Source: an uncultured Clostridia bacterium
GTDB lineage: Bacteria; Bacillota; Clostridia; Oscillospirales; Oscillospiraceae
DNA: 63,187 nt
Reading direction: 5' to 3'
Assembly: GCA_947165085.1 (NCBI GenBank)
Contig: CAMUZA010000006.1
Location: 1-63,187, forward strand
A program made the position numbers and the translations under genes. The notes beneath the pieces were generated by a model, which had not been told where the DNA came from, ran no database searches, and saw only the letters and a list, made by a program, of their open reading frames with translations. Shown one piece after another: positions 1 to 63,187 of the stretch; the first letter of the stretch is position 1, and each line of letters opens with the position of its first letter.

Positions 1-261
1 ACTGTCGCCAAGAGCCGCCTTTCGAATCCAGTCACACAAGAAAGAAGAACAATCGGGGTAGTCCGAAAGGACTGCCCGATTGTTGGTCCGAGTGACTGGA
101 TTCGCTTTTCTGCGGAAAAGCCACGGCGGTTGCGACAGTCCACAGGACTGTCGCCAAGAGCCGCCTTTCGAATCCAGTCACACAAGAAAGAAGAACAATC
201 GAGGTAGTCCGAAAGGACTGCCCCGATTGTTGGTCCGAGTGACTGGATTCGAACCAGCGGC
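1..261. repeat. tRNA-Pro 3'-end copies inside two tandem nested palindromes
   Basis: The 3' end of the neighbouring tRNA-Pro (419-449) recurs exactly at 231-261 (31 bases) and at 84-104 (21 bases), same orientation, each ending in the CCA. Bases 1-146 and 147 onward are a near-perfect tandem duplication with period about 146. Each unit is a nested inverted repeat: outer arms are a piece of the tRNA T-arm (cgaatccagtcac at 23-35 and 169-181, its complement at 92-104 and 239-251), inner arms are an acaatcggg-type hairpin (about 49-83 and 196-230). A further perfect 10-base inverted repeat lies at 132-154. Graded tRNA 3'-end duplications are what repeated integration of mobile elements at a tRNA leaves behind, but no integrase is visible here. 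The unit could equally be a small palindromic repeat family. Confidence 0.75.
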
Positions 262-383
262 AGTGCTGCGCTTCGCGCGGGCACTGCCGTGCGGCGTGAT
301 GTCCCCATTCGCTCGCCGCTGCGCGGCAACCGCGAAGGGATGACAATTCAAGAGGCCGCCGGTTCTCCCTTCCCCGTAAATGC

Positions 384-419
384 AAAAACTCCGCAGGGCT
401 AATGCCCTGCGGAGTTTTT
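384..419 (-). terminator. Intrinsic terminator of tRNA-Pro
   Basis: A perfect hairpin (ctccgcagggc pairing with gccctgcggag) flanked by A5 and T5 runs lies directly downstream of the tRNA CCA end on the minus strand. It is nearly symmetrical and could work in both directions. Confidence 0.85.
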
Positions 420-495
420 GGTCCGAGTGACTGGATTCGAACCAGCGGCCTCTTGAACCCCATTCAAGCGCGATACCAAACTTCGCTACACCCGG
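419..495 (-). tRNA. tRNA-Pro (anticodon GGG)
   Basis: On the minus strand, 77 bases fold as a cloverleaf. The acceptor stem CCGGGTG pairs with CACTCGG, the anticodon stem CTTGA/TCAAG encloses a 7-base loop with anticodon GGG, the T-arm contains GGTTCGAATCC, and the CCA end is encoded. It has its own promoter at 515-543 and a terminator immediately downstream. The 3' end is duplicated twice further downstream (see 1-261). Confidence 0.93.
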
Positions 496-514
496 ATATT
501 CATTTCGCCCCAGT

Positions 515-543
515 ATAATAGCACATCCGGATGGGTTTTGCAA
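515..543 (-). promoter_or_regulatory. Promoter of tRNA-Pro
   Basis: Minus strand: -35 TTGCAA (543-538), 17-base spacer, -10 TATTAT (520-515), with a TG two bases before the -10. The first tRNA base is at 495. The tRNA-Ala promoter at 24316-24344 has the same -35 and the same spacing. Confidence 0.8.
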
Positions 544-587
544 GCACTATTTTCACTTTTTTCGCAATTCTTTTGCGCGCCGGGTAT

Positions 588-831
588 CAGCCCAGCGCAT
601 AGTTCAGATACCCCTCGGAGATCGGATAATCCGCGAACGCAATCACCTGATCGTAGCGATCCGCGTCCACTTCTTCCAGAAGCGTCGCATATTGATTGGC
701 AAGCGCCGAGCCCATAACGTCCTTGCGCTTGTTTCTTCTTCCTGCGCAGTCTTTTCCTCCTGCGTCTGCGGCTTTGCATTTTTACAGGCGGTCAGCGAGA
801 GCAGTACGGCAAGCGCGAGGAGGATGGGGAA
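588..831 (-). pseudogene. Decayed lipoprotein gene remnant
   Basis: Just after the stop of the zinc-ribbon gene, the minus strand encodes a lipoprotein-type signal segment (ILLALAVLLSLTACKN, lipobox LTAC) that has no start codon: reading upstream in the same frame one meets the TGA of the neighbouring gene. The signal is followed by a Gln/Glu-rich stretch, then a frame change near position 700, after which a second reading frame gives a C-terminal piece of about 42 residues starting GSALANQYATLLEEVDADRY and ending NYALG at the TGA (590-588). The most economical reading is a secreted lipoprotein gene that lost its start and an internal segment. The original family is not recognised. Confidence 0.65.
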
Positions 832-1599
832 TCAACCATTCACCGCGCCGCCGCAATACTCGCAGCGACCGTTTGCGTCCGGCAGCGTCGTCGCGCCGCA
901 GAACGGACATACGACCGCCTTTTTCGGCTTTGCGGCAATCGCCGCCGCAACGCGCGCTTTCGCAGCGGGTTTGGTCAGCGCGCTCACGATCTCATTGCCC
1001 ATCTGCTCGTATTCTCTGTAATCCACGGGTTTCGAGGACATGCCGCTCAGCAGACCGCCGCCGGTCTCCATGCTCACGGTGGAGCGGTTCAGACGGAAGC
1101 GGATCTCGCTGAAGTACGGGCTGTTGACGTTGATTGTGATGTAAAAATCATAGCTGTAGCTGTAGCGCGGCGGGTTGTAGCTGACGCGCTGCCCGTCCTT
1201 TCCTTCCCGATAGAGCTCATCGCGGTCTTCCTCGACGTCCAGACGGCAGCCGGTGACCTGCGAAAATGCGATCACGTCGGGATTGGTCTCCTGCCACTTG
1301 GAGGCGGAGGTGACGATGAAGTTGCCGGCATTCTCATCCAACAGGACCTTGGTCGAGTCGCCGAGCGTTCTGGTCAGTTGGAAAGCCGCGACTGCCTTTT
1401 TGTTTTCCTCGCGGTAGGCAAGCTGCTCCTTGATCGCCTCAAGCGTGCTGTGACGGCGGTCGTCAAACCACGGAGAGAGCTTCTTTGCGCACTCCTTGCA
1501 GAGGTTGCCGTCCTCGAGCTTGCGGTTGCCGAGCAGCCCGATCTCGCCGCCGCAGACGTCGCAGATTTTCTTCTCAAACAGTTTTCCGAAAAAGCCCAT
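832..1599 (-). CDS. DUF4428 zinc-ribbon protein
   Basis: A 255-residue soluble protein with a zinc ribbon at each end. The N-terminus has CDVCGG followed by CKEC (about residues 12-37), the DUF4428 type of Cys4 site, then a helix rich in charge. The C-terminal CPFCGATTLPDANGRCEYCG is a second Cys4 ribbon. The middle (about 70-200) has no family I recognise. The start is set at 1599 because AAAAGGAGG lies 7 bases upstream; the reading frame extends further upstream without a ribosome site. It has its own promoter (1633-1661). Such proteins are common in Clostridia, with unknown function; a role as a small adaptor or regulator is only a guess. Confidence 0.85.
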   Translation of the reverse strand: MGFFGKLFEKKICDVCGGEIGLLGNRKLEDGNLCKECAKKLSPWFDDRRHSTLEAIKEQLAYREENKKAVAAFQLTRTLGDSTKVLLDENAGNFIVTSASKWQETNPDVIAFSQVTGCRLDVEEDRDELYREGKDGQRVSYNPPRYSYSYDFYITINVNSPYFSEIRFRLNRSTVSMETGGGLLSGMSSKPVDYREYEQMGNEIVSALTKPAAKARVAAAIAAKPKKAVVCPFCGATTLPDANGRCEYCGGAVNG

Positions 1600-1632
1600 A
1601 AGAGTTCCTCCTTTTGTTGTCTTTCTGATTTG

Positions 1633-1661
1633 ATAGTAGCACACTTCCCCCCGTTTGGCAA
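1633..1661 (-). promoter_or_regulatory. Promoter of the DUF4428 gene
   Basis: Minus strand: -35 TTGCCA (1661-1656), 17-base spacer, -10 TACTAT (1638-1633), about 34 bases before the start codon. The upstream end abuts the terminator of the preceding polyferredoxin gene. Confidence 0.7.
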
Positions 1662-1664
1662 GCA

Positions 1665-1698
1665 AAAAAGAGGCGGCTCCCGACGGAAGCCGCCTCGT
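1665..1698 (-). terminator. Terminator after the polyferredoxin gene
   Basis: Minus strand: GAGGCGGCTT stem, loop, AGCCGCCTC, then a T6 run. It closes the unit that ends with the 4Fe-4S gene at 1714. Confidence 0.85.
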
Positions 1699-1713
1699 TC
1701 TGCTGCAGTTCGT

Positions 1714-2541
1714 TCACAGTGCGTTTTTGGGGCAGTTTTTGACGCACTCCATGCACAGGATGCACTCCGTGCCGTTTTTGCGCCTGCGGGAGTTGTCGGT
1801 CACGTCTACGTCCATCGGGCAGACGCGCCTGCACTTGCCGCAGCTCACGCACTTGTCCTTGTCGCATTTGATACGGAACAGGGCAAAATAGCTCATCGGC
1901 TTCAGAAAGATTGTGACCGGGCAGACGTACTTGCAGAAGGCGCGGTTATCCTTGCATGCAAACGCGAGCGCGATGCCGACGGCGTAATACGCGGCGTTGC
2001 CGATCAGAAACGCCCAGAACATGATCCGTTCGATGTTCCCCACCTTGGCAAGAAACAGCGCGGCGACGAAGATCAGCGACGCGGCAAAGGTAACGTAGCG
2101 CAGCCAGCCGAGCCTTTTGCGCGGCTGCGACGGGGTTTTATAAGGCAGGAAGTCCAGTATCATCGCCGTCCAGCAGGCGTAGCCGCACCAGCCGCGTCCG
2201 AAGATCAGCGGTCCGAAGATCTTTGCGACGGCGTAGTGGATCGTCGCCGCCTCGAACACGCCCGTAAACAGGTAGTACCAAAAGCCCTCGATCTGCATGT
2301 TTTCGCCGCAGATCAGTCCGAGGTAGACGAGCATATACAGACCGACGAGGAGCTGCACGACGCGCCTCGCGTATTTGTACTTCCTGCTGTACAGGAAGAC
2401 GCCGAGTGCAATGGAACAGCCGATGTAGCTGAAATTGAGCAGATAGAAGATATTGTCCTTCGTCAGCCAGAGCGTCACGGCGACAGTCTCAAAGAGCAGG
2501 AATACTATGATCGAATGGAGATTCTTTTTGATTCTTTTCAT
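1714..2541 (-). CDS. Membrane 4Fe-4S polyferredoxin (NapH/NosR-like)
   Basis: A 275-residue protein with about six hydrophobic segments in the first 215 residues and a C-terminal ferredoxin domain with two clusters: CDKDKCVSCGKCRRVCP and CILCMECVKNCP. The membrane part contains further cysteine motifs (RGWCGYACW about 125 and CKYVCP about 205) typical of the NapH/MauN/NosR group of integral membrane electron-transfer proteins. It probably passes electrons across or along the membrane; the partner is unknown. No nitrate, nitrous-oxide or methylamine genes are nearby, so a nap, nos or mau role is not supported. Flavin reductase and hydrolase genes lie upstream on the same strand, with a 135-base gap holding no feature I can identify. 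Confidence 0.85.
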   Translation of the reverse strand: MKRIKKNLHSIIVFLLFETVAVTLWLTKDNIFYLLNFSYIGCSIALGVFLYSRKYKYARRVVQLLVGLYMLVYLGLICGENMQIEGFWYYLFTGVFEAATIHYAVAKIFGPLIFGRGWCGYACWTAMILDFLPYKTPSQPRKRLGWLRYVTFAASLIFVAALFLAKVGNIERIMFWAFLIGNAAYYAVGIALAFACKDNRAFCKYVCPVTIFLKPMSYFALFRIKCDKDKCVSCGKCRRVCPMDVDVTDNSRRRKNGTECILCMECVKNCPKNAL

Positions 2542-2676
2542 GATTTCACCATTCAGGCAGAAGCGGTCTGCCCCGTTTCAGCTTGAGGTCTTCCCGGGGC
2601 GCCGCATGGGGCAGATACGCTTGTCCGTTTTTTCGTTTTGAAGGATTTGATTCTTACCCTCTCGCCGCGTTTTGCG

Positions 2677-3240
2677 TTATTTCAGCTTCATGCCGTCCTG
2701 AAACGCCTCGCCGACGCGGCCGCCGACCTTATAATAGCCGTGGGTATAGGGATCGAAGGCGATCGCTTCGAGCGCGTCGACGTCTACCTTGCCTCCGTTC
2801 AGTACGGCTTCCTCGGCTGAGGTGCGAAGCACCCTGCCGATGACGCCGAGGCCGGTATCGTCGCTCTGATACTCCACGAATTCACACTCGAGGGCAATCG
2901 GCAGCTCGTTGATGATCGGCGCGTCCACCAGCGCGGACTTCTCGTAGGTCATGCCGGACTTCTTGAATTTTTCCGGCTCTTTGCTGCCGTGCACAACGCC
3001 GAACCAGTCGGCTTCAACCACGTGTTTCGCATCGGCGATATGCACTACAAAGCCCTTGCGCGCCTTGATGTTCCGCACGGTGGTGTGTGTTTCGCTGAGA
3101 TTGAGCGCGACCATATCGCGCTCAAGCATTGTTCCCCAGGCGGCGTTCATCACGTCTACGCTCCCGTCGTCGTTGAACGTGGAGATCAGCAGCACCGGCA
3201 TTGGAAAAATTGCTTCCGTGGTTTTGATTTGTTTTTTCAT
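2677..3240 (-). CDS. Flavin reductase family protein (FMN-binding)
   Basis: A 187-residue protein of the flavin-reductase-like/FMN-binding split-barrel family. The N-terminal motif IFPMPVLLIST and the later WGTMLERDMVALNLSETHTT and KGFVVHIAD segments match the typical FMN pocket. Such proteins reduce flavin with NAD(P)H or act as stand-alone flavoproteins of unknown substrate. The start at 3240 is chosen because AAAGGAG lies 9 bases upstream; the longer frame to 3267 has no such site. It follows the alpha/beta hydrolase gene by 26 bases and is probably co-transcribed with it. Confidence 0.87.
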   Translation of the reverse strand: MKKQIKTTEAIFPMPVLLISTFNDDGSVDVMNAAWGTMLERDMVALNLSETHTTVRNIKARKGFVVHIADAKHVVEADWFGVVHGSKEPEKFKKSGMTYEKSALVDAPIINELPIALECEFVEYQSDDTGLGVIGRVLRTSAEEAVLNGGKVDVDALEAIAFDPYTHGYYKVGGRVGEAFQDGMKLK

Positions 3241-3266
3241 CTTGTGATTCTCCTTTGAATCATTCA

Positions 3267-4268
3267 CTAAATCAGGTACTCTTGATAGAACGTATCGAGC
3301 TTGTCAAACGGGATCGCGTCCTTGCCGCCGCCGTCGTAGAGGTCGGTGTGTACCGCGCCCGGGATGATCAGAAGCTCCTTGTTGTCGGTGAATCTGCCGT
3401 CTCGCACCATGTCGTTGTAGGCGTCACGGCTGAAATAGCAGGAATGCGCCTTTTCCCCGTGGACGATCAGCACCGCGGAGCGGATCTCGCCGATGTACTT
3501 CAGGATCGGCTGGTTGATGAAGCTCATGCAGCCGACGACGTTCCAGCCGCCGTTGGAGTTCAGCGAGCGCTTGTGATAGCCGCGCGGGGTCTTGTAGTAG
3601 TCATAGTAGTCCTTCACGAAGAACGGCGCGTCCTCCGGAAGCGGATCGACTACGCCGCCGCCGAGCTTGTAGACGCCGTTTTTGTAGTCCTCAACGCGCT
3701 GCGCGTTGAGGGCTTTTTTCATTGCAAAGCGGTCTTCCTCGCTGTTGGCGCTGTCAAAGTAGCCGTTGGCGTTCACGCGGGTCATATCGTACATCGTCAT
3801 CGCGGCGGTCGCCTTGACGCGGGTGTCGAGCGCGGCGGCGTTCAGCGCCATGCCGCCCCAGCCGCAGATGCCGAGGATGCCGATACGGTCCGGGTCGACG
3901 TCGTCGCGGACAGAGAGATAGTCTACCGCCGCCATAAAGTCCTCGGTGTTGATATCGGGAGACGCCATGTACCGCGGCGCACCGCCGGATTCTCCGGTGT
4001 ACGACGGGTCAAACGCCAGCGTCAGATAACCACGCTCTGCAAGGGTCTGCGCGTAGAGTCCGGCGCACTGCTCCTTGACCGCGCCGAACGGTCCGGATAC
4101 CGCGATCGCGGGCAGTCTGCCCTTCGCGTTCTTCGGAGCGTAAAGATCCGCCGCCAGCGTAATGCCGTAGCGGTTGACAAACGTGACCTTGCCGTGCCTG
4201 ACCTTGTCGCTCTTGGGAAAGGTCTTGTCCCAGCGTTTCGTGAGTTTAAGCTCTTGTGTCTGCATCAT
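3267..4268 (-). CDS. Alpha/beta hydrolase (dienelactone-hydrolase-like)
   Basis: A 333-residue cytoplasmic alpha/beta hydrolase. The nucleophile elbow reads GICGWGG (about residues 143-149), with Cys in the nucleophile position as in dienelactone hydrolases; the acid/His region near the C-terminus contains VHGEKAHS and IPGAVHTDLYDGG, the latter carrying the likely catalytic His. Upstream the strand has AFDPSYTGESGG, typical of the COG1073 subgroup. The substrate is unknown. The start is at 4268, where GGAGGA precedes ATGATG; the reading frame runs further upstream without support. It is upstream of, and probably operonic with, the flavin reductase gene. Confidence 0.87.
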   Translation of the reverse strand: MMQTQELKLTKRWDKTFPKSDKVRHGKVTFVNRYGITLAADLYAPKNAKGRLPAIAVSGPFGAVKEQCAGLYAQTLAERGYLTLAFDPSYTGESGGAPRYMASPDINTEDFMAAVDYLSVRDDVDPDRIGILGICGWGGMALNAAALDTRVKATAAMTMYDMTRVNANGYFDSANSEEDRFAMKKALNAQRVEDYKNGVYKLGGGVVDPLPEDAPFFVKDYYDYYKTPRGYHKRSLNSNGGWNVVGCMSFINQPILKYIGEIRSAVLIVHGEKAHSCYFSRDAYNDMVRDGRFTDNKELLIIPGAVHTDLYDGGGKDAIPFDKLDTFYQEYLI

Positions 4269-4397
4269 AGAGTGATTCCTCCGTTCAAAGAATTGCGAAA
4301 CAATTATACCACATCGCAAGCCGGATTTCAAACGGTTATTCGCTCGGATCGCTGCGCCGTATTTGCGCGATCCGGTCCGGACATCCGAAATCGGCAG

Positions 4398-4426
4398 TAG
4401 ACATGCGGCGAAATAAGTGGTAGAAT
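4398..4426 (+). promoter_or_regulatory. Promoter of the metallophosphoesterase/CDF pair
   Basis: TAGACA (4398-4403), 17-base spacer, TAGAAT (4421-4426), 34 bases before the ATG at 4460. The opposite-strand hydrolase gene starts at 4268, so this is a divergent intergenic region. Confidence 0.7.
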
Positions 4427-4459
4427 TATGATATTCTATCGACAGGAATAATTGAGAAT

Positions 4460-5569
4460 ATGAATATGTGGAAACTGATCATCGCCCTGCTCGCCGTCTT
4501 CTCCCTTGCAACCGTAATATACGTCACGGTTCGGGTGCACCGTTTTTCACGCATCAAGCGCGTCGCGGAAAAGCACAGACTCCTTGCGTGGCTTCTCTCC
4601 CTTGTGCCGGTCGCCGCGGTCGGTCTGTTCGCACTGATCAACACGTTCACGATGATGGTCGTCCTGATCCACCTGTTCGTCGCATTTGTGATTTGCGATT
4701 TCATCACGTTCATCCTTCGGAAAGCGGCGAAACGAACCTTCGGATACGACGCGCAGATCGCGGCGGCGATCCTGCTGACCGTGATCTATCTTGGTCTGGG
4801 CTGGTTCCTCGCGCACCACGTTTTTATGACGGATTACACGTTCCGGACTGAAAAGGATCTCGGAGGCGATCTGCGCATCGTTGCGATCGCTGACGCGCAC
4901 ATAGGGATCACGCTGGACGGAGAGGACTTTGCCGCTCAAATGGAGCGCGTGCAGGAAACGCAGCCGGACGTCGTCGTGATCGTCGGAGATTTCGTCGACG
5001 ACGATACGGAAAAGCAGGATATGCTCGACGCCTGCCGCGCCCTCGGGAGATTGGATACCGCCTGCGGCGTATACTTCGTGTTCGGCAACCACGACATGGG
5101 ATACTACCACTACCGCAATTTCACTTCATCTGAGCTGCGGCAGGCCCTCGCCGACAACGGCGTGACTGTCCTTGAGGATGAAAGCGTGCTGATCGGCAAC
5201 CGGTTCTATATCGTCGGCAGACGCGACCGCTCCATGCGGGAGCGTGCGGACGCCGCCGCGTTAACGCAGCCGCTGGATAAATCCAAATATATCATTCTCC
5301 TCGATCACCAGCCGAACGATTACGAAAACGAGGCGCAATCCGGCGCAGACCTCGTTCTGTCGGGACATACGCACGGCGGTCACATCTTCCCCGCCGGGCA
5401 GATCGGACTCGCGACCGGCGCGAACGACAGGATCTACGGAGTCGAAGTGCGGAACGAAACAACGTTTGTCGTGACCTCCGGCATCTCCGGCTGGGGCATT
5501 CCGTTCAAAACCGGCACGTGTTCGGAGTTTGTTGTAATCGATATCACAAGCAGGATCGGGAATCATTGA
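4460..5569 (+). CDS. Membrane-anchored metallophosphoesterase
   Basis: 369 residues: four hydrophobic segments in the first 125 residues, then a calcineurin-like phosphoesterase domain with all the metal motifs: IADAHIG (about 143), VGDFVDDD (about 172), FGNHDMGY (about 205), a DHQP site (about 278) and SGHTHGGHIFP (about 297). This architecture is the YkuE/YaeI type that acts at the membrane, possibly on lipid or cell-wall pyrophosphates. The start sits 16 bases after a weak GGAATA-like site. The CDF transporter begins 20 bases downstream, so both are probably on one transcript ending at 6803. Confidence 0.9.
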   Translation: MNMWKLIIALLAVFSLATVIYVTVRVHRFSRIKRVAEKHRLLAWLLSLVPVAAVGLFALINTFTMMVVLIHLFVAFVICDFITFILRKAAKRTFGYDAQIAAAILLTVIYLGLGWFLAHHVFMTDYTFRTEKDLGGDLRIVAIADAHIGITLDGEDFAAQMERVQETQPDVVVIVGDFVDDDTEKQDMLDACRALGRLDTACGVYFVFGNHDMGYYHYRNFTSSELRQALADNGVTVLEDESVLIGNRFYIVGRRDRSMRERADAAALTQPLDKSKYIILLDHQPNDYENEAQSGADLVLSGHTHGGHIFPAGQIGLATGANDRIYGVEVRNETTFVVTSGISGWGIPFKTGTCSEFVVIDITSRIGNH

Positions 5570-5589
5570 CGACGAAAGGATAACGAACA

Positions 5590-6729
5590 ATGAATGAACA
5601 AAGGCAAGACATTGCCGTGCTTGCGGCAAACAGAGAAAAAGCGATCGTGAAGACAAGTATCATCGGCATTATTACCAACCTGCTGCTCGTCGGCTTCAAG
5701 GCGTTCGTCGGACTGGTATCGCACTCGATCGCCGTAATCCTCGACGCGGTCAACAATCTGTCCGACGCGCTTTCCTCCGTCGTGACGATCATCGGCGCGA
5801 AGTTAGGCGCGAAACAGCCGGATAAGAAGCATCCGCTCGGTTACGGCAGGGTCGAATACTTGAGCTCCATGATCGTTGCCGCGCTTGTCCTCTACGCCGG
5901 TATCACGTCGCTTGTGGAGTCGGTCAAGAAGATTATCGATCCCGAAGCGGCGGAATACAATACCGTGTCGATCATCATTATTTCCGTCGCCATCGTAGTA
6001 AAGCTGCTGCTCGGACTGTACGTTAAAAAGCAAGGGAGGAATGTCAACTCCGGCGCGCTGATCGCCTCCGGCTCGGACGCGCTGTTCGACGCCATCCTTT
6101 CCTCCTCCGTGCTTGTCTCTGCGATCGTGTATCTAATCTGGGGCGTTTCGCTGGAAGCGTACGTCGGCGTGATCATTTCCTGCTTTATCATCAAAGCCGG
6201 TATCGAAATGATGATCGAAACGCTGAACGACATCATCGGAAAGCGTGAGGACACGGAAACGACGAAGGAGTTGAAAGAGATCATCTGCGCGCAAGAGCCG
6301 GTGCTCGGCGCCTATGACGTGACACTGTTCAACTACGGTCCGAACAAGAACTACGGCTCGGCGCATATCGAGCTGCCGGACTATCTGAGCGTTGACGACG
6401 TGGACAAAATCACACGAAGAATCCAGAACGACGTATTCCATAAGACCGGCGTGATCCTGACAGGCATCGGCGTCTATTCCCACAACACCTCCGACGACGA
6501 AGCGGCGCAGATGCGCAATGCGATCCAAAAGGCGGTCATGGCGCACGACTGGGCGCTGCAGCTCCACGGCTTCTATGCAGATACCGAAAAGAAAACGGTC
6601 CGATTCGACGTGGTCGTCAGCTTTGACGTGAACCGGAAGGAAGCGCTGGAAACCTTGTATGGTGAAGTGACGGCGCTCTATCCGGAGTACGACGTTCTGA
6701 TCGTGCCGGACACAGATATTGCAGACTGA
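5590..6729 (+). CDS. Cation diffusion facilitator (CDF) transporter
   Basis: A 379-residue CDF efflux protein. It has six transmembrane segments over about residues 20-215 and the conserved SHSIAVILDAVNNLSDAL (TM2) and KKHPLGYGRVEYLSSM motifs. The metal-binding positions in TM2 are N-x-x-x-D in place of the more usual H/D-x-x-x-D of zinc transporters; TM5 has a hydrophobic stretch ending ASGSDALFDAILSS. Asn in TM2 is associated with Mn/Fe-type CDFs, so zinc should not be assumed. The cytoplasmic C-terminal domain (about 225-375) is longer than usual, with a second ferredoxin-like segment. AAAGGA precedes the start. Confidence 0.92.
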   Translation: MNEQRQDIAVLAANREKAIVKTSIIGIITNLLLVGFKAFVGLVSHSIAVILDAVNNLSDALSSVVTIIGAKLGAKQPDKKHPLGYGRVEYLSSMIVAALVLYAGITSLVESVKKIIDPEAAEYNTVSIIIISVAIVVKLLLGLYVKKQGRNVNSGALIASGSDALFDAILSSSVLVSAIVYLIWGVSLEAYVGVIISCFIIKAGIEMMIETLNDIIGKREDTETTKELKEIICAQEPVLGAYDVTLFNYGPNKNYGSAHIELPDYLSVDDVDKITRRIQNDVFHKTGVILTGIGVYSHNTSDDEAAQMRNAIQKAVMAHDWALQLHGFYADTEKKTVRFDVVVSFDVNRKEALETLYGEVTALYPEYDVLIVPDTDIAD

Positions 6730-6771
6730 CAAATCTCAGGACTCATAAGCGCGCAGCTTAACAGATAGAAT

Positions 6772-6803
6772 CCCCGGAGGATTTCGTTTAAAATCCTCCG
6801 GGG
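6772..6803 (+). terminator. Terminator between the CDF gene and the converging SLH gene
   Basis: Inverted repeat ccccggaggatt ... aatcctccgggg with an 8-base loop, followed by a T-rich stretch (gttgttt). It lies 42 bases after the CDF stop. On the minus strand it is about 70 bases past the end of the SLH-protein gene, so it may serve both. Confidence 0.8.
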
Positions 6804-6874
6804 ACGTTGTTTACATGAGCGTGGAAAGCAGTGACTCCTTCTAAATCGTTCGCGCCGATTGATTCACTTGTGAC

Positions 6875-8932
6875 TTATTTCGCGGTCGCGGACGCGGCAG
6901 CGCTGCCATTGACCAGCAGCGTGTAGGTCTGTCCGCTGAGAAGATCGGCAGAGGTGAAGAAAACGTAGCTTGCCTGACGGATCGCGGCCGCTGTGTAAAG
7001 CGTTTTCCCGCTCGCGTCCTGCACAGTGATCGTGCTGCCGGCAGGGATAGAAACGCCGCCCTGCCCGGGCTGACCGGGATTCCAGCCTCCGCCGGGTCCT
7101 CCTCCCCCGGGACCGCCGGGGCCTCCCGGAGCTCCGTGACCGCCGCCCGCGCCGAAGCTCAAATAGTGCTGCGTTGCGCTGTTCGGCGTCTGTGCCATCC
7201 CGCCGCTGCCGACAGCCAGTACCGTGCCGCCGGTGAGCGTGAGTTTTCCGTCGCAGTCCAGGGGCGCATTGTCGTTTTGGGAGGAAGAGAACACGGTAAC
7301 GACGCCTCCAGCCAGCGTCAAGCTGCCGTTGGAGTCTATGCCATCGCCGTTCTCAGCATCGACATAGAGCGTGCCACCGTATATATTCAGTGAGAAGCCG
7401 TAGCCGGTCAGATCACTGTTTGCCGCATTCATGCCGTCGTCCGTCGCGTGGACGGTGATATTGCCGGAATAGACGTTGAGCGTTGCGGCTTCGATTCCCT
7501 CGTTGCTCTTCACAATGTTGATCATGGGACCATCCGCACCTTCTTGCCCGATGTTGAGCACCAGATCGCTCTTTATGCCGTCGTCAACCGCGCTGATCGT
7601 GATATTGCCGCTGAGAACGTTCAGTTCCTGATCGGATTTCAGACCGTCATTGGCGTTGGCGGTGATGTTCAGCGTCAACTCCTTTACGGTGAGCCAAGCC
7701 TCACCCTCGCTCTCGGTCGTCGCGCCGCCTTTAACGCCGTTCTTGCCGTTGGCGATCACGTTGATCGTGCCAGTGCCGCAGATGGTGACCTGCGAGCCGT
7801 CCTTGCACTTAATGACCGCATTTTCGGCATTGGCGTTGTCCGGATAGGTTTCATCGTTGTTCTGCTCGCTGTCGATCAGCGTGTTTTCCGTACCTGCAGC
7901 CGCCACGATAGTGACTGCCGTACTCTTATTGCACGCGATCGGCGCGGTATCGGTGGACGTCAGAGTCAGGTTATTGAGGATCAGCGTCACGCCGGTGGTA
8001 CCCTTTTTGACGGTGATAGAGCCGTCCCGGCAGACGCCGCTGACAGAATAGGTTCCTGCGCCGTTGATCGACAGTGCGGTGCCGACGATCTTGTACGCGG
8101 TGTCTGTGTTGCCGCTGACCGTGATCTCGTCATTGTAGAACGTGAAGTACGTTACATCGGAGACAGGTTCCGTGGGCTCCGTCGGCTCCGTCGGAGGTTC
8201 CGTCGGTTCGGTCGCGGGTTCCGTCGGTTCGGTCGCAGGTTCCGTCGGTTCGGTCGCAGGTTCCGTCGGTTCGGTCGCAGGTTCCGTCGGTGCAGTCGTC
8301 GGTTCCTGCGGCTCGAACGGTTCAATATCGTCCGCCCGATAGAGGAAGGTCACGGTCTCAGCTCTGGTAACGGTCTTGTACGGAGAGAAGATCGTTGCAG
8401 AGGTACCCTTTGTGACGCCGTTTTCGACCGCCCAAAGCACAGCGGCGCAGAAATAGTCGCCTGCCGCAACATCCGTGAACGGGATCGCGCCTTCGAGGTC
8501 AACATCGGGAGCACCCGCAGCTCTGTAAAGGAAGGTCACGACCTGCGCGCGTGTACAGAAATCGTTCGGACTGAAGGATGTCGCCGAGGTGCCGGACGTG
8601 ATCCCGTTCTCCACCGCCCAGAGGACAGCGTCGTAATAGTACGCGCTTTTGCTGACGTCGGTGAAGTCGCAATTTGCGAGCGTCGGCGCGGGACTGCCTG
8701 CCGCGCGCCAGAGGAAGGTGACGATCTGCGCGCGGGTGCAGGAATCGTTCGGGCTGAAGGTCGTCGCGGAGGTGCCGACGGTCACCTCGTTCTCCACCGC
8801 CCACTGCACCGCGTCATAGTAATAGGCGTCCCCGCTGACGTCAGAGAACCCGCTCGCTGCAGCAAACGCCGTCGCGGCGAGGGAGATCGTCAGGCACAGG
8901 CAGGTAATGATGGCGAGTATTCTGCGTTTCAT
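6875..8932 (-). CDS. SLH-anchored Cthe_2159-type carbohydrate-binding surface protein
   Basis: 685 residues. Signal peptide (cleavage probably near AFA-AAS, residue 24), then three SLH domains (about 28-75, 88-135, 150-200; each with an F(S/T)DV start and a TRAQxVTFL(W/Y)RA end) that should bind the pyruvylated secondary cell-wall polymer. A threonine/proline/glutamate linker of 7-residue repeats follows (about 210-250), then a long parallel beta-helix of the Cthe_2159 family (about 255-600, with repeated DDGI/NGxDGxDSNG turns), a Gly/Pro-rich stretch and a C-terminal beta domain. Cthe_2159 of Clostridium thermocellum binds acidic polysaccharides and calcium, so binding of polyanions at the cell surface is likely here. 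Last gene of the VTC/DUF4956/MBL unit; a pyruvyl transferase for SLH ligands exists at 36971-38062. Confidence 0.9.
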   Translation of the reverse strand: MKRRILAIITCLCLTISLAATAFAAASGFSDVSGDAYYYDAVQWAVENEVTVGTSATTFSPNDSCTRAQIVTFLWRAAGSPAPTLANCDFTDVSKSAYYYDAVLWAVENGITSGTSATSFSPNDFCTRAQVVTFLYRAAGAPDVDLEGAIPFTDVAAGDYFCAAVLWAVENGVTKGTSATIFSPYKTVTRAETVTFLYRADDIEPFEPQEPTTAPTEPATEPTEPATEPTEPATEPTEPATEPTEPPTEPTEPTEPVSDVTYFTFYNDEITVSGNTDTAYKIVGTALSINGAGTYSVSGVCRDGSITVKKGTTGVTLILNNLTLTSTDTAPIACNKSTAVTIVAAAGTENTLIDSEQNNDETYPDNANAENAVIKCKDGSQVTICGTGTINVIANGKNGVKGGATTESEGEAWLTVKELTLNITANANDGLKSDQELNVLSGNITISAVDDGIKSDLVLNIGQEGADGPMINIVKSNEGIEAATLNVYSGNITVHATDDGMNAANSDLTGYGFSLNIYGGTLYVDAENGDGIDSNGSLTLAGGVVTVFSSSQNDNAPLDCDGKLTLTGGTVLAVGSGGMAQTPNSATQHYLSFGAGGGHGAPGGPGGPGGGGPGGGWNPGQPGQGGVSIPAGSTITVQDASGKTLYTAAAIRQASYVFFTSADLLSGQTYTLLVNGSAAASATAK
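8196..8300 (-). repeat. 21-base tandem repeat encoding the EPATEPT linker
   Basis: Four near-identical 21-base units with starts at 8196, 8217, 8238 and 8259 plus a partial fifth, in frame with the SLH gene. Each unit encodes seven residues of a Thr/Pro/Glu linker. Copy number is likely to vary between strains. Confidence 0.9.
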
Positions 8933-8938
8933 ATTGGT

Positions 8939-9778
8939 TCACTCCTCCAATTTTAGATTTATTCCGTCGCTGTACAGGGTAACCGCGTCGTTTCGTGTAA
9001 GCAGAACGCAGATTCCTGCGTTCTTGAGCGTCTCGACGACCGCTTCGCTCTCCGGCTCTTCGTCGGAGGACGTAATGATCGCGTAGGTCGGCTGCGTCGA
9101 GGCAAGCAGATCGTCCAGCAGCGGCTCGTCCTTGCCGTGGTGCGGGATCTTCAGAACGTCGAAGTTCGTCGTATTCGTGTCAAGGAACTCCTTTAACCGC
9201 TCCGTCTGCGCATCGCCGGTGAACAGAAAACGGTTTTCCCCGTTCGTGACGGAAACGATCAGCGAGGAATTGTTGCTGCTGTCCTCGTCATATTCCGTCC
9301 GCCGCGGCGGATCGACGGAATAGGAAACGCCACCGAGCGTGAATTCATAGCGCTCACGAACGGTAACCGGTTCGATCCCGGCGGCGGAAAGCGCGTTGAC
9401 GTAGTTCTCGTATTCCTCACTGTCCTTCGGGCAGTTGCTCTGCAGCACTGTGCCGACCGGGATTTCCTTCAGCACTTTCGCCGCACCTCCGACGTGATCC
9501 TTGTCAAAGTGCGTAACAATCAGATAGCTAAGCCGTTCGACGCCCATATCCGCGAGATAGGACAGGATCGTCTTGCCGAAGCCCTTCTCGCCGGCATCGA
9601 TCAGAACGGCGCCGTTTCCCGTCGTCAGCAGGATCGCATCCGCCTTTCCGGCCTTGAAGAAATGGACTGCCATTTCTGCCGGGCCTTCGTTTTCCGACGC
9701 ATGTTCCGTGCCGGAAAACCCACAGCCGGTCAGAACGAGCGCGGCAGCAAGCAGGATTGCCGCGAGTCTGCCGCGCAT
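8939..9778 (-). CDS. Metallo-beta-lactamase-fold lipoprotein (ComEC/Rec2 C-terminal type)
   Basis: 279 residues with a lipoprotein signal (LAAALVLTGCG, acylated Cys at about 19) and an MBL-fold hydrolase domain: THFDKDHVGGA (about 88-98), FTGDAQTERL (about 195), and KIPHHGKDEP (about 216). The motif pattern is that of the extracellular nuclease-like C-terminal domain of ComEC, here as a separate, membrane-tethered exported protein. The substrate could be DNA, a phosphodiester or a polyphosphate. It sits between DUF4956 (1-base gap) and the SLH gene (6-base gap) in one transcription unit. Which substrate it uses cannot be told from sequence. Confidence 0.87.
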   Translation of the reverse strand: MRGRLAAILLAAALVLTGCGFSGTEHASENEGPAEMAVHFFKAGKADAILLTTGNGAVLIDAGEKGFGKTILSYLADMGVERLSYLIVTHFDKDHVGGAAKVLKEIPVGTVLQSNCPKDSEEYENYVNALSAAGIEPVTVRERYEFTLGGVSYSVDPPRRTEYDEDSSNNSSLIVSVTNGENRFLFTGDAQTERLKEFLDTNTTNFDVLKIPHHGKDEPLLDDLLASTQPTYAIITSSDEEPESEAVVETLKNAGICVLLTRNDAVTLYSDGINLKLEE

Positions 9779-9779
9779 A

Positions 9780-10445
9780 TCACAGCGCCTCCTTCGTCAC
9801 GGGCTTGCCGCAGACGATATTAAGATTGCCGTTGCGCGTGCGCAGGTCGTCGAGGAACGCCTTGGTCGCGTGCGTATCGCGCAGCACGACCTTGTAGCAC
9901 AGCTCGTAGAGCGTACCCATATTTGTCGTCTTAACGCGCTCCAGCTCGGAAAAGCGGGTGTACTTTTCAAACAGATCGTCGAACAGGCCGTCGTAGTTCA
10001 GTCCTTCGGGGATCGTGATTTTAAGCTCGCGCTCGTCCGCCGCGCCTGCGCCGAAGCCGGTCACGCTCAAGAGGAGCCACGCCGCTGCGATGATGACGAA
10101 AAACACCGCCGCGATCGCCACATAGCCCATGCCGGTCGCAAGACCGATCGCAGTCGCAAGGAAGACCAGACCGATCTCCTTCGCGCTGCCGGGCGCGCTG
10201 CGGAAGCGGATCAAGCCGAACGCGCCTGCGACCGCCACGCCTGCGCCGATGTTTCCGTTGACCATCATAATGACGAGCTGTACCAGCGCGGGCAGCACTG
10301 CAAGTGTCAGAACGAAGCTCTTGGAATACTTGGACTTGAACATACCCAGCGCAGCCGTGCCGAGTCCGAGCAGCAGCGAGACCGCCGTGCAAATGAAGAA
10401 TGCAGCTGCGGTGATTTCCGTTCCTGTAATGATCGAGTTAAGCAC
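9780..10445 (-). CDS. DUF4956 membrane protein
   Basis: 221 residues: four hydrophobic segments in the first 135 residues, a conserved loop GAFGLIRFRSAPGSAKEIG (about 75-93), then a cytoplasmic domain ending at 221. This is the DUF4956 family, whose function is unknown; the charged FGLIRFR-S-PG motif between membrane segments 2-3 is its hallmark. The 5' end overlaps the VTC-domain gene by 8 bases, indicating translational coupling. Known genome neighbourhoods pair VTC-domain proteins with DUF4956 and CotH or carbohydrate-binding proteins, so it is probably a membrane partner of the polymerase. Confidence 0.9.
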   Translation of the reverse strand: MLNSIITGTEITAAAFFICTAVSLLLGLGTAALGMFKSKYSKSFVLTLAVLPALVQLVIMMVNGNIGAGVAVAGAFGLIRFRSAPGSAKEIGLVFLATAIGLATGMGYVAIAAVFFVIIAAAWLLLSVTGFGAGAADERELKITIPEGLNYDGLFDDLFEKYTRFSELERVKTTNMGTLYELCYKVVLRDTHATKAFLDDLRTRNGNLNIVCGKPVTKEAL

Positions 10446-11169
10446 TGCGAACGACCTCCTTTTGGCACACGGCGGGCTTTCCGCCGAGCACGAATTGTTG
10501 ATAATACGTTCCGTATTTGGAAAACCGCGTTGAGAAAATGCGGTTCTCGGAGAGGAGCTTTGACAGCCACAGCGGTGCTGCGCCGGGAATTTTGATCTCC
10601 ATCAGAATCAGATCATCCGGCAGGAGCGGCACGCCGTGATCGCCGAAACACAGGTCGACGTCGTTTTCTCTGGCGCGAAGCGCGGTATCGAAGGTAATCC
10701 GCAGCTCCCCGCCGTCTGCCGCGGCGAACGCCTCACGGTCGTAGGCGATCATCACCTTCGGCTCCGGACGGTAGATCCGCAGGAACCAGTCGATCTCTCT
10801 GCCGATCTGGCTGCCGTCGCTTGCTGCCGTACCTCCCAGCCATGCAGCGGCCCGCTGCATCGGCATCGTGACGCGGCGCTTATAGACCACGCCGTCGTAC
10901 TTTTTCTTGATCTCGACGAACACGTTGTCCCGAGCGCCGGGAACGCCGTAGCTGCGCAGCCGCAGCTTTTCCTTATACACCGGCTTTTCCAGCGACGCAC
11001 GGATCAGATCGTAGTTTACCGTGTCGTAATAGATGTTGCTGATCGAATAGCGCGGATGCGCATCCGGCTTCATATATGCCGCCATTCCAAGCCGCATGGC
11101 AAGGTACTGTGTTTTGGTCAGAAGATACTTTTCTTCATACCGCTTGAAGCAGCTTTGCAGTTCGCTCAT
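10438..11169 (-). CDS. VTC-domain polyphosphate polymerase-like protein
   Basis: 243 residues covering a single VTC domain, the tunnel-fold catalytic domain of yeast Vtc4. Visible family features are FKRYEEKYLLT (about 8-18), the SISNIYYDT strand, KLRLRSYG (basic residues lining the tunnel), FVEIKKKYDGVVYKRR (about 105-120), and the ILMEIKIPG strand near the C-terminus with its Glu. In yeast the enzyme makes polyphosphate from ATP; the bacterial versions are annotated by homology only. It lacks a membrane segment, so membrane coupling would come from DUF4956, which overlaps it. The gene leads the four-gene leftward unit and is preceded by a repeat-carrying promoter (11216-11282). Confidence 0.9.
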   Translation of the reverse strand: MSELQSCFKRYEEKYLLTKTQYLAMRLGMAAYMKPDAHPRYSISNIYYDTVNYDLIRASLEKPVYKEKLRLRSYGVPGARDNVFVEIKKKYDGVVYKRRVTMPMQRAAAWLGGTAASDGSQIGREIDWFLRIYRPEPKVMIAYDREAFAAADGGELRITFDTALRARENDVDLCFGDHGVPLLPDDLILMEIKIPGAAPLWLSKLLSENRIFSTRFSKYGTYYQQFVLGGKPAVCQKEVVRSA

Positions 11170-11215
11170 GTCGTCTGCCTCCTTTCCGGCGAGGACGCTT
11201 GCCTCATCTGCTCAC

Positions 11216-11282
11216 ATCATAGCAGACGGCGACGCCGGAAATCTCCGAGAAAGAGCGGCGAAATTTACGAAAAACGCACGAA
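11216..11282 (-). promoter_or_regulatory. Promoter of the VTC operon with 11-base direct repeats
   Basis: Minus strand: extended -10 TGCTATGAT (-10 hexamer 11221-11216) with no good -35 (AGATTT). Two abutting 11-base units, TTCGTGCGTTT (11282-11272) and TTCGTAAATTT (11271-11261), lie 39 bases upstream of the -10, and a related unit CTCGGAGATTT follows two units later. The same layout occurs at 13486-13551. OmpR/PhoB-type regulators bind such 11-base-spaced repeats, and the gene next door encodes one. The assignment to that regulator is inferred. Confidence 0.55.
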
Positions 11283-11286
11283 GCGC

Positions 11287-11353
11287 TTCGTAAGGATTGC
11301 GGCAGTTTTCGCCCTCTAAACGCATTGATTTTGCGGTTTTCGGCTGATATAAT
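11287..11353 (+). promoter_or_regulatory. Promoter of the two-component system, with possible repeat box
   Basis: TTGATT (11325-11330), 17-base spacer, TATAAT (11348-11353), 31 bases before the ATG at 11385. Upstream, TTCGTAAGGAT and TGCGGCAGTTT (11287-11308) are 11-base units in the same position relative to the -10 (39 bases) as the repeats of the other two promoters, though less conserved. The first overlaps a perfect 14-base palindrome (acgaagcgcttcgt, 11278-11291) shared with the divergent VTC promoter. Core promoter is solid; the boxes are tentative. Confidence 0.65.
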
Positions 11354-11384
11354 AAAGAAAACAGTGAAAGCGAGGAATATCGCG

Positions 11385-12086
11385 ATGCCAAACGAACGCA
11401 AACGGATCTACGTCGCCGACGATGACGATAACATCCGCCAGATCGTCAAGACCTTCCTGTCCAGCGACGGCTATACGGTCGAGGACTTCCCGACCGGCGA
11501 TCTTCTGCTGGAGCGGTTCCGGCAGGAGTCATGCGACCTGGCGATCCTTGACGTGATGATGCCCGGCTCGGACGGCTTTACGGTCTGCACGGAACTGCGG
11601 AAGCTCAGCACGGTGCCGATCATTATGCTGACAGCCCGCGATTCGGAAAACGATTACGCTATGGGTCTCGGTCTCGGCAGCGACGACTATATCACCAAGC
11701 CCTTCTCCGCGATGGCGCTGCTGATGCGGGTACGCGCCATCTTCCGCCGGATCGACTTTGAAAGCCGGAAGCACGAGGCGCCCGCTGCGGCTGCCGTTTC
11801 TGTCGGCAAGCTGACGCTGGACGAGGATCGGCGGCATATTCTGAGCGGCGGCGCACCCCTCGCCCTCACGCCGACGGAATATGAGGTATTAAAGTATCTG
11901 ATGCTCCGTGCAGATCAGGCGGTCTCCCGCGAGGAGCTTCTCAATTCCGTCTGGGGCTTCGAGGCAGTCGTGGAAACGAGAGCAACGGACGACACGGTGC
12001 GCAGGCTGCGTCAGAAGCTGGAGGGCTGCGGCGTCAATATTGCCGCCGTCTGGGGCTACGGTTTCCGCCTGGAGGAGATCAAATGA
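11385..12086 (+). CDS. OmpR/PhoB-family response regulator
   Basis: 233 residues: receiver domain with the acidic pocket DDDD (12-15), phospho-acceptor Asp56 (LAILDVMMP), the TAR motif and the conserved Lys in YITKPF, followed by a winged-helix DNA-binding domain (about 133-230; LTPTEYEVLKYL, VVETRATDDTVRRLRQK). The start is placed at 11385, with GAGGA 10 bases upstream. The stop overlaps the kinase start (ATGA). It sits between two promoters carrying matching direct repeats and is the obvious candidate to control the VTC operon and the lipoprotein gene at 13587. Confidence 0.95.
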   Translation: MPNERKRIYVADDDDNIRQIVKTFLSSDGYTVEDFPTGDLLLERFRQESCDLAILDVMMPGSDGFTVCTELRKLSTVPIIMLTARDSENDYAMGLGLGSDDYITKPFSAMALLMRVRAIFRRIDFESRKHEAPAAAAVSVGKLTLDEDRRHILSGGAPLALTPTEYEVLKYLMLRADQAVSREELLNSVWGFEAVVETRATDDTVRRLRQKLEGCGVNIAAVWGYGFRLEEIK

Positions 12087-13438
12087 AAAAGCAGCGACAT
12101 ATCCGGACTCGTCTGCTGGCGACGATGATCGGTCTGCCTTGCGCGATCCTGCTGGCAGTCATGCTGGTATTCAATATCGCCGTGCAGAGCTATATCCGCT
12201 CCAGCGTTTCCAGGCAGCTCAATTCGGTGACGCAGAGCGTATCGGATGATCGGCGTATGGACGGACACGGGCCGAAGGAGGGCGAGCCCTTTTGGGGCAG
12301 ATCTGCTCGCGTGCGCGGCGTGGAATACAGCGCGGCGGTGCGGTCCGGTCAGAACGCTCTTGTCGCCGTGCTGCACGGCGACAGGGCCGTCGCAGAAGAA
12401 CTGGCAGATTATGTTCGCGCGAACGGTCTGACCGTCGGCACGAAGTACAAGGTCCTGTCTACGGACAGCGGCACCTATACGGTCAGTTTAATTGAGGACC
12501 CCGTGCAGGCAGAAAACCGTCTGCTCGTATATGCCGACGTGACTGCGATCACCGGCTTCACGCTTCGCGTCAACCTCATTCTTTTGGTCGTCATTCTTGC
12601 GGCAGTCGCGGTCTCCGTTCTTTTGAGCCGCCGCTTTGCAAAGTCCTTTGCAAAGCCGGTGCAAACGCTTTCCGATTTCGCCGCGGACATTGGCAGCGGA
12701 GAGCTGGAGCAGCGGGAACTGGATTTCCGCGATATGGAGTTCCGGCAGCTCGCAGAGTCGATGAACCGTATGGTCGAGGAATTGAAACAAGCCAAGCAGA
12801 AGCAGGAGACCTTCTTTCAAAACGTCTCCCATGAGCTTCGAACGCCGCTCACCTCCATTCGCGGAAATGCGGAGGGCATTCTCTGCGACCTGATCGAGCC
12901 GAAGGCGGCGGGGCAGGTCATTCTCTCGGAGGCGGACAGGCTCGGCGGGATGGTGGAGGATATCCTCTACCTCTCTCGTATGGGAAAAGGGAGACCGGAG
13001 GGCACCGTTGAGCCGGTCGATCTGCGGGAAGTTCTGTCGCTCTGCGTTTCCGAACAGCACGCAGAGGCGAACAAAAAGGGACTGACCTTCTCATTCGACT
13101 TTGACGAAGCGCCCTGTATGCTGCCGATGCGGGAGCAGGACGCGCAGCGAATGTTCGGCAATCTGATCTCCAATGCACTGCGCTACGCGAAGAAAGAAAT
13201 CCGGCTGTTCTGCCGCGGCAGCGGTGATGCAATCACTGTCCGCGTCGCAGACGACGGCTCCGGCATCGCGGAGGAAGACCTGCCGCACGTCTTTGAACGG
13301 TTCTATAAAGGAAAAGACGGAAAGCACGGCATCGGGCTCGCAATCGCGCAGTCCGTCGCGGAGACGTATCACGGCACGCTGCGCGCCCGGAACGAGAACG
13401 GCGCGGTCTTTGAAGCGGTTTTCCCCATTGGCGGATAG
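12083..13438 (+). CDS. Membrane sensor histidine kinase
   Basis: 451 residues: TM1 (about 11-35), a short extracytoplasmic sensor (about 36-160), TM2 (about 161-183), HAMP (about 185-240), His phosphorylation motif FQNVSHELRTPL (His250), N-box FGNLISNALRY, G1 DDGSGI, F-box FERFYKG and G2 GIGLAIA. The extracellular part is small and has no recognised ligand-binding fold. It overlaps the response regulator gene by 4 bases and is its partner. A terminator follows at 13456. Confidence 0.95.
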   Translation: MKKQRHIRTRLLATMIGLPCAILLAVMLVFNIAVQSYIRSSVSRQLNSVTQSVSDDRRMDGHGPKEGEPFWGRSARVRGVEYSAAVRSGQNALVAVLHGDRAVAEELADYVRANGLTVGTKYKVLSTDSGTYTVSLIEDPVQAENRLLVYADVTAITGFTLRVNLILLVVILAAVAVSVLLSRRFAKSFAKPVQTLSDFAADIGSGELEQRELDFRDMEFRQLAESMNRMVEELKQAKQKQETFFQNVSHELRTPLTSIRGNAEGILCDLIEPKAAGQVILSEADRLGGMVEDILYLSRMGKGRPEGTVEPVDLREVLSLCVSEQHAEANKKGLTFSFDFDEAPCMLPMREQDAQRMFGNLISNALRYAKKEIRLFCRGSGDAITVRVADDGSGIAEEDLPHVFERFYKGKDGKHGIGLAIAQSVAETYHGTLRARNENGAVFEAVFPIGG

Positions 13439-13455
13439 GGGCATATAGATATAGA

Positions 13456-13487
13456 AAGAACGCTGACCGTGCGGTCGGCGTTCTTTT
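13456..13487 (+). terminator. Terminator after the two-component system
   Basis: Hairpin aagaacgctgacc / ggtcggcgttctt with a GTGC loop and a T4 tail. It ends where the repeat-bearing promoter of the next gene begins. Confidence 0.8.
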
Positions 13488-13551
13488 CGTATATTCTGCG
13501 TGTTTTCTGCCGTAGCTTTTCGGAGATTCCTTCACCGCCGCGTGCTACAAT
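13486..13551 (+). promoter_or_regulatory. Promoter of the Cthe_2159 lipoprotein with 11-base direct repeats
   Basis: Extended -10 TGCTACAAT (hexamer 13546-13551), poor -35 (gagatt). Two 11-base units, TTCGTATATTC (13486-13496) and TGCGTGTTTTC (13497-13507), lie 38 bases upstream of the -10. The intervening segment shares GCCG and TCGGAGATT in the same register with the VTC operon promoter. A promoter with no -35 and upstream direct repeats suggests activation by the neighbouring OmpR-type regulator. Confidence 0.55.
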
Positions 13552-13586
13552 GATACCGGAAACAAAAATGAACGGAGGTAATCACC

Positions 13587-14861
13587 ATGAAAAACCTGAA
13601 GCATCTTTCAATCATTCTTATTGTCGCAGTCCTTGCGTCGGCGCTGCTCCTGTCTGCCTGCGGGATCATCGGGCAGTCGGCAAGCGCGGACAATACGGCG
13701 TCGACTCTTTCAAGCGGCACTTCTTCGGTCGCTGCCGGCGAAGCCTACGAGGCAGCGTTTTCCGACCGCGATCTCTCCGGCGAATACGATTCCGACGGGA
13801 GTGTGACGATCTTGCTGAACGGAGCGAGCGCAACGGCAAGCTCCGCAGCCGTGCAGGTTTCCGGCGGCACCGTAACGATTACGGCGGGCGGCACGTACGT
13901 CCTGTCCGGTACGCTGGAAAACGGCAGCATCATCGTTAACGTCAGCAAGGACGACAAGGTCCAACTCGTCCTCGACGGCGCGACGATCCATTCGGAAATC
14001 TTCGCAGCGATCTACGTCGTACAGGCAGACAAGGTATTCGTCACGCTGGCGGACGCCTCGGTCAACACGCTTTCCAACGGCGGCAGCTACGTGCAGATCG
14101 ACGACAACGACGTGGACGCAGTCGTCTTTGCCAAGGACGACATCACCTTCAATGGCAGCGGCACGCTCCACATCACCGCCGAAGCCGGCAGCGGTATTGT
14201 CGGCAAGGACGAGGTGACGATCACCGCGGGCGTCTATGAGATCAGCGCGGCAAAACACGCGATCCGGGCAAAGGACAGTCTCGCGATTGCGGACGGCAGC
14301 TTCACGCTCACCGCGGCGGAGGACGGTCTGCACGCCGAGAACAGCGACGACGACACGCTCGGCAATATCTATCTTGCGGGCGGCAGCTTCGTCATCACCG
14401 TGGGCGACGATGCGATCCACGCCAACACCCTGCTGCAGATCGACGGCGGCGCCTTCCAAATTACCGCGGCGGAGGGGCTGGAAGCAACCTACATTCAGAT
14501 CAACGGCGGCGATATCCAGATCTCGGCTTCCGACGACGGCGTCAACGCCGCGTACAAGTCCACAAGCTATACGCCGACCTTTGAAATGAACAGCGGAACG
14601 CTGACCGTCGTGATGGGCGCGGGCGATACCGACGCCGTTGATTCCAACGGCAACATCGTCATCAACGGCGGCACGATCGACATAACCGGACAGTCCGCCT
14701 TCGATTACGATGGCACAGCCCAGTATAACGGCGGCACGATCATCGTCAACGGCCAGCAGATTGACTCCATCCCCAACCAGATGATGGGCGGCATGGGCGG
14801 CATGGGCGGCTCCGGCGACATGGGCGGCTCCGGCGGCATGGGCGGCGGACGGCGCCATTAA
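13587..14861 (+). CDS. Cthe_2159-type carbohydrate-binding lipoprotein
   Basis: 424 residues: lipoprotein signal (SALLLSACG, Cys about 26), a Ser/Thr/Ala-rich spacer, then a right-handed beta-helix of the Cthe_2159 family from about residue 60 to 390 (repeated ITA/GGxFxIT/DDGVNA turns), and a C-terminal Met/Gly-rich tail (GGMGGMGGSGDMGG). It is a membrane-anchored relative of the SLH-anchored protein at 6875-8932, so the module displays the same fold at two depths of the envelope. GGAGG precedes the ATG. It probably binds polyanionic polymers with calcium; enzymatic activity is not evident. Confidence 0.9.
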   Translation: MKNLKHLSIILIVAVLASALLLSACGIIGQSASADNTASTLSSGTSSVAAGEAYEAAFSDRDLSGEYDSDGSVTILLNGASATASSAAVQVSGGTVTITAGGTYVLSGTLENGSIIVNVSKDDKVQLVLDGATIHSEIFAAIYVVQADKVFVTLADASVNTLSNGGSYVQIDDNDVDAVVFAKDDITFNGSGTLHITAEAGSGIVGKDEVTITAGVYEISAAKHAIRAKDSLAIADGSFTLTAAEDGLHAENSDDDTLGNIYLAGGSFVITVGDDAIHANTLLQIDGGAFQITAAEGLEATYIQINGGDIQISASDDGVNAAYKSTSYTPTFEMNSGTLTVVMGAGDTDAVDSNGNIVINGGTIDITGQSAFDYDGTAQYNGGTIIVNGQQIDSIPNQMMGGMGGMGGSGDMGGSGGMGGGRRH

Positions 14862-14871
14862 CACCGGGGGA

Positions 14872-14948
14872 CGAAGATAGAGCTTTTCGCAGGCGTTCAC
14901 GAGCTCCTCGCGGCGGGACGCGATCTGCTCCGCAGTCTTCTTTCCCAT
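14872..14948 (-). pseudogene. TetR-family regulator, N-terminal stub
   Basis: The minus strand begins MGKKTAEQIASRREELVNAC and continues EKLY, the start of the TetR-family DNA-binding domain, with a GGGAGA site 6 bases before the ATG. After about 25 residues the homology ends at a junction near 14872; the frame then runs through the reverse of the lipoprotein gene. Its promoter and two operators are intact (14972-15020). The stub most likely results from a deletion that joined it to the 3' flank of the lipoprotein gene. Confidence 0.6.
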
Positions 14949-14971
14949 GTTCAATCTCCCGAAAACAAACC

Positions 14972-15020
14972 GACACCGTGTCAGCACAAGCATTATGCAG
15001 CGTTGCCGACACGGTGTCAA
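14972..15020 (-). promoter_or_regulatory. Promoter with two operator palindromes upstream of the tetR stub
   Basis: Minus strand: -35 TTGACA (15020-15015), 17-base spacer, -10 CATAAT (14997-14992). Two 11-base perfect palindromes, GACACGGTGTC (15008-15018, overlapping the -35) and GACACCGTGTC (14972-14982, just downstream of the -10), bracket the promoter, 36 bases apart. This is the arrangement of an autorepressed TetR promoter. A run of alternating A/T (15020-15034) on the other side could hold a divergent promoter. I see no gene in 15035-15186. Confidence 0.75.
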
Positions 15021-15186
15021 TATTATATATAATATGAAGATCAGAGAGCGCCTGCAGGCTCATGTCGTCGGGGTGCGCCCGGAAAAGGCGAGACTGCCCT
15101 TTCCGTCCTCGCTGCAGTGCGTTCTTTTCAAGGCGGGCTTTATACATCGCATGGAAATAACAGATTCCGGCGTGTCGAGCCTCCAA

Positions 15187-16080
15187 TCACTTTGCTGTCT
15201 CCTGCGGTGTTCTCTTTGTCACTTCGTATGTATCCCGCTCGATATGCAGATCATACTCCGTTTTCTCACCGGTTGGAGAGATCATCGTCAATACCGTGTC
15301 ACCGGCTCTTTTGAAATCGGCGTGGAGAAAATAGTCCTCCATAGCTTCATCATAATAGATGGAAACGTCGCCGTATTTTTCGTCCGCGAGAGAAACCGTC
15401 CAGGTATCATCAAACGAGTGCTCCTCGTTATTGCCCATGATCTCCGTGCTGTAAACGGGAGGGTTCAGCAGGCAGAGCGCCGTCAAAGCAATTACGATAG
15501 CCGTGCCGATTGTCACTCCCGCAATCCGGATCGTCTTATTCTGGAAAATCAGCACAGGATAAAGGGTGATAGCGCAGGCGCAAAACAGCGTGATCAGAAC
15601 GTACTTTGGCATGTTGAACTGAAAATCCGAGAAGTACGTGCAGTACGAGCTGGCGGTCAGCGCGATCATCGGCAAAAGGATCAGATACCCCCACCATTTA
15701 TCTTTCTTCATGTAGTAGCCGATAAAGCCCATGGGGAAACAAAGCAGCGTCCAGATAAACCAAGTTCTGTAATAACCGAACAACTGCCACCCGAGCTGGC
15801 TGAAGGGCACCTGGATCAGATAGACCAGCGGCTGACTGATCAAGAAAAAAGCGAAGCATTTGCATGCAGCGTCGAGGTTTGACTTGCTGTTCAGAATAAT
15901 CAGAATGCCAAATAGAATCCATACCTCAAAAGTCACGGTTATTGCATGGAAAGAGGTATAGCGCAGCGCAGGAATGATCGCCGCGACGGCAGTAAGTACA
16001 CCGGCGACGATTGCTGATACGATCAGCTTTGACCAGGTGAGATTGACTCCGCCGAAGAGCTTTTTTACCGTCTTAATCAT
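15187..16080 (-). CDS. Multi-pass membrane protein of unknown function
   Basis: 297 residues with seven hydrophobic segments spread over about 18-220 and a C-terminal region of about 75 residues that is probably extracytoplasmic (begins NPPVYSTEIMGNNEEHSFDD). The family is not recognised. It is the last gene of the leftward unit that begins with the STAS gene at 23403 and lies 23 bases after the PHP gene, so it may be co-transcribed with it. No catalytic motif is visible. Confidence 0.75.
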   Translation of the reverse strand: MIKTVKKLFGGVNLTWSKLIVSAIVAGVLTAVAAIIPALRYTSFHAITVTFEVWILFGILIILNSKSNLDAACKCFAFFLISQPLVYLIQVPFSQLGWQLFGYYRTWFIWTLLCFPMGFIGYYMKKDKWWGYLILLPMIALTASSYCTYFSDFQFNMPKYVLITLFCACAITLYPVLIFQNKTIRIAGVTIGTAIVIALTALCLLNPPVYSTEIMGNNEEHSFDDTWTVSLADEKYGDVSIYYDEAMEDYFLHADFKRAGDTVLTMISPTGEKTEYDLHIERDTYEVTKRTPQETAK

Positions 16081-16103
16081 AGTCGTTACCTCTTGCTTCT
16101 TTG

Positions 16104-16982
16104 CTATTTTCCCCTGTCTTCCAAAGCATTCACCCTGCTCAGGAAGCGGACCAGTCCTTCCGGCAGGACATCCGACGCGGTCATTCCTGTGCTGCCGAGC
16201 GTGACCAGCTTGTTTTTTCCGTGGTAGTCGCTGCCGGCAGTGACATAGAGGGTGTATTTTTCCGCAAGAGAGAGCACCTGCTGCCGGAGCTTCTCAGAGA
16301 AGCCGGAATAGAAGCCTTCCACGCCCTGCAGACCGAAATCCATCAATTTGCGGAGCCGTTGTTCCAGCGCCTCCCCGAGGATCAGCTCATCGCCGCTGCC
16401 GTAGCAGGGATGTGCCAGCACGGGGATGCCGCCGCTTGCGAGAATGCCCTCGATGGCCTGCTCGGGGCGGACATAATCCGAGCGAATCCGCAGCCGGTCT
16501 ATATACTCCTTGATGGCGGTCTCCTTCGTCGGCGCGTAGCTGTATTGTACCATCAGATTGCCGATGTGGGGCTTGCCGGGGTTGTCCAGCGAAAGCAGCG
16601 TTTGGATGTCTTCCGTCGAAAAGTCAAAGCCAAACCTCTCCTTCAAAAAATCCAGACGCATCAGCACTTTTTTCATGCGCAGTTTGTGGCCCAGCGCCAC
16701 AACGTTTTGGATCGGCGCAGCGCCCGGATCATAGCCGTAGCCGAGGATATGATACTTCCCTTCCTCGTCCTTGCAGGAAAATTCCACTCCCTGCAGAAAG
16801 ACCGGGTCTGCCGGCTTGCGCACGGCAAGAATCCGCAAGCAGCCCTGGATAGCGTCGTGGTCGGTCAGCGAAAACAGTCCAAGTCCCGCCTCCCGCACGC
16901 GCGCAAGCAGCTCCTCCGGCGCATCGGTGCCGTCGGAGACCGTTGAATGCATGTGTAAATCGAGTTGTTTTAAAAGTTTCAT
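16104..16982 (-). CDS. PHP-domain phosphoesterase (YciV/RNase AM-like)
   Basis: 292 residues with the PHP metal motifs: DLHMHSTVSDG (about 8-18), SLTDHDAIQG (about 38-47), GVEFSCKDEE (about 66), LAHPCYGSGD (about 193) and GSDYHGKNK (about 252). This matches the COG0613 group (3',5'-nucleoside bisphosphate phosphatase/5'-3' exoribonuclease). The start codon overlaps the stop of the upstream azoreductase-like gene (4 bases), so they are coupled. A housekeeping nucleotide or RNA role is likely; the link to the partner-switching genes is unclear. Confidence 0.9.
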   Translation of the reverse strand: MKLLKQLDLHMHSTVSDGTDAPEELLARVREAGLGLFSLTDHDAIQGCLRILAVRKPADPVFLQGVEFSCKDEEGKYHILGYGYDPGAAPIQNVVALGHKLRMKKVLMRLDFLKERFGFDFSTEDIQTLLSLDNPGKPHIGNLMVQYSYAPTKETAIKEYIDRLRIRSDYVRPEQAIEGILASGGIPVLAHPCYGSGDELILGEALEQRLRKLMDFGLQGVEGFYSGFSEKLRQQVLSLAEKYTLYVTAGSDYHGKNKLVTLGSTGMTASDVLPEGLVRFLSRVNALEDRGK

Positions 16983-17533
16983 GGTAATTCCGGCATTGCT
17001 TTCTGCAGAATCTGTTCCTCATCCGCACCATCGACGTCGAGACCTGCCGCCTGAATGAGGCGGACGTCCGGAATGCCGTAGAAGCTTCGAGCGAGCGCTT
17101 CGACATAGCCAAATCCAAACTCCGTCGGGACGAACTTACCGCCTGCCGTTGTCACATAGAAGAGCCGTTTTGCACGGCACAACGGCCGCGGCGCTCCCTC
17201 CGGCGTGTACTCGAACGTGATCCCCAGAACGTTGATCTGTTCAAAATACTGCTTAAGAGCCGCCGGGAAGGACAGATCCCAATACGGAGCGGCAATCACA
17301 ATCTGCTTCGCTCGCGCGAACTGCCTGGCAAGGGAAAACAGCGGCGCATCGAAGCGCCCGGCGGCAATCAGCGCGTCACGCTGCTGCAAAAAGGCCTCAT
17401 CGACCTTCGGAAACGGAACCTTCTCCAGGCGCAGTACTTCAACGTCCTCCGGAAGCTGACGCAGCAAGCTGTCCGAAAGCCGCTTTGTTCTCGACCGTGT
17501 CCGGACACAGGCGTCAATCAGTAATATACTCAT
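16979..17533 (-). CDS. NAD(P)H-dependent FMN oxidoreductase (AzoR-like flavodoxin fold)
   Basis: 184 residues with a flavodoxin-like fold: SRTKRLSDSLL (phosphate loop, about 13-23), IAAPYWDLSFPAALKQYFEQ (about 79-98, the FMN-binding segment of AzoR and NQO-type proteins) and YVTTAGGKF (about 125). It probably reduces quinones or azo compounds using bound FMN. It begins 55 bases after the triple-fusion gene and overlaps the PHP gene by 4 bases, so it is likely in the same transcript. Confidence 0.88.
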   Translation of the reverse strand: MSILLIDACVRTRSRTKRLSDSLLRQLPEDVEVLRLEKVPFPKVDEAFLQQRDALIAAGRFDAPLFSLARQFARAKQIVIAAPYWDLSFPAALKQYFEQINVLGITFEYTPEGAPRPLCRAKRLFYVTTAGGKFVPTEFGFGYVEALARSFYGIPDVRLIQAAGLDVDGADEEQILQKAMPELP

Positions 17534-17588
17534 TTCAGAGCAGACCTTCCTGTGTATTGTGTTTCAGGCGCACCGTGGCTGTGCTGCC

Positions 17589-19136
17589 TCAGATAGACTT
17601 TTTGATGCGCAAAATGTTTTTCCCGTCCTTGTATTCGTAGACTACATCGTCCATGAGCTGTTTCGTCATAAAGATGCCAAGACCGCCGATGCCCCGCTCT
17701 TCCGCAGAGAGTGTAACGTCCGGGTCCTCCTTTGCCAGCGGGTCGTAGGGGACGCCGTGGTCAATGAAAGTGATTGTCACACACAGCGGGTCGTCCGAGA
17801 CCTCCACGCGCACCGTCGCCTTCCCTATCTCCGGGCTGTAGGCGTAGCTGGCGATGTTGACGAAGATCTCCTCTACGGCGACCTCCAGCTGCATCCGTGC
17901 CTTCGGAGCGCAGTCAGTCGCCTCCAGCCGCTCGCCCAAAAACGCAAGGAGCTCTTCCAGGTTCTCCGGCACCGCCTCGATTTTCAGCTCATTCTTGTCA
18001 AACAGCAGGGTGTCGGTCTTATCCAGCAGCTCCAGCAGCTCGCTCTTCCAGTGCGCAATCTCGGCGCGGCCGGTCTCAGTCTCCAGTCCCTTGCGGCGGA
18101 TGGCGCGGCGGATCAAGCGGGTATAGCCGAGGATTCGCGCCTTGTCCTCCACCTCACGGAGCTTCGTCGGGCAGTTTGTTCCCAGATAGGCCGCCAGCGA
18201 CTTGCGCCAGAATGTCGTCGCGAGCTGCCAGTCAAAGCCCTGGAATTTCAGAATGATGTCGTGATCCAGCTCAGAAAAGCCGATAAAAGAGTTGTACATA
18301 GAAGCGAGCTCGAAGATGGGATGACCCACCGCCAGGGTATCCATGTCGATCAGCAGCACCTCGTCGTTCTGCAGCTCCAGATTCTTCGTGTGGTAGTCGC
18401 CGTGCAGCATGTGGTCGTCATGGGGAATTGCCGCTACCAGCGCAGCCAGCTTCTCTCCCGCCTCCTCGGGCAGGTAGTCCTTCATATATTTCGCCCAACC
18501 GAGGGCGGTTTCCCTCATGTCCGGCAGCTTGCCCGCGGGAACCTCGGTGCTGTGGATGAGCTTCAGCATCTTGACAAACTCCTCAACGCACCAGTCCAGC
18601 TTCTCCGGCTCCCTGGCGAGGATTTTAGCAAAGGAACGGGCGTTGAGCAGCTCGAAGACCGAGCCGTAGCTGTCGCCCACCTTCACCACGTCGTAGGAAA
18701 TCGCAGTCGGGATACCGAGGATCAGGGCGAGTTTTGCAACCTCGCGCTCGTGCTGGATGTCGGCAAGCGCCTCGGGATTGTTGTAGACCTTGACCACGTT
18801 GTCCTTGTCGATGCGGTAGATCGTGCCGTTTGCGCCGCGGCCGATCTCCTCCGCGCCATCCACAGAAACCACGCGGTACGCCTTCTCCACCGGCATCATT
18901 TCCGTGAAGCCGGTCATGTCCAGAATTTCATAAACGTCTGAGTTGACGCCTACGATCCGCAGCTCCGGGTGCTCCTTGCGAATGCGCAGAATCACCCGCA
19001 GTCCGGCGCTGGAGATGTAGTCCAGCGCCTGTGCGTCGAGCACGAGATCCGTCTGTCCCGCGATCTGCGCCTGGAGCTCTTGCTCCACCTGCGCGGCATT
19101 GGTTGAGTCAATGCGTCCTTTGATAGGAATTATCAT
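17589..19136 (-). CDS. STAS - APH-like kinase - RsbW-like ATPase triple fusion
   Basis: 515 residues in three parts. Residues 1-95: STAS domain with the anti-anti-sigma signature ISSAGLRVIL; Ser43 is the expected phospho-acceptor. Residues 97-380: an aminoglycoside-phosphotransferase-like kinase of the TIGR02172 type, with a glycine loop GRGANGTIYR (99-108), Lys116, catalytic loop HGDYHTKN (245-252) and metal site LLIDMDT (261-267). Residues 385-515: a GHKL ATPase of the anti-sigma/RsbW type with N-box VEEIFVN (421-427), G1 DHGVPYDPL (459-467) and G2 RGIGGLGIFM (481-490). The STAS substrate and the RsbW kinase of partner switching are thus in one chain with a small-molecule or protein kinase between them. 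It follows the MATE fusion gene by 46 bases. Not a resistance enzyme on present evidence. Confidence 0.9.
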   Translation of the reverse strand: MIIPIKGRIDSTNAAQVEQELQAQIAGQTDLVLDAQALDYISSAGLRVILRIRKEHPELRIVGVNSDVYEILDMTGFTEMMPVEKAYRVVSVDGAEEIGRGANGTIYRIDKDNVVKVYNNPEALADIQHEREVAKLALILGIPTAISYDVVKVGDSYGSVFELLNARSFAKILAREPEKLDWCVEEFVKMLKLIHSTEVPAGKLPDMRETALGWAKYMKDYLPEEAGEKLAALVAAIPHDDHMLHGDYHTKNLELQNDEVLLIDMDTLAVGHPIFELASMYNSFIGFSELDHDIILKFQGFDWQLATTFWRKSLAAYLGTNCPTKLREVEDKARILGYTRLIRRAIRRKGLETETGRAEIAHWKSELLELLDKTDTLLFDKNELKIEAVPENLEELLAFLGERLEATDCAPKARMQLEVAVEEIFVNIASYAYSPEIGKATVRVEVSDDPLCVTITFIDHGVPYDPLAKEDPDVTLSAEERGIGGLGIFMTKQLMDDVVYEYKDGKNILRIKKSI

Positions 19137-19182
19137 ATTTGCTTCCTTTCCTTGTAGACAGAGGCAGCAGCGCCGCCCACGG

Positions 19183-20937
19183 TCAGAGCACCAGGGTCAG
19201 ATTGTTCAAACCCACAGAATTGACATAGTTGGCCTGCTTCACCATACCCATGACCATACGCAGACCGATATGGGCGGCAGGATCGTCAGACCGGTGGAGG
19301 TCGAGATAGTTTGTGGGGTCAAAGTGAATACAGTTGTCGCGGATGCGGATGACGCTGCTCTCGTCCGAGAACACCACGCGGACATCCACGTTGTGGTCGC
19401 TGCGATCCTTGGTGAAACCGTGTTCGATAATGTTCACGGTCATTTCCTCCACGCAAAGACCGATCAGCATGGCGGTGCGGTGATCCATGCCCTTGCTTGT
19501 ACAGAAAGCGCACAGCTCCTCTGAGCTGTCGGCAGCCTCCTGTACCGAGCGCACCGCCCGTTCGAAGCAGTTTTCCGGGGCGCTTCCGAAGTCTGGCTCA
19601 AGCATACTGTAGGCGTCGGCGGACAGGCTCACGCTGCCGTAGTGACGCCAGACCAGGCAGGAGAAGACAAGAAGCGCTGCCGTCTCGCCGCACAGGAAAC
19701 CCAGCCATACACCGTTGACGCCCAGGAAGCGGCTGAGCACGAAGGCAAAGAGGACCGGGAACACAAGGTTCTGGAGCAGCGAGATCAGCTCGGTCAGCCG
19801 CAGCCGGTTCACACTCTGATAATAGTTTTTGAACGAGGAGTTGAGAGACGACGGCAGCATGGAGAGCACAAACAGCCGAAGACCAGTGACGGCAAGAGAC
19901 TTCGCCTCCAGATTGCTGCCCAAAAACAGCGTGATCAGCGGCGACGCCGCCAGAACGCCGACCGCCGTCACGACCAGATCCAGCACAACGGCGTTTTTCG
20001 TCATGACCTTTACCAGCTCCCGGATGGATCTGCGGTCCCGGTCGGCATAGAAGATGGCGCCCAGCATCATAGCCACGGAGCCGACGCCGGAGCCTACACA
20101 GTAGCAGATATTGCCCACCGTAGAGATGACGGAATACGCCGCAACGGCCAGATTGCCCTCCACCGACAGCAGCAGGCGGTTGAGCAAAAACACCAGCAGA
20201 ACCATACTGATCTGGTTGACTACCGTTGGGATGCCGCTGGAGATGAGCTCTCGCATGACGCTGCGGCGGATCAGACGAGGCCGCAGGCGGAACATAGAGC
20301 TCTTGCGGAAAAAATAGCTCGCGCCGATGAAAAATGCGATATAGTAGCTCAAGCTGGATGCCAGACCCATGCCCAACGTGCCGCCCCGGAAGACAAAGAC
20401 ATTCAGAAGGTCGAAGGCAATATCAGACACCGTCATGGCGATCACCGCCGCCACAAGGCGGACCCGGCTGCCGGAGAGCTGCATATACGGCACCATGATC
20501 TGCGCGCACAGGAATGCCGGTGCGCCGAGGATGAAGCCGAACAGATATTCCTTCGTCAAGCCGTAAACCGGGTTGTCCGGTCCGGGCTGTCCGGCGCCGA
20601 GCAGCGTCGTCAGCGAACCGAGAAAGACCAGCACCAGCACAAGACCCACAAGCGAGATCGCCGCAGCAAGAAAGACGGAGACGGTATAGCAGGCGTTGGT
20701 GTCCTCCCGGTCGCCACGACCCATGGACTTGCCGCAATAAACCTGCACGCCGGAGGCGATCATGCTGCCAAGGGCTGCAAAAACCAATAACAGAGGGCTC
20801 GCCAGACCATATGCCGTCATGGCCTCAACGCCGAGGAAGCGTCCGATCATAATGCTGTCGATCAGCATACAAAGCGTCACGGTCATGGAGGAGACGATCT
20901 GCGTTAGCAGCATCTGCCGAAAGAGCTTTTTGATCAT
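19183..20937 (-). CDS. MATE-family transporter fused to an RsbW-like domain
   Basis: 584 residues: twelve hydrophobic segments over about 1-440 with MATE-family features (QIVSSMTVTLCMLIDSIMIG at the N-terminus, YCGKSMGRGD, GIPTVVNQISM at the start of the second half), then a cytoplasmic GHKL ATPase-like domain (about 457-584) with N-box CVEEMTVNIIEHG (495-507). The nucleotide-contacting loops are altered: the G1 motif is DNCIHF rather than D-x-G, and the G2 region reads HIGLRM. The domain may therefore bind partners rather than hydrolyse ATP. The gene overlaps the SpoIIE phosphatase gene by 4 bases. The transported substrate is unknown. Confidence 0.9.
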   Translation of the reverse strand: MIKKLFRQMLLTQIVSSMTVTLCMLIDSIMIGRFLGVEAMTAYGLASPLLLVFAALGSMIASGVQVYCGKSMGRGDREDTNACYTVSVFLAAAISLVGLVLVLVFLGSLTTLLGAGQPGPDNPVYGLTKEYLFGFILGAPAFLCAQIMVPYMQLSGSRVRLVAAVIAMTVSDIAFDLLNVFVFRGGTLGMGLASSLSYYIAFFIGASYFFRKSSMFRLRPRLIRRSVMRELISSGIPTVVNQISMVLLVFLLNRLLLSVEGNLAVAAYSVISTVGNICYCVGSGVGSVAMMLGAIFYADRDRRSIRELVKVMTKNAVVLDLVVTAVGVLAASPLITLFLGSNLEAKSLAVTGLRLFVLSMLPSSLNSSFKNYYQSVNRLRLTELISLLQNLVFPVLFAFVLSRFLGVNGVWLGFLCGETAALLVFSCLVWRHYGSVSLSADAYSMLEPDFGSAPENCFERAVRSVQEAADSSEELCAFCTSKGMDHRTAMLIGLCVEEMTVNIIEHGFTKDRSDHNVDVRVVFSDESSVIRIRDNCIHFDPTNYLDLHRSDDPAAHIGLRMVMGMVKQANYVNSVGLNNLTLVL

Positions 20938-23093
20938 TTTCTTGTCTCCGATCCCTTGTACTCCAGACAGAGCATGGTTAAATCATCAAATTGTTCTGCA
21001 TCCTGCACGAAGCCGTCCACCGCGCCGCGTACCGTTTTCAGAACCTCTAACGGCGCCTTGTCCTGCGCCGAATTCAGCGCCTCGAGCATCCGTTCGGTCC
21101 CAAACAGGGCATTGCCTGCGTCTGTCGCCTCGGGCACGCCGTCGGTATAGAGGAAGAGCTTTGCGCCCGGCTCCAGTTGAAGCTCGTATTCCTTGTATTT
21201 TATGCCGTCCATGCCGCCGATGACAAAGCCGTGCTTGTCCTTAAACAGTTCAAAGCTTCCGTCCGGCTTTTTCAGTACCGGGTATTCGTGCCCGGCGTTG
21301 GCGGCGATGAGTCTGCCGGTGGAGAGCTCCAGAACGCCGACCCAGACCGTCACAAACATCTCTTCCTGATTGTTCGAGCAGATCGCCTGGTTGGTCATGG
21401 TGAGGATCTCTGCGGGCGCCTTGCCCAGCATGGCACAGCTTTGCAGAATGATCTTGGACGCCATCATAAACAGCGCCGCCGGGACGCCCTTGCCGGACAC
21501 GTCCGCCATCACCATGCACAGATGATCGTCATCCACAAGGAAATAATCGTAAAAGTCGCCGCCGACCTCCTTGGCAGGATCCATGCTGGCGTAAATGTCA
21601 AATTCCGCCCGATCCGGGAACGCCGGGAAGATATGCGGCAGCATTGCCGCCTGAATACGTGTGGCAAGAGAAAGCTCCGCGCCGATGCGCTCCTTCTCCG
21701 CGGTGATCTCCGTGATCTCTTTGATGTAGCGCTTCGTCTTTTTGGAGAGGTCTGCAAAGGCCTCCGCCAGCAGCTCGATCTCGTCGTTGGTCTTGTACTC
21801 GTCCTTCATCTCAAAGAGCTTGCCGCTGACGCTGCTGCTTTGGATGCTCTTTGTCATCTGCTCGATGGGCTTCACCATCCGTTTGGTTGAGATATAAGCC
21901 GCAATGAGAGAGAGCGCCAGAACCGCAGCAAACAGGATGAAGCCGAGCGTTCTTGTTTTGCCCACGCCGTCTTCAAATTTTGCGGTAGCTGCCTGGTTGA
22001 TGCCGTCATAATCTGCGAGCATCTGGACCTCCGACTGCTGGGTGAGCTGCTGATCCACAATATTCAGGACCGACCAGCCTACCGATGGCATTGGCGCGCC
22101 GACCGCATAGTACGCCTGCCCTTTCAAGTCAATGGTTCGAAGGCCGGTATTCTTGGTCTGCGCAAGTGCCAGTAGCTCCAACAGCGCTGGATCCTCCCGC
22201 AGGTCTGACTGCCGGTCGATCTCTTCGGCCAGAATGCCGCCTCCCTCCGGACCGAGGATCACGCGGCCGTTGCTGTTGACCACATAAGCGTAACAGCCTT
22301 CCGTACTGGTGCTGACAAAATCGTCCATGCTTTCCAGGACGACATCCAGTCCCACCACGCCGAGAAGCTCATCCCCTGCCCGGATCGGGATCGAGCAGGT
22401 CACCAAAAGTCTGCCGGAAAAGGTGTCGGGCATTACGTCCGTGTAATTCAGTCCGTCCGCTTCGATCGCTCCGGTGTACCAGGGACGCTCCCGCACAGGG
22501 AAAGACAAGGGCCGTCCGGTTTCATCCAGCTTCACCGCCGCCTTTTCATCCACGCAGAGAAATGTGCCGTCCTCCAGTCCGATAAAGCAGCCGTCGATCT
22601 TTTCGGAGTTGCTGTGCATGGCGATCATCGGGCTGCTCAGGTGAGCAATCACGCCGAGAAGCTCCGACTGCGTATAATCCACGCCCTCCTCGGTGAGGAC
22701 GTAAGCCGCGCTTGCGCCGTCCATGGACGCAAGCGGCGGAGAAACCGGCTGCGGAATGACGTCTTCACGTTTCTCCAGCAGGCTCTGCGCCATAGACTGC
22801 AGCGTATACAGATTCCGGGTAATTTCCAAAAAATCGTTGTCGGCAAGCTGCGCCTGGAGCTGTGTGGTCGACGTAAGGGAGCCGTCGATCACCGCACGCA
22901 TGGTCTGCGAGGAAAGCGTCGATATCGACGTTTGCTGCTCCGTTCTCGTGTCCTCCACGACCCGGACGAGCTGCCGGTTTTGATATAAGCTGATCCCGGT
23001 GAACATGGCGCACGCCAGAAGAAGCACCAAAAGCACCAGCCGGAGGGTTTTGCGCTGGACGCCGCCGAAGGTGATTCCAAAAATCTTTTTCAT
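20934..23093 (-). CDS. Membrane sensor SpoIIE/RsbU-type phosphatase (dCache-HAMP-PP2C)
   Basis: 719 residues: TM1 (about 17-36), an extracytoplasmic sensor of about 340 residues of the dCache type (FPVRERPWYTGAI at about 198-210 is its usual signature), TM2 (382-402), HAMP (about 403-455), a short coiled coil and a PP2C/SpoIIE phosphatase domain (about 470-715) with metal sites EVGGDFYD (509-516), ADVSGKGVPAAL (530-541) and QFDDLTML near the C-terminus. It should sense an extracellular small molecule and dephosphorylate a STAS protein; the STAS gene lies 10 bases upstream. The 3' end overlaps the MATE fusion gene by 4 bases. Confidence 0.94.
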   Translation of the reverse strand: MKKIFGITFGGVQRKTLRLVLLVLLLACAMFTGISLYQNRQLVRVVEDTRTEQQTSISTLSSQTMRAVIDGSLTSTTQLQAQLADNDFLEITRNLYTLQSMAQSLLEKREDVIPQPVSPPLASMDGASAAYVLTEEGVDYTQSELLGVIAHLSSPMIAMHSNSEKIDGCFIGLEDGTFLCVDEKAAVKLDETGRPLSFPVRERPWYTGAIEADGLNYTDVMPDTFSGRLLVTCSIPIRAGDELLGVVGLDVVLESMDDFVSTSTEGCYAYVVNSNGRVILGPEGGGILAEEIDRQSDLREDPALLELLALAQTKNTGLRTIDLKGQAYYAVGAPMPSVGWSVLNIVDQQLTQQSEVQMLADYDGINQAATAKFEDGVGKTRTLGFILFAAVLALSLIAAYISTKRMVKPIEQMTKSIQSSSVSGKLFEMKDEYKTNDEIELLAEAFADLSKKTKRYIKEITEITAEKERIGAELSLATRIQAAMLPHIFPAFPDRAEFDIYASMDPAKEVGGDFYDYFLVDDDHLCMVMADVSGKGVPAALFMMASKIILQSCAMLGKAPAEILTMTNQAICSNNQEEMFVTVWVGVLELSTGRLIAANAGHEYPVLKKPDGSFELFKDKHGFVIGGMDGIKYKEYELQLEPGAKLFLYTDGVPEATDAGNALFGTERMLEALNSAQDKAPLEVLKTVRGAVDGFVQDAEQFDDLTMLCLEYKGSETRK

Positions 23094-23103
23094 AATGCGG
23101 TCC

Positions 23104-23403
23104 TTATGCGATCGTCAGAATATCGACGAAGCCCGTAACCTCAAAAATCTCCAGAACAGTCTCATTAACGTTCGTCAGCTTCATGCTGCCCTGCTTGTTC
23201 ATCTGCTTCTGTGCAGAAAGCAGCACGCGCAGCCCAGCAGAGGAGATGTAGTCCAGCTTGGCAAAATCCAGAGTCAGCGCAGTCAGTCCGGGAATCGTAT
23301 CCCGCACGACCTGCTCCAGCTCCGGGGCGGTCATCGTGTCAAGACGACCTTCCAGAGAAAGCGTTCCGCGTCCGTCTTCGATGGTTTTCGTGATGTTCAG
23401 CAT
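23104..23403 (-). CDS. STAS-domain anti-anti-sigma factor (RsbV/SpoIIAA-like)
   Basis: 99 residues forming one STAS domain. The conserved loop LDYISSAGLRVLL (50-62) holds the expected phospho-Ser55. AGGAGG lies 7 bases before the ATG. It heads the partner-switching unit and is the likely substrate of the SpoIIE-type phosphatase next door and of the RsbW-like domain(s) downstream. No sigma factor or free RsbW gene is in the window, so the downstream target is either encoded elsewhere or is not a sigma factor. Confidence 0.94.
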   Translation of the reverse strand: MLNITKTIEDGRGTLSLEGRLDTMTAPELEQVVRDTIPGLTALTLDFAKLDYISSAGLRVLLSAQKQMNKQGSMKLTNVNETVLEIFEVTGFVDILTIA

Positions 23404-24170
23404 AATAGATCCTCCTGTTTGTTGTTTATCTGATTCGTGTCTGTGGTGTTAGGTATTAGGGATTAAGGTCGGCGTGTTCAGCGCAAGAACGCCCATGCAA
23501 ACAGCCCGGAATGCCGCAGCGGGGAGCTGCTCTTCACGCTCGATTTCTAAGAACACTGGCGTTTTCTGTGGTTTCCGGGGCACTCTCCGCAAGGGCAAAA
23601 TGCGCATGCTCCGCAGAATACTAATTCTATTATATTATAATAGCATAAAAACGTACAAAAGCGTTACACTTTTTTACTCCGATGAAAAAATTTTTTTCGG
23701 AGCGCATTTTCATCCTCTATTGGTGTGCTGAAGCGAAAAAAGGAGGGATGCGGCATATTCTCATTGAAGCTGAAGCAGCAAGCCGTCTATGCGCTCACGG
23801 GATGTTTCTGAAAGAACTCTCACCGCCTGGCGTCGGTTTTGAAGTGATGGGCAAGGAGTCTTGCAAGCTGTGTGGGATCGAGCCGTTTTATAGGAATACC
23901 CGCTTAAATGATTTGATGCGCCAGATGCCTCGGCCTCTGGCGCATCGCAGACTGTCAGGAAACGTAAGGAGCGGGTAATTCGGAGGGAAAGAAAGTGTGA
24001 AAGAAAACCGTCAGGGTTCCCTGTCTACTTTTGCTTGACAGGTGCAGCAGATCACCGTCTGCTCGGCGTGTTTTTTGCCCCCCGTGTGGGGTTTTGTATG
24101 GGTTTTTCATTTGGACTCAAAAACAGCGTTTTTTCAATCTGTAATAAAAAGTTGCAAATATAGCAAGAAA
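23404..24170. other. Hairpin-rich non-coding interval, with possible minus-strand promoter and plus-strand terminator
   Basis: No convincing gene. On the minus strand TTGTAC (23658-23653), 18-base spacer and TATAAT (23634-23629) could start the partner-switching transcript with a leader of about 220 bases. The interval also has a palindrome ctccga ... tcggag around A6T7 (about 23677-23703), a perfect hairpin atgcgccaga/tctggcgcat (about 23918-23947), stems at 24020-24042 and 24046-24063 (the latter followed by T6, a good plus-strand terminator), and ccccc/ggggtttt at 24078-24095. A 98-codon plus-strand frame at 23682-23978 has an ATG directly abutting GGAGGG and matches nothing I recognise. 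A rightward small RNA ending near 24076 is possible. Confidence 0.4.
24046..24076 (+). terminator. Intrinsic terminator-like hairpin
   Basis: agcaga-tcaccg-tctgct stem-loop (24046-24063) then cggcgtg and T6. It points rightward with no annotated gene upstream, which hints at an unrecognised transcript. Confidence 0.5.
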
Positions 24171-24199
24171 CGACCGGAAAACAATTAGTTTCCGGTCGC
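24171..24199 (-). terminator. Terminator of tRNA-Ala
   Basis: Minus strand: GCGACCGGAAA, short loop, TTTTCCGGTCG followed by TTTC. It lies 7 bases downstream of the tRNA CCA end. Confidence 0.75.
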
Positions 24200-24205
24200 A
24201 AATGT

Positions 24206-24281
<76 letters not shown>

Positions 24282-24315
24282 ATATTCACTTGGCGCATTT
24301 CCAACGCGCATGGTG

Positions 24316-24344
24316 ATTATAGCAGATGTAATTCGAAATTGCAA
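24316..24344 (-). promoter_or_regulatory. Promoter of tRNA-Ala
   Basis: Minus strand: TTGCAA (24344-24339), 17-base spacer, TATAAT (24321-24316) with a TGC just before the -10. It is close to the tRNA-Pro promoter in sequence and layout. Confidence 0.85.
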
Positions 24345-24430
24345 CTATTTTTTTGCAGTTCCGGTATTTTTTCATAAATAGCGTTTTTCCGCCGCGAAAA
24401 ACTGATACCGGAACAGCATGATTGAAAGAA

Positions 24431-24465
24431 GCGCCCCTCAAATGCTTCTAGGCATTTGAGGGGTG
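24431..24465 (-). terminator. Terminator after the BlaR1-like gene
   Basis: Inverted repeat gcgcccctcaaatgc / gcatttgaggggtgc with a 6-base loop, just after the stop at 24480. On the minus strand it is followed by a pyrimidine-rich stretch. Confidence 0.8.
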
Positions 24466-24479
24466 CTCAATTCATGAAA

Positions 24480-27050
24480 TCAGCCGGTTCCGAATTCTAC
24501 GCAACGCCAAGAACCGTCCTCCTGCAATTGCAGGCTGAATCTCCGGTAGAAGACGAGCTTACCGGCATACTTGCCCGTTCCCTCATGCGTATTGCCCGCC
24601 CGAATATCAACCGATTCCGGATGCCATGGAACAAACGCGCATGAGAATTCGCCCTTGACGGTTTTCCCGTCTTCACTGACCTCGAGCACGCTCCACTCAA
24701 TGACCTCATAGTCATCCGCGCCGAAGCCGTTGCCCGGCTCCAGCGAATGCATGTGTTCGCCGAAGGCGGTCGTAACGAAGTATTCCGCCGCATCCTCCGC
24801 GCTGCCGTCGAGTCGGAAGGAAATGCGGGAAACGTTCGTGTCGTAACCGTCATAACAGTCTTTGATTATCTCGGCAAGAGACGAACCGGAAGCATACTTC
24901 GGCGTCGAGCACCAGACGCTTGTGCCGTTCCCGTCGGAATACTTCACCGTGCCCGCGCTGTCCGCGCGGAAAGTCATGTGCTTCGTTCCGTCCGCGGAAA
25001 CCGCCGTGAGCCAGTAGTCCGCCGCCGCAAAGGACGGCGCATTCAGTTCCGTCCAACGGAATGCGTCCATGCCGTTCCAGATTCTCGGGCTGAGATACGC
25101 AGCTTCGCCGGTATAGGTATTCCACGCGGAGCCGTCCGCAAAATAGAGCGTCAGCGAAACATCGCCAGACGCAAACAGCTCCTGCACGGCGGCGCTGAGA
25201 GACGCGGCGGAGGCTTTGTTTTTCTGCTCTGTTGGCAAGCCTTCGTTCACAAACGAAACCATCTGCCAGCCGTCGCCGTACTTTTCCAGCGTCGCTTTGT
25301 AATAAGGATCACGGGCGTCAATCACGGCAGGAGGCAAGAATCCCCAAAGCGTCACCACAGAGCCGTTTTCAACACCGACGCGCGGACTGAAACCCGAAGT
25401 CTCCGGGATTTGATTTGCTGAATAATTGCTGAAATAATCCAGTTCCTCCGACGTCAACAGGCGACCTTCGTTTCCGAAGAACGCGGTCGCCTCCGCTTCT
25501 TCCGCCCACGGCATCATTAGATCAAAAATGGCAACGTAATCCGACGGTTCTTCGTCATCTTTCAGCGTCGGCGGAAGGAGCCAGCCCGCCGCGTCGTCTG
25601 TTTCGACGTAAACTAGGCAGTTTCGCGCAGGGCCGTAGAAGGTGATCGTCGCATGGGGCGCAATCAAGCGTGCGTTGATATCCGCAATATGTTCGTCGAT
25701 TTCGACATCATCTGACGGATACTTTTCCCACGTGAATTGCTTTAGTTCTTCCAAATAACGCTCCGCATGGGTCGCTGCGGCTGCGGAATAAGCAATTTCC
25801 TCCCAACCGTGCCGCCCGTAATACCCATGATAGGTCACGGTCGTTTCCCGCGAGTCGATTGCGTCGAAGATCGCCGGCAGGTCGGAGGGCTCCAGCTTGG
25901 CGCGCTCGGTGGTCGGCTCGGTGGTCGGCTCCGCAGTTTCGGTGCGTTCCGTCGGGGTCGTTGGTTCTTCCGTTTCCGTCTTCGCGCCGGTGAAGGTGCA
26001 GCCGACGGCGATCGCGACGATCAGCACGACAGCGATTAGGGTATAGATCGCCGTCTTCGGCTTCTTGACGATCAGTTTAATGCGCTCCTTAATGCCCCTG
26101 CCGCTGCCGGTCATGGTGGTAGCGGCGACGAAGAGCGCCGGGCGCTTCTCGCAGGTCAGTTGAATTAAAGTGCGTCCGTATTCCGCGCGGTGCTCCTCGC
26201 CGATGCGCCGGATCGTCGCCTCGTCGCAGGCAAGCTCCGCGTCATTGCGTGACATCACTGCGGCGATCCAGACGAGTGGATTATACCAGTGCAGCGCGAG
26301 GCACAATCCGCGCAGGAGCGACCAGAGATGGTCGCCGTGCCTGCGGTGGGTCGCCTCGTGCTCGATCGAGTAGCGCAGGGAAGTCTCGTCCTCCGCCACC
26401 TCCGGCGTTACGTAGATTTTCGGGCGTATCAGTCCGAACAGGCAGGGCGTGTCGATTTTATCGGTCACGAATACAGGCAGCGGCGCGTGTTCGCCCTCCA
26501 AAGGAGTTCTTGAGCGGCGCAGTTTCCTATAAAACTGCAGATTCGTGAGCAGCAGCCACAGCGCGACCAAGCCCGCGCCGGAACCCCATACGATATTCAG
26601 GATTTCGTTGACCGTAAGCGGCTCTGCCGCAGCGGGCGCCTCTGCAGCGATTTCAGCAGGCGGAATTGTCGCTGTGCTTTGCGCAGGCTGAGTCTGCGGA
26701 ACTGTGACGGGCAAGCTCTGCCTGACGTTTTGATTCCCCGCGTACGGATTCTGCGGATGGTAAACGGGCGTTTGATCCGTGTCCGCGCTGATCGGCGCGC
26801 TGATCGGTATGCTGTTCAGCATGACGTTCTCTGCCGGATACGCCGCCTGCGGCTGTTCTGTTGCAGGGCGGACAACAACGTTCTGCACGCTCATTTCCGT
26901 GCTGCCGAAGCTGACCGGCACGAGCAGCCGCACCAGTACCAAAAGCCACAGCGCGTATTGCAGGCGCAGACTCATCCTGCCCTTGAGAATACAGCGCAGG
27001 ACGATCACGACCGCGGTCAGAACTGCCGACGAGATAATCCATTCAAGCAT
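24480..27050 (-). CDS. BlaR1-like M56 metallopeptidase sensor with large C-terminal domain
   Basis: 856 residues. The N-terminal half is an M56 peptidase: membrane segments near 1-20, 30-48, 155-172 and 336-356, zinc motif HEATH (231-235) and ELACDE (about 262-267). A Thr/Glu/Pro-rich spacer (about 365-390) leads to an extracellular region of about 460 residues that replaces the penicillin-binding domain of classic BlaR1/MecR1; it has no beta-lactamase SxxK fold that I can see, so the signal is probably not a beta-lactam. It overlaps the BlaI-like gene by 8 bases. In the family, ligand binding leads to proteolysis and loss of the repressor. Confidence 0.9.
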   Translation of the reverse strand: MLEWIISSAVLTAVVIVLRCILKGRMSLRLQYALWLLVLVRLLVPVSFGSTEMSVQNVVVRPATEQPQAAYPAENVMLNSIPISAPISADTDQTPVYHPQNPYAGNQNVRQSLPVTVPQTQPAQSTATIPPAEIAAEAPAAAEPLTVNEILNIVWGSGAGLVALWLLLTNLQFYRKLRRSRTPLEGEHAPLPVFVTDKIDTPCLFGLIRPKIYVTPEVAEDETSLRYSIEHEATHRRHGDHLWSLLRGLCLALHWYNPLVWIAAVMSRNDAELACDEATIRRIGEEHRAEYGRTLIQLTCEKRPALFVAATTMTGSGRGIKERIKLIVKKPKTAIYTLIAVVLIVAIAVGCTFTGAKTETEEPTTPTERTETAEPTTEPTTERAKLEPSDLPAIFDAIDSRETTVTYHGYYGRHGWEEIAYSAAAATHAERYLEELKQFTWEKYPSDDVEIDEHIADINARLIAPHATITFYGPARNCLVYVETDDAAGWLLPPTLKDDEEPSDYVAIFDLMMPWAEEAEATAFFGNEGRLLTSEELDYFSNYSANQIPETSGFSPRVGVENGSVVTLWGFLPPAVIDARDPYYKATLEKYGDGWQMVSFVNEGLPTEQKNKASAASLSAAVQELFASGDVSLTLYFADGSAWNTYTGEAAYLSPRIWNGMDAFRWTELNAPSFAAADYWLTAVSADGTKHMTFRADSAGTVKYSDGNGTSVWCSTPKYASGSSLAEIIKDCYDGYDTNVSRISFRLDGSAEDAAEYFVTTAFGEHMHSLEPGNGFGADDYEVIEWSVLEVSEDGKTVKGEFSCAFVPWHPESVDIRAGNTHEGTGKYAGKLVFYRRFSLQLQEDGSWRCVEFGTG

Positions 27051-27432
27051 TTTTGTCCGCCTCCAATCCCTTCAGAAGCGCGTATAATTCGTCGATCTCC
27101 TTTTGGGACAGCGATTGCTTTTGCGTCATGGCGCTGACCATCAGATGGACGCTGCCCTTGTAGACTCTGCTGAGGAAATCCTCGGTCTCCTGTAAGGCGG
27201 CGTCCTCGCGCGAGATCAGCGGGTGAAAGGCCTTCTTCCCTTCCCCCGCGTCGCCGGACACCGCGCCCTTCGCCTCTAACCGGCTCAAAAGCGTCAGCGT
27301 GGTCGAACGGCTCCAGCCGCACTTCTCGTTCATCTGTTCCGTTACCTCTCGTCCGCTCAACGGCGCGTGCTCCCACAGGCACTCCATCACGTCCCATTCC
27401 GCCGCCGTCAGGCTCGCATTGTGCTGGCTCAT
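27043..27432 (-). CDS. BlaI/MecI/CopY-family repressor
   Basis: 129 residues. The winged helix is about 1-75 (LTAAEWDVMECLWEHAPLSG, then WSRSTTLTLLSRLEAKG, the usual recognition region), followed by a dimerisation helix domain. The start at 27432 has AAAGGAGG 7 bases upstream; the frame runs further upstream through the promoter and is not used. Translationally coupled to the M56 gene (8-base overlap). Two operator-like sites flank its promoter, so it should repress itself and the sensor gene. Confidence 0.95.
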   Translation of the reverse strand: MSQHNASLTAAEWDVMECLWEHAPLSGREVTEQMNEKCGWSRSTTLTLLSRLEAKGAVSGDAGEGKKAFHPLISREDAALQETEDFLSRVYKGSVHLMVSAMTQKQSLSQKEIDELYALLKGLEADKNA

Positions 27433-27453
27433 CGCAATTCCTCCTTTGTTGTC

Positions 27454-27497
27454 TACATCTGTAATCAAATAATAACACAGCAGTTTACATTTGTCAA
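27454..27497 (-). promoter_or_regulatory. BlaI-type promoter and operators
   Basis: Minus strand: -35 TTGACA (27497-27492), 17-base spacer, -10 TATTAT (27474-27469). A TACAGATGTA palindrome (27463-27454) lies just after the -10 and a similar TACA-TT-TGTC site (27486-27495) overlaps the -35. Both fit the TACA-N2-TGTA core recognised by BlaI/MecI proteins, which supports autoregulation. Confidence 0.8.
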
Positions 27498-27517
27498 CAG
27501 TTTTCAAAAAAGTTTTC

Positions 27518-27546
27518 TTGCAATCCGGACGGTTTCGCGGTAAAAT
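27518..27546 (+). promoter_or_regulatory. Promoter of the DUF1963 gene
   Basis: TTGCAA (27518-27523), 17-base spacer, TAAAAT (27541-27546), 30 bases before the ATG at 27577. It is divergent from the BlaI promoter; the nearest BlaI-like site is about 20 bases away, so co-regulation is possible but not shown. Confidence 0.75.
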
Positions 27547-27576
27547 CGGAGCAGGAAACCAAAGGAGGTAACGCGG

Positions 27577-28341
27577 ATGGAAGAACAGAAACTGGACGCA
27601 AGAATTGAGAAAGCACTTCCCGCATGGTGCGAACGAACGAAGTTGGATACCGTGCGTCTGCAAACCACGTTAGAAAAGGTCAGCAAGAGCCGCTTCGGCG
27701 GCAGTCTCGGCGAAGCGCCGCTGGACGAAAACGGCAAGCCGCTGCGCCTTTTGTGCGCGATCTTCTGCAGCGAGATAAGCGGCGTGCCGGACTTTCCGGA
27801 AAAAGGCGTGCTGCGGTTCTACATGCAGGAGGAGCCGATCTACGGCATGGACTATCAGCAGCCATGCGCACAGAAAAACTGGCGCGTGATCTACGACCCT
27901 GAGGAGCCGGACGATCTGCCGCAGCCGTGTAAAGAAGAGATCACGGAGTTTGCGATCAAGGGCTGCTTCTGCCTGCAAACGAGCCGGAAGTCCGAGCCGC
28001 TCGCGCCGCCCGATTACCGCTTCATGGACGACTTCCGCTGCTATATGCTGCGCTACGGGCGGCTCAAGCCGATCGACTGGGACGAATACGACGCGATCAA
28101 GGCGCGTTATCCGCTGCGCGGCAACAAGATCGGCGGCTATGTGTGGAGCACGCAGGACGATCCGCGCATGAAGGAGATCTATCGAAAATACGATACCGTG
28201 CTGCTGCAGATCGACTCCTGCTACAAGGGCGACTGCCAGATCAGCTTCGGCGACGACGGTGTCGCGCTCTTCCTCATTCCGCACGACAAGCTGAAAGCCC
28301 GCGACTTCTCCGACGTGATGTTCTGGTGGGACTGCTATTGA
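27577..28341 (+). CDS. DUF1963 (YwqG-like) protein
   Basis: 254 residues of the DUF1963 family (YwqG in Bacillus), visible in the DENGKPLRLLCAIFCSEIS, VLRFYMQEEPIYGMD, GNKIGGYVWSTQDDPR and LLQIDSC segments. DUF1963 proteins are cytoplasmic, of unknown function, and often occur near polymorphic-toxin or immunity genes; no toxin is adjacent here. AAAGGAGG precedes the start by 9 bases. A strong bidirectional terminator follows. Confidence 0.88.
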   Translation: MEEQKLDARIEKALPAWCERTKLDTVRLQTTLEKVSKSRFGGSLGEAPLDENGKPLRLLCAIFCSEISGVPDFPEKGVLRFYMQEEPIYGMDYQQPCAQKNWRVIYDPEEPDDLPQPCKEEITEFAIKGCFCLQTSRKSEPLAPPDYRFMDDFRCYMLRYGRLKPIDWDEYDAIKARYPLRGNKIGGYVWSTQDDPRMKEIYRKYDTVLLQIDSCYKGDCQISFGDDGVALFLIPHDKLKARDFSDVMFWWDCY

Positions 28342-28352
28342 TCACATAAAAC

Positions 28353-28384
28353 AACGCCGCATTTCCGGTTGGAAATGCGGCGTT
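28353..28384. terminator. Bidirectional terminator (DUF1963 and polysaccharide locus)
   Basis: Perfect hairpin aacgccgcatttcc-ggtt-ggaaatgcggcgtt between two converging genes. It lies just past the end of the leftward polysaccharide unit. Confidence 0.85.
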
Positions 28385-28394
28385 GCTTTATATG

Positions 28395-30053
28395 CTATAC
28401 GATTGACGGTACGGTTTCCGGTCTGGCCTTGTCCCAGATCTCGTCGACGTCGAACAGATCGTCCAAAAGCTCCGGTCCCCAGAACATGCGGTAGCCGTCG
28501 ATGTTTCTGCGACCCTGCCGGACGTAGTCGTCGCGGATCTGCACCCAGTAGGGCGTGGAGCCGTCCACGTTGCAGAAGAAGCGGTAGCCCGCCTGATACA
28601 TGGCTTCGTACTTCGCTCCTTCATAATTCTCGATACCCGCGATATCGCTGCCGTACGGATAGATGAAAATATCGGAGTCGCCGACGATCGGCTGCACCTG
28701 CGTTTCCCACTTGTTCACGTCCGCAAGGATATCCTCGGCGCTGTTATAGCCGTAGCCGAAATGCGCGTAGCTGTGGCAGGCGATCTCCCAGCCGTGATCC
28801 TTGAGGCACTGCGTCACGTCCTTTGCCTTCTGAACTTCCTCATTGTAGGCGGTCTCGCCGAGGATGTCCTTCCAGCTCGGGTGCGTCTTATAGCCAAACA
28901 CGCCCTCGTAGCCGGTCACCGCAAGAATGGCTCTTGCGCCGTGGTAGCTAAAGTCCGGATGCGCCTGTACGAAATGCTCCAGAATCGGCGCGAGGTCGTA
29001 GTCGCCCAACAGCTTTTGTCCGTCCGCGGCAATATACTCGCAGGTCGGATAACCGTCCTCGCCGATCACAATGCGGTTGGCAAAGCCGTCGCCGCCGGCG
29101 TCCGGATAGCGGTCTCCATCGCTGTCTACCATGTATTCATAGTAGTTGACGTCGTCCTGCGAAATCACGATCGGTTCTTTTCCGGGCGGCAGCCAGATAT
29201 CGCCCTGCTTGAATACCTCCTTGCCGCTCGCGTCCTTTTCCACCTTCACGATGTCGTGGATGCGAACAAGGACAAAATCGCGCTTATACAGCTCTTCCAG
29301 AATGCGGTTGAACTCGGTCACAGTCGCCATGTACTGATTGTAGCCGGTCTCCTTGCTGTCGCCGTCAAAGGCGCGGTCGGTATCCACGATCAGGCTGTGG
29401 AAGAAGATGTGCGTGATCTGCGTGGTATCCTCGTAGCGCACCAGTTTTGCCTTGTCAGCAAGATAGCGGGCGTTTGCAGAAGACAGCTCCGGCTGATCCT
29501 GCCAGTCTGTGCCGAATTCCTGCAGAATGGAGATCGCTTTGTCATAGTCATAGCCTGCCGCGACAAAATCAGCGCGTTTCAGAATATCCTCGATCCGCTC
29601 CTCCGGCGACAGCATTTGCTCCGTTGCGGCAGCGCTGTCCGTCGCATCTGCGCTTCCGCTGCGCTCAGAGCCGCCGCCGTCCGCATCCGATCCGCCGAAC
29701 AATTTGACTGCGCCAAAAATGATGAGAGCCAGAATGGCGATAATCAGAATTGCACATCCGATGACGATCGCCCAGCCGCCCCAGTTGACGCGGCTCTTTT
29801 TGCGGTGCTTATTGTGATTCGCAGCGCTCTGTGCCGGACGCTGCACACGATGACGCTGTTCGGAAGTGCGCTGATAGCCGGACTGCGTGCGCTCGCGCTG
29901 CTGCGGCGCCGGTTGATAGACCGGACGGACCGGCTGCTGCGGGATCTCGCGCTCCTGCTTCTGCTGCTCCTGCTCATGATACTGCTGCAGGATTTTTTCT
30001 ACGTCCCATTCTTCAAAATCAAAGACTTCACGGTCTCTATGGTTATTGTCCAT
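28395..30053 (-). CDS. Membrane-anchored polysaccharide-deacetylase-like protein
   Basis: 552 residues: a Gln/Arg-rich cytoplasmic N-terminus (1-95), one transmembrane segment (about 97-120), a Ser/Ala spacer, then an extracytoplasmic domain. The NodB-like motifs are present though modified: ISQDDVNYYEY (Asp-Asp near 297), ACHSYAHFGYG (the H-S-x-x-H pair near 432), and the YPYGSDI strand (about 470). It is probably a de-N-acetylase or related amidohydrolase acting on surface glycans. It ends the long leftward locus, 38 bases after the E2-like gene. Confidence 0.85.
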   Translation of the reverse strand: MDNNHRDREVFDFEEWDVEKILQQYHEQEQQKQEREIPQQPVRPVYQPAPQQRERTQSGYQRTSEQRHRVQRPAQSAANHNKHRKKSRVNWGGWAIVIGCAILIIAILALIIFGAVKLFGGSDADGGGSERSGSADATDSAAATEQMLSPEERIEDILKRADFVAAGYDYDKAISILQEFGTDWQDQPELSSANARYLADKAKLVRYEDTTQITHIFFHSLIVDTDRAFDGDSKETGYNQYMATVTEFNRILEELYKRDFVLVRIHDIVKVEKDASGKEVFKQGDIWLPPGKEPIVISQDDVNYYEYMVDSDGDRYPDAGGDGFANRIVIGEDGYPTCEYIAADGQKLLGDYDLAPILEHFVQAHPDFSYHGARAILAVTGYEGVFGYKTHPSWKDILGETAYNEEVQKAKDVTQCLKDHGWEIACHSYAHFGYGYNSAEDILADVNKWETQVQPIVGDSDIFIYPYGSDIAGIENYEGAKYEAMYQAGYRFFCNVDGSTPYWVQIRDDYVRQGRRNIDGYRMFWGPELLDDLFDVDEIWDKARPETVPSIV

Positions 30054-30092
30054 TTTCTTTGATCTCGCTTTCTTTATATTGCCTGTGAATTT

Positions 30093-31565
30093 TCAGTCGA
30101 TGTCTCTGACGACTTCCTCCGGGGGATTGTCTAAAGCCTCGGGGTTGCGCAGGAGCTTGTGGAAGTATTTCATCGCGGTCGCGTAGTAGAAGCCGTCGAC
30201 CGTTCTCTCATCGCAGTTCATCACATAGTCCACATAGCGGCGCACGACGACGCTGCCGTCCGCGTCGATCTCCTGCTTGCGGTACTTTCTGCCGACGGCG
30301 ATGAACACGGGCAGGTTGCCGAAATCATACAGATGGTGCAGGATGGGCGGGATGCCCAGCGAACCCATGGAGGTGAAAATGACCGAAGCGTGGAACGGGC
30401 TGACCTCCAGCAGGAACTTTGGTATCTTGCCGAAGTAGTCCATGACCTTCAGGACCCAGACCACGAATTTCAGCAGCAGACCCGGAAGGCTCGCCAGCAC
30501 ACCGGCGACCGCGTCAAAGCTGCTGTCGAGCGGCGTGCTCTTGACTTCCTCATAGACCTTGTTGAACTTTTCGTAGATCTCCTTCGTCGTGTCTGTCTGC
30601 GTCAGATGGAGCTTGATCATCGTCTCCTCTCCATCCGTGCGCATGTCCTTCTTCATCGCCATGGTGAACTGGATATCCTCGTCGCGCTGATAGACGCGCT
30701 GTCCGGACAGAAAACGGTTGCAGCCGGGGTATTTTGCGATACTGCGCACGTATGCGGCAAGAATCACATGGAAGATGCCGAAATTCTCCATGCCCTCGGC
30801 GCGCTTCCTGTGGATATACCGCTCGACGTTGGTGATCTCGATCTTACCGTTGATTGAATTGGACGCGCCGTTGCGGTTCGGCATGATGTAATTTGCTACG
30901 ACGGACATGCCGTCGATCGTGCGCAGTCTGCGGCCGTCCGAGCGGTCGCCCCAGGTCGGATGGTACTTGCCGTCCGTAAACTGCCGCATGGCGAGCGTGG
31001 CGACGAACAGCGCGCCGACCATAAGGATGTTGGCGATCTTTTCGAGCAAAGCATAGGTCTCCAGCGCGCCTTGCGAGGCAATGAGATCATAGATCAGCAG
31101 CGCAGGCGGCAGAAGCGTGACAATCTGCAGCACCCAAAGCTGCTTGGAGCGTCCCGTCATAAAGAAACGGTAAACGAAATAGAACGCCAGATAAAGGATA
31201 CAGCACGCGATCACATAGCGCATGTAGCCGAACAGCGCATAGCCGCCGCCCAGTCCGTTCGCTGCGCCGGGGTCTTCTGTCAGGCGCAGATGCCAATCCA
31301 GCGCGATCTGTCCGAAGCTGACGCACGCCCAGAAAACGGGCTTGGTCGAACGATACAGCTCCTTCGGTCCGCGGACGGCAAGAATAAAAGCAAAGCCGAG
31401 CGCGCAGAGAATCGGCAGGATCTTCTGGAAGCAGAGATTCACCGCAGAGAGCTTCTGACCGAAGCAAAGCGAAAGGATCTGCAGGACCACGGAACTGACT
31501 GCCATCAGGGACGCAAGCCACGTCAGAGGATTCTTTCTGCTGACATAATAACGAACAATTCTCAT
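30093..31565 (-). CDS. Membrane protein with E2/CAT-like acyltransferase-fold domain, catalytic His replaced
   Basis: 490 residues: six or more hydrophobic segments in the first 215 residues, then a domain of about 275 residues with the fold of chloramphenicol acetyltransferase/2-oxoacid dehydrogenase E2. The C-terminal active-site motif, H-x-x-x-D-G in the family, reads ERTVDG, so Glu replaces the catalytic His. A shorter soluble paralogue (57559-58434) has ERLADG at the same place. Either the family uses a different acid/base or it has lost acetyl transfer. It lies between the nucleotidyltransferase-like and deacetylase-like genes at the end of the polysaccharide locus; a role in modifying a lipid- or glycan-bound group is a guess. 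Confidence 0.8.
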   Translation of the reverse strand: MRIVRYYVSRKNPLTWLASLMAVSSVVLQILSLCFGQKLSAVNLCFQKILPILCALGFAFILAVRGPKELYRSTKPVFWACVSFGQIALDWHLRLTEDPGAANGLGGGYALFGYMRYVIACCILYLAFYFVYRFFMTGRSKQLWVLQIVTLLPPALLIYDLIASQGALETYALLEKIANILMVGALFVATLAMRQFTDGKYHPTWGDRSDGRRLRTIDGMSVVANYIMPNRNGASNSINGKIEITNVERYIHRKRAEGMENFGIFHVILAAYVRSIAKYPGCNRFLSGQRVYQRDEDIQFTMAMKKDMRTDGEETMIKLHLTQTDTTKEIYEKFNKVYEEVKSTPLDSSFDAVAGVLASLPGLLLKFVVWVLKVMDYFGKIPKFLLEVSPFHASVIFTSMGSLGIPPILHHLYDFGNLPVFIAVGRKYRKQEIDADGSVVVRRYVDYVMNCDERTVDGFYYATAMKYFHKLLRNPEALDNPPEEVVRDID

Positions 31566-31580
31566 GTTTTCTCCTCCTTA

Positions 31581-32729
31581 TTACAGACGCAGGCGCTTCA
31601 TCATGTCGGACACCTGATTAACGTACGCCTCATCCACGCTTTGCATGATCGCATGGGCCTTCTTCCCCTTATCATGTTCTTTGAACAGGATGCGGAACAG
31701 CCGCGCGATCCAGGCGAGCGGGAGAAAGATGGGACAGCGAAGCAGCCGCGGATACATAGGCCGCATGATGCGCAGCGGCGGGAAAGAATTGCTGATCAGT
31801 ACCCGCAGTTTTGCGCCGCGCACAGAAGCGGACTGCCGGAATCTATTTGCATTAATCGTCAATTCCGTGCCATAAATGCCGGAATTCATCAGATAATCCG
31901 TCAGTTCCTCATCCTGCTCGGTCATGCCGCCCTCTTCGAACCATTTGTTCAGAAGCCGGCGCATTTGCTTCGTAAAGTGAAGCAGTTCCAATTGCTCAAG
32001 CTTCATTTCCGCCGCCTCAAAATCGCACAGCCCGCTCGCCTGCCGCTCGTAGAGATAGAGGTCAAGCATTGGGCGCAGACCGCAGCCGTACCGGGTAAAA
32101 TGCTTCACCAGATGCGCGATCATGTAAAGATAGAAGTCCTCTTCCGTCAGGAAGCACTCCGAAGAGCCGTCCTTTGCCGGAATGACCCGCTCCCAGACGG
32201 ACGCAAAATATCCGTGGAAGGACAGCTTGTCATCAAACAGATACCGGTGCATTTCGACGGCAACCAGCGGCGCTAACGCAAAGTTCAGCGTCGTGCCGTT
32301 GTCCTTTTCATAGGTGTAGCCCAACGTCTGCATAACTGCATAGATTGTCTCATCCGGGGCGTCTGTGAGGATGTCGATATCGCAACTGCTGCGCATCTCC
32401 GGTGAAGGATAGAATTCGCGCATTCTGCTGCCCTTGAGCAGAACGAAGCGGATCCCTTTCTCTTTCAACGCGCTGCAGAGCCGGAGCAGCTCCTGCTCCT
32501 GCCGCAGATACTGGAAGGTGCACACCTCCGCGTATTCGGCGAGTGGACGCAGCTCCTCTTCGCTGTAGCGTTCGTCCTTTTTCAGACCGCAGTAAACGAT
32601 ATTCGCAAGCGCCTGCTTTTTCGCCAAAGCAAGCATCTCCCGCACGTCGGCTTTCCCCTCTTGCGGAAGGACCTTATTCCCGTTGAGGCAAAGGTTTATC
32701 GCATTGATAAACGCATTTTTTTGATTCAC
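31581..32729 (-). CDS. Nucleotidyltransferase-like protein (NTP_transf_5 family)
   Basis: 382 residues of the uncharacterised nucleotidyltransferase family (PF14907 type): GIRFVLLKGSRMREFYPSP followed by SCDIDILTDA (the D-x-D metal pair, about 115-122), and VEMHRYLFDD downstream. The start is the GTG at 32729, 8 bases after GGAG, and not the ATG further upstream inside the previous gene. Such proteins are common in surface-polysaccharide loci with unknown substrate; a second, more divergent one lies at 43810-44907. Confidence 0.85.
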   Translation of the reverse strand: MNQKNAFINAINLCLNGNKVLPQEGKADVREMLALAKKQALANIVYCGLKKDERYSEEELRPLAEYAEVCTFQYLRQEQELLRLCSALKEKGIRFVLLKGSRMREFYPSPEMRSSCDIDILTDAPDETIYAVMQTLGYTYEKDNGTTLNFALAPLVAVEMHRYLFDDKLSFHGYFASVWERVIPAKDGSSECFLTEEDFYLYMIAHLVKHFTRYGCGLRPMLDLYLYERQASGLCDFEAAEMKLEQLELLHFTKQMRRLLNKWFEEGGMTEQDEELTDYLMNSGIYGTELTINANRFRQSASVRGAKLRVLISNSFPPLRIMRPMYPRLLRCPIFLPLAWIARLFRILFKEHDKGKKAHAIMQSVDEAYVNQVSDMMKRLRL

Positions 32730-32746
32730 TTTGCCCTCTCCTTCCG

Positions 32747-33889
32747 TTATTCTTTCCGCCATACCATTCGATTGACGACGCCCGTATAGGACTGGATCAG
32801 CTTGACCACTTTCGTCGATACGTTTCGGTCGGTATAGTCCGGCACCGGAACGCCGTAATCGCCGTTCGCATTCATACTGACTGCGGTTTCCACCGCCTGC
32901 AGCACCTGCGCGCTTGTAATTCCGGCAAGGATGAAATTGCCTTTCTCCATTGCCTCCGGACGCTCGGTGCTCGTCCGGAGGCATACCGCCGGAAACGGCC
33001 TTCCTTCGGAAAGGAAGAAGCTGGATTCCTCCGGCAGCGTACCGCTGTCGGAGACGACGGCAAAGGCGTTCATCTGAAGATGATTGTAGTCATGGAACCC
33101 GAGCGGCTTGTTCTGCCGCACCCGCGGGTCGAACGTGAAGCTGCGCTGCGCGATGAATTTCGCGCTCCGCGGATGGCAGGAATACAAAATCGGCATATCG
33201 TAGCGCTGCGCCAGCGCGTTGACCGCGTTCATCAGGGAGAAAAAGTTCTGCTCGGTGTCGATGTTTTCCTCGCGGTGCGCGGAAAGCAGAATGTACTTCC
33301 CTCTCTCCAGACCCAGCCGCTCCAGAACGTCCGACGCCTCGATCTTTTCCAGATTGCTCCCGAGCACCTCCGCCATCGGCGAGCCGGTCACGTAAGTGCG
33401 CTCCTTTGCAGTGCCCTCCGCGTTGAGATATCTGCGGGCATGCTCGGAGTAGCAGAGATTCACGTCAGCGATATGATCGACGATCCTGCGGTTCGTCTCC
33501 TCCGGCAGGCATTCGTCAAAGCAGCGGTTGCCCGCCTCCATGTGGAAGATCGGGATATGCAGACGCTTGGCTGCGATCGCGGACAGGCAGGAATTCGTAT
33601 CGCCCAGAATCAGCAGCGCGTCCGGCTGCTCCTTCACCATGAGCGCGTAGGACTTCGCGATGATATTCCCGATCGTCTCGCCGAGGTCCTTGCCTACCGC
33701 ATCCAGATAAAAATCCGGCGCGCGCAGACCGAGATCCTCAAAGAAGATCTGATTCAGTTCATAGTCATAGTTCTGACCGGTATGCACGAGAGTTTGCCGG
33801 AAGTAGATATCGCACTTCTTGATCACCGCAGACAGGCGGATGATCTCCGGCCGCGTTCCGACAATGGTCATCAGTTTCAGTTTTTCCAT
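32747..33889 (-). CDS. capG: UDP-N-acetylglucosamine 2-epimerase family (CapG/FnlC type)
   Basis: 380 residues of the non-hydrolysing UDP-GlcNAc 2-epimerase fold: GTRPEIIRLSAV (11-22), LGDTNSC (about 95), HMEAGNRCFDECLPEETNRR (about 116-135), SAHREENID (about 206) and SDSGTLPEESSFF (about 280). The gene directly follows capF (1-base gap), which marks it as CapG/FnlC rather than the ManNAc-forming WecB. In this pathway it acts on the UDP-6-deoxy-talosamine-type product of CapE/CapF to give UDP-N-acetyl-L-fucosamine. CapE is not in the window. Confidence 0.9.
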   Translation of the reverse strand: MEKLKLMTIVGTRPEIIRLSAVIKKCDIYFRQTLVHTGQNYDYELNQIFFEDLGLRAPDFYLDAVGKDLGETIGNIIAKSYALMVKEQPDALLILGDTNSCLSAIAAKRLHIPIFHMEAGNRCFDECLPEETNRRIVDHIADVNLCYSEHARRYLNAEGTAKERTYVTGSPMAEVLGSNLEKIEASDVLERLGLERGKYILLSAHREENIDTEQNFFSLMNAVNALAQRYDMPILYSCHPRSAKFIAQRSFTFDPRVRQNKPLGFHDYNHLQMNAFAVVSDSGTLPEESSFFLSEGRPFPAVCLRTSTERPEAMEKGNFILAGITSAQVLQAVETAVSMNANGDYGVPVPDYTDRNVSTKVVKLIQSYTGVVNRMVWRKE

Positions 33890-33890
33890 A

Positions 33891-35033
33891 TCATACCTCC
33901 AGGAAATAGGTGTCCGGTTTGTCAGGGTCGAAGCATTCGCTCGCCCACATCAGGGTCACCATATCGGTATCGCCCAGATTCTCAATGTTGTGCGTGAAGC
34001 CCGTCGGGATATCCACGACCTCGAGCTTCTCGCCGCTGACGCGGTACTCGATGATCTCGTCGCTGTCGATTCGCCGGAAGCGGATCACGCCGCGGCCGCT
34101 GACGACGAGGAATTTTTCGTTTTTTGTGTGATGCCAGTGGTTCCCCTTGACAATGCCGGGTTTGGAAATATTTACGCTGATCTGCCCGCGGTCTGCCGTC
34201 CGGAGGATCTCTGTAAAGCTGCCGCGCGCGTCTTCGTGACTGCACAGCGGATAGGAAAACTCGTTATCGGGCAGATACGACAGATAGGTTGCGTACAGCT
34301 TTCTCGTCAGTGCGTCGCCCATGTCCGGCACGGTGAGGTCCTTCCGAGAGGCGCGGAAGCTGCCGAGACGGACAGCAAGCTCGCCGAGCCGGATCTCATG
34401 CACCGCCGGTACGCTGCAAAAGCCGCCTTCGCAATGCTCTTTCCCCTGCAGGGCAGCGATCAGCTCCGTCACGACGTCGTCGATATAGGCAAGGCGCAGC
34501 ACGGTGTCCGGATTATTGATGCGGATCTGCAGCCCGCGCGCGATATTGTAGCAGAACGTCGCCACTACGGAGTTGTAATTCGGTCTGCACCACTTGCCGA
34601 ACAGGTTCGGGAAGCGGTAGATCAGTGTTTTCGCGCCGGTTTTTTCGCCGTATTGCCGCATCCGCTCCTCCCCTGCCAGCTTGCTTTTCCCGTATGGATT
34701 GTCCAGCGCCGCCTGCGTGGATGAGCTGATCATGATCGGGCAGGTGTTGCCGCACCCCTCCAGCTTTTTCAGAAGCGTATCGGTAAAGCCGAAATTGCCC
34801 TCCATGAATTCCGAGGCATCTTTCGGGCGGTTGACGCCCGCCAGATGATATACAAAGTCGCAGTCGCGGCACCATGCGTCCAGGGCTTCCGGCGCGGTAT
34901 CGACGTCATATTCAAATACTGTGATATCCGCAGGGATCCCAAAGGATTGATCCTTCCCCGCCGCGATGTTCTTCAGGGTCGCGCAAAGGTTCTTCCCGAC
35001 GAATCCCTTCGCTCCGGTCACAAGTATGTTCAT
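33891..35033 (-). CDS. capF: CapF-like reductase with cupin domain (UDP-FucNAc pathway)
   Basis: 380 residues: an N-terminal SDR/Rossmann domain (GAKGFVGKN at 7-15, YHLAGVNRP about 61-69, Tyr-x-x-x-Lys in NPYGKSKLAGEE about 111-122) and a C-terminal cupin (about 250-378) with GNHWHHTKNEKFLVVSG and the zinc-type His residues, and GFTHNIENLGD. This two-domain form is the CapF/FnlB bifunctional enzyme, whose cupin epimerises and whose SDR domain reduces the 4-keto sugar made by CapE. It is 41 bases downstream of a deacetylase gene and 1 base from capG. Confidence 0.93.
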   Translation of the reverse strand: MNILVTGAKGFVGKNLCATLKNIAAGKDQSFGIPADITVFEYDVDTAPEALDAWCRDCDFVYHLAGVNRPKDASEFMEGNFGFTDTLLKKLEGCGNTCPIMISSSTQAALDNPYGKSKLAGEERMRQYGEKTGAKTLIYRFPNLFGKWCRPNYNSVVATFCYNIARGLQIRINNPDTVLRLAYIDDVVTELIAALQGKEHCEGGFCSVPAVHEIRLGELAVRLGSFRASRKDLTVPDMGDALTRKLYATYLSYLPDNEFSYPLCSHEDARGSFTEILRTADRGQISVNISKPGIVKGNHWHHTKNEKFLVVSGRGVIRFRRIDSDEIIEYRVSGEKLEVVDIPTGFTHNIENLGDTDMVTLMWASECFDPDKPDTYFLEV

Positions 35034-35074
35034 AGGTTTTCTTCCTTCTCTGTTCTTTTCAGCGTCCGATCTCG

Positions 35075-35788
35075 CTATTCCAGCTTCAGAACATCGTGGT
35101 CCTTCCCTCTGATAATATGAAAAGAAGCGGTTTGATCGGTAAAATTTGCCCGCGGCAGTCGATAGCGCCGCATCGCAGACAGCAGATTCGTCTGCCCGCC
35201 GCCGGCGATAAACGCAGCGTCATAGAGCTTGTGCTTCTTCATCAGCTCCAAAGTCGTCCGGTCGTACAGACCGTGAGAATACGCAAAAAGCCGGATCTCT
35301 TTGCCCGTGATCTCCTGCAAAACGCGCTTGGATTCTGCAAACTCGCGCAGCTGCGCTTGTGCAGGCAGCTCCGTGAGGAGCGCGTGTGAAGTGCCGTGCG
35401 AACCGACCGTCACCAGAGGATCGGCGGCAAGCTCCCGCAGCTCCTGCGTGGTAAGATAGCCGTCCGTATCCAGATAGTCCGTGACGATAAAGAGGGTGAA
35501 CGGAATGCCCCTTCGCTTCAGTTCGGGATATGCTACGCGGTAAACGTCACGAAGGCCGTCATCAAAGGTAAGCGTACAGGGATTGCGTCTTGCAAAGCGA
35601 CGCTTGCAGTAGGCGTCCATGGAAATGAACGGGAGGCGCGCGTCCAGCAATTCGGTCAACGTGTTTTTAGCGAGCACGCATTCGCTTTTTTTGTTCAGCT
35701 CGCCGTCATCAATGTGGTGAAGCATAATGACCGTAGAAGACGGCAGACGCGCGAGAATCTTTTTAATTGTCTGCTTGATCCTGCCCAT
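35075..35788 (-). CDS. Polysaccharide deacetylase
   Basis: 237 residues with the NodB motifs: LTFDDGLRDVY (about 74-84), GSHGTSHALL (about 128) and FAYSHGLYD (about 170). It lacks a signal peptide, so it probably acts in the cytoplasm on a lipid-linked or nucleotide-linked sugar. The ATG at 35788 has GAGG upstream; a GTG 15 bases earlier is the alternative. It lies between capF and the F420/Fe-S gene. Confidence 0.88.
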   Translation of the reverse strand: MGRIKQTIKKILARLPSSTVIMLHHIDDGELNKKSECVLAKNTLTELLDARLPFISMDAYCKRRFARRNPCTLTFDDGLRDVYRVAYPELKRRGIPFTLFIVTDYLDTDGYLTTQELRELAADPLVTVGSHGTSHALLTELPAQAQLREFAESKRVLQEITGKEIRLFAYSHGLYDRTTLELMKKHKLYDAAFIAGGGQTNLLSAMRRYRLPRANFTDQTASFHIIRGKDHDVLKLE

Positions 35789-35807
35789 CGTGTTCACCCT
35801 CACTGCG

Positions 35808-36944
35808 CTATACCCGGTGAAGCAGCTTCTTGATCCTGTACTTCAACCGTTCGATATGATAGCGTTTCAAGTAAGTCTTTTTGGCGGCTTTTTTCAGTTT
35901 TCCCGGACGGTAAACTGCGAAAAACCGCTCTCTGCATTTCCAACCTGCCGCATAGTCCTTCGGCGCGAACGCATAATCGGAATACCGGTTATCGATCTCG
36001 TGCAGATCGAACGCCTGCATTTGCTCGACCGCTCCGCGCCCCTTTTCGGTGTTTGCGACAAGAAGGGACAGTCCCTTTCCGTCATCGATTGACGGATCGA
36101 TCGCTTTATAACCCCAGAAGTCCGCGATCGTGATATCTGACAAGTGTTTCTGCCGATACCTGCATGCATAGCAGGAACGTCGCAGGATCGCGTTGGCGGT
36201 CAGAAAGCCTTTGTAATATGCGTCAAGATAGAATGGGACGGTCTTCTTTCCGCTTGTCGTTTCAAGCATCAGTTGCTTATCGTCCTTGCCCCATGCGAAT
36301 TCCTGCGGCCGGAAATCCAAACGGATGAGTTTTTCGTTTTTCCTCAGCTTGCCCCGCAGATCATCCTGAAAAATTCCGGCGGAAGGTACGCCGTGGCAGA
36401 TAAAATCGCAGATCAGAAGGTTTTCCCCATCTCCCAGCGCCTGCCGCACGCCGGCAGCCTGGCAGGGCGTGCCGCAAAACAGCACTCTGCGTCCGCGATC
36501 CAGGTTCTCTTTTACGGCAGCGATCGTCTTTCCCATTTCGCTTTCGATATATTTGCTTTTCTGCAGTTCGGAAAGTGAAACCTGATCCGTCGACTTATGG
36601 CGCAGCAGCAGCTCGTCATAGTCGAACGCCGCCCCGTAAACACTGCCGCCGGAATCCAGTATCGGCTTAGCCAGCGTTGCGAACGCTCCGCCGGAAGAGC
36701 TGGCAGTTCGGACGCTTTCGTCTTTGGAAAAGCCGTAATAGCTGTGCTTTTCGGCTCGTATATCCTGCTCGTTCAGGCAGTGGCAAACCTGCTCGCACTT
36801 GGCGCATTGTACGCACTTTTCATGCGCAATGCGCGGGTAGTAAAATCCCTCCGCATCCATCGGAAGCGTAATGCACTGCTGCGGGCACACCGACGCGCAT
36901 GCGCCGCAGGCCGTGCAGACGTTTTTGATCTCTTCAATTCTCAT
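35808..36944 (-). CDS. 4Fe-4S and F420-dehydrogenase-like protein paired with pyruvyl transferase
   Basis: 378 residues: an N-terminal ferredoxin with two clusters (CTACGACASVCP, CVQCAKCEQVCH), then the coenzyme F420 hydrogenase/dehydrogenase beta-subunit C-terminal domain (FCGTPCQAAGVRQAL; CRYRQKHLSDITIADFWG). Genes of this type are regularly found next to polysaccharide pyruvyl transferases in surface-polymer loci, as here. It may reduce a precursor sugar or the pyruvyl acceptor; the electron donor is unknown. The start is at 36944, after a GGAGG site; the upstream frame overlaps the previous gene. Confidence 0.9.
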   Translation of the reverse strand: MRIEEIKNVCTACGACASVCPQQCITLPMDAEGFYYPRIAHEKCVQCAKCEQVCHCLNEQDIRAEKHSYYGFSKDESVRTASSSGGAFATLAKPILDSGGSVYGAAFDYDELLLRHKSTDQVSLSELQKSKYIESEMGKTIAAVKENLDRGRRVLFCGTPCQAAGVRQALGDGENLLICDFICHGVPSAGIFQDDLRGKLRKNEKLIRLDFRPQEFAWGKDDKQLMLETTSGKKTVPFYLDAYYKGFLTANAILRRSCYACRYRQKHLSDITIADFWGYKAIDPSIDDGKGLSLLVANTEKGRGAVEQMQAFDLHEIDNRYSDYAFAPKDYAAGWKCRERFFAVYRPGKLKKAAKKTYLKRYHIERLKYRIKKLLHRV

Positions 36945-36970
36945 ATCTGCACCGCCTCCGAACGATCCGC

Positions 36971-38062
36971 CTACAGCAAAGCCTCTTCCACAAAGCGCTT
37001 CGACTGCGCAGCGAGCGCTGCGATTCTCGGAGATACCTCCGAATAATCGATCTTCTCGTCTCCCGTGCCGCCGTTGAGGCAGGCACACTGCGCGCAGTGC
37101 GCGCGTTCCATAAGATTCAGCGCTCTTTCCGCAAGCTCGGGATTATGGTCCGTAAACAGGAACTGCTTCTCAAAAATCAGGGAGAATGCGACGCCATGGA
37201 AGGAATCCGTCACGACATATCCGGCATTCTTGTATAAATCCAGAAGCTCCAGCGGACCTACATCGCGCAGCACCGTATCTGCGTGCCATTTCATGAAGCC
37301 GTCCGTTACGACGACAAGCCGCAGATTGTGCTTTTTTGCGGCAAGACGCGCGGCTTCGTCGCTCTCCTTCCCGCCCATCAGACGGTAGTAGAGAAGATAC
37401 GGCTCGCTTCCCATCGGGCGCGGCTCCGCCGCGCCGCTCCAGAACGCCTTGTCTTCCAGAAATACAGGGTCAAGCGTCTCGACCGCATTTTTGTCCGTCA
37501 GTGATTCTACGATCGCGACGCCGCTTTCTTCTCTGACAGAGATCGCTTGAAACCTTGAAAGGCCGGCTGCGGTCGCAGCTTTTTTCTCTTCCGGGATCGT
37601 CTTGGTGCCGAAGCTCGCCGCATAAGCGATTCTTTTGATCTCATCTCCCCCGAAATTCAGGAAAAAGGCTTCTCTTTCCTCTGCGATGCGGTTGGGATTG
37701 AAAACCTGATCGCTGCCGGTAACATAGCAATCCGCATCCGGCGGATCGGCGCGCAGATCGTCCAGCGATTCATAGCGCTTTGTCAATTCGAGATTCTGCG
37801 TCACAAAACGGTCGAATTTTTCATATTTGCGTTTCTTCTTGCCGGTATAAAGCCGATTGAGCAGATAAAACGGGATTGCCTTCGCAGAAGCCGGCTTCTT
37901 GTTCAGCGGATACAGCGCGCGAAGATGCGGCGTATTGAAGTCGATCAGCTTGACGTCATCCGAATAATTCATCAGGAAGGTCATCAGAGAATACGCCTGC
38001 AGCACCGCGCCGTAATTCTTCGGTGTGTGAAATGTGATCAGTCGGATGCGTTTACCTCTCAT
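36971..38062 (-). CDS. Polysaccharide pyruvyl transferase
   Basis: 363 residues with the CsaB-like layout: FHTPKNYGAVLQAYSLMTFL at the N-terminus, GSDQVFNPNR (about 110), AYAASFGTKTIPEE (about 135), and GYVVTDSFHGVAFSLIF near the C-terminus, a conserved family motif. It should transfer pyruvate from phosphoenolpyruvate to a sugar of the polymer. Pyruvylated wall polymers are the ligands of SLH domains, so it could create the anchor for the SLH protein at 6875-8932, though dedicated CsaB may be elsewhere. The start at 38062 follows GGGAGAG; upstream ATGs lack a site. Confidence 0.9.
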   Translation of the reverse strand: MRGKRIRLITFHTPKNYGAVLQAYSLMTFLMNYSDDVKLIDFNTPHLRALYPLNKKPASAKAIPFYLLNRLYTGKKKRKYEKFDRFVTQNLELTKRYESLDDLRADPPDADCYVTGSDQVFNPNRIAEEREAFFLNFGGDEIKRIAYAASFGTKTIPEEKKAATAAGLSRFQAISVREESGVAIVESLTDKNAVETLDPVFLEDKAFWSGAAEPRPMGSEPYLLYYRLMGGKESDEAARLAAKKHNLRLVVVTDGFMKWHADTVLRDVGPLELLDLYKNAGYVVTDSFHGVAFSLIFEKQFLFTDHNPELAERALNLMERAHCAQCACLNGGTGDEKIDYSEVSPRIAALAAQSKRFVEEALL

Positions 38063-38120
38063 TTTATGCTCTCCCATGTTTCCGTCATGTCGCTGTGTCA
38101 GATTGGCCACAGTTGGCGCG

Positions 38121-39281
38121 CTACTTCATTTCTATTGCCCTTTTGGCGATTTCTTCATAAGAAAACTCATCCTTGAACGCCATCGCTCTGCGCTTCATCT
38201 TGCGGACTCTTTCCGGGTCGGTATACAGGCTCTTCAGCACCGACGCGGCAGATTCGGCAGTGACGTCCTTCAACAGGATCGCATTTCCTCCGTTGCTGAT
38301 ATGACGCATGCCGTCCCATTCCTTGAACACGCAGGGGAGTCCGCAGCCGCATGCCTGCTCCCAAAGGACAGAATGCGTCCCGGGGAAAAAGCCGAGATCT
38401 GCGGCAAGGAAATAGTCATAGACCTCGCTTGCTCGCAGCCAGCCGATGTTTCGGATATGGCGGTCGGCGGAAAGCGCATCCACCGCATCCTTCATGTCCT
38501 CGGTCACACTGCCGAATACAATCAGCTTCAGCTTGTCTGCATTCAGATTTTTAACCGCCTGCATCAGCAGATGGATGTTCTTTGTTCGGTCGATTTTTCC
38601 TCCGCTGATGACGACGAAATCATCCTCAGCGAGTCCGAGTTCGGAGCGGACCCTTGATCGAATCTGCGCTCGATGCGCAAAATCAATTTTGCGGGTATCC
38701 GCGCCCATGACCAGTAGGTCGATCTTTTCCGAGGGAAGACGGTAGACCTCTTCCATGTACCGGCAGCGCCACGGCGTCGTGCCCCAGAAGATTTTCACCG
38801 GCTTTTTCAGCGTTCCGATGATCGGTCGCCAGATGAGCCGCATGAACGCCCGCTGCTTCGCGGTGTCGACCGGAGAATTGAAGTAGTCTGCGTGCTGGTC
38901 GGCATAGGCTTTTACGCCCTTATGCTTGCGCAGATATCTTGCGATCGGGATATCTGCGGCAGAGGTCAGACCATGGACGAAAATCACGTCGGGCTTTACC
39001 CTGTCGATCGCCTGATATACGCCCTTGTAACGATTCAGAAACAGTTCTTTTCCAAACAGATGCAGCTCGTTCCGCTCCAGCTTCATCACATGGATGGAAT
39101 CGTCATTATCATATTCCCTTAGTCCTGCGTACTTTGGGTCGCCCAGGCTGCTGTTTGAAAAATCAGAGGTCAAAATCGTAACGTCATTTCCCAACAGCTT
39201 GTGGTATTTTGGCAGCAGGTTTTCCTGGTATCCTAAACCTTCAACATAAAAGCACGCCAGAACGATGTGTAGTATTCTCAT
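38121..39281 (-). CDS. Glycosyltransferase family 4
   Basis: 386 residues, GT-B fold. The N-terminal half has GLGYQENLLPKYHKLLGNDV; the C-terminal half has VVISGGKIDRTKNIHLLMQA and a sugar-nucleotide site LPCVFKEWDGM rather than the usual E-x7-E spacing. It transfers a sugar during repeat-unit assembly at the cytoplasmic face; donor and acceptor cannot be inferred. The ATG at 39281 is chosen, although no good ribosome site is seen. Confidence 0.88.
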   Translation of the reverse strand: MRILHIVLACFYVEGLGYQENLLPKYHKLLGNDVTILTSDFSNSSLGDPKYAGLREYDNDDSIHVMKLERNELHLFGKELFLNRYKGVYQAIDRVKPDVIFVHGLTSAADIPIARYLRKHKGVKAYADQHADYFNSPVDTAKQRAFMRLIWRPIIGTLKKPVKIFWGTTPWRCRYMEEVYRLPSEKIDLLVMGADTRKIDFAHRAQIRSRVRSELGLAEDDFVVISGGKIDRTKNIHLLMQAVKNLNADKLKLIVFGSVTEDMKDAVDALSADRHIRNIGWLRASEVYDYFLAADLGFFPGTHSVLWEQACGCGLPCVFKEWDGMRHISNGGNAILLKDVTAESAASVLKSLYTDPERVRKMKRRAMAFKDEFSYEEIAKRAIEMK

Positions 39282-39302
39282 AATCAATCACAGTCCGCGG
39301 AG

Positions 39303-39932
39303 TTATCCCCACTTGTCAAGAAACGCTGCAGCATCCGGAAAATCGGCGCAGCTCTCGCGCAAGCGTTCTTCCGGCCAGTCCCACCATGCGAGCTTCTGCA
39401 AACGCGACGCCGTTTCAGCGTCAAAGCGTTTTCGAATCTCTTTCGCGGGAACGCCGCCTACCACTGTGTATGCCGGAACGTCTTTGGTCACGACCGCGCC
39501 TGCCGCGATCACCGCGCCGTCGCCGACCGTAACGCCGCCGATCAGCAGCGCGCCGGCTCCGATCCAGACGTCGTTTCCGATCACTGCAGGCGCCGTCGTT
39601 TCATCAAAAAGCGTCTCAGATACGAAGCTCATCCCGCATTGCTTCCCGGTGGAATAAAACGCAGGATGCGTGGAGACCCACGATCTTGTCGGGTGCGTTC
39701 CGCTCACCGTCATGACGCGGTTTCCGACGGAGCAGTACTTCCCGATGCTGGCGTTGATGCGGCATTCTTCTCCGATATAGGAATACCTGCCGAGCTGCCC
39801 ACTGAAGATGCTGCCCGCACCGATCCGGTTATGTCCGCCGAATGCAGCGCTCCTGCTCACCTTAGCGCGTTTTTCGATCTGTACAGTCGGATTCTTCAGG
39901 CAGATCAGTTTTTTCTTGATTAAGTTGCGCAT
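39303..39932 (-). CDS. Hexapeptide-repeat O-acetyltransferase (CatB/LbetaH type)
   Basis: 209 residues with left-handed beta-helix repeats ([40 protein letters not shown]) and the typical catalytic His region SGTHPTRSW followed by HPAFYS. The C-terminal helix [15 protein letters not shown] matches CatB-related polymer acetyltransferases. It lies between the polymerase and the glycosyltransferase and probably acetylates a repeat-unit sugar. Confidence 0.92.
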
Positions 39933-39945
39933 TTCCGCATCTCCC

Positions 39946-41208
39946 TCAGCCGTACCTGCTGTACGCCTTGATATACTTGGATTTCTTCTTTGGCAGTTCC
40001 TTGTTAGCGTCGGCCGGCAGGGCGTCTTCTTCCTCCATTGAATTGATGCAAGCGGCGATCAGCACGAAGAAGCCGGCGTTGTGCGCCAGATAGCTGCCGC
40101 TGAACATCAGTTTTACGACGCTGGAAGAGAAAAGCGCCAGAATCAGCAGCCGCAAGGTGTTATTTTTCGTTCTGAAGCCCTTAAAGAACAGCACGCCGAG
40201 CGTTGCAACGATCACTGTTCCGAACAGGAGACCCCATTGTGAGATCAGCTCGATGACCAGATTGTGCGCATAGTGGTTTTCTCCGACCGTTCGATCTCCG
40301 TACAGTCCTCTGCCAAACAAGGTGAATTCTTCAACGATTTTCTGCTGGATATCGCCTCTGCCGGAGTTGTTGGAGAAATCGCCCTCCAACAGCAGTTCGA
40401 TCGTGCGGCTTTTAATACCGATCGCATCCACAGAGTCCTTCATTGTAAGAAGGATCTGCTGCCACAGCACCAGAACAATCACGCCTCCGGTCAGAAGACC
40501 GCACACCAGTAAGGTTTTCTTTCCCACAGAAGCCTTGCTGATCAGCAAGTATCCGATCATGCAGAAAAGCGTGCAAACCAGCGGTCCTCTTGCGCCGATG
40601 AAGAAGATCATGAGTCCGCCGACAATTGCAGTGATCAATGACAGGACCTTTTTCTTTTCAAAGTAATAGATAAACGAAAAGATCGTAGCAAAGACGAGGT
40701 TATAAGAGAAGCTCATATACTCTGGCTGCGTGTCTCTGAGGAACATCAGAAAAAACGAGCCGAGAGAGCAGAATACAACGATCACCGAAAAGCGCTGGCA
40801 GATTTCATACATCCGGTCGTAGTCCGTAACATATCTCATAAAGATATACGCAGGCAGAGAATATATAAACAGCAGATACACCGGATTGCTCGCAATATCA
40901 TCCCACCGGGTAAACATAAAATCCTTGTTGCTTTCCGTAAACGTATAAGAAAGAGCGTAGGCGACCGCAAATCCGATCACAATGATCAGGACGTCGATCT
41001 TTATCTGAAAATGAAGCTGCTTCAGGCTTGCCAGAAGCATTCCTGCCAGTACCGCATAGCAAACCAGAGTATCCAGCGCGAAGCCTGCTCCGAAGATCAG
41101 GCGACATAGCTGATTGACAAAGTGGACGATCGGTGCAAAACAGATCATCATGCAAATCGTTATAATCAGAACCTTCTGATTTCGATCTTTATGTCGTTCG
41201 GTGTTCAG
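39946..41208 (-). CDS. Wzy-like O-antigen polymerase, copy 1 (non-ATG start)
   Basis: About 420 residues and ten or more membrane segments, with a large periplasmic loop carrying [18 protein letters not shown], typical of O-antigen polymerase/ligase proteins. It is roughly 60-65% identical by eye to copy 2 immediately upstream, including the last residues ([14 protein letters not shown]). No ATG lies where copy 2 starts: the aligned region reads AAC ACC GAA. Homology to copy 2 ([10 protein letters not shown] versus NQTVLIITIC) shows coding extends upstream of the ATG at 41151. The best candidate is a CTG at 41208, 9 bases after AAAGGAG; ATT or ATA starts are alternatives. Confidence 0.85.
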
Positions 41209-41311
41209 CTCGATCGTCTCCTTTCATCAAAAGTATGGACATGCTTCGTCCGTGCTGCCGGGAGTCCTTTTTGGGCAGAAGGGCGGCTTTTGAACGCGCG
41301 CAAACGCATTT

Positions 41312-42571
41312 CTACGGGCTGTATCTGCTGTAGGCCTTGATGTACTTCGATTTCTTTTTCGAAGCTTCCTCATACTCTGCGGCCGGCAGCGCGTCTTCCG
41401 TCTCAAGCGAATTGACGCATGCAGCAATCAGCACGAAAAAACCGGCGTTGTGCGCCAGATAGCTTCCGCTCAGCATCAGTTTAATGAAGGTAGAGGAGAA
41501 AAGCACCAGAATCAGCAGCTGCAGGCTGGTGTTTTTTGTCCGGAAGCCCTTAATAAACAGTCCGCACATAATGGTGAGGAATCCCGCTCCAATCAAATAT
41601 CCCCACTGCGCGATCATTTCGATGATCAGGTTGTGCGCGTAGTGGTTATCCCCAAGCGCGCGGTCGCCGTAAAGCCCGCTGCCAAACAGCGAAAAGCCTT
41701 CTATGATCTTTTCCTGAATCTCGCTGCGGCTGGAATCGCTTAAAAAATCTCCTCCAAGCAGAAGATCAATCGTGCGGCTCGAAATGCCGAGCGAATCCAC
41801 CGAATCCTTCAGCGCCTCCAAAATTGGCTGCCACATCAGCATGATGATCAGCGTTCCGATCAGGACGAAGCAAATCAAAAAGACTTTCTTCTTAGTAGAG
41901 GCTTTACTGATCAGGAAATAGGCGGCCAGGCTGAACACGACGCATGCCAGCGGGCCTCTCGCGCCTGCAAAGAAAATCAAGACGCAGCCTGTGATCGCCG
42001 CAATCAGCGGTAGGATTCTTCTCCTCTCGAAGTAATAAACCAAAGAAACGATGGTAGGAAATACGAGATTGTAGGAAAAGCTCATATACTCCGGCTGGCT
42101 GTCTCTGATGAACATCAAGACAAACGAGCCAACGGAGCATAAGACAACGATCTCTGAAAAAACATGGCAGATTTCAAACATCCGATCATAATCCGTGACA
42201 TATCTCATAAAAACATAAGCAGGAAGGGAATATACGAACAGCAGATAGATCGGATTGCCTGCGAAATCGGACCATTCGGTGAACATAAAGCGTTTGTTGT
42301 TATGAATGAAGGAATAGGAAAGCGCATAGGAAAGCACAAACAGGAGCAGGATGACCATTACATCGGTTTTGACTCTGTAGTGGAGCTGCTTTATGCTTGT
42401 CAGAAGCATTCCTGCCATAATCGCATAACAAACCACGGTATCCAGCACGAAGCCAGCTCCAAAGATCAGTCTGCACAGCTGATTGATGAAATGGACGATC
42501 GGCGCAAAGCAGATCATCGTGCAGATCGTAATGATCAGAACAGTCTGATTTCGTTCTTTATACTTCATCAT
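41312..42571 (-). CDS. Wzy-like O-antigen polymerase, copy 2
   Basis: 419 residues, about ten membrane segments, the same large loop with LFGSGLYGDRALGDNHYAHN. It starts at ATG ATG 12 bases after an AAAGGAG that is also kept upstream of copy 1 (shared 5' segment gaaaggagacgatcgagctg), so the duplication included the ribosome-binding region. Two polymerases in one locus could make two linkages or show that one copy is becoming redundant. Which linkage each makes is unknown. Confidence 0.9.
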   Translation of the reverse strand: MMKYKERNQTVLIITICTMICFAPIVHFINQLCRLIFGAGFVLDTVVCYAIMAGMLLTSIKQLHYRVKTDVMVILLLFVLSYALSYSFIHNNKRFMFTEWSDFAGNPIYLLFVYSLPAYVFMRYVTDYDRMFEICHVFSEIVVLCSVGSFVLMFIRDSQPEYMSFSYNLVFPTIVSLVYYFERRRILPLIAAITGCVLIFFAGARGPLACVVFSLAAYFLISKASTKKKVFLICFVLIGTLIIMLMWQPILEALKDSVDSLGISSRTIDLLLGGDFLSDSSRSEIQEKIIEGFSLFGSGLYGDRALGDNHYAHNLIIEMIAQWGYLIGAGFLTIMCGLFIKGFRTKNTSLQLLILVLFSSTFIKLMLSGSYLAHNAGFFVLIAACVNSLETEDALPAAEYEEASKKKSKYIKAYSRYSP

Positions 42572-42598
42572 CAGCTCGATCGTCTCCTTTCCTGTGGA

Positions 42599-43807
42599 TT
42601 ACGGCAATGCGGCGTCTCCGTCCTCGGAAAGCGCATGCTCCAGTATGCTGCGGATGCTTTCCCTGCCGTGACGCCGGTAACTCGATTCTATCTCGGCAGT
42701 GGAAATCTCTTTGCCGCAATTCGCGTTTAAGAAGATTTGCAGGCTCTTCTGCGCGTCTTCTGCATTTGATACAAGCAGCGCGGCGGGGTGCTTCGCAAGA
42801 AGCTCTTTGCTCTGCCCGCTGCCAAAGCTGATGATTGGTCGGCAGGCAGCGATATACTCAAACAGTTTGCTCGGAAGGAACTCCGGCAGACTGTTTTCGA
42901 CGTTAACCAGAAAATCAGCACTTCTGTAGATTTCCCCGATCTTCGCGTGAGAAACCGGCTCGTGCAGCACGAGCCTGCTGTCGAGCGCGGCATATTTTTT
43001 AACCGAATCCTCACAGCCGACACTGTAAAGGTGCAGACGGATATGCGGATCTGAGAGCGCATGGAACGCCGCGAGCATTGGCTCCGGATCCCGGAGCTTC
43101 GGGTAGAACCTTCCGGCATACACACAGTTGATATGCCCGCTTGCGAATTCGTTGTTTTGAAGCGCCGTATCGGAGACTTCAGGCAGCAGATACGGCAGCC
43201 GGCGGCAATCGGGATTGCTGCCGCGAAGATCCGCCCTCGCCGCAAAGACTTCTTCGGACAGCAGCAGGACGTCGGCGCAGGCGCAGACGCTGCGCTCATA
43301 GGCGGCAAGTCGTTTCATGCTGTAGCGCAGCGGACGGATGCGTCCGTCTGCCGCATAGGGATCGACCGTGTAGGCGCACCATCGCACATTCGGATTCTCC
43401 TGCTTAAACGCCTTCGCTGCGCAGTGCGCGGCAAAGGGCGAACAGACGGAGAAGACAGCGTCGAACGGGCACTCCCGGTGCAGGTCCTTCAGTCGTGCAA
43501 GCGCCTGATCGCGAAACCACGCGAGATTGCCGAGCACACGTGTTCTCATCTGCAGCACGCCGGCGGCGTGGGCGGCAGCGCGGTTCAGAGAGGATCCGCG
43601 TCGTTCCGTCTGCATTCTCCTTCCGAGCAGCGCATGCACGCGGATCCCGTCCTTCTCCGCCTCCGCAGGAAGATCGGCGGAGCTGATGCAGATCACGTCG
43701 ATATCATAGCTGTCGCGCAGCAGGGAAAGATAGCGCTTCGTGCACAGCCCCGTCGGAGACGGCGACGGAAAATAGACGCCGCATAGAACGGCAAGGTGTT
43801 TTTTCAT
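42599..43807 (-). CDS. Glycosyltransferase family 4
   Basis: 402 residues, GT-B fold. N-terminal CGVYFPSPSPTGLCTKRYL; middle HINCVYAGRFYPKLRDPEPM (start of the donor-binding half); LPSKLFEYIAACRPIISFGSGQ near residue 335 carries the usual PSKxFEY-A motif of GT4. The start at 43807 lies 1 base past the previous stop with an AAGGA site; the frame upstream is inside the nucleotidyltransferase gene. It is part of the polymer-assembly set. Confidence 0.9.
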   Translation of the reverse strand: MKKHLAVLCGVYFPSPSPTGLCTKRYLSLLRDSYDIDVICISSADLPAEAEKDGIRVHALLGRRMQTERRGSSLNRAAAHAAGVLQMRTRVLGNLAWFRDQALARLKDLHRECPFDAVFSVCSPFAAHCAAKAFKQENPNVRWCAYTVDPYAADGRIRPLRYSMKRLAAYERSVCACADVLLLSEEVFAARADLRGSNPDCRRLPYLLPEVSDTALQNNEFASGHINCVYAGRFYPKLRDPEPMLAAFHALSDPHIRLHLYSVGCEDSVKKYAALDSRLVLHEPVSHAKIGEIYRSADFLVNVENSLPEFLPSKLFEYIAACRPIISFGSGQSKELLAKHPAALLVSNAEDAQKSLQIFLNANCGKEISTAEIESSYRRHGRESIRSILEHALSEDGDAALP

Positions 43808-43809
43808 TG

Positions 43810-44907
43810 CTAAAGAATCCTTTTCCAGTGGCGGACGGTTCCGCGCAGACCTTTGCTCCCGTAAGCGGTCTCTTTCCAGTCCTTGTCCGGCAGCAGCATT
43901 TCCTTCCATCCGGCAACAGCCGAGCGGTCGTGGCAGGCAATCTCGATCCGCATCACGCGCGCTCTGGACGGCTCCGGCAGCAGCACGCCGTGTTCGGCAT
44001 CGTAGACAAGCCGCAGGAGCCGGCGGATATCCGGCTTTTCCGCGATCGGAAGCCGTGTTTTTGCAATCCGGTTGGAAAGATACGCGGCGGTATAGAGTCT
44101 GCGTTCCGTATGGTCCTTCTTTGCCTGCGCAGCAATGCGCGCCCATTCTTCTGCTGTCAGTCCGTCCGCCGCGTTAACGATATCTCGATACAGGCGGATC
44201 GCAGGCGCTCTGCAGAAGGAATGGAGCGAAATATGGAGCAGACAGATATACAATAACGCTTCGCGCGGCGGCAGCAGGATTGCCGTATCACGATAGGCGC
44301 GCAGGCACGTCCAGTCTGTGAAGTCGTCCGTGCGGACCGGGCAGGGCTGGGTCAGCCGAGACAGCGGGAATACCTCAAAGCCGAGCGTAAAGCCCTCCGG
44401 CAGTCGCTCCGGATGCGAAAAGGATGCGGAAATAAAGAGTTTCCCAGCGGCGCGTTCCTCGCAGCGGTAACCGAGGGAGGTCATCACCCGCTTGACTGTC
44501 GGGTATTCCGACGCATCGACGTAGTTGTCTACGTCGCCGGACGCAAACAGCGCCGTATCGCTGTCGGCCGCAAGCATCGCGCCAAAATTCTCAGACACAA
44601 AAAGCTTCCTGCAGTCGGCGGCGCGGAGGGCGGCATAAACTCGGTCCAGCTCCGCGATCACCTTTTGATTGCGTTCCGCGTAGTGCTCGTAGATCGGCTG
44701 CCATGTTTGCGGCTCGGCGTCCAGAGAAAGCATCAGTTTCGCCAGAAACGGCAGCATTTTCGCCTGCTTTGCCATTCTGAGAACGGTATCGCCGCCCAGC
44801 TCCGCGGCAATGCGTTTCAGCTCCTGCTTTTCGCTCTGCGGGAGATCTTTGCGGACAGAGGCGTTCGCCAGCACAGAAAACCGTATGAATTTGCCGTCTG
44901 TCTTCAC
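43810..44907 (-). CDS. Divergent nucleotidyltransferase-like protein
   Basis: 365 residues with the general layout of the NTP_transf_5 group: a helical N-terminus, KLFVSENFGAMLAADS, and FASGDVDNYVD (about 118-128) at the position of the metal pair, which is D-V-D here. The catalytic region is less typical than in the paralogue at 31581-32729 (no GSR-x-G loop is clear), so activity is uncertain. It begins with GTG; the 4-base overlap (GTGA) with the kinase-like gene indicates coupling. In this locus it may modify an acceptor rather than form a sugar nucleotide. Confidence 0.75.
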   Translation of the reverse strand: MKTDGKFIRFSVLANASVRKDLPQSEKQELKRIAAELGGDTVLRMAKQAKMLPFLAKLMLSLDAEPQTWQPIYEHYAERNQKVIAELDRVYAALRAADCRKLFVSENFGAMLAADSDTALFASGDVDNYVDASEYPTVKRVMTSLGYRCEERAAGKLFISASFSHPERLPEGFTLGFEVFPLSRLTQPCPVRTDDFTDWTCLRAYRDTAILLPPREALLYICLLHISLHSFCRAPAIRLYRDIVNAADGLTAEEWARIAAQAKKDHTERRLYTAAYLSNRIAKTRLPIAEKPDIRRLLRLVYDAEHGVLLPEPSRARVMRIEIACHDRSAVAGWKEMLLPDKDWKETAYGSKGLRGTVRHWKRIL

Positions 44908-46064
44908 GCGATTCCGACCTCCGTTACAGCGTTCTTCAAATCCAGCAGATAGTTGTCATAGATGTCTCCGCCCCAATTTTGAGGAAGCTCCATCATATCC
45001 TCCATGTGGAAGAGAATATCTTCCAGCATCACGGTATATTTCACAATTGCCGGCGGCACTCTGTCCGCCGGTTCGGTTCGATCCGTGCGGTAGGCGTCCG
45101 CCGCATCCGAGCGCAGAAACTGCAGCCACTGATCTGGCCTTCTGAGTGAATACGCAAGAACCGCGCTGTCGTACCAAACGCTGCGCTCCCCTGCCGTTTC
45201 CCAGTCATAAAGAATCGTCTTGCCGTTTGCATCCACCCAGATATTTCCCGTTTGCAGATCGCCGTGGCTCATGGCGACAGAAAACTCTGTTGGAAGGTTT
45301 TCTTTGATAGTATCGTATTTATCCAGCAGCCGCAGGGTGTCGTCGGCTGTTTTGATCTGTTTTTTCTCCCTCGCCGCCGCGCAGAGCGAAACGATCCGCT
45401 CCGTCAGCGTGCGGAGGTAGGCGCGGGCATCCGTTGTGTGCGCCGTATCGTCTGCAAGCATACGAACGGCGTTGAAGGCGTCCAGCATCCCCTTTTGATA
45501 CAGTGCCTCATCCGTGACGCGCGCCAGCGGATGGCCTTTCAGGATCGGCTCTGTAAACCACTTATCCCCCCAACGCTGCATCGGCAGGAGAAAGTCGTAG
45601 TGATAGTTCAGGCGAAATTGCAGTTGATTTTGAAAGTACTCGTCGGAAAATCCGTCCTTGATTCTGCACCCGACCACACCGGTTTTGTAGTGAAAGAAGC
45701 GAATGCTCCGGTTGTTCGGCGCAATGACCAAGTCGCGCCCCACCGCCTCCTGCGGCTCAAAGCGGAATCGGTAGGAAGCAAACAGCCGTCCCGTATGCAT
45801 CATCGCAAACACATAGGCTTTCACCGCAATGCGCTTCAGCCTGCTGCCGCGCGTATTCCATTCGCTGTAGAAAAACGCCTGCGCCGCCTTTGAAATGTCC
45901 GGCGGATACAGCGCGGAGAGCCGCGGCTTTATCACGAGATTCGCGTGCTTTTTCTGCCGCACAAGCGTTACGTCCGTTTGCTCCGCTTCTTTGAAGTAAG
46001 CCTCCACAGTGGAAGAGAGCAGGCCGAAGAAGTCTTCCCGATCGAGCATGGAGGATAGATCCAT
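44904..46064 (-). CDS. APH/choline-kinase-like phosphotransferase
   Basis: 386 residues. The kinase loop SHGDLQTGNIW (about 271-281) and metal motif ILYDWE (about 288-293) define the APH fold; the N-terminal half (1-170) is long and does not look like a standard APH glycine loop. It overlaps the thymidylate-kinase-like gene by one base (TGATG) and the next gene by 4. In this context it might phosphorylate a sugar, a polyol or a lipid, or form a phosphodiester precursor together with the neighbouring nucleotidyltransferase. It is not evidence for antibiotic resistance. Confidence 0.8.
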   Translation of the reverse strand: MDLSSMLDREDFFGLLSSTVEAYFKEAEQTDVTLVRQKKHANLVIKPRLSALYPPDISKAAQAFFYSEWNTRGSRLKRIAVKAYVFAMMHTGRLFASYRFRFEPQEAVGRDLVIAPNNRSIRFFHYKTGVVGCRIKDGFSDEYFQNQLQFRLNYHYDFLLPMQRWGDKWFTEPILKGHPLARVTDEALYQKGMLDAFNAVRMLADDTAHTTDARAYLRTLTERIVSLCAAAREKKQIKTADDTLRLLDKYDTIKENLPTEFSVAMSHGDLQTGNIWVDANGKTILYDWETAGERSVWYDSAVLAYSLRRPDQWLQFLRSDAADAYRTDRTEPADRVPPAIVKYTVMLEDILFHMEDMMELPQNWGGDIYDNYLLDLKNAVTEVGIA

Positions 46065-46723
46065 CAGATGTCGTCTCCTTTTTCCAGTCCGAGTGCCTGA
46101 AGCACCTGCCCATGAAGCTCCTCGCGAGAGAGAAGTCCGTCCATGATATTGGTCCAACAGCCTTGCTCTGCATATGCGCGATATGCCGCGATCTTCTGCT
46201 TTTTCAGGTCAATATCTTCGATCCCGGCGGCATGCTTCTGCCGATCCCGTTCGAGGGAAACCTCTGCAGGAACGAAAAACACGAAAGAAACCTTTGGTTT
46301 TGCGGCAAGCCTGCGGACAAGCTTCCATAGAATGGATTTTTCAAGATCGACATGCGGAAAATCAAATTGCAGCTCCACCGCCGTGTCCCAAAGGTAGCGG
46401 TCGCAGAAGACATAGCGGTGCGTCAGGTTCAGCAGACGGAAGTGGATCGCCCAGTACCAGCACAGATCCAGCAACGACACGCAGTAGAGGAATTTTTCTT
46501 TTTTCGGATTTGCGAAGAACGCATCGCGGTATTCCCGCTTACCTGCGTCGTCCATTTTGCCGTCGCGGCGGACGAGCTTTTTCAGGAAGACGACAAGCGG
46601 CGTTCCGCGCGCCTTGCTCCATTTGGAAACATAGCGCAGGCGGTGTTCGTCGCAGTAGGCGCGCAGAAGCTCTAACTGTGTGCTCTTGCCGGAGCTGTCA
46701 ATGCCGCTGAAACTAACGATCAT
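46064..46723 (-). CDS. Thymidylate-kinase-like P-loop kinase
   Basis: 219 residues: P-loop FSGIDSSGKST (5-15), a central DRYLWDTAVE (the DRY-type motif of thymidylate kinases, about 109) and a lid region LERDRQKHAAG. It differs from housekeeping Tmk in length and in its neighbours. P-loop kinases of this type occur in polymer loci next to APH-like kinases; the substrate is unknown. It is translationally coupled to the APH-like gene and follows the GT2 gene by one base. Confidence 0.82.
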   Translation of the reverse strand: MIVSFSGIDSSGKSTQLELLRAYCDEHRLRYVSKWSKARGTPLVVFLKKLVRRDGKMDDAGKREYRDAFFANPKKEKFLYCVSLLDLCWYWAIHFRLLNLTHRYVFCDRYLWDTAVELQFDFPHVDLEKSILWKLVRRLAAKPKVSFVFFVPAEVSLERDRQKHAAGIEDIDLKKQKIAAYRAYAEQGCWTNIMDGLLSREELHGQVLQALGLEKGDDI

Positions 46724-46724
46724 A

Positions 46725-47675
46725 TCAATACTTCCTCATAATACGATAGCCGAGTCGCGGACATGCGGTCAGCACGGCGGCGGGCAGCCGAAACCGGAGC
46801 TTGCCCCTCCAAGCCTGCCTGCCGATGGCGCTTCTGCCGCCGCAGGCCCTATACAGGGTCAAAAAGTCCGGGCAGGAGAGCATGTGCGCCGCACCGTGGA
46901 GCAGCGCAAACACGGAGCGCGGACGAAACTGTTCGGCGATCCCCGGTGTCAGCCGCCCGGAAATCTGCTGCAGCAGGCGGTCAAGACCGCCGATCGCCGT
47001 CATGATCTTCGGAATATCCGAGCCGGTCATGGTCGAATTCTCATGCAGAACGTAGCGGTACAGCGCGGCGGGATTATGCAGCACGGGATCGCGGTTGAAG
47101 GCAAGGCACTTCCAGATAAACTGCACATCCTCCGAATAGCGCACCGCCTCGTCAAAAAGGATCTGATTCTCCGTCAGGAATGATCTGCGCAGCAAAAGCG
47201 TTGGAAGCAGGAAGCGAATCTCTCGGTCAAAAAACACCTGCTGCGCTTCCTGCGCACTCATGCGCCGCGTATTCATCGCATTTGCTGTTTCGAAGGCCCC
47301 GTCCGCAGCTTCACAGACGGAAAAACCCGTAGAGAATATACTGCAGCCGGGCGAATCCTTTATCATTCGCTCATAGGCAGCAAGGAAATCAGGCAATACC
47401 GCGTCGTCAGAATCGACGGTCATCACCCATTCGCCCGAAGCCGCCTGCAAGCCGGTATTGCGCGCCGCAGACACGCCGCGGTTCTCGGTATGTATCACCC
47501 GGAAACGCACTTCCGTCTGCCGGAGGATCGCCTCTGCAAGCGCAGCAGACCGATCCGGCGAACCGTCGTCGACAAGGATGATCTCAAAGTCGCGGCAGGT
47601 CTGCGCGCAGAGCGAGCGAATACAAGCTTCAATGTACGCTTCCGTTCGATAAACGGGTACGACAACAGAGATCAT
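46725..47675 (-). CDS. Glycosyltransferase family 2
   Basis: 316 residues, GT-A fold: ISVVVPVYRTEAYIEACIRSL (2-22), ILVDDGSPDRSA (about 34-45) and the metal motif TVDSDDAVLP (about 89-98), all standard for inverting GT2 enzymes. The C-terminal 90 residues are amphipathic and may touch the membrane. It starts within the previous gene (4-base overlap). Confidence 0.93.
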   Translation of the reverse strand: MISVVVPVYRTEAYIEACIRSLCAQTCRDFEIILVDDGSPDRSAALAEAILRQTEVRFRVIHTENRGVSAARNTGLQAASGEWVMTVDSDDAVLPDFLAAYERMIKDSPGCSIFSTGFSVCEAADGAFETANAMNTRRMSAQEAQQVFFDREIRFLLPTLLLRRSFLTENQILFDEAVRYSEDVQFIWKCLAFNRDPVLHNPAALYRYVLHENSTMTGSDIPKIMTAIGGLDRLLQQISGRLTPGIAEQFRPRSVFALLHGAAHMLSCPDFLTLYRACGGRSAIGRQAWRGKLRFRLPAAVLTACPRLGYRIMRKY

Positions 47676-48871
47676 TTCAAAACTCCCAGAACCTTTTCAC
47701 AGCATGCGGACGCAGTATAGTTGTTTTCCAGATACTCTCTTGCGGCGCGTCCCATCTGCTTCAGGTCGGCGGCGGAGAATGCGGAAATCAGCTTTGCAAA
47801 CTCGTCCGGCTTTGCGCTGCTGCAGGCAAGTCCGAAGCCGTTTACCTCCGCGATCGCGCCCATGTCCGTCGCGCCGTCGCTGCACACCAGCAGCGGCATA
47901 CCGTTTTCCATATAGGAAAGCGCTCTTGAAGGATAATTCGGGATCGTGAAGCGCGGGTCAAGGAAGACCATGCCCACGTCGCAGCCCGCCGCCAGCCCGT
48001 CATACTCCTGCTTCGGCAGCAAGGGAGAGCGCACGACGTTTTCGGGGCGCTCCCGCGCAATGAAGTCGTCCAGAAGCAGCGCGTCCGTCCCGCTGCCGCA
48101 GACGAGGAAGAACGCATCGGTGCGGTTTTTGCATTTCCGCAGGCAGTCGATCAGATAAGGAACGCCCTGGGGCCTGCCGAGATTGCCGCCCAGCAGATAA
48201 ACGACGGCTTTTTCGGGAACGTGGTATTTCTCGCGCAGCGCGGCTTTCGCCGCCCCGCGGTCTGTGACCTTACAGGGAATAATGCCGTTGGGACAAATCT
48301 CCGCTTTATCGGCGGGGATCGCCGGATTATGCTCCAGCAGATATTTCACGTTTGCAGGCGACATACAGCCGATCTTGTCCGAAACGCGGTAGAGCTTCTT
48401 CTCCTGTGCCCGGAAGTATTTATAGATCAGGCTGCCGCCGGAGAACATGTGCAGATCGACTGCGTTCTGCGGAAAAATATCCTTCAGCATCAGATAGGTC
48501 GGGCAGCGGAACAGCTTCTTCAGCTTTTTTACCGGCGAGGCGAGCGTGATCGGCGGGGTGGAGTAAAGGATCAGATCAAACTTCTCTTTGCCGAGATGTT
48601 TGCGGATCGCGCGGTAGTAGCGGCCGCTCATCGTGACGGTCGAGATTCCCTTCTCAATCAGTGAAACGCCTGCGGTATTCCCCGTCTGCACGGTCAGAAG
48701 CGTGTAGGTCGGATCGTCGGTGCGGGCGGTCTTGACTCCTGTGCTCTTCTGGCGCGGCGTCACGATAAAGGGGCGGTGCCCCCGCGCGATCAGCTCCAGC
48801 ATCAGGTCGGAATATATGTTGTGCATGTGAACGTCGGTAAAGACGTTCATCGTCAAAAAAAGAATATTCAT
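47672..48871 (-). CDS. Glycosyltransferase family 4 (WbuB-like)
   Basis: 399 residues, GT-B. The N-terminus (MNILFLTMNVFTDVHMHNIYSDLM) and LMLKDIFPQNAVDL match WbuB/WcaI-type fucosamine or related transferases; the C-terminal half has YLLGGNLGRPQGVPYLIDCL and PNYPSRALSYMENGMPLLVC. The start at 48871 follows a weak AGGG site. A fucosamine donor would fit capF/capG in this locus, but this is inference. Confidence 0.9.
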   Translation of the reverse strand: MNILFLTMNVFTDVHMHNIYSDLMLELIARGHRPFIVTPRQKSTGVKTARTDDPTYTLLTVQTGNTAGVSLIEKGISTVTMSGRYYRAIRKHLGKEKFDLILYSTPPITLASPVKKLKKLFRCPTYLMLKDIFPQNAVDLHMFSGGSLIYKYFRAQEKKLYRVSDKIGCMSPANVKYLLEHNPAIPADKAEICPNGIIPCKVTDRGAAKAALREKYHVPEKAVVYLLGGNLGRPQGVPYLIDCLRKCKNRTDAFFLVCGSGTDALLLDDFIARERPENVVRSPLLPKQEYDGLAAGCDVGMVFLDPRFTIPNYPSRALSYMENGMPLLVCSDGATDMGAIAEVNGFGLACSSAKPDEFAKLISAFSAADLKQMGRAAREYLENNYTASACCEKVLGVLK

Positions 48872-48893
48872 AGACAGCCCTGTTTCAAAAGAA

Positions 48894-49874
48894 TTACGCT
48901 CTGTAAAGCGGGAAGAAATCCGGATCTTCAAGATGTCCGCCGTTCTGTCGGATACGCTCGGCAGCCAGACGGTCATAGGCGTCGCGGTCAAAAATCATCG
49001 TGCCGACGTAAAACGGAACGGGATCCGCATTCGTAAAGCTGCGCTTATAGCGGAAAATCCCGTCGTCAACGCGGTAGCCGCCGCCGAGGACGAAGCCTTT
49101 TTTGCCGCTATCCACGCACAGCTTGATGACTTCGTCCTTGAGAAAATCATTCGGGCGCATGGAATAGAACTCTGCTTCCGTGCCGCCGAGGAAGGAATAG
49201 ACGTACTGCTCCGAAATCAGGACGAGTTCGGTGGAGACGATCACATCGTCCTTCAGCACATGGAAGAAGAGATAATTATACGGGATATACGAGGCGATCT
49301 TCTCAAAGAAGCTCTTTGGGAAATAAAAGTATTCTCTCGCCTCATTGCGATTCATGGTGTCGTAGTAAATGCGCATAAAGTCGTCGATGTGATCCATGTT
49401 CTGCTCGATCATGATCTCAAGTCCGTGCTCGCGGGCCTTCTTCACGTTTTTGCGCACCTTGTGCTCATATTCCATCCACAGGGTCTCATACGGGCGATCC
49501 GTCGGAACGATGATATTGTCCTTGACGTATCTCGTCTTTCCGTAGTACAGCGCGCGGACGTCCGTATTGTCCGTCAGATGGAAACGGACAAATTCGCAGA
49601 CGATGCCGCGCTGCCTGCAGTAGGCTTCGAACGCTTCGGAAAAGCACTGCATCAGCTTTTCTTTGTCCGTGCTTTCCAGAATGATCGGTCCGCCGTAGCC
49701 GTAGGGCGTAGAAATATCATAGAGCGTCCTGCCGTCGAGCCGTGTCGGGATCTCGCGGAGCAGGAAGGTGTGACGGATCTTGCCGTATTCGTTTTCGAAT
49801 TCGAACGTCTCGCTCGGACCGTCGGTCTCTTCAAAGACACGGGCGTAGGCAGGACTGAAGCAAATATCAGACAT
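48894..49874 (-). CDS. FemAB/GNAT-type transferase
   Basis: 326 residues built as a GNAT pair like FemX/FemAB: an N-terminal domain with STPYGYGGPIIL (about 57-68) and FVRFHLTDNT, the KVRKNVKKAREHGLEIMIE helix linking the halves, and a C-terminal domain with DDVIVSTELVLISEQYVYSF. Such proteins transfer amino acids from aminoacyl-tRNA to lipid II, or acyl groups to amino sugars. In a polysaccharide locus beside aminotransferases, decoration of an amino sugar with an acyl or aminoacyl group is plausible. It overlaps the next gene by 8 bases. Confidence 0.83.
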   Translation of the reverse strand: MSDICFSPAYARVFEETDGPSETFEFENEYGKIRHTFLLREIPTRLDGRTLYDISTPYGYGGPIILESTDKEKLMQCFSEAFEAYCRQRGIVCEFVRFHLTDNTDVRALYYGKTRYVKDNIIVPTDRPYETLWMEYEHKVRKNVKKAREHGLEIMIEQNMDHIDDFMRIYYDTMNRNEAREYFYFPKSFFEKIASYIPYNYLFFHVLKDDVIVSTELVLISEQYVYSFLGGTEAEFYSMRPNDFLKDEVIKLCVDSGKKGFVLGGGYRVDDGIFRYKRSFTNADPVPFYVGTMIFDRDAYDRLAAERIRQNGGHLEDPDFFPLYRA

Positions 49875-50943
49875 GGGTCAAAAATCTCCCTATTTCATCT
49901 GCAATTCTCCGCATATCGTCCGGCGCGTACCGTTGATCGCAGACCGCAGAGATTTCGGTATCAAAAAGCGGCGTGCGGCTGCCGCGGAAGGTATGGTCGC
50001 TCGTCCGCGGCCAATGCCGCGGGAAGTAGATGTCGTGCTGTACCAGATGCGAATGAAGCGCGTCGCGCAGCTCCGGCGCAGTCGTCAGCGGCACGAACAG
50101 CGGGCAATCGCCGGATCGTACGTTTGGAAACAGGCAAGTCACCTGCTCCGAGCCGAGATCGTTGACCGCCTGCGTCAGAAGCAGCGCGTTCTCTCTGCGC
50201 CTGCTGCAGAGCAGATCGGCGTCAAGACGCAAAAGCTGCGCGGTCGACCGCGCATCCGCCGCTTTTCCGCGGTAGTGCTGCTCCAGATAGGCTTCCGCGT
50301 CGTCAAACATCCGGAGAAACACCTGCTTCTCATCCGATTCTTCGCGGATATAGGCGTTTTTCAAATCGAACGCGCGGTTGCGGATTTCGCTGTAGCCCGG
50401 GCAGTCTGTCAACGGCGGAATCGTCATCATGCCCCGCGTTTTCAGACAGAAGCCCATATTGATATCCGTCCATTTGCGGACGCTGCCGTAAATATAATCT
50501 GCCGGAAACGAAAAAGCGCGATAATCCGGCATCAGGAGCGAATGCGTCGCGTCGAAAACGATCGTTTTCCCGCGTTCGCGCAGTTTTTCTGCACAGGCGC
50601 GAAGCGCAGGACTGCTGAAGCCGAAATACTCCATGAGCAGGACCGTATCGCAGTCCGTATCATCAGGCAGGTCGAACGCGATCCCGTCCGCGCCGGCATA
50701 GACCTCGAAGAATTCGACGGAAAAGCCGTGCGCGAGGAACGGCTCGATCATCGTATGGCAGCAGTAGGACGGCAGCAGCGCCTTTTCCGCCCGTTTGTCA
50801 CGCTGCAGATCTGAAAGCACGCAGTCCAGCGCCGTTCTTCCGCTCAGTACGAGGCGCAGTCCTTCAAGCTCCGGGAGGATGCGCCGCCCGCCGCAGGCGG
50901 GCTGACAGCCCGTCCAGAATTCGCTGCCGATTTCCCGTCTCAT
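49867..50943 (-). CDS. DegT/DnrJ-fold PLP-dependent protein, atypical
   Basis: 358 residues with the fold of DegT aminotransferases: SGRTALDCVLSDL (phosphate region), SYCCHTMIEPFLAHGF, VFDATHSLLM (Asp for the pyridine nitrogen) and GSVRKWTDINMGF, in which Lys should bind PLP. It is more divergent than the canonical member at 52117-53235 and may be an aminotransferase or a dehydratase. It overlaps the GNAT gene by 4 bases (ATGA) and the FemAB-like gene by 8. Confidence 0.82.
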   Translation of the reverse strand: MRREIGSEFWTGCQPACGGRRILPELEGLRLVLSGRTALDCVLSDLQRDKRAEKALLPSYCCHTMIEPFLAHGFSVEFFEVYAGADGIAFDLPDDTDCDTVLLMEYFGFSSPALRACAEKLRERGKTIVFDATHSLLMPDYRAFSFPADYIYGSVRKWTDINMGFCLKTRGMMTIPPLTDCPGYSEIRNRAFDLKNAYIREESDEKQVFLRMFDDAEAYLEQHYRGKAADARSTAQLLRLDADLLCSRRRENALLLTQAVNDLGSEQVTCLFPNVRSGDCPLFVPLTTAPELRDALHSHLVQHDIYFPRHWPRTSDHTFRGSRTPLFDTEISAVCDQRYAPDDMRRIADEIGRFLTHV

Positions 50944-51467
50944 CTCTGATCGGATTTCAGGCGGGAATAGGATTTCAGATCGACGTAAGCGCCGTTTTTG
51001 AATACGCGGGAACGAAGGACGCCGTCCAATCGATAGCCGCACCTTGTGAACAGCTTTTCCGAGGCGGCATTATAAGAAACGATATCCGCGTACAGGCACT
51101 GCAGGCGCAGCTCGTCAAAGGCATACGCCGTCAGCGCGTTCACGGCGTCCGTGCCGTAGCCCTTTCCTCTTGCAGACTCGTCCAGCTTCAGGTGGATCTG
51201 CGCGGTCCCGTTCTTCTGGTCGATATCGCTCAGGATCACCGTTCCGAGTCCGATCTCGGGCTGATCACGCAGGGCGATGATGCAGCGAAGCGTGTTCGGG
51301 ACGTCCTTCTGCCGTTCCGTCCAGCTCTCCTGCGCATGGCAGGAAACGGGGAACGAGCTGCCGCCGAGCATGCGCTCGGTAGCCGGATCGTTGATCAGCC
51401 GCAGCAGCAGGGCGTTGTCGGTTTTTTCAATGGCGCGAAGAAGGACGCGTTCTCCATAGATATTCAT
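50940..51467 (-). CDS. GNAT N-acetyltransferase
   Basis: 175 residues of the RimJ/RimL-type GNAT family: GERVLLRAIEKTDN at the N-terminus and the acetyl-CoA loop ARGKGYGTDAVNALTAYAF (about 99-117), then NAASEKLFTRCGYR. It may N-acetylate the aminosugar made by the PglE-like aminotransferase, although a hexapeptide PglD is the usual partner for bacillosamine. Coupled at both ends (4-base overlaps). Confidence 0.9.
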   Translation of the reverse strand: MNIYGERVLLRAIEKTDNALLLRLINDPATERMLGGSSFPVSCHAQESWTERQKDVPNTLRCIIALRDQPEIGLGTVILSDIDQKNGTAQIHLKLDESARGKGYGTDAVNALTAYAFDELRLQCLYADIVSYNAASEKLFTRCGYRLDGVLRSRVFKNGAYVDLKSYSRLKSDQR

Positions 51468-52102
51468 ACGGACTCGTACTCCTTTTCCGTTTGTTGCATT
51501 CTGTATGTATCAAAGTCCGGCAGGCTGTCCACGCCGCGCACGCCGATGCCGGATCTGCCGAGGGCGACTGCCGCCGTCCGGAGCAGGATCTTCACGTCCT
51601 GCCGGAATGAAACGGAAGAAACGTACTGCAGATCGTAAGCAAAGCGATCCTCCCAAGTCGTCTCGTTGCGACCATTGACCTGCGCCAAGCCGGTCAGACC
51701 GGGACGCACGCAATGGCGCAGCCGCTCTCGGTCTGTATAATACGGCAGATACTGCACCGCCAGGGGGCGCGGACCGACGAAGGACATCTGACCTGCCAGA
51801 ATATTCAGAAGCTCCGGCAGTTCGTCTGCGGAAGTCGTCCGCAGGAAGCGGCCGTAGCGCGTCAGACGCTCCGCATCCGGAAGAAGCTTTCCCTCCGCGT
51901 CACGCGCGTCTGTCATGCTGCGGAGTTTTAGCATGCGGAAGATCTTCTCGTTCCTGCCGGGACGCAGTTGGGTAAAGTAAGGATTTCCTTTGAACATGAC
52001 CGCGCCGATGATCGTCAACACCAGCAACAGCGGCGAAAGCAGCAGCAGCGCGGTCAGAGACAGGAGAAAATCAAGAATTCGTTTTATGTATTTTGCATAC
52101 AT
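51464..52102 (-). CDS. Initiating sugar-1-phosphate transferase (PglC/WcaJ-like)
   Basis: 212 residues with a monotopic N-terminal hydrophobic segment (LLSLTALLLLSPLLLVLTII, including the helix-break Pro) and the catalytic domain: GRNEKIFRMLKLRSM, TSADELPELLNIL (the catalytic Asp-Glu dyad), FVGPRPL, RPGLTGLAQV. It loads the first sugar phosphate on undecaprenyl phosphate. It is the short PglC type, without the extra membrane domain of WbaP/WcaJ. It lies directly after the PglE-like gene (14-base gap) and most likely uses its product. Confidence 0.95.
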   Translation of the reverse strand: MYAKYIKRILDFLLSLTALLLLSPLLLVLTIIGAVMFKGNPYFTQLRPGRNEKIFRMLKLRSMTDARDAEGKLLPDAERLTRYGRFLRTTSADELPELLNILAGQMSFVGPRPLAVQYLPYYTDRERLRHCVRPGLTGLAQVNGRNETTWEDRFAYDLQYVSSVSFRQDVKILLRTAAVALGRSGIGVRGVDSLPDFDTYRMQQTEKEYESV

Positions 52103-52116
52103 GTTGCAGCATTCCC

Positions 52117-53235
52117 TCAAAACATTGCTTTTATGATTTCAATAACCTCGTCTTGCTCTTCCGGCGTCATTTTGATGTCGCTCGGCAGGCACAGTCCGCG
52201 GGCAAACACGTCTTCGCCGACGTTGACGCCCGGCAGGGTGATATAATCGCAGTCCGCAAACACCGGCTGCATGTGCATCGGCTTCCAGATCGGGCGGGAG
52301 TCGATGTTCTCTTCATTCAGCCGCGCCATGATATCGAGCGGCCTGACCGGGCAGCCGCGGTCTAAGAGGATACACGAGAGCCAGTAGTTCGGCTCGGAAT
52401 CGGCGGTATGCGGATTCATCTGCAGGGGAAGATCGGCAAACGCGCTGCGATAGCGCTCATAGATTTTCTTTTTCAGCGCGCGGTGTTCATCCAGATGCAC
52501 AAGCTGTCCCCTGCCGATGCCGGCGACGATGTTGCTCATGCGGTAGTTATAGCCGATCTCGCTGTGCTGATACCAGGGCGCGGGGTCCTTCGACTGGGTC
52601 GCCCAGAAGCGGGCCTTCTTTACAGCAGCTTCGTCATCGGAAAGAAGCATGCCGCCGCCGGAGGTCGTGATGATCTTGTTGCCGTTGAAGCTCAAAGCGT
52701 TGTAAGTACCGAAGGTGCCGGTCTGTCTGCCGCGGCAGACTGCGGACAGCGATTCGGCCGCGTCCTCGATCAGGATCGCGTGACGGCGGTCGCAGATCGC
52801 GCGGATCTCGTCCAGCTTTGCCGGTGTGCCGTAAAGGTTGACGGCGATCACGATCCGCGCTTGCGGATACTTCTCAAACGCCAGATCCAGGGCGCGCGGA
52901 TCCATGTTCCACGTCTCATACTCCGAGTCAACAAAGACCTGTCTGCCGCCCTCGTAGGAGACGGGATTGACAGAGCCGGAGAAGGTCAGGTCGGAGCAGA
53001 GCACCGGTTCGCCGCGCCGCAAGCCGCAGAGCTTGAGCGCCAGATGGAGCGCAGCCGTGCAGGATGACAGGGCAGCGGCGTGACCGCAGCCGATATAGTC
53101 GCAGATCTCCTGCTCGAAGCTGTCCACGTTCTTCCCCAAAGGCGCGATCCAGTTGGTGTCGAACGCCTCCTGAATGTATTTCATTTCCTCTCCGTGCATC
53201 GTCGGAGAAGAGAGCAGAATTCTCTTTTTACGCAT
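52117..53235 (-). CDS. DegT/DnrJ/EryC1/StrS aminotransferase (PglE-like)
   Basis: 372 residues, canonical sugar aminotransferase: SSCTAALHLALKLCG (about 59-73), EDAAESLSAVCRGRQTGTFG and FNGNKIITTSGGGML, in which the Lys forms the internal aldimine with PLP. Close to PglE-type UDP-4-keto-6-deoxy-GlcNAc C4 aminotransferases, and its neighbour is a PglC-like transferase. The matching 4,6-dehydratase (PglF) is not in the window. GGAGG lies 9 bases before the ATG. First gene of the 25 kb leftward polysaccharide unit, 85 bases after a strong promoter. Confidence 0.93.
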   Translation of the reverse strand: MRKKRILLSSPTMHGEEMKYIQEAFDTNWIAPLGKNVDSFEQEICDYIGCGHAAALSSCTAALHLALKLCGLRRGEPVLCSDLTFSGSVNPVSYEGGRQVFVDSEYETWNMDPRALDLAFEKYPQARIVIAVNLYGTPAKLDEIRAICDRRHAILIEDAAESLSAVCRGRQTGTFGTYNALSFNGNKIITTSGGGMLLSDDEAAVKKARFWATQSKDPAPWYQHSEIGYNYRMSNIVAGIGRGQLVHLDEHRALKKKIYERYRSAFADLPLQMNPHTADSEPNYWLSCILLDRGCPVRPLDIMARLNEENIDSRPIWKPMHMQPVFADCDYITLPGVNVGEDVFARGLCLPSDIKMTPEEQDEVIEIIKAMF

Positions 53236-53319
53236 AGCAGTTTTCCTCCGTGAATCCGGAAATTTCGAATAAATCACATAAAGTGACACAGGATTACCCA
53301 ATATACTATGTTAAGATAT

Positions 53320-53348
53320 ATCTTATCACCAAGGCTGTTATAAGTCAA
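53320..53348 (-). promoter_or_regulatory. Main promoter of the polysaccharide locus
   Basis: Minus strand: TTGACT (53348-53343), 17-base spacer, TAAGAT (53325-53320), 85 bases before the first gene. I found no other clear promoter between here and 28395. Confidence 0.75.
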
Positions 53349-53482
53349 GAAATATATCCTTTTCTGTTGTGGTCGCGCGGCTGCAAAACCACAAGATATA
53401 GCTGCGTTTTTTCAATTTCCGGGGAAAGGCGCGTTTTTTGGAAAAAATGCGAATATTTTTGTCAAAGAAGTTCGAAAAACCA

Positions 53483-53511
53483 TTGACATTTGCGGGATTA
53501 GCCTATATATT
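53483..53511 (+). promoter_or_regulatory. Promoter of potABCD
   Basis: TTGACA (53483-53488), 17-base spacer, TATATT (53506-53511), 64 bases before the ATG at 53575. The region between this and the divergent polysaccharide promoter (53349-53482) is AT-rich with no other feature I can name. Confidence 0.8.
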
Positions 53512-53574
53512 GCAAATTAGAGTAACATGCGGAATACTGCATTTTACTACTTGAAAAGAAATGGGGGAGGATAC

Positions 53575-54699
53575 ATGTCCCAGGAGCTGATCCGCTTGAC
53601 AAACCTTGTGATGGAATTTGACGGAGAACGTGTTTTGGACTCAATCAATCTGTACATCAACGACAAGGAATTTCTCACTTTGCTCGGCCCGAGCGGCTGC
53701 GGCAAAACCACCACACTTCGTGTCATCGGAGGCTTTTTGACGCCGACATCCGGCGATGTTCTGTTCGACGGGAAGCGAATCAACGACGTTCCCGCATACA
53801 AACGTAAAATCAATACGGTCTTCCAACGCTACGCTCTGTTCCCGCACCTTGACGTCTATGACAATATCGCCTTCGGTCTTCGCATTGCGAAGCTCGATCA
53901 AAGGGAGATTGACGAGCGGGTCACGGAAATGCTGGAGATCGTTTCACTGAAGGGCTTTGAAAATCGCAAGGTCACTTCCCTCTCCGGCGGTCAGCAGCAG
54001 CGTGTTGCGATCGCGCGCGCACTGGTCAACCGTCCGAAGGTGCTGCTTCTTGACGAGCCGCTCGGCGCGCTGGATCTTCGTCTGCGCAAGGACATGCAGA
54101 ACGAGCTCAAGCGCATCCAGCAGGCAATGGGCATCACCTTCATCTACGTCACGCACGACCAGGAAGAAGCGCTTACCATGTCTGACACCATTGTCGTCAT
54201 GGATAAGGGCAAGATCCAGCAGATCGGCAGGCCGGAGGATATATACAATGAGCCGAAGAACGCATTCGTCGCGGACTTCATCGGCGAATCCAACATTCTT
54301 GACGGCGTCATGCTCGAAGACTGCAAGGTCAAATTCTTCGGCAGGACCTTTACCTGTGTGGACAAGGGCTTTGAGAAGAACGAGCCGGTCGACGTCGTCA
54401 TTCGTCCGGAGGATATCGACATCGTCGAGGCGGACGCCGGTCATCTGTGCGGCACCGTCACCTCCGTCACCTTCAAGGGCGTCCACTATGACACCATCGT
54501 CGATTTCAAGGGCTTCAAGTGGCTGATCCAGACGACGGATTACTGCCCCGAGGGCTCTTATATCGGCATCCGCCTGAATCCGGAAGACATTCATATCATG
54601 CGTAAGAGCGAGTATTCCGGCATGTTCGGCGACTACAGCTCGTATTCTGCGGAATATGACGAGATCGCCGACGCGGAGGGCAGCGAAGATGAAACGTAA
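53575..54699 (+). CDS. potA: Polyamine ABC transporter ATP-binding protein
   Basis: 374 residues: Walker [10 protein letters not shown] (about 37-45), signature [15 protein letters not shown] (about 137-151), Walker [13 protein letters not shown], the switch His in VTHDQEEAL, and a C-terminal TOBE-type regulatory domain (about 235-365). It powers uptake of spermidine/putrescine through PotB and PotC. The start at 53575 follows GGGGGAGG; an ATG 48 bases upstream has no site. The end overlaps potB by 11 bases. Confidence 0.95.
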
Positions 54700-55504
54700 A
54701 TGGCTGTCCGGACCCTACGTCCTGTGGATGGTGCTGTTTACCCTGATCCCGCTCGGTGTGGTTCTCTACTTTTCCCTCACCGACTCGATGACGGGAGAAT
54801 TCAGCCTCTCCAATCTGGCAAGCATTGTGGATTACTGGCCGATTTTCCTGCGGTCGATCTGGCTGAGCATTTTTGCGACGCTGATCTGCCTCGTGATCGG
54901 CTATCCGGTGGCGTACTATATCGCCCACTGCAAGCCGACCACGCAGCGTCTGCTGCAGATGATGATCATGCTGCCGATGTGCATCAGCTTCCTGCTGCGC
55001 ACGCTGGCATGGGTCGCGCTGCTGGAGGATACCGGAATCATCAACAATTTCCTCACTTCCATTGGTTTGTCTCCCCTGCCGCTGATCCGCAACAACGGCG
55101 CGGTCATTCTCGGCATGGTGTATAACTATCTGCCCTATATGATCCTGCCGCTGTTCACGGTCATTATGAAGATCGATCCGCGTCTGATTGAGGCGGCGGA
55201 GGATCTCGGCTGCAACCGCCGGCAGGTCTTCGCCAAGGTCGTTCTTCCGCTGTCTGTTCCCGGCATCGTCTCCGGCATCACGATGGTCTTCGTCCCCGCC
55301 GTGTCCACCTTCTACATTTCGCAGAAGCTCGGCTCGCCGGGCACCATCCTGATCGGCGACGTGATCGAATCCCAGTTCAAGGCCGCGTATAACCCCAACC
55401 TGGGCGCCGCCCTGTCTCTCGTTCTGATGGTTCTGATTTTCGTCTGCATCGGCGTAATGAACCGCTTCACGAACGACGATGAAGAAAGCATGGTGACGTT
55501 ATGA
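54689..55504 (+). CDS. potB: Polyamine ABC transporter permease PotB
   Basis: 271 residues, six transmembrane segments, [22 protein letters not shown] (EAA loop that docks the ATPase) at about 176-197. The ATG at 54689 lies inside potA, in a different frame. The stop overlaps the potC start by 4 bases. Confidence 0.95.
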
Positions 55505-56316
55505 GAAGAGTAAACCGTATCTTTACCGTCATCGTCTTTATCTTCCTATACATCCCGATGATCGTGCTGGCTGTCGCCTCGTTCAACAAAGGCACGGACA
55601 TCGCCATCTTCCAGGGATTTACGTTTGACCAGTACAAGGAGCTGTTCCGCGACGACCATCTGCTGCGGCTGCTCGGCAACTCGGTCATCATCGCCGTGCT
55701 TTCCATGGCGGTCGCCACCGTACTCGGCACGGTCGCGTCCGTCGGCATCCATTCCATGCGCGGCAAGCTGCGCTCGGCGGTCATGGGGCTGACCAACATC
55801 CCGATGACCAACCCCGATATCGTCACCGGCGTCTCTCTCGCCCTGCTGTTCGCCTTCGTCGGTGTCATGCTGCGGATCAACGCTGTGCTCGGCTTCTGGA
55901 CGCTGCTGATCGCGCACATTACCTTCAGCCTGCCGTATGTTATTCTGAACGTCATGCCGAAGCTCGCGCAGATGGACCCCGATCTGACGGAAGCCGCGCT
56001 CGACCTCGGCTGCACGCCCGTGCAGGCGTTCTTCAAGGTCGTGCTGCACGAAATCATGCCCGGCATCATCTCCGGCGCACTGATGGCGTTCACGATGTCT
56101 CTGGACGATTTTGTCATTTCCTACTTCGTCACAGGCTCCGGCTTCGTCACCTTGCCGGTCGAGATCTACAGCTACACGAAGAAGCCCATCCAGCCGAAGG
56201 TCTACGCAATGTTCACACTGATCTTCGTCGCGATCCTGATCCTGATGGTCGCAATGAATCTCCTGCAGGCGCGTGACAGCTCCAAAAAGCTGCGCCGAAA
56301 GGAGGCACGCGGATGA
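55501..56316 (+). CDS. potC: Polyamine ABC transporter permease PotC
   Basis: 271 residues, six transmembrane segments, EAALDLGCTPVQAFFKVVLHE as the EAA loop and DDFVISYFVTGSG typical of PotC. It overlaps potB and potD by 4 bases each (ATGA), so the four genes are translationally coupled. Confidence 0.95.
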   Translation: MRRVNRIFTVIVFIFLYIPMIVLAVASFNKGTDIAIFQGFTFDQYKELFRDDHLLRLLGNSVIIAVLSMAVATVLGTVASVGIHSMRGKLRSAVMGLTNIPMTNPDIVTGVSLALLFAFVGVMLRINAVLGFWTLLIAHITFSLPYVILNVMPKLAQMDPDLTEAALDLGCTPVQAFFKVVLHEIMPGIISGALMAFTMSLDDFVISYFVTGSGFVTLPVEIYSYTKKPIQPKVYAMFTLIFVAILILMVAMNLLQARDSSKKLRRKEARG

Positions 56317-57515
56317 AACGACTGTTTTCTCTGCTTCTGATTGCGCTCCTGCTGGTCAATCTGCTGCCCGTTTCCGTTTTCGCCGCGGAAGAGACCGTGA
56401 CGATCAATGTGTATAACTGGGGTCAGTACATTGCCGACGGCACGGACGACAGCATCAACGTGATCGAGGAATTTGAGGCAGCTTATCCCAACATCAAGGT
56501 CAACTATATGACCTTTGACAGCAACGAGAGCATGTATACCAAGCTCAAGGCGGGCGGCTCCACCTTCGACATCATCATTCCCTCGGACTACATGGTGCAG
56601 AAGCTGATTGAGGAGGACATGCTTGAGCAGATCGACTTTGCCAACATTCCGAATTACCAGTATATTGACGACAGCTTCAAAAATCTCGCATACGACCCTG
56701 ACAATCTCTACTCCGTTCCCTACACCTGGGGCTGCGTCGGCGTGATCTACAATACGAAGTACGTTGATCCGGCGGACGTCGGCAGTTGGGATTTGCTGTG
56801 GAATGAAAAGTACGCCGGTAAAATCCTCATGTTCGACAATCCGCGCGACGCCTTTGCGATTGCAGAGTCGAAGCTGGGCTACGATCTCAATACCGAAGAC
56901 TCCACCCTGCTGACGCTGGCGGCAAACGAACTGCGCGAGCAAAAGCCGCTGGTGCAGGCGTACGTCATGGACCAGATCTTTGACAAGATGGAGCGCGGCG
57001 AGGCATGGATTGCTCCCTACTATGCCGGCGACTTTTTGCTCATGGTGGAGGAGAATCCCGATCTTGCCTTCTACTTCCCCGAGGAGGGCTTCAACCTTTT
57101 TGTCGACGCGATCTGCATTCCCAAGGGCGCGGAGCATAAGGAAGCTGCCGAGACCTTTATCAACTACCTGATCGACCCGGAGATCTGCGCGCAGAATCTC
57201 GAGTATCTCGGTTATTCCGCACCGAGCGCGGCTGCAAAGGAACTCATGGATCCGGAACTCGCGGAAAACCCGGTCGCCTACCCGGATGAGGAAACGCTTG
57301 CCGGCGGCACCGCCTTTATGGCGCTTTCCCAGCGCGGCACGCAGGAGATGGACAGCCTTTGGCTGACGGTCAAGACCGCCGACAATTCCACGACAGTCTA
57401 CTTAATTCTAACCGCAGTCGCCGTTGTTCTGGTCGTCTTCCTCTGGGTCTTCTTCAAGGTGCGCAAGCGCAGGCAGAAAGCCCGCCGCTGCGCGAAGTGG
57501 AAAACCGCACAATGA
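56313..57515 (+). CDS. potD: Polyamine-binding protein PotD with C-terminal membrane anchor
   Basis: 400 residues: an ordinary signal peptide (cleavage near VFA-AEE, about residue 25; no lipobox), a periplasmic-binding-protein domain of the PotD/PotF family (NVYNWGQYIADGTDD at about 32-46, PSDYMVQKL, PYTWGCVGVIYN, a GGTAFM-type end), then a C-terminal transmembrane helix (about residues 362-384) followed by an arginine/lysine-rich cytoplasmic tail. Gram-positive PotD is usually a lipoprotein; here a tail anchor takes its place. Last gene of the operon. Confidence 0.93.
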   Translation: MKRLFSLLLIALLLVNLLPVSVFAAEETVTINVYNWGQYIADGTDDSINVIEEFEAAYPNIKVNYMTFDSNESMYTKLKAGGSTFDIIIPSDYMVQKLIEEDMLEQIDFANIPNYQYIDDSFKNLAYDPDNLYSVPYTWGCVGVIYNTKYVDPADVGSWDLLWNEKYAGKILMFDNPRDAFAIAESKLGYDLNTEDSTLLTLAANELREQKPLVQAYVMDQIFDKMERGEAWIAPYYAGDFLLMVEENPDLAFYFPEEGFNLFVDAICIPKGAEHKEAAETFINYLIDPEICAQNLEYLGYSAPSAAAKELMDPELAENPVAYPDEETLAGGTAFMALSQRGTQEMDSLWLTVKTADNSTTVYLILTAVAVVLVVFLWVFFKVRKRRQKARRCAKWKTAQ

Positions 57516-57516
57516 C

Positions 57517-57556
57517 AAAAAACTGCCGTGGAGCTTGTCTCCACGGCAGTTTTTTA
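57517..57556. terminator. Bidirectional terminator after potD
   Basis: Perfect hairpin aactgccgtggag / ctccacggcagtt with A and T runs on either side. It also closes the converging E2-like gene, whose stop is at 57559. Confidence 0.9.
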
Positions 57557-57558
57557 AT

Positions 57559-58434
57559 TCAATACTCGACCGGTTCCTCAAGCGGCAGCTCCAGCAGTTC
57601 CGGATTCTGCAATAAATGTTTGACCAGTCGCAGAGTCTTGGAATAGTAATAGCCGTCGGCAAGGCGTTCGTCGATGGTCAGACCGAGGTCGACCGTCTCG
57701 CGCATTTCCGCGTTGCCGTTCTCGTCAAAACGCGGGGTCATTTTCTTCTCGCCGATCAGGCAGAACAGTGAAGTCGTCCCCCAGTTGGTCAGGTGATGGT
57801 AGCCGCACTTGAGCTTGATCGAGCCGATGTTGGACAGGACGCACGAGGAATAGTACGGATCGCCCTCGTTCAGAGATTTCGGCGCTTTGCCGCGCTTTTC
57901 CAGCTTCATGACAAGGCGCACGATCGCTTTTGACAGAAAACGCGGCATCTTGTTGAAGAAGTCCATGTTGTCGGTGGCGGCATCCGCTTTATCGCTCCGG
58001 CAGGAGGTCACCTGATCGCGGATAAAGTCGCGGATCGTGTCGATCGTATCCGTCGGTTTGGTATGGATGAACGCCAGTGCCTCTTCCGATTCGTCCTCAA
58101 AGGTTTTTTTGATCGTGAACGCCGCGGTGACCTCGTTGCGCTGATACATGTTGCTGTTCGCAATGAAGCGGTTCATCTTCGGGCGCAGGTAGAGCGTCTT
58201 GACCATCGTGGTCAGAATCACATGGAACAGCTTGTACTTGAAATCGGGATTGTCTGCGTTCTTCTTTGCAAGATAGGCGTTGATATTCTCCAGATCGATG
58301 CGCTCGGACAGATAGGCCTCGTTGTCGCAGCGGTTCGGATAGATGATCGGCATGATGAAGTGCATGGAGTCAAGGTTGCGCAGGAGCTTGCCGTCTCTGC
58401 GGTCGCCGAAGCGACGTTTTTCTTTCTTTTCCAA
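57559..58434 (-). CDS. Soluble E2/CAT-fold acyltransferase-like protein, catalytic His replaced
   Basis: 291 residues, related over its length to the C-terminal domain of the protein at 30093-31565. The end of the fold reads LTIDERLADGYYYSKTLRL; the E2/CAT family motif H-x-x-x-D-G is ERLADG here, so the catalytic His is Glu. Both paralogues keep the downstream LLxNPE helix. The start is a TTG at 58434, 8 bases after GGAGG; the frame upstream to 58488 has no site. Divergent from the barnase gene. The function is unknown; acyl transfer by the classic mechanism is unlikely. Confidence 0.82.
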   Translation of the reverse strand: MEKKEKRRFGDRRDGKLLRNLDSMHFIMPIIYPNRCDNEAYLSERIDLENINAYLAKKNADNPDFKYKLFHVILTTMVKTLYLRPKMNRFIANSNMYQRNEVTAAFTIKKTFEDESEEALAFIHTKPTDTIDTIRDFIRDQVTSCRSDKADAATDNMDFFNKMPRFLSKAIVRLVMKLEKRGKAPKSLNEGDPYYSSCVLSNIGSIKLKCGYHHLTNWGTTSLFCLIGEKKMTPRFDENGNAEMRETVDLGLTIDERLADGYYYSKTLRLVKHLLQNPELLELPLEEPVEY

Positions 58435-58456
58435 GGTTTTCCCCTCCTCATGGCGT

Positions 58457-58485
58457 ATTATACACGTTCGGAAAACATTTGTCCA
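58457..58485 (-). promoter_or_regulatory. Promoter of the E2-like gene
   Basis: Minus strand: TGGACA (58485-58480), 17-base spacer, TATAAT (58462-58457), 23 bases before the TTG start. Confidence 0.7.
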
Positions 58486-58511
58486 CAACTATTTCCCTGT
58501 TTCTTCCCTTC

Positions 58512-58540
58512 TTGTCATTTTCCCGAAAACGTGCTATAAT
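58512..58540 (+). promoter_or_regulatory. Promoter of the barnase-barstar pair
   Basis: TTGTCA (58512-58517), 17-base spacer with a TGC before the -10, TATAAT (58535-58540), 30 bases before the ATG. Confidence 0.8.
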
Positions 58541-58569
58541 ACCACAGAAATGATTATAGGAGGGATCGC

Positions 58570-59109
58570 ATGAAAAAGCAATGGGGCACTATCCTGATCG
58601 GTGTCATTCTGATTCTTGCAGTTCTGCTCTGCTTTGGCGTTTTTCAGCGTTCGGAGCAGTCCGCTTCGTCCGAAACGCAAACCGCGGAGCAAACGCTGCC
58701 GCCCGAAACAGGCGCGACAACGGCTGCGCAGGAAAGCGTCGCGGAGCCAACGGCGCTCGACGAATCCGGAACGTACTCCTCCATGGAGGACGTTGCGCTC
58801 TATATCCTCACCTACAACAAGCTGCCGTCGAACTTTATCACCAAGAACGACGCCCGAGAGCTCGGATGGGATGGCGGTTCTCTGGAACCCTACGCGCCCG
58901 GCAAGTGCATCGGCGGCGACCGCTTCGGAAACTATGAAGGACTGCTTCCCGAAGCGCCCGGCCGCACGTATACGGAATGCGACATCGACACACTCGGCGC
59001 AAGCTCGCGCGGCGCAAAGCGCATCGTCTTCTCCAACGACGGCCTGATCTACTACACGGACGACCACTATGAGAGCTTCGAGCTGATTTACGGAGGCGAG
59101 GAACCATGA
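58570..59109 (+). CDS. Secreted barnase-type ribonuclease
   Basis: 179 residues: an N-terminal membrane/signal segment (about 8-25), a Ser/Thr/Glu/Ala-rich spacer (about 28-65) and a complete barnase domain: DVALYILTYNKLPSNFITK, APGKCIGGDRFGNYEGLLP, then the catalytic triad region with Glu in YTECDID, Arg in AKRIVFS and His in DDHYESFEL (corresponding to Glu73, Arg87 and His102 of barnase). It cleaves RNA after G. The signal segment lacks a clear cleavage site, so it may stay tethered outside the cell. The barstar-like gene overlaps it by 4 bases. Confidence 0.93.
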   Translation: MKKQWGTILIGVILILAVLLCFGVFQRSEQSASSETQTAEQTLPPETGATTAAQESVAEPTALDESGTYSSMEDVALYILTYNKLPSNFITKNDARELGWDGGSLEPYAPGKCIGGDRFGNYEGLLPEAPGRTYTECDIDTLGASSRGAKRIVFSNDGLIYYTDDHYESFELIYGGEEP

Positions 59110-59369
59110 CCGAGCTGAAACTGGACGCGACCAATGCGACGAGCCGAGGTGAACTGCACGACGTCTTCGCGCAGGCGCTTTCCCTGCCCGACTGGTACGG
59201 CAGGAATCTGGACGCCCTGCACGATTGCCTGACGGAGCGGAGCGAGGACGTCCGCATCACGGTCGCCGAGGATGAATTGATCGGCACGCTGGGCGAACGC
59301 TATGTGCGCAATCTGCTGCGCCTCCTGCGCGACAGCGCGGATGAGAACCCGCACATTTTGCTCGAATAA
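59106..59369 (+). CDS. Barstar-like ribonuclease inhibitor
   Basis: 87 residues, the length of barstar, with the typical helix-2 segment LPDWYGRNLDALHDCL (about 28-43). The residues that plug the barnase active site (Asp35, Asp39 in barstar) correspond to the N-L-D-A-L-H-D region here. It has no signal peptide, so it should protect the cytoplasm from the nuclease before export. Translationally coupled to the nuclease gene, with a terminator just after. Confidence 0.92.
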   Translation: MTELKLDATNATSRGELHDVFAQALSLPDWYGRNLDALHDCLTERSEDVRITVAEDELIGTLGERYVRNLLRLLRDSADENPHILLE

Positions 59370-59370
59370 G

Positions 59371-59403
59371 AAAAAAGACGGCTTCTCAGCCGTCTTTTTT
59401 CTT
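59371..59403. terminator. Terminator shared by barstar and greA
   Basis: Hairpin agacggct-tctc-agccgtct flanked by A and T runs. The converging greA gene ends 2 bases later. Confidence 0.88.
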
Positions 59404-59404
59404 A

Positions 59405-59923
59405 TCAATACTGCATCAGCGGGGCGGAGCCGTCGTCCTCGGCGTTTTCCACCGCCTGCACTTCCGCCTCGTAGCTGTAGCTGTCGCTGACCTTGACCTT
59501 GACTATGTCGCCGACCGACGCGCCGAGCACCGCCTTGCCCAAAGGCGATTCCATGCTGATGAAGCCGGCGTCCGGATCGACGCGCACGACGGAACAGATC
59601 TGAATCGTCATCGTCTCGTCGTCCTCCGGCAGATACAGGGTCACCCGGTCATAGAGCTTGACCCTGCCGATCTGCGACGGGTCGTTCTCCTCCCCGTCGT
59701 CGATGATCTGCGCAGTCTTGATCATGTTCTCCAGATAGCGCATCCGGCTGTCGTTGCGCCGCTGCGCCTGCTTGGCGGCTTTGTATTCGTAGTTTTCGCT
59801 CAGATCGCCGAATTCGCGGGTTCGCTTGACCTCCTCGATGATCTTCGGACGCTGATTCAGTCTGCGGTCTTCCAGCTCCGCCTCCATCAGCGCGATGTCC
59901 TTTTTGGTTAACTTGTCATACAT
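59405..59923 (-). CDS. greA: Transcript cleavage factor GreA/GreB family
   Basis: 172 residues, the usual Gre layout: a long N-terminal coiled coil with the acidic tip motif FGDLSENYEY (Asp and Glu that coordinate the metal in backtracked RNA polymerase), then a C-terminal FKBP-like domain (about 90-165; GFISMESPLGKAVLGASVGD). Somewhat longer than the common 157-residue form. The start at 59923 has a GAGG site; the earlier ATG lies in the GDPD gene's tail. Confidence 0.93.
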   Translation of the reverse strand: MYDKLTKKDIALMEAELEDRRLNQRPKIIEEVKRTREFGDLSENYEYKAAKQAQRRNDSRMRYLENMIKTAQIIDDGEENDPSQIGRVKLYDRVTLYLPEDDETMTIQICSVVRVDPDAGFISMESPLGKAVLGASVGDIVKVKVSDSYSYEAEVQAVENAEDDGSAPLMQY

Positions 59924-59936
59924 AGATTTGCCTCTT

Positions 59937-60773
59937 TCATAGATCGGGACGGCACAGCTCAAAGATGGGAAGCGCGCCGTTCTTTTTTGATTGCTTCACG
60001 TCCTGCGCCGTGCGCAGGGTCCAGTTGAATTCCTGCACGCCCCAGACGCGCCTGCTCACGACCGCGCCGAGACAGCTTCTGTCCTCGAATTTATAAGCGA
60101 TAAAGTGCGGGAACGTCAGCAGATTCAGACACATGTGCGTCAGCAGGAACGCCGTGATCAGGCGCAGACCGCTGCGGTCTTTGATAAAATTCGCGGCGAG
60201 CTGTCCTCGGATGACCTCCGGACGGTGCTTGCGCAGCCACAGCAGCACAAACGGGTCGAAGGATTCAATGCAGTACTGCAGCTTCGGAAAGCGGTCAAGG
60301 AGCGCGCAGACCTGCTCGGTCAGCACGGCGCGGTTCTTGCTGCCGACCGGCTTGATCTCGATCACAAGGGGCGTTCTCCCCTCAAAGATCGGCAGAACTT
60401 CCTCCAGATACGGGATTTTTTCGTCCGTTCCCTGCAGGCGCAGAACGTCCAGCTCCTGTGTCGTACAGTCGGCGATCTTGCGGTCGACGCCCGCCGTGCG
60501 GAGCAGCGATTCGTCGTGCATGACGACAAGCCTGCCGTCCTTGCTCAGATGCACGTCCAGCTCCGCGCCATAGCCGTATTCCGCCGCAAGACGGAAAGCG
60601 CGCAGAGAGTTTTCCGGCAGTCCGCGCTCTATATCGTGCAGACCGCGATGGGCGTAGGAATACGCCGCCAGTCCGTAAAACCCCTGCTTTTTCCGCTTGC
60701 CGATCGGCAGGAACAGGATCAAGATCGCAAGGAGCAGCAGGCACAGCAGAATAATCAGTACAGTCTTCATCAT
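59937..60773 (-). CDS. Membrane-anchored glycerophosphodiester phosphodiesterase
   Basis: 278 residues: an N-terminal transmembrane helix (about 3-24) and a GDPD TIM-barrel: [16 protein letters not shown] (about 41-56), [25 protein letters not shown] (about 71-95; catalytic His and metal Glu/Asp) and PLVIEIKP (about 133). It probably hydrolyses glycerophosphodiesters or lipoteichoic-acid-type glycerol phosphate. The gene starts within the MFS gene's end (1-base contact) and greA follows in 13 bases. Confidence 0.93.
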
Positions 60774-62413
60774 CAGTCGTCAACGTCCAGCGCTTCCAGT
60801 CCGCGCTTTGCCACCGGCTTATTATCGCCGTGCATAACGAAGAGCATCGTCACAAACGCCAGTGCGACAAACACCGTCGCATAGGGGAAGAGCGTCGTCT
60901 TGCCTTTAACGTCCATCAATTTGCCGGACAGCCACGGCGTAACCGTCTGGGCCGCCATGCTCGCCGTATAGTAGATTCCGGTGTACTTGCCGACGTCGCC
61001 GCCGCGGCACATCTCAACGACCATCGGGAAAGAGTTGACGTTGATCGTCGCCCAGCCGATGCCGGCAAGGGCAAACAAGCAATTCATCAGAAGCGTCGGG
61101 CTGCTCTCACGGAGGAACCCCGCTACGCCGAACGACGTCGCCAGCATCACGATACCGGCAAGGATGGTCTTCTTTCTGCCGATCTTAGAGGCAATGAAGC
61201 CGACCGGCAGATAGGATACGATCGCTGCTGCCTGCGCGATGATCAGGGTAAGGTTATAGTCCTTGTTCAGGATCTCCGTCGCGTAGACCGAGTACTTGGA
61301 GGTCACCGCGTTGTAACCCATAAACCACAGGACAATAGAGGCAAGCAGGAAGATCAGGCTGCGCTTTTCGCCCTGGCCGAGCTTCTTCTTTTCCGTCCCG
61401 GTCTCTTCCTCTTCTACAATGCCGAGGCGTTCGCTCTCCTCCTGCATCTCTTTTACAAAGCGCGGTTCGCGCACTTTCCACAGGAAGATGCCGAGCGCCA
61501 GCAGCATAATGCCGGCAATTACCGCGAAATAGAGCGTGTAACTCATCATGGAGTTCTTGACCGCGCTCGTCGCGAACACAATACCCAACCCAAGCACGAC
61601 AATACCGCCCGCGCTTCCCATCAGATTGATCACAGCGTTCGCCTTGGAGCGCAGCGGTTTGATCGTGACGTCCGGCATCAGCGCGACCGCCGGCGAACGG
61701 AAGATCGCCATGGACACCAGAACCACAAGCAAAAGCAGCATAAAGAACACCAGCGTCATCGGATTTTCCGCCGTCTGCTGCCATGCGTAGGCCTGGCGCG
61801 CGGGGACGACGTAGTCCGAGTAGTGCGGGTTGGTAAATGCCTTGCCGTTTGCGTGTTTGGAAAGATCCTTCTGTTCCACTTCGTTAAAGCGGTCAGCAAG
61901 CGGGTACTCCTCGCCGTCTGCGGTTTTCACAACGCCGTTTTCATAAACGATCTGGCTGGAGATCGAAGTGAATTCCTCCGCGCTGAAAACGTCGGACAGC
62001 ACGAAGTCCTCGCCCTCCGGCGTCTTCAAAGCAGCTTTACTCTCATTGTCATAGATAACCTGCAGCGCAGCCGGGCTGTCGATGTCCGTGACCTTTGCAA
62101 TATTCTTCATCTGCATATTGTCTGCGAACGAAAGGCCGACAAAAGCGACTGCCGCAATGATCGTACCGATCAGGATAAACGGCGTGCGCTTGCCTCGTTT
62201 GCTGTTGTGCCGGTCGGAAATTGCGCCGAACAGCGGCAGCATAAAGAGCGCCAGCACGTTATCCAGCGCCATGACAGCGCCGGACGCGCCCTGTGACATG
62301 CCGAACTTGTTGGTCAGGATCAGCGGGATCGTGTTGTCGTACGCCTGCCAGAACGCGCAGATCAGGAAGAATGCAAATCCGACGTAAATCGTGCGTTTGT
62401 AGTTTAGCTTCAT
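60773..62413 (-). CDS. MFS transporter (SLC45-like)
   Basis: 546 residues, twelve transmembrane segments with [21 protein letters not shown] (the loop 2-3 motif of MFS, about 59-79) and a large hydrophilic loop (about 108-215) between segments 3 and 4 that is unusual for the family. SLC45-type bacterial members are predicted sugar-proton symporters. The start overlaps the stop of the HAD gene by 4 bases (ATGA), so it is co-expressed with it. Confidence 0.88.
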
Positions 62414-63187
62414 GGTTTTCTCTCTCCTATCATGTCATTGAGCAGCGCGCGGATATTGTCATATATATGGGTCGGTTTTTCGGGACTGGTTTCAACGTCT
62501 TTGAGCGTGCTTTCACCGGACAGCACCAGCGCGGCGTCGACGCCGGCATGGATGCCGCAGGCGATGTCCGTATAGACGCGGTCGCCGATCAGCAGAGTCT
62601 CATCTTTGGAATAGCCGTATTTTTCCATGGCGAGCAGCGCCATTTGCGGCTCCGGCTTTCCGATGAAAACGGGTCTTCTTCCGGTCGCGCGGAAGAGCAT
62701 TTCGCACACCGAGCCGCAGTCCGGCACATAACCGTACCAAGTCGGGCAGACCCAGTCCGGATTAGCGGCGATGAAGTCCACGCCGCGGTTGAGAAGAATA
62801 CAGGCGTCTTCCAGCTTCTGAAAAGTCAGCTCCGTATCGAAGCCGCAGATCAGCGCGTCGACCGCCGCGTCCCGATCCTGCGTGATGCGGAAGCCCGCGT
62901 CGGCAAGCTGTTTGCGGAAGGACGCCGTGCCAAAGGCGTACAGCAGCTTCTCGCGGTAACCGTTTGCATTCAGATATACGATCAGCGCGTCAACGGAGGT
63001 CAGATAATCGTCCGCCGTCGTCGGGATCCCCAGCCGCCGCATCTTTTCAACGTATGCCTCCACGGAGCGGGAGGAGTTATTCGTCAGGAACAGGTATTTT
63101 CCGCCGATTTTTCGCACATAATACAAAAAATCGACCGTACCGTCAAAGAGCTCCTCGTCCAGATAGATCGTGCCGTCCATATCCAGC
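62410..63187 (-). CDS. HAD-IIA phosphatase (NagD-like), partial at the window edge
   Basis: About 259 residues visible, with the N-terminus running off the right edge (LDMDGTIYLDE is the first motif; the frame is open to 63187). It has HAD motifs LDMDGT (catalytic Asp), FLTNNSSRS and GDRVYTDIACGIHAGVDAAL (acidic motif IV), and the NagD-type C2 cap with ANPDWVCPTW. It is a sugar or glycerol phosphate phosphatase by family. Coupled to the MFS transporter gene. Confidence 0.92.
   Translation of the reverse strand, partial: LDMDGTIYLDEELFDGTVDFLYYVRKIGGKYLFLTNNSSRSVEAYVEKMRRLGIPTTADDYLTSVDALIVYLNANGYREKLLYAFGTASFRKQLADAGFRITQDRDAAVDALICGFDTELTFQKLEDACILLNRGVDFIAANPDWVCPTWYGYVPDCGSVCEMLFRATGRRPVFIGKPEPQMALLAMEKYGYSKDETLLIGDRVYTDIACGIHAGVDAALVLSGESTLKDVETSPEKPTHIYDNIRALLNDMIGERKP

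Follow-up and report, generated by a model that had tools for sequence, protein, structure and literature searches.

How is a gene set that pairs a VTC-domain protein with a Cthe_2159 carbohydrate-binding lipoprotein controlled in a ruminal Clostridia genome, and is the two-component system encoded between them responsible? The window analysed here, 63,187 nucleotides long, is one of the 94 contigs of a 1.93 Mb genome whose closest named relatives are ruminal Oscillospiraceae MAGs. An earlier examination of the window (the original prediction) had proposed that 11-base direct repeats in three of its promoters are bound by the regulator encoded among them. Our analysis supports a switch of four tandem repeats, which very probably, judging from the DNA and its conservation, turns on the VTC operon and the carbohydrate-binding surface protein.

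Organization of the locus

The locus is divergent, with the VTC operon on the minus strand and the regulator, kinase and lipoprotein genes on the plus strand. The regulator (11385–12086, +) contains Response_reg and Trans_reg_C domains, so that an OmpR/PhoB-type protein and predicted operator binder is indeed encoded between the targets. It is followed by its cognate histidine kinase (12083–13438, +), of HAMP-HisKA-HATPase organization with an extracellular domain, and by a lipoprotein with a Cthe_2159 carbohydrate-binding domain (13587–14861, +; PF14262, 1.1e-80), a predicted target. A model of the kinase sensor domain (pLDDT 73) gave weak, mixed matches only, PAS/Cache-like sensors among them.

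The first two genes of the predicted target operon encode a VTC-domain, polyphosphate polymerase-like protein (10438–11169, −; PF09359, 6.7e-39) and a DUF4956 membrane protein (9780–10445, −; PF16316). By collinearity, a metallo-beta-lactamase-fold lipoprotein (8939–9778, −) and a surface protein with SLH and Cthe_2159 domains (6875–8932, −) are assigned as its third and fourth genes. The former scores 207.6 bits against the NCBIfam model blaAHM, for which the cut-off is 590, and has similarity to the hydrolase domain of ComEC as well; it is unlikely to be a genuine beta-lactamase.

Four-unit operators at the target promoters

Two abutting 11-base units had been described at each of the three promoters, 39, 38 and 39 bp upstream of the −10; every sequence and distance given agrees exactly with the DNA. 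The repeats of the VTC and lipoprotein promoters are real and conserved, but the original prediction saw only two units of an array of four. The consensus array consists of four 11-bp-phased units, TTCGTATGTTT-TTCGTAAATTT-cGCcGCnnTTT-TTCGGAGATTT. The GCCG and TCGGAGATT noted as shared between these promoters are present; given the four-unit register, they belong to units III and IV, and TCGGAGATT constitutes unit IV, on the −35 position.

The VTC operator (11239–11282, −) comprises unit I TTCGTGCGTTT (11282–11272), unit II TTCGTAAATTT (11271–11261), unit III CGCCGCTCTTT (11260–11250) and unit IV CTCGGAGATTT (11249–11239), the last lying on the −35 position. Its −10, TATGAT (11221–11216, −), is located 61 bp from the start of unit I and 39 bp after unit II. 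The lipoprotein operator (13486–13529, +) is built in the same way from TTCGTATATTC (13486–13496), TGCGTGTTTTC (13497–13507), TGCCGTAGCTT (13508–13518) and TTCGGAGATTC (13519–13529), with the −10 TACAAT (13546–13551, +) 60 bp from the start of unit I and 38 bp after unit II. The start-to-start distance between unit I and the −10 is 60 or 61 bp in 77 of 79 distinct operators collected from orthologous loci. The −35 position is taken up by unit IV, and the match to TTGACA there is just 2/6 in 60 of the 79, in line with the claim that neither target promoter has a usable −35.

Similarity to the mean of units I and II has its maxima precisely at offsets 22 and 33. The units hold 1.0–1.4 bits of information per position against 0.22 in the spacer. 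The resulting layout, head-to-tail 11-bp repeats at 0, 11, 22 and 33 that lie upstream of and over the −35, is that of an OmpR/PhoB-type operator. Unit III is degenerate relative to the other three (correlation 0.35), with the core GCCGC in place of TTCGT, and may instead be a spacer or be contacted by another factor. More broadly, only units I and II could be sites of the regulator, units III and IV forming an extended −35-like element or the contact of another protein. The differing sequences of III and IV (GCCGC and TCGGAGA) would suit such an arrangement, as would the regulator's own promoter, which retains only the equivalents of I and II. We regard it as unlikely, since the similarity maxima at 22 and 33 are in phase and TCGGAGA does not resemble a −35. 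Furthermore, unit III reads TGCGGGGCTTT and TGCGGCTTTTT in two divergent members (L069 and L074), where the four-fold repeat is therefore plain.

Conservation across orthologous loci

Within the window alone the evidence is marginal: the two 44-bp elements agree at 28 of 44 positions, barely above the best chance match at 26 of 44, and accidental similarity within so short a stretch could account for this. Conservation across orthologous loci decides the matter. A search for the regulator in named genomes returned 80 loci. Some 55 are close orthologues (61–94% identity), in which the order regulator, kinase, Cthe_2159 lipoprotein is usual and VTC–DUF4956 is often divergent. Phylogenetic footprinting, the check that the original prediction had set for itself, found the repeats in the promoter at each of the 21 orthologous loci where a VTC gene is divergent, and at nearly all of those with the lipoprotein gene. 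Mean pairwise identity among the 79 operators is 72%, compared with 32% in the spacer next to them and 33% in the flank upstream. When operators are compared within one genome only, identity is again 72%, with 27–31% for the flanks. A reversed control pattern has no match in 1.29 Mb of loci. Most loci come from MAGs of related ruminal Clostridia, so the counts are not independent events. With the array retained in about 55 loci whose flanks are random, and zero control matches in 300 genomes of the family, the chance reading is already refuted.

The genes behind the 86 sites found in all loci encode Cthe_2159 proteins (42), VTC proteins (23), secreted PepSY-domain proteins (13) and a DUF4956 protein (1), with 7 unassigned, and constitute a predicted envelope-facing regulon. 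The operator stays with the regulator while the divergent gene changes between VTC, a PepSY protein and a giant Cthe_2159 protein. Where VTC is not divergent, the gene behind the same operator is often that of a small secreted PepSY-domain protein (L039:5297-5779, L052:4140-4967, L070:5160-5807, L073:5246-5818, L078:4289-4801), which suggests a common envelope function. At one further locus, the operator precedes a gene for a phosphodiester glycosidase (NAGPA; L049:1499-2440, − strand). In one locus the lipoprotein operator occurs twice as identical 41-bp copies about 2 kb apart (L042:8135 and L042:10209; G316:C19:55034 and 57108), implying a recent duplication of a target promoter.

Specificity within genomes

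The motif search of the host genome that had been proposed, run with the full pattern and up to 3 mismatches, returned exactly two full operators, both at this locus. A third site with one mismatch (C23:25900) was dismissed as chance; it falls within a pair of ParA/ParB-like genes, and the control too gave one match. Among 300 genomes of the family, nine carry the operator, and these are exactly the nine that encode the regulator with at least 64% identity. They hold 18 operator sites, the host genome counted in, while control patterns gave no match across the 300 genomes. As the carrier genomes are related, this co-occurrence is strong but does not amount to independent counting.

The regulator promoter and the divergent junction

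The weaker repeat reported at the regulator's own promoter is real. It consists of two units, TTCGTAAGGAT (11287–11297, +) and TGCGGCAGTTT (11298–11308, +), and the two-unit consensus, TTCGTATGGATTGCGGCAGTTT, is kept in 39 loci. Units III and IV are not conserved at this promoter, which instead has a −35 (TTGATT/TTGAAA) and a 17-bp spacer. In the window, TTGATT (11325–11330, +) is followed after 17 bp by the −10 TATAAT (11348–11353, +), 39 bp after the second unit. With a −35 of its own, the promoter is probably not strictly activator-dependent.

The VTC and regulator operators stand head to head across a gap of 4 bp (11283–11286), a distance found in 41 of 45 loci. A 14-bp palindrome, ACGAAGCGCTTCGT (11278–11291), is centred on this gap and could suit a dimeric regulator. 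The array might then belong to another transcription factor, with the two-component system merely adjoining it. However, the lipoprotein promoters lack the palindrome, for which reason we rejected it as the primary site, and they nevertheless keep the direct repeats. The 11-bp phasing is an OmpR/PhoB signature (PMC4415409), and operator and regulator occur side by side in the same nine of 300 genomes. Binding by another factor is thus highly improbable.

The distance from repeat to −10 at the regulator promoter is 60 or 61 bp in 36 loci, 50 or 51 bp in six and 59 bp in one; none of these loci has a −10 at 52–58 bp. The two main classes differ by one helical turn. On the tree, with the window's own row disregarded, the 50/51 class needs four changes, at least three of which are forced by well-supported branches. 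Two such classes would be the trace expected of a contact with RNA polymerase that depends on the face of the helix. It is possible, if somewhat doubtful, that the divergent region forms a single head-to-head super-operator of four plus two units with an invariant 4-bp gap. One cooperative regulator complex would then serve two promoters in two modes, replacing the −35 at the target and acting from upstream at its own promoter in a helix-phased manner that can shift by one turn.

Proposed mechanism

We propose, with a probability of roughly 0.88, that the response regulator whose gene lies between the targets uses the array as its operator, in a local autoregulated system predicted to activate the VTC operon and the Cthe_2159 lipoprotein gene. 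Four protomers of the phosphorylated regulator, arranged as two head-to-tail dimers, would occupy the four tandem 11-bp units. The protomer closest to the −10 would lie over the −35 position and stand in for the missing sigma −35 contacts, so that both targets would be transcribed only while the kinase is active. At the regulator gene, the two-unit operator upstream of a canonical sigma-70 promoter would allow basal transcription together with helix-phased autoregulation. The regulon would be local: each genome would have two or three such promoters, none more than a few kilobases from the regulator. In this scheme we infer the binding, the protomer stoichiometry, activation rather than repression, the dependence on phosphorylation and the signal.

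The same operator and regulator could also act in the opposite sense, the bound protein blocking RNA polymerase until a signal relieves it. Unit IV overlaps the −35 position, from which a bound protein can also exclude sigma. Nevertheless, repression appears improbable: target promoters without a usable −35 (2/6 in 60 of 79) would have little basal activity to repress, and the geometry of the array fits activation of the PhoB type (PMC4415409, PMC3348028).

Identity of the regulator

The regulator matches PF00072 (4.1e-27) and PF00486 (6.3e-20), as members of the OmpR/PhoB family do, and aligns end to end with the structures of RegX3, PhoP and BaeR. In the alignment with RegX3, the phospho-acceptor aspartate, the acidic pair and the lysine are kept (DDDD, LDVMMPG with D56, and TKPF). 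The recognition helix of the winged helix, TRATDDTVRRLR, is invariant in all operator carriers.

We considered and rejected an identity as PhoB of a phosphate regulon. The protein does not reach the PhoB equivalog cut-offs (TIGR02154, 182.9 versus 296.2 bits; NF007546, 140.5 versus 471), and among the 25 models listed it passes no equivalog cut-off for VanR, WalR/YycF or other named regulators. The host genome has no PstB over the cut-off and no separate PhoU, PhoU domains being found only within one 614-aa open frame. Together, these results indicate that the regulator is not the phosphate regulator PhoB.

Relation to known systems

The operator of Bacillus subtilis YclJ is an 11-bp direct repeat resembling TTCATA-N-TTT. 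To our knowledge, this is the nearest known half-site to the operator described here. YclJ targets the glycosylation operons yngABC and ykcBC, in contrast to the VTC and Cthe_2159 genes of this locus (PMC7961091, which names Ogura 2010 as the mapping paper).

PHO boxes are defined by two 11-nt direct repeats (PMC4415409), and the −35 is occupied jointly by a PhoB dimer and sigma (PMC3348028). The Escherichia coli PhoB/pho box system thus shares with ours a winged-helix response regulator, 11-bp head-to-tail repeats, a box that replaces the −35 and a retained sigma-70 −10 (PMC4415409, PMC3348028). It differs in its core, CTGTCAT against TTCGTA/TGCGTA here. Moreover, in our system a four-unit array is standard, the regulon lies locally beside VTC/Cthe_2159 genes, and the regulator is far below the PhoB equivalog cut-off (183 versus 296 bits). 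Streptomyces PhoP operators likewise vary in the number and organization of their direct-repeat units, from simple to complex, but have the core GTTCACC and serve a global phosphate regulon (PMC4415409).

A comparable gene set is known from Gram-positive pel loci, where, in the available part of the account, cotH, a polyphosphate polymerase and DUF4956 form an accessory cluster, and the VTC-type polymerase–DUF4956 pair appears as an envelope- or exopolysaccharide-linked cassette (PMC7112168). That part ties the cassette to pel genes, unlike here, and contains neither an 11-bp operator nor a dedicated two-component system. Our literature search found no earlier description of the four-unit motif or of the regulation of the VTC–DUF4956/Cthe_2159 gene set. 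The operator and its regulon are new; the type of switch is conventional and well known. The bacterial gene set thereby gains a predicted operator, regulator and closed regulon, and the predicted sites provide testable targets and a search motif. Shared control, as read from the promoters, would tie a polyphosphate polymerase-like enzyme to surface carbohydrate-binding, SLH and PepSY proteins.

Repeats beside more distant regulators

At L081, whose regulator is 62% identical, the regulator's own promoter carries a full array, TGCGTACGCTT-TGCGTCAGGAA-...-TTCGGAAGATT-16 bp-TATAAT, with the hallmark TTCGGAAGATT ahead of the gene's own TATAAT. L084 (61% identity, same recognition helix) shows no clear array in the flank, and homologues of 47–55% identity, searched for altered 11-bp repeats, have no recognisable array. 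Beside the 54%-identical regulator of L085, a perfect 11-bp tandem, TTGTGGCAAAA TTGTGGCAAAA (L085:58-79), lies just upstream of the regulator's own gene and is possibly an operator of altered specificity. A pair TGCGGCAAAAT-TGCGTCAAATC is present near the own promoter of L008, and as altered 11-bp repeats near own promoters the L085 and L008 pairs are no more than suggestive.
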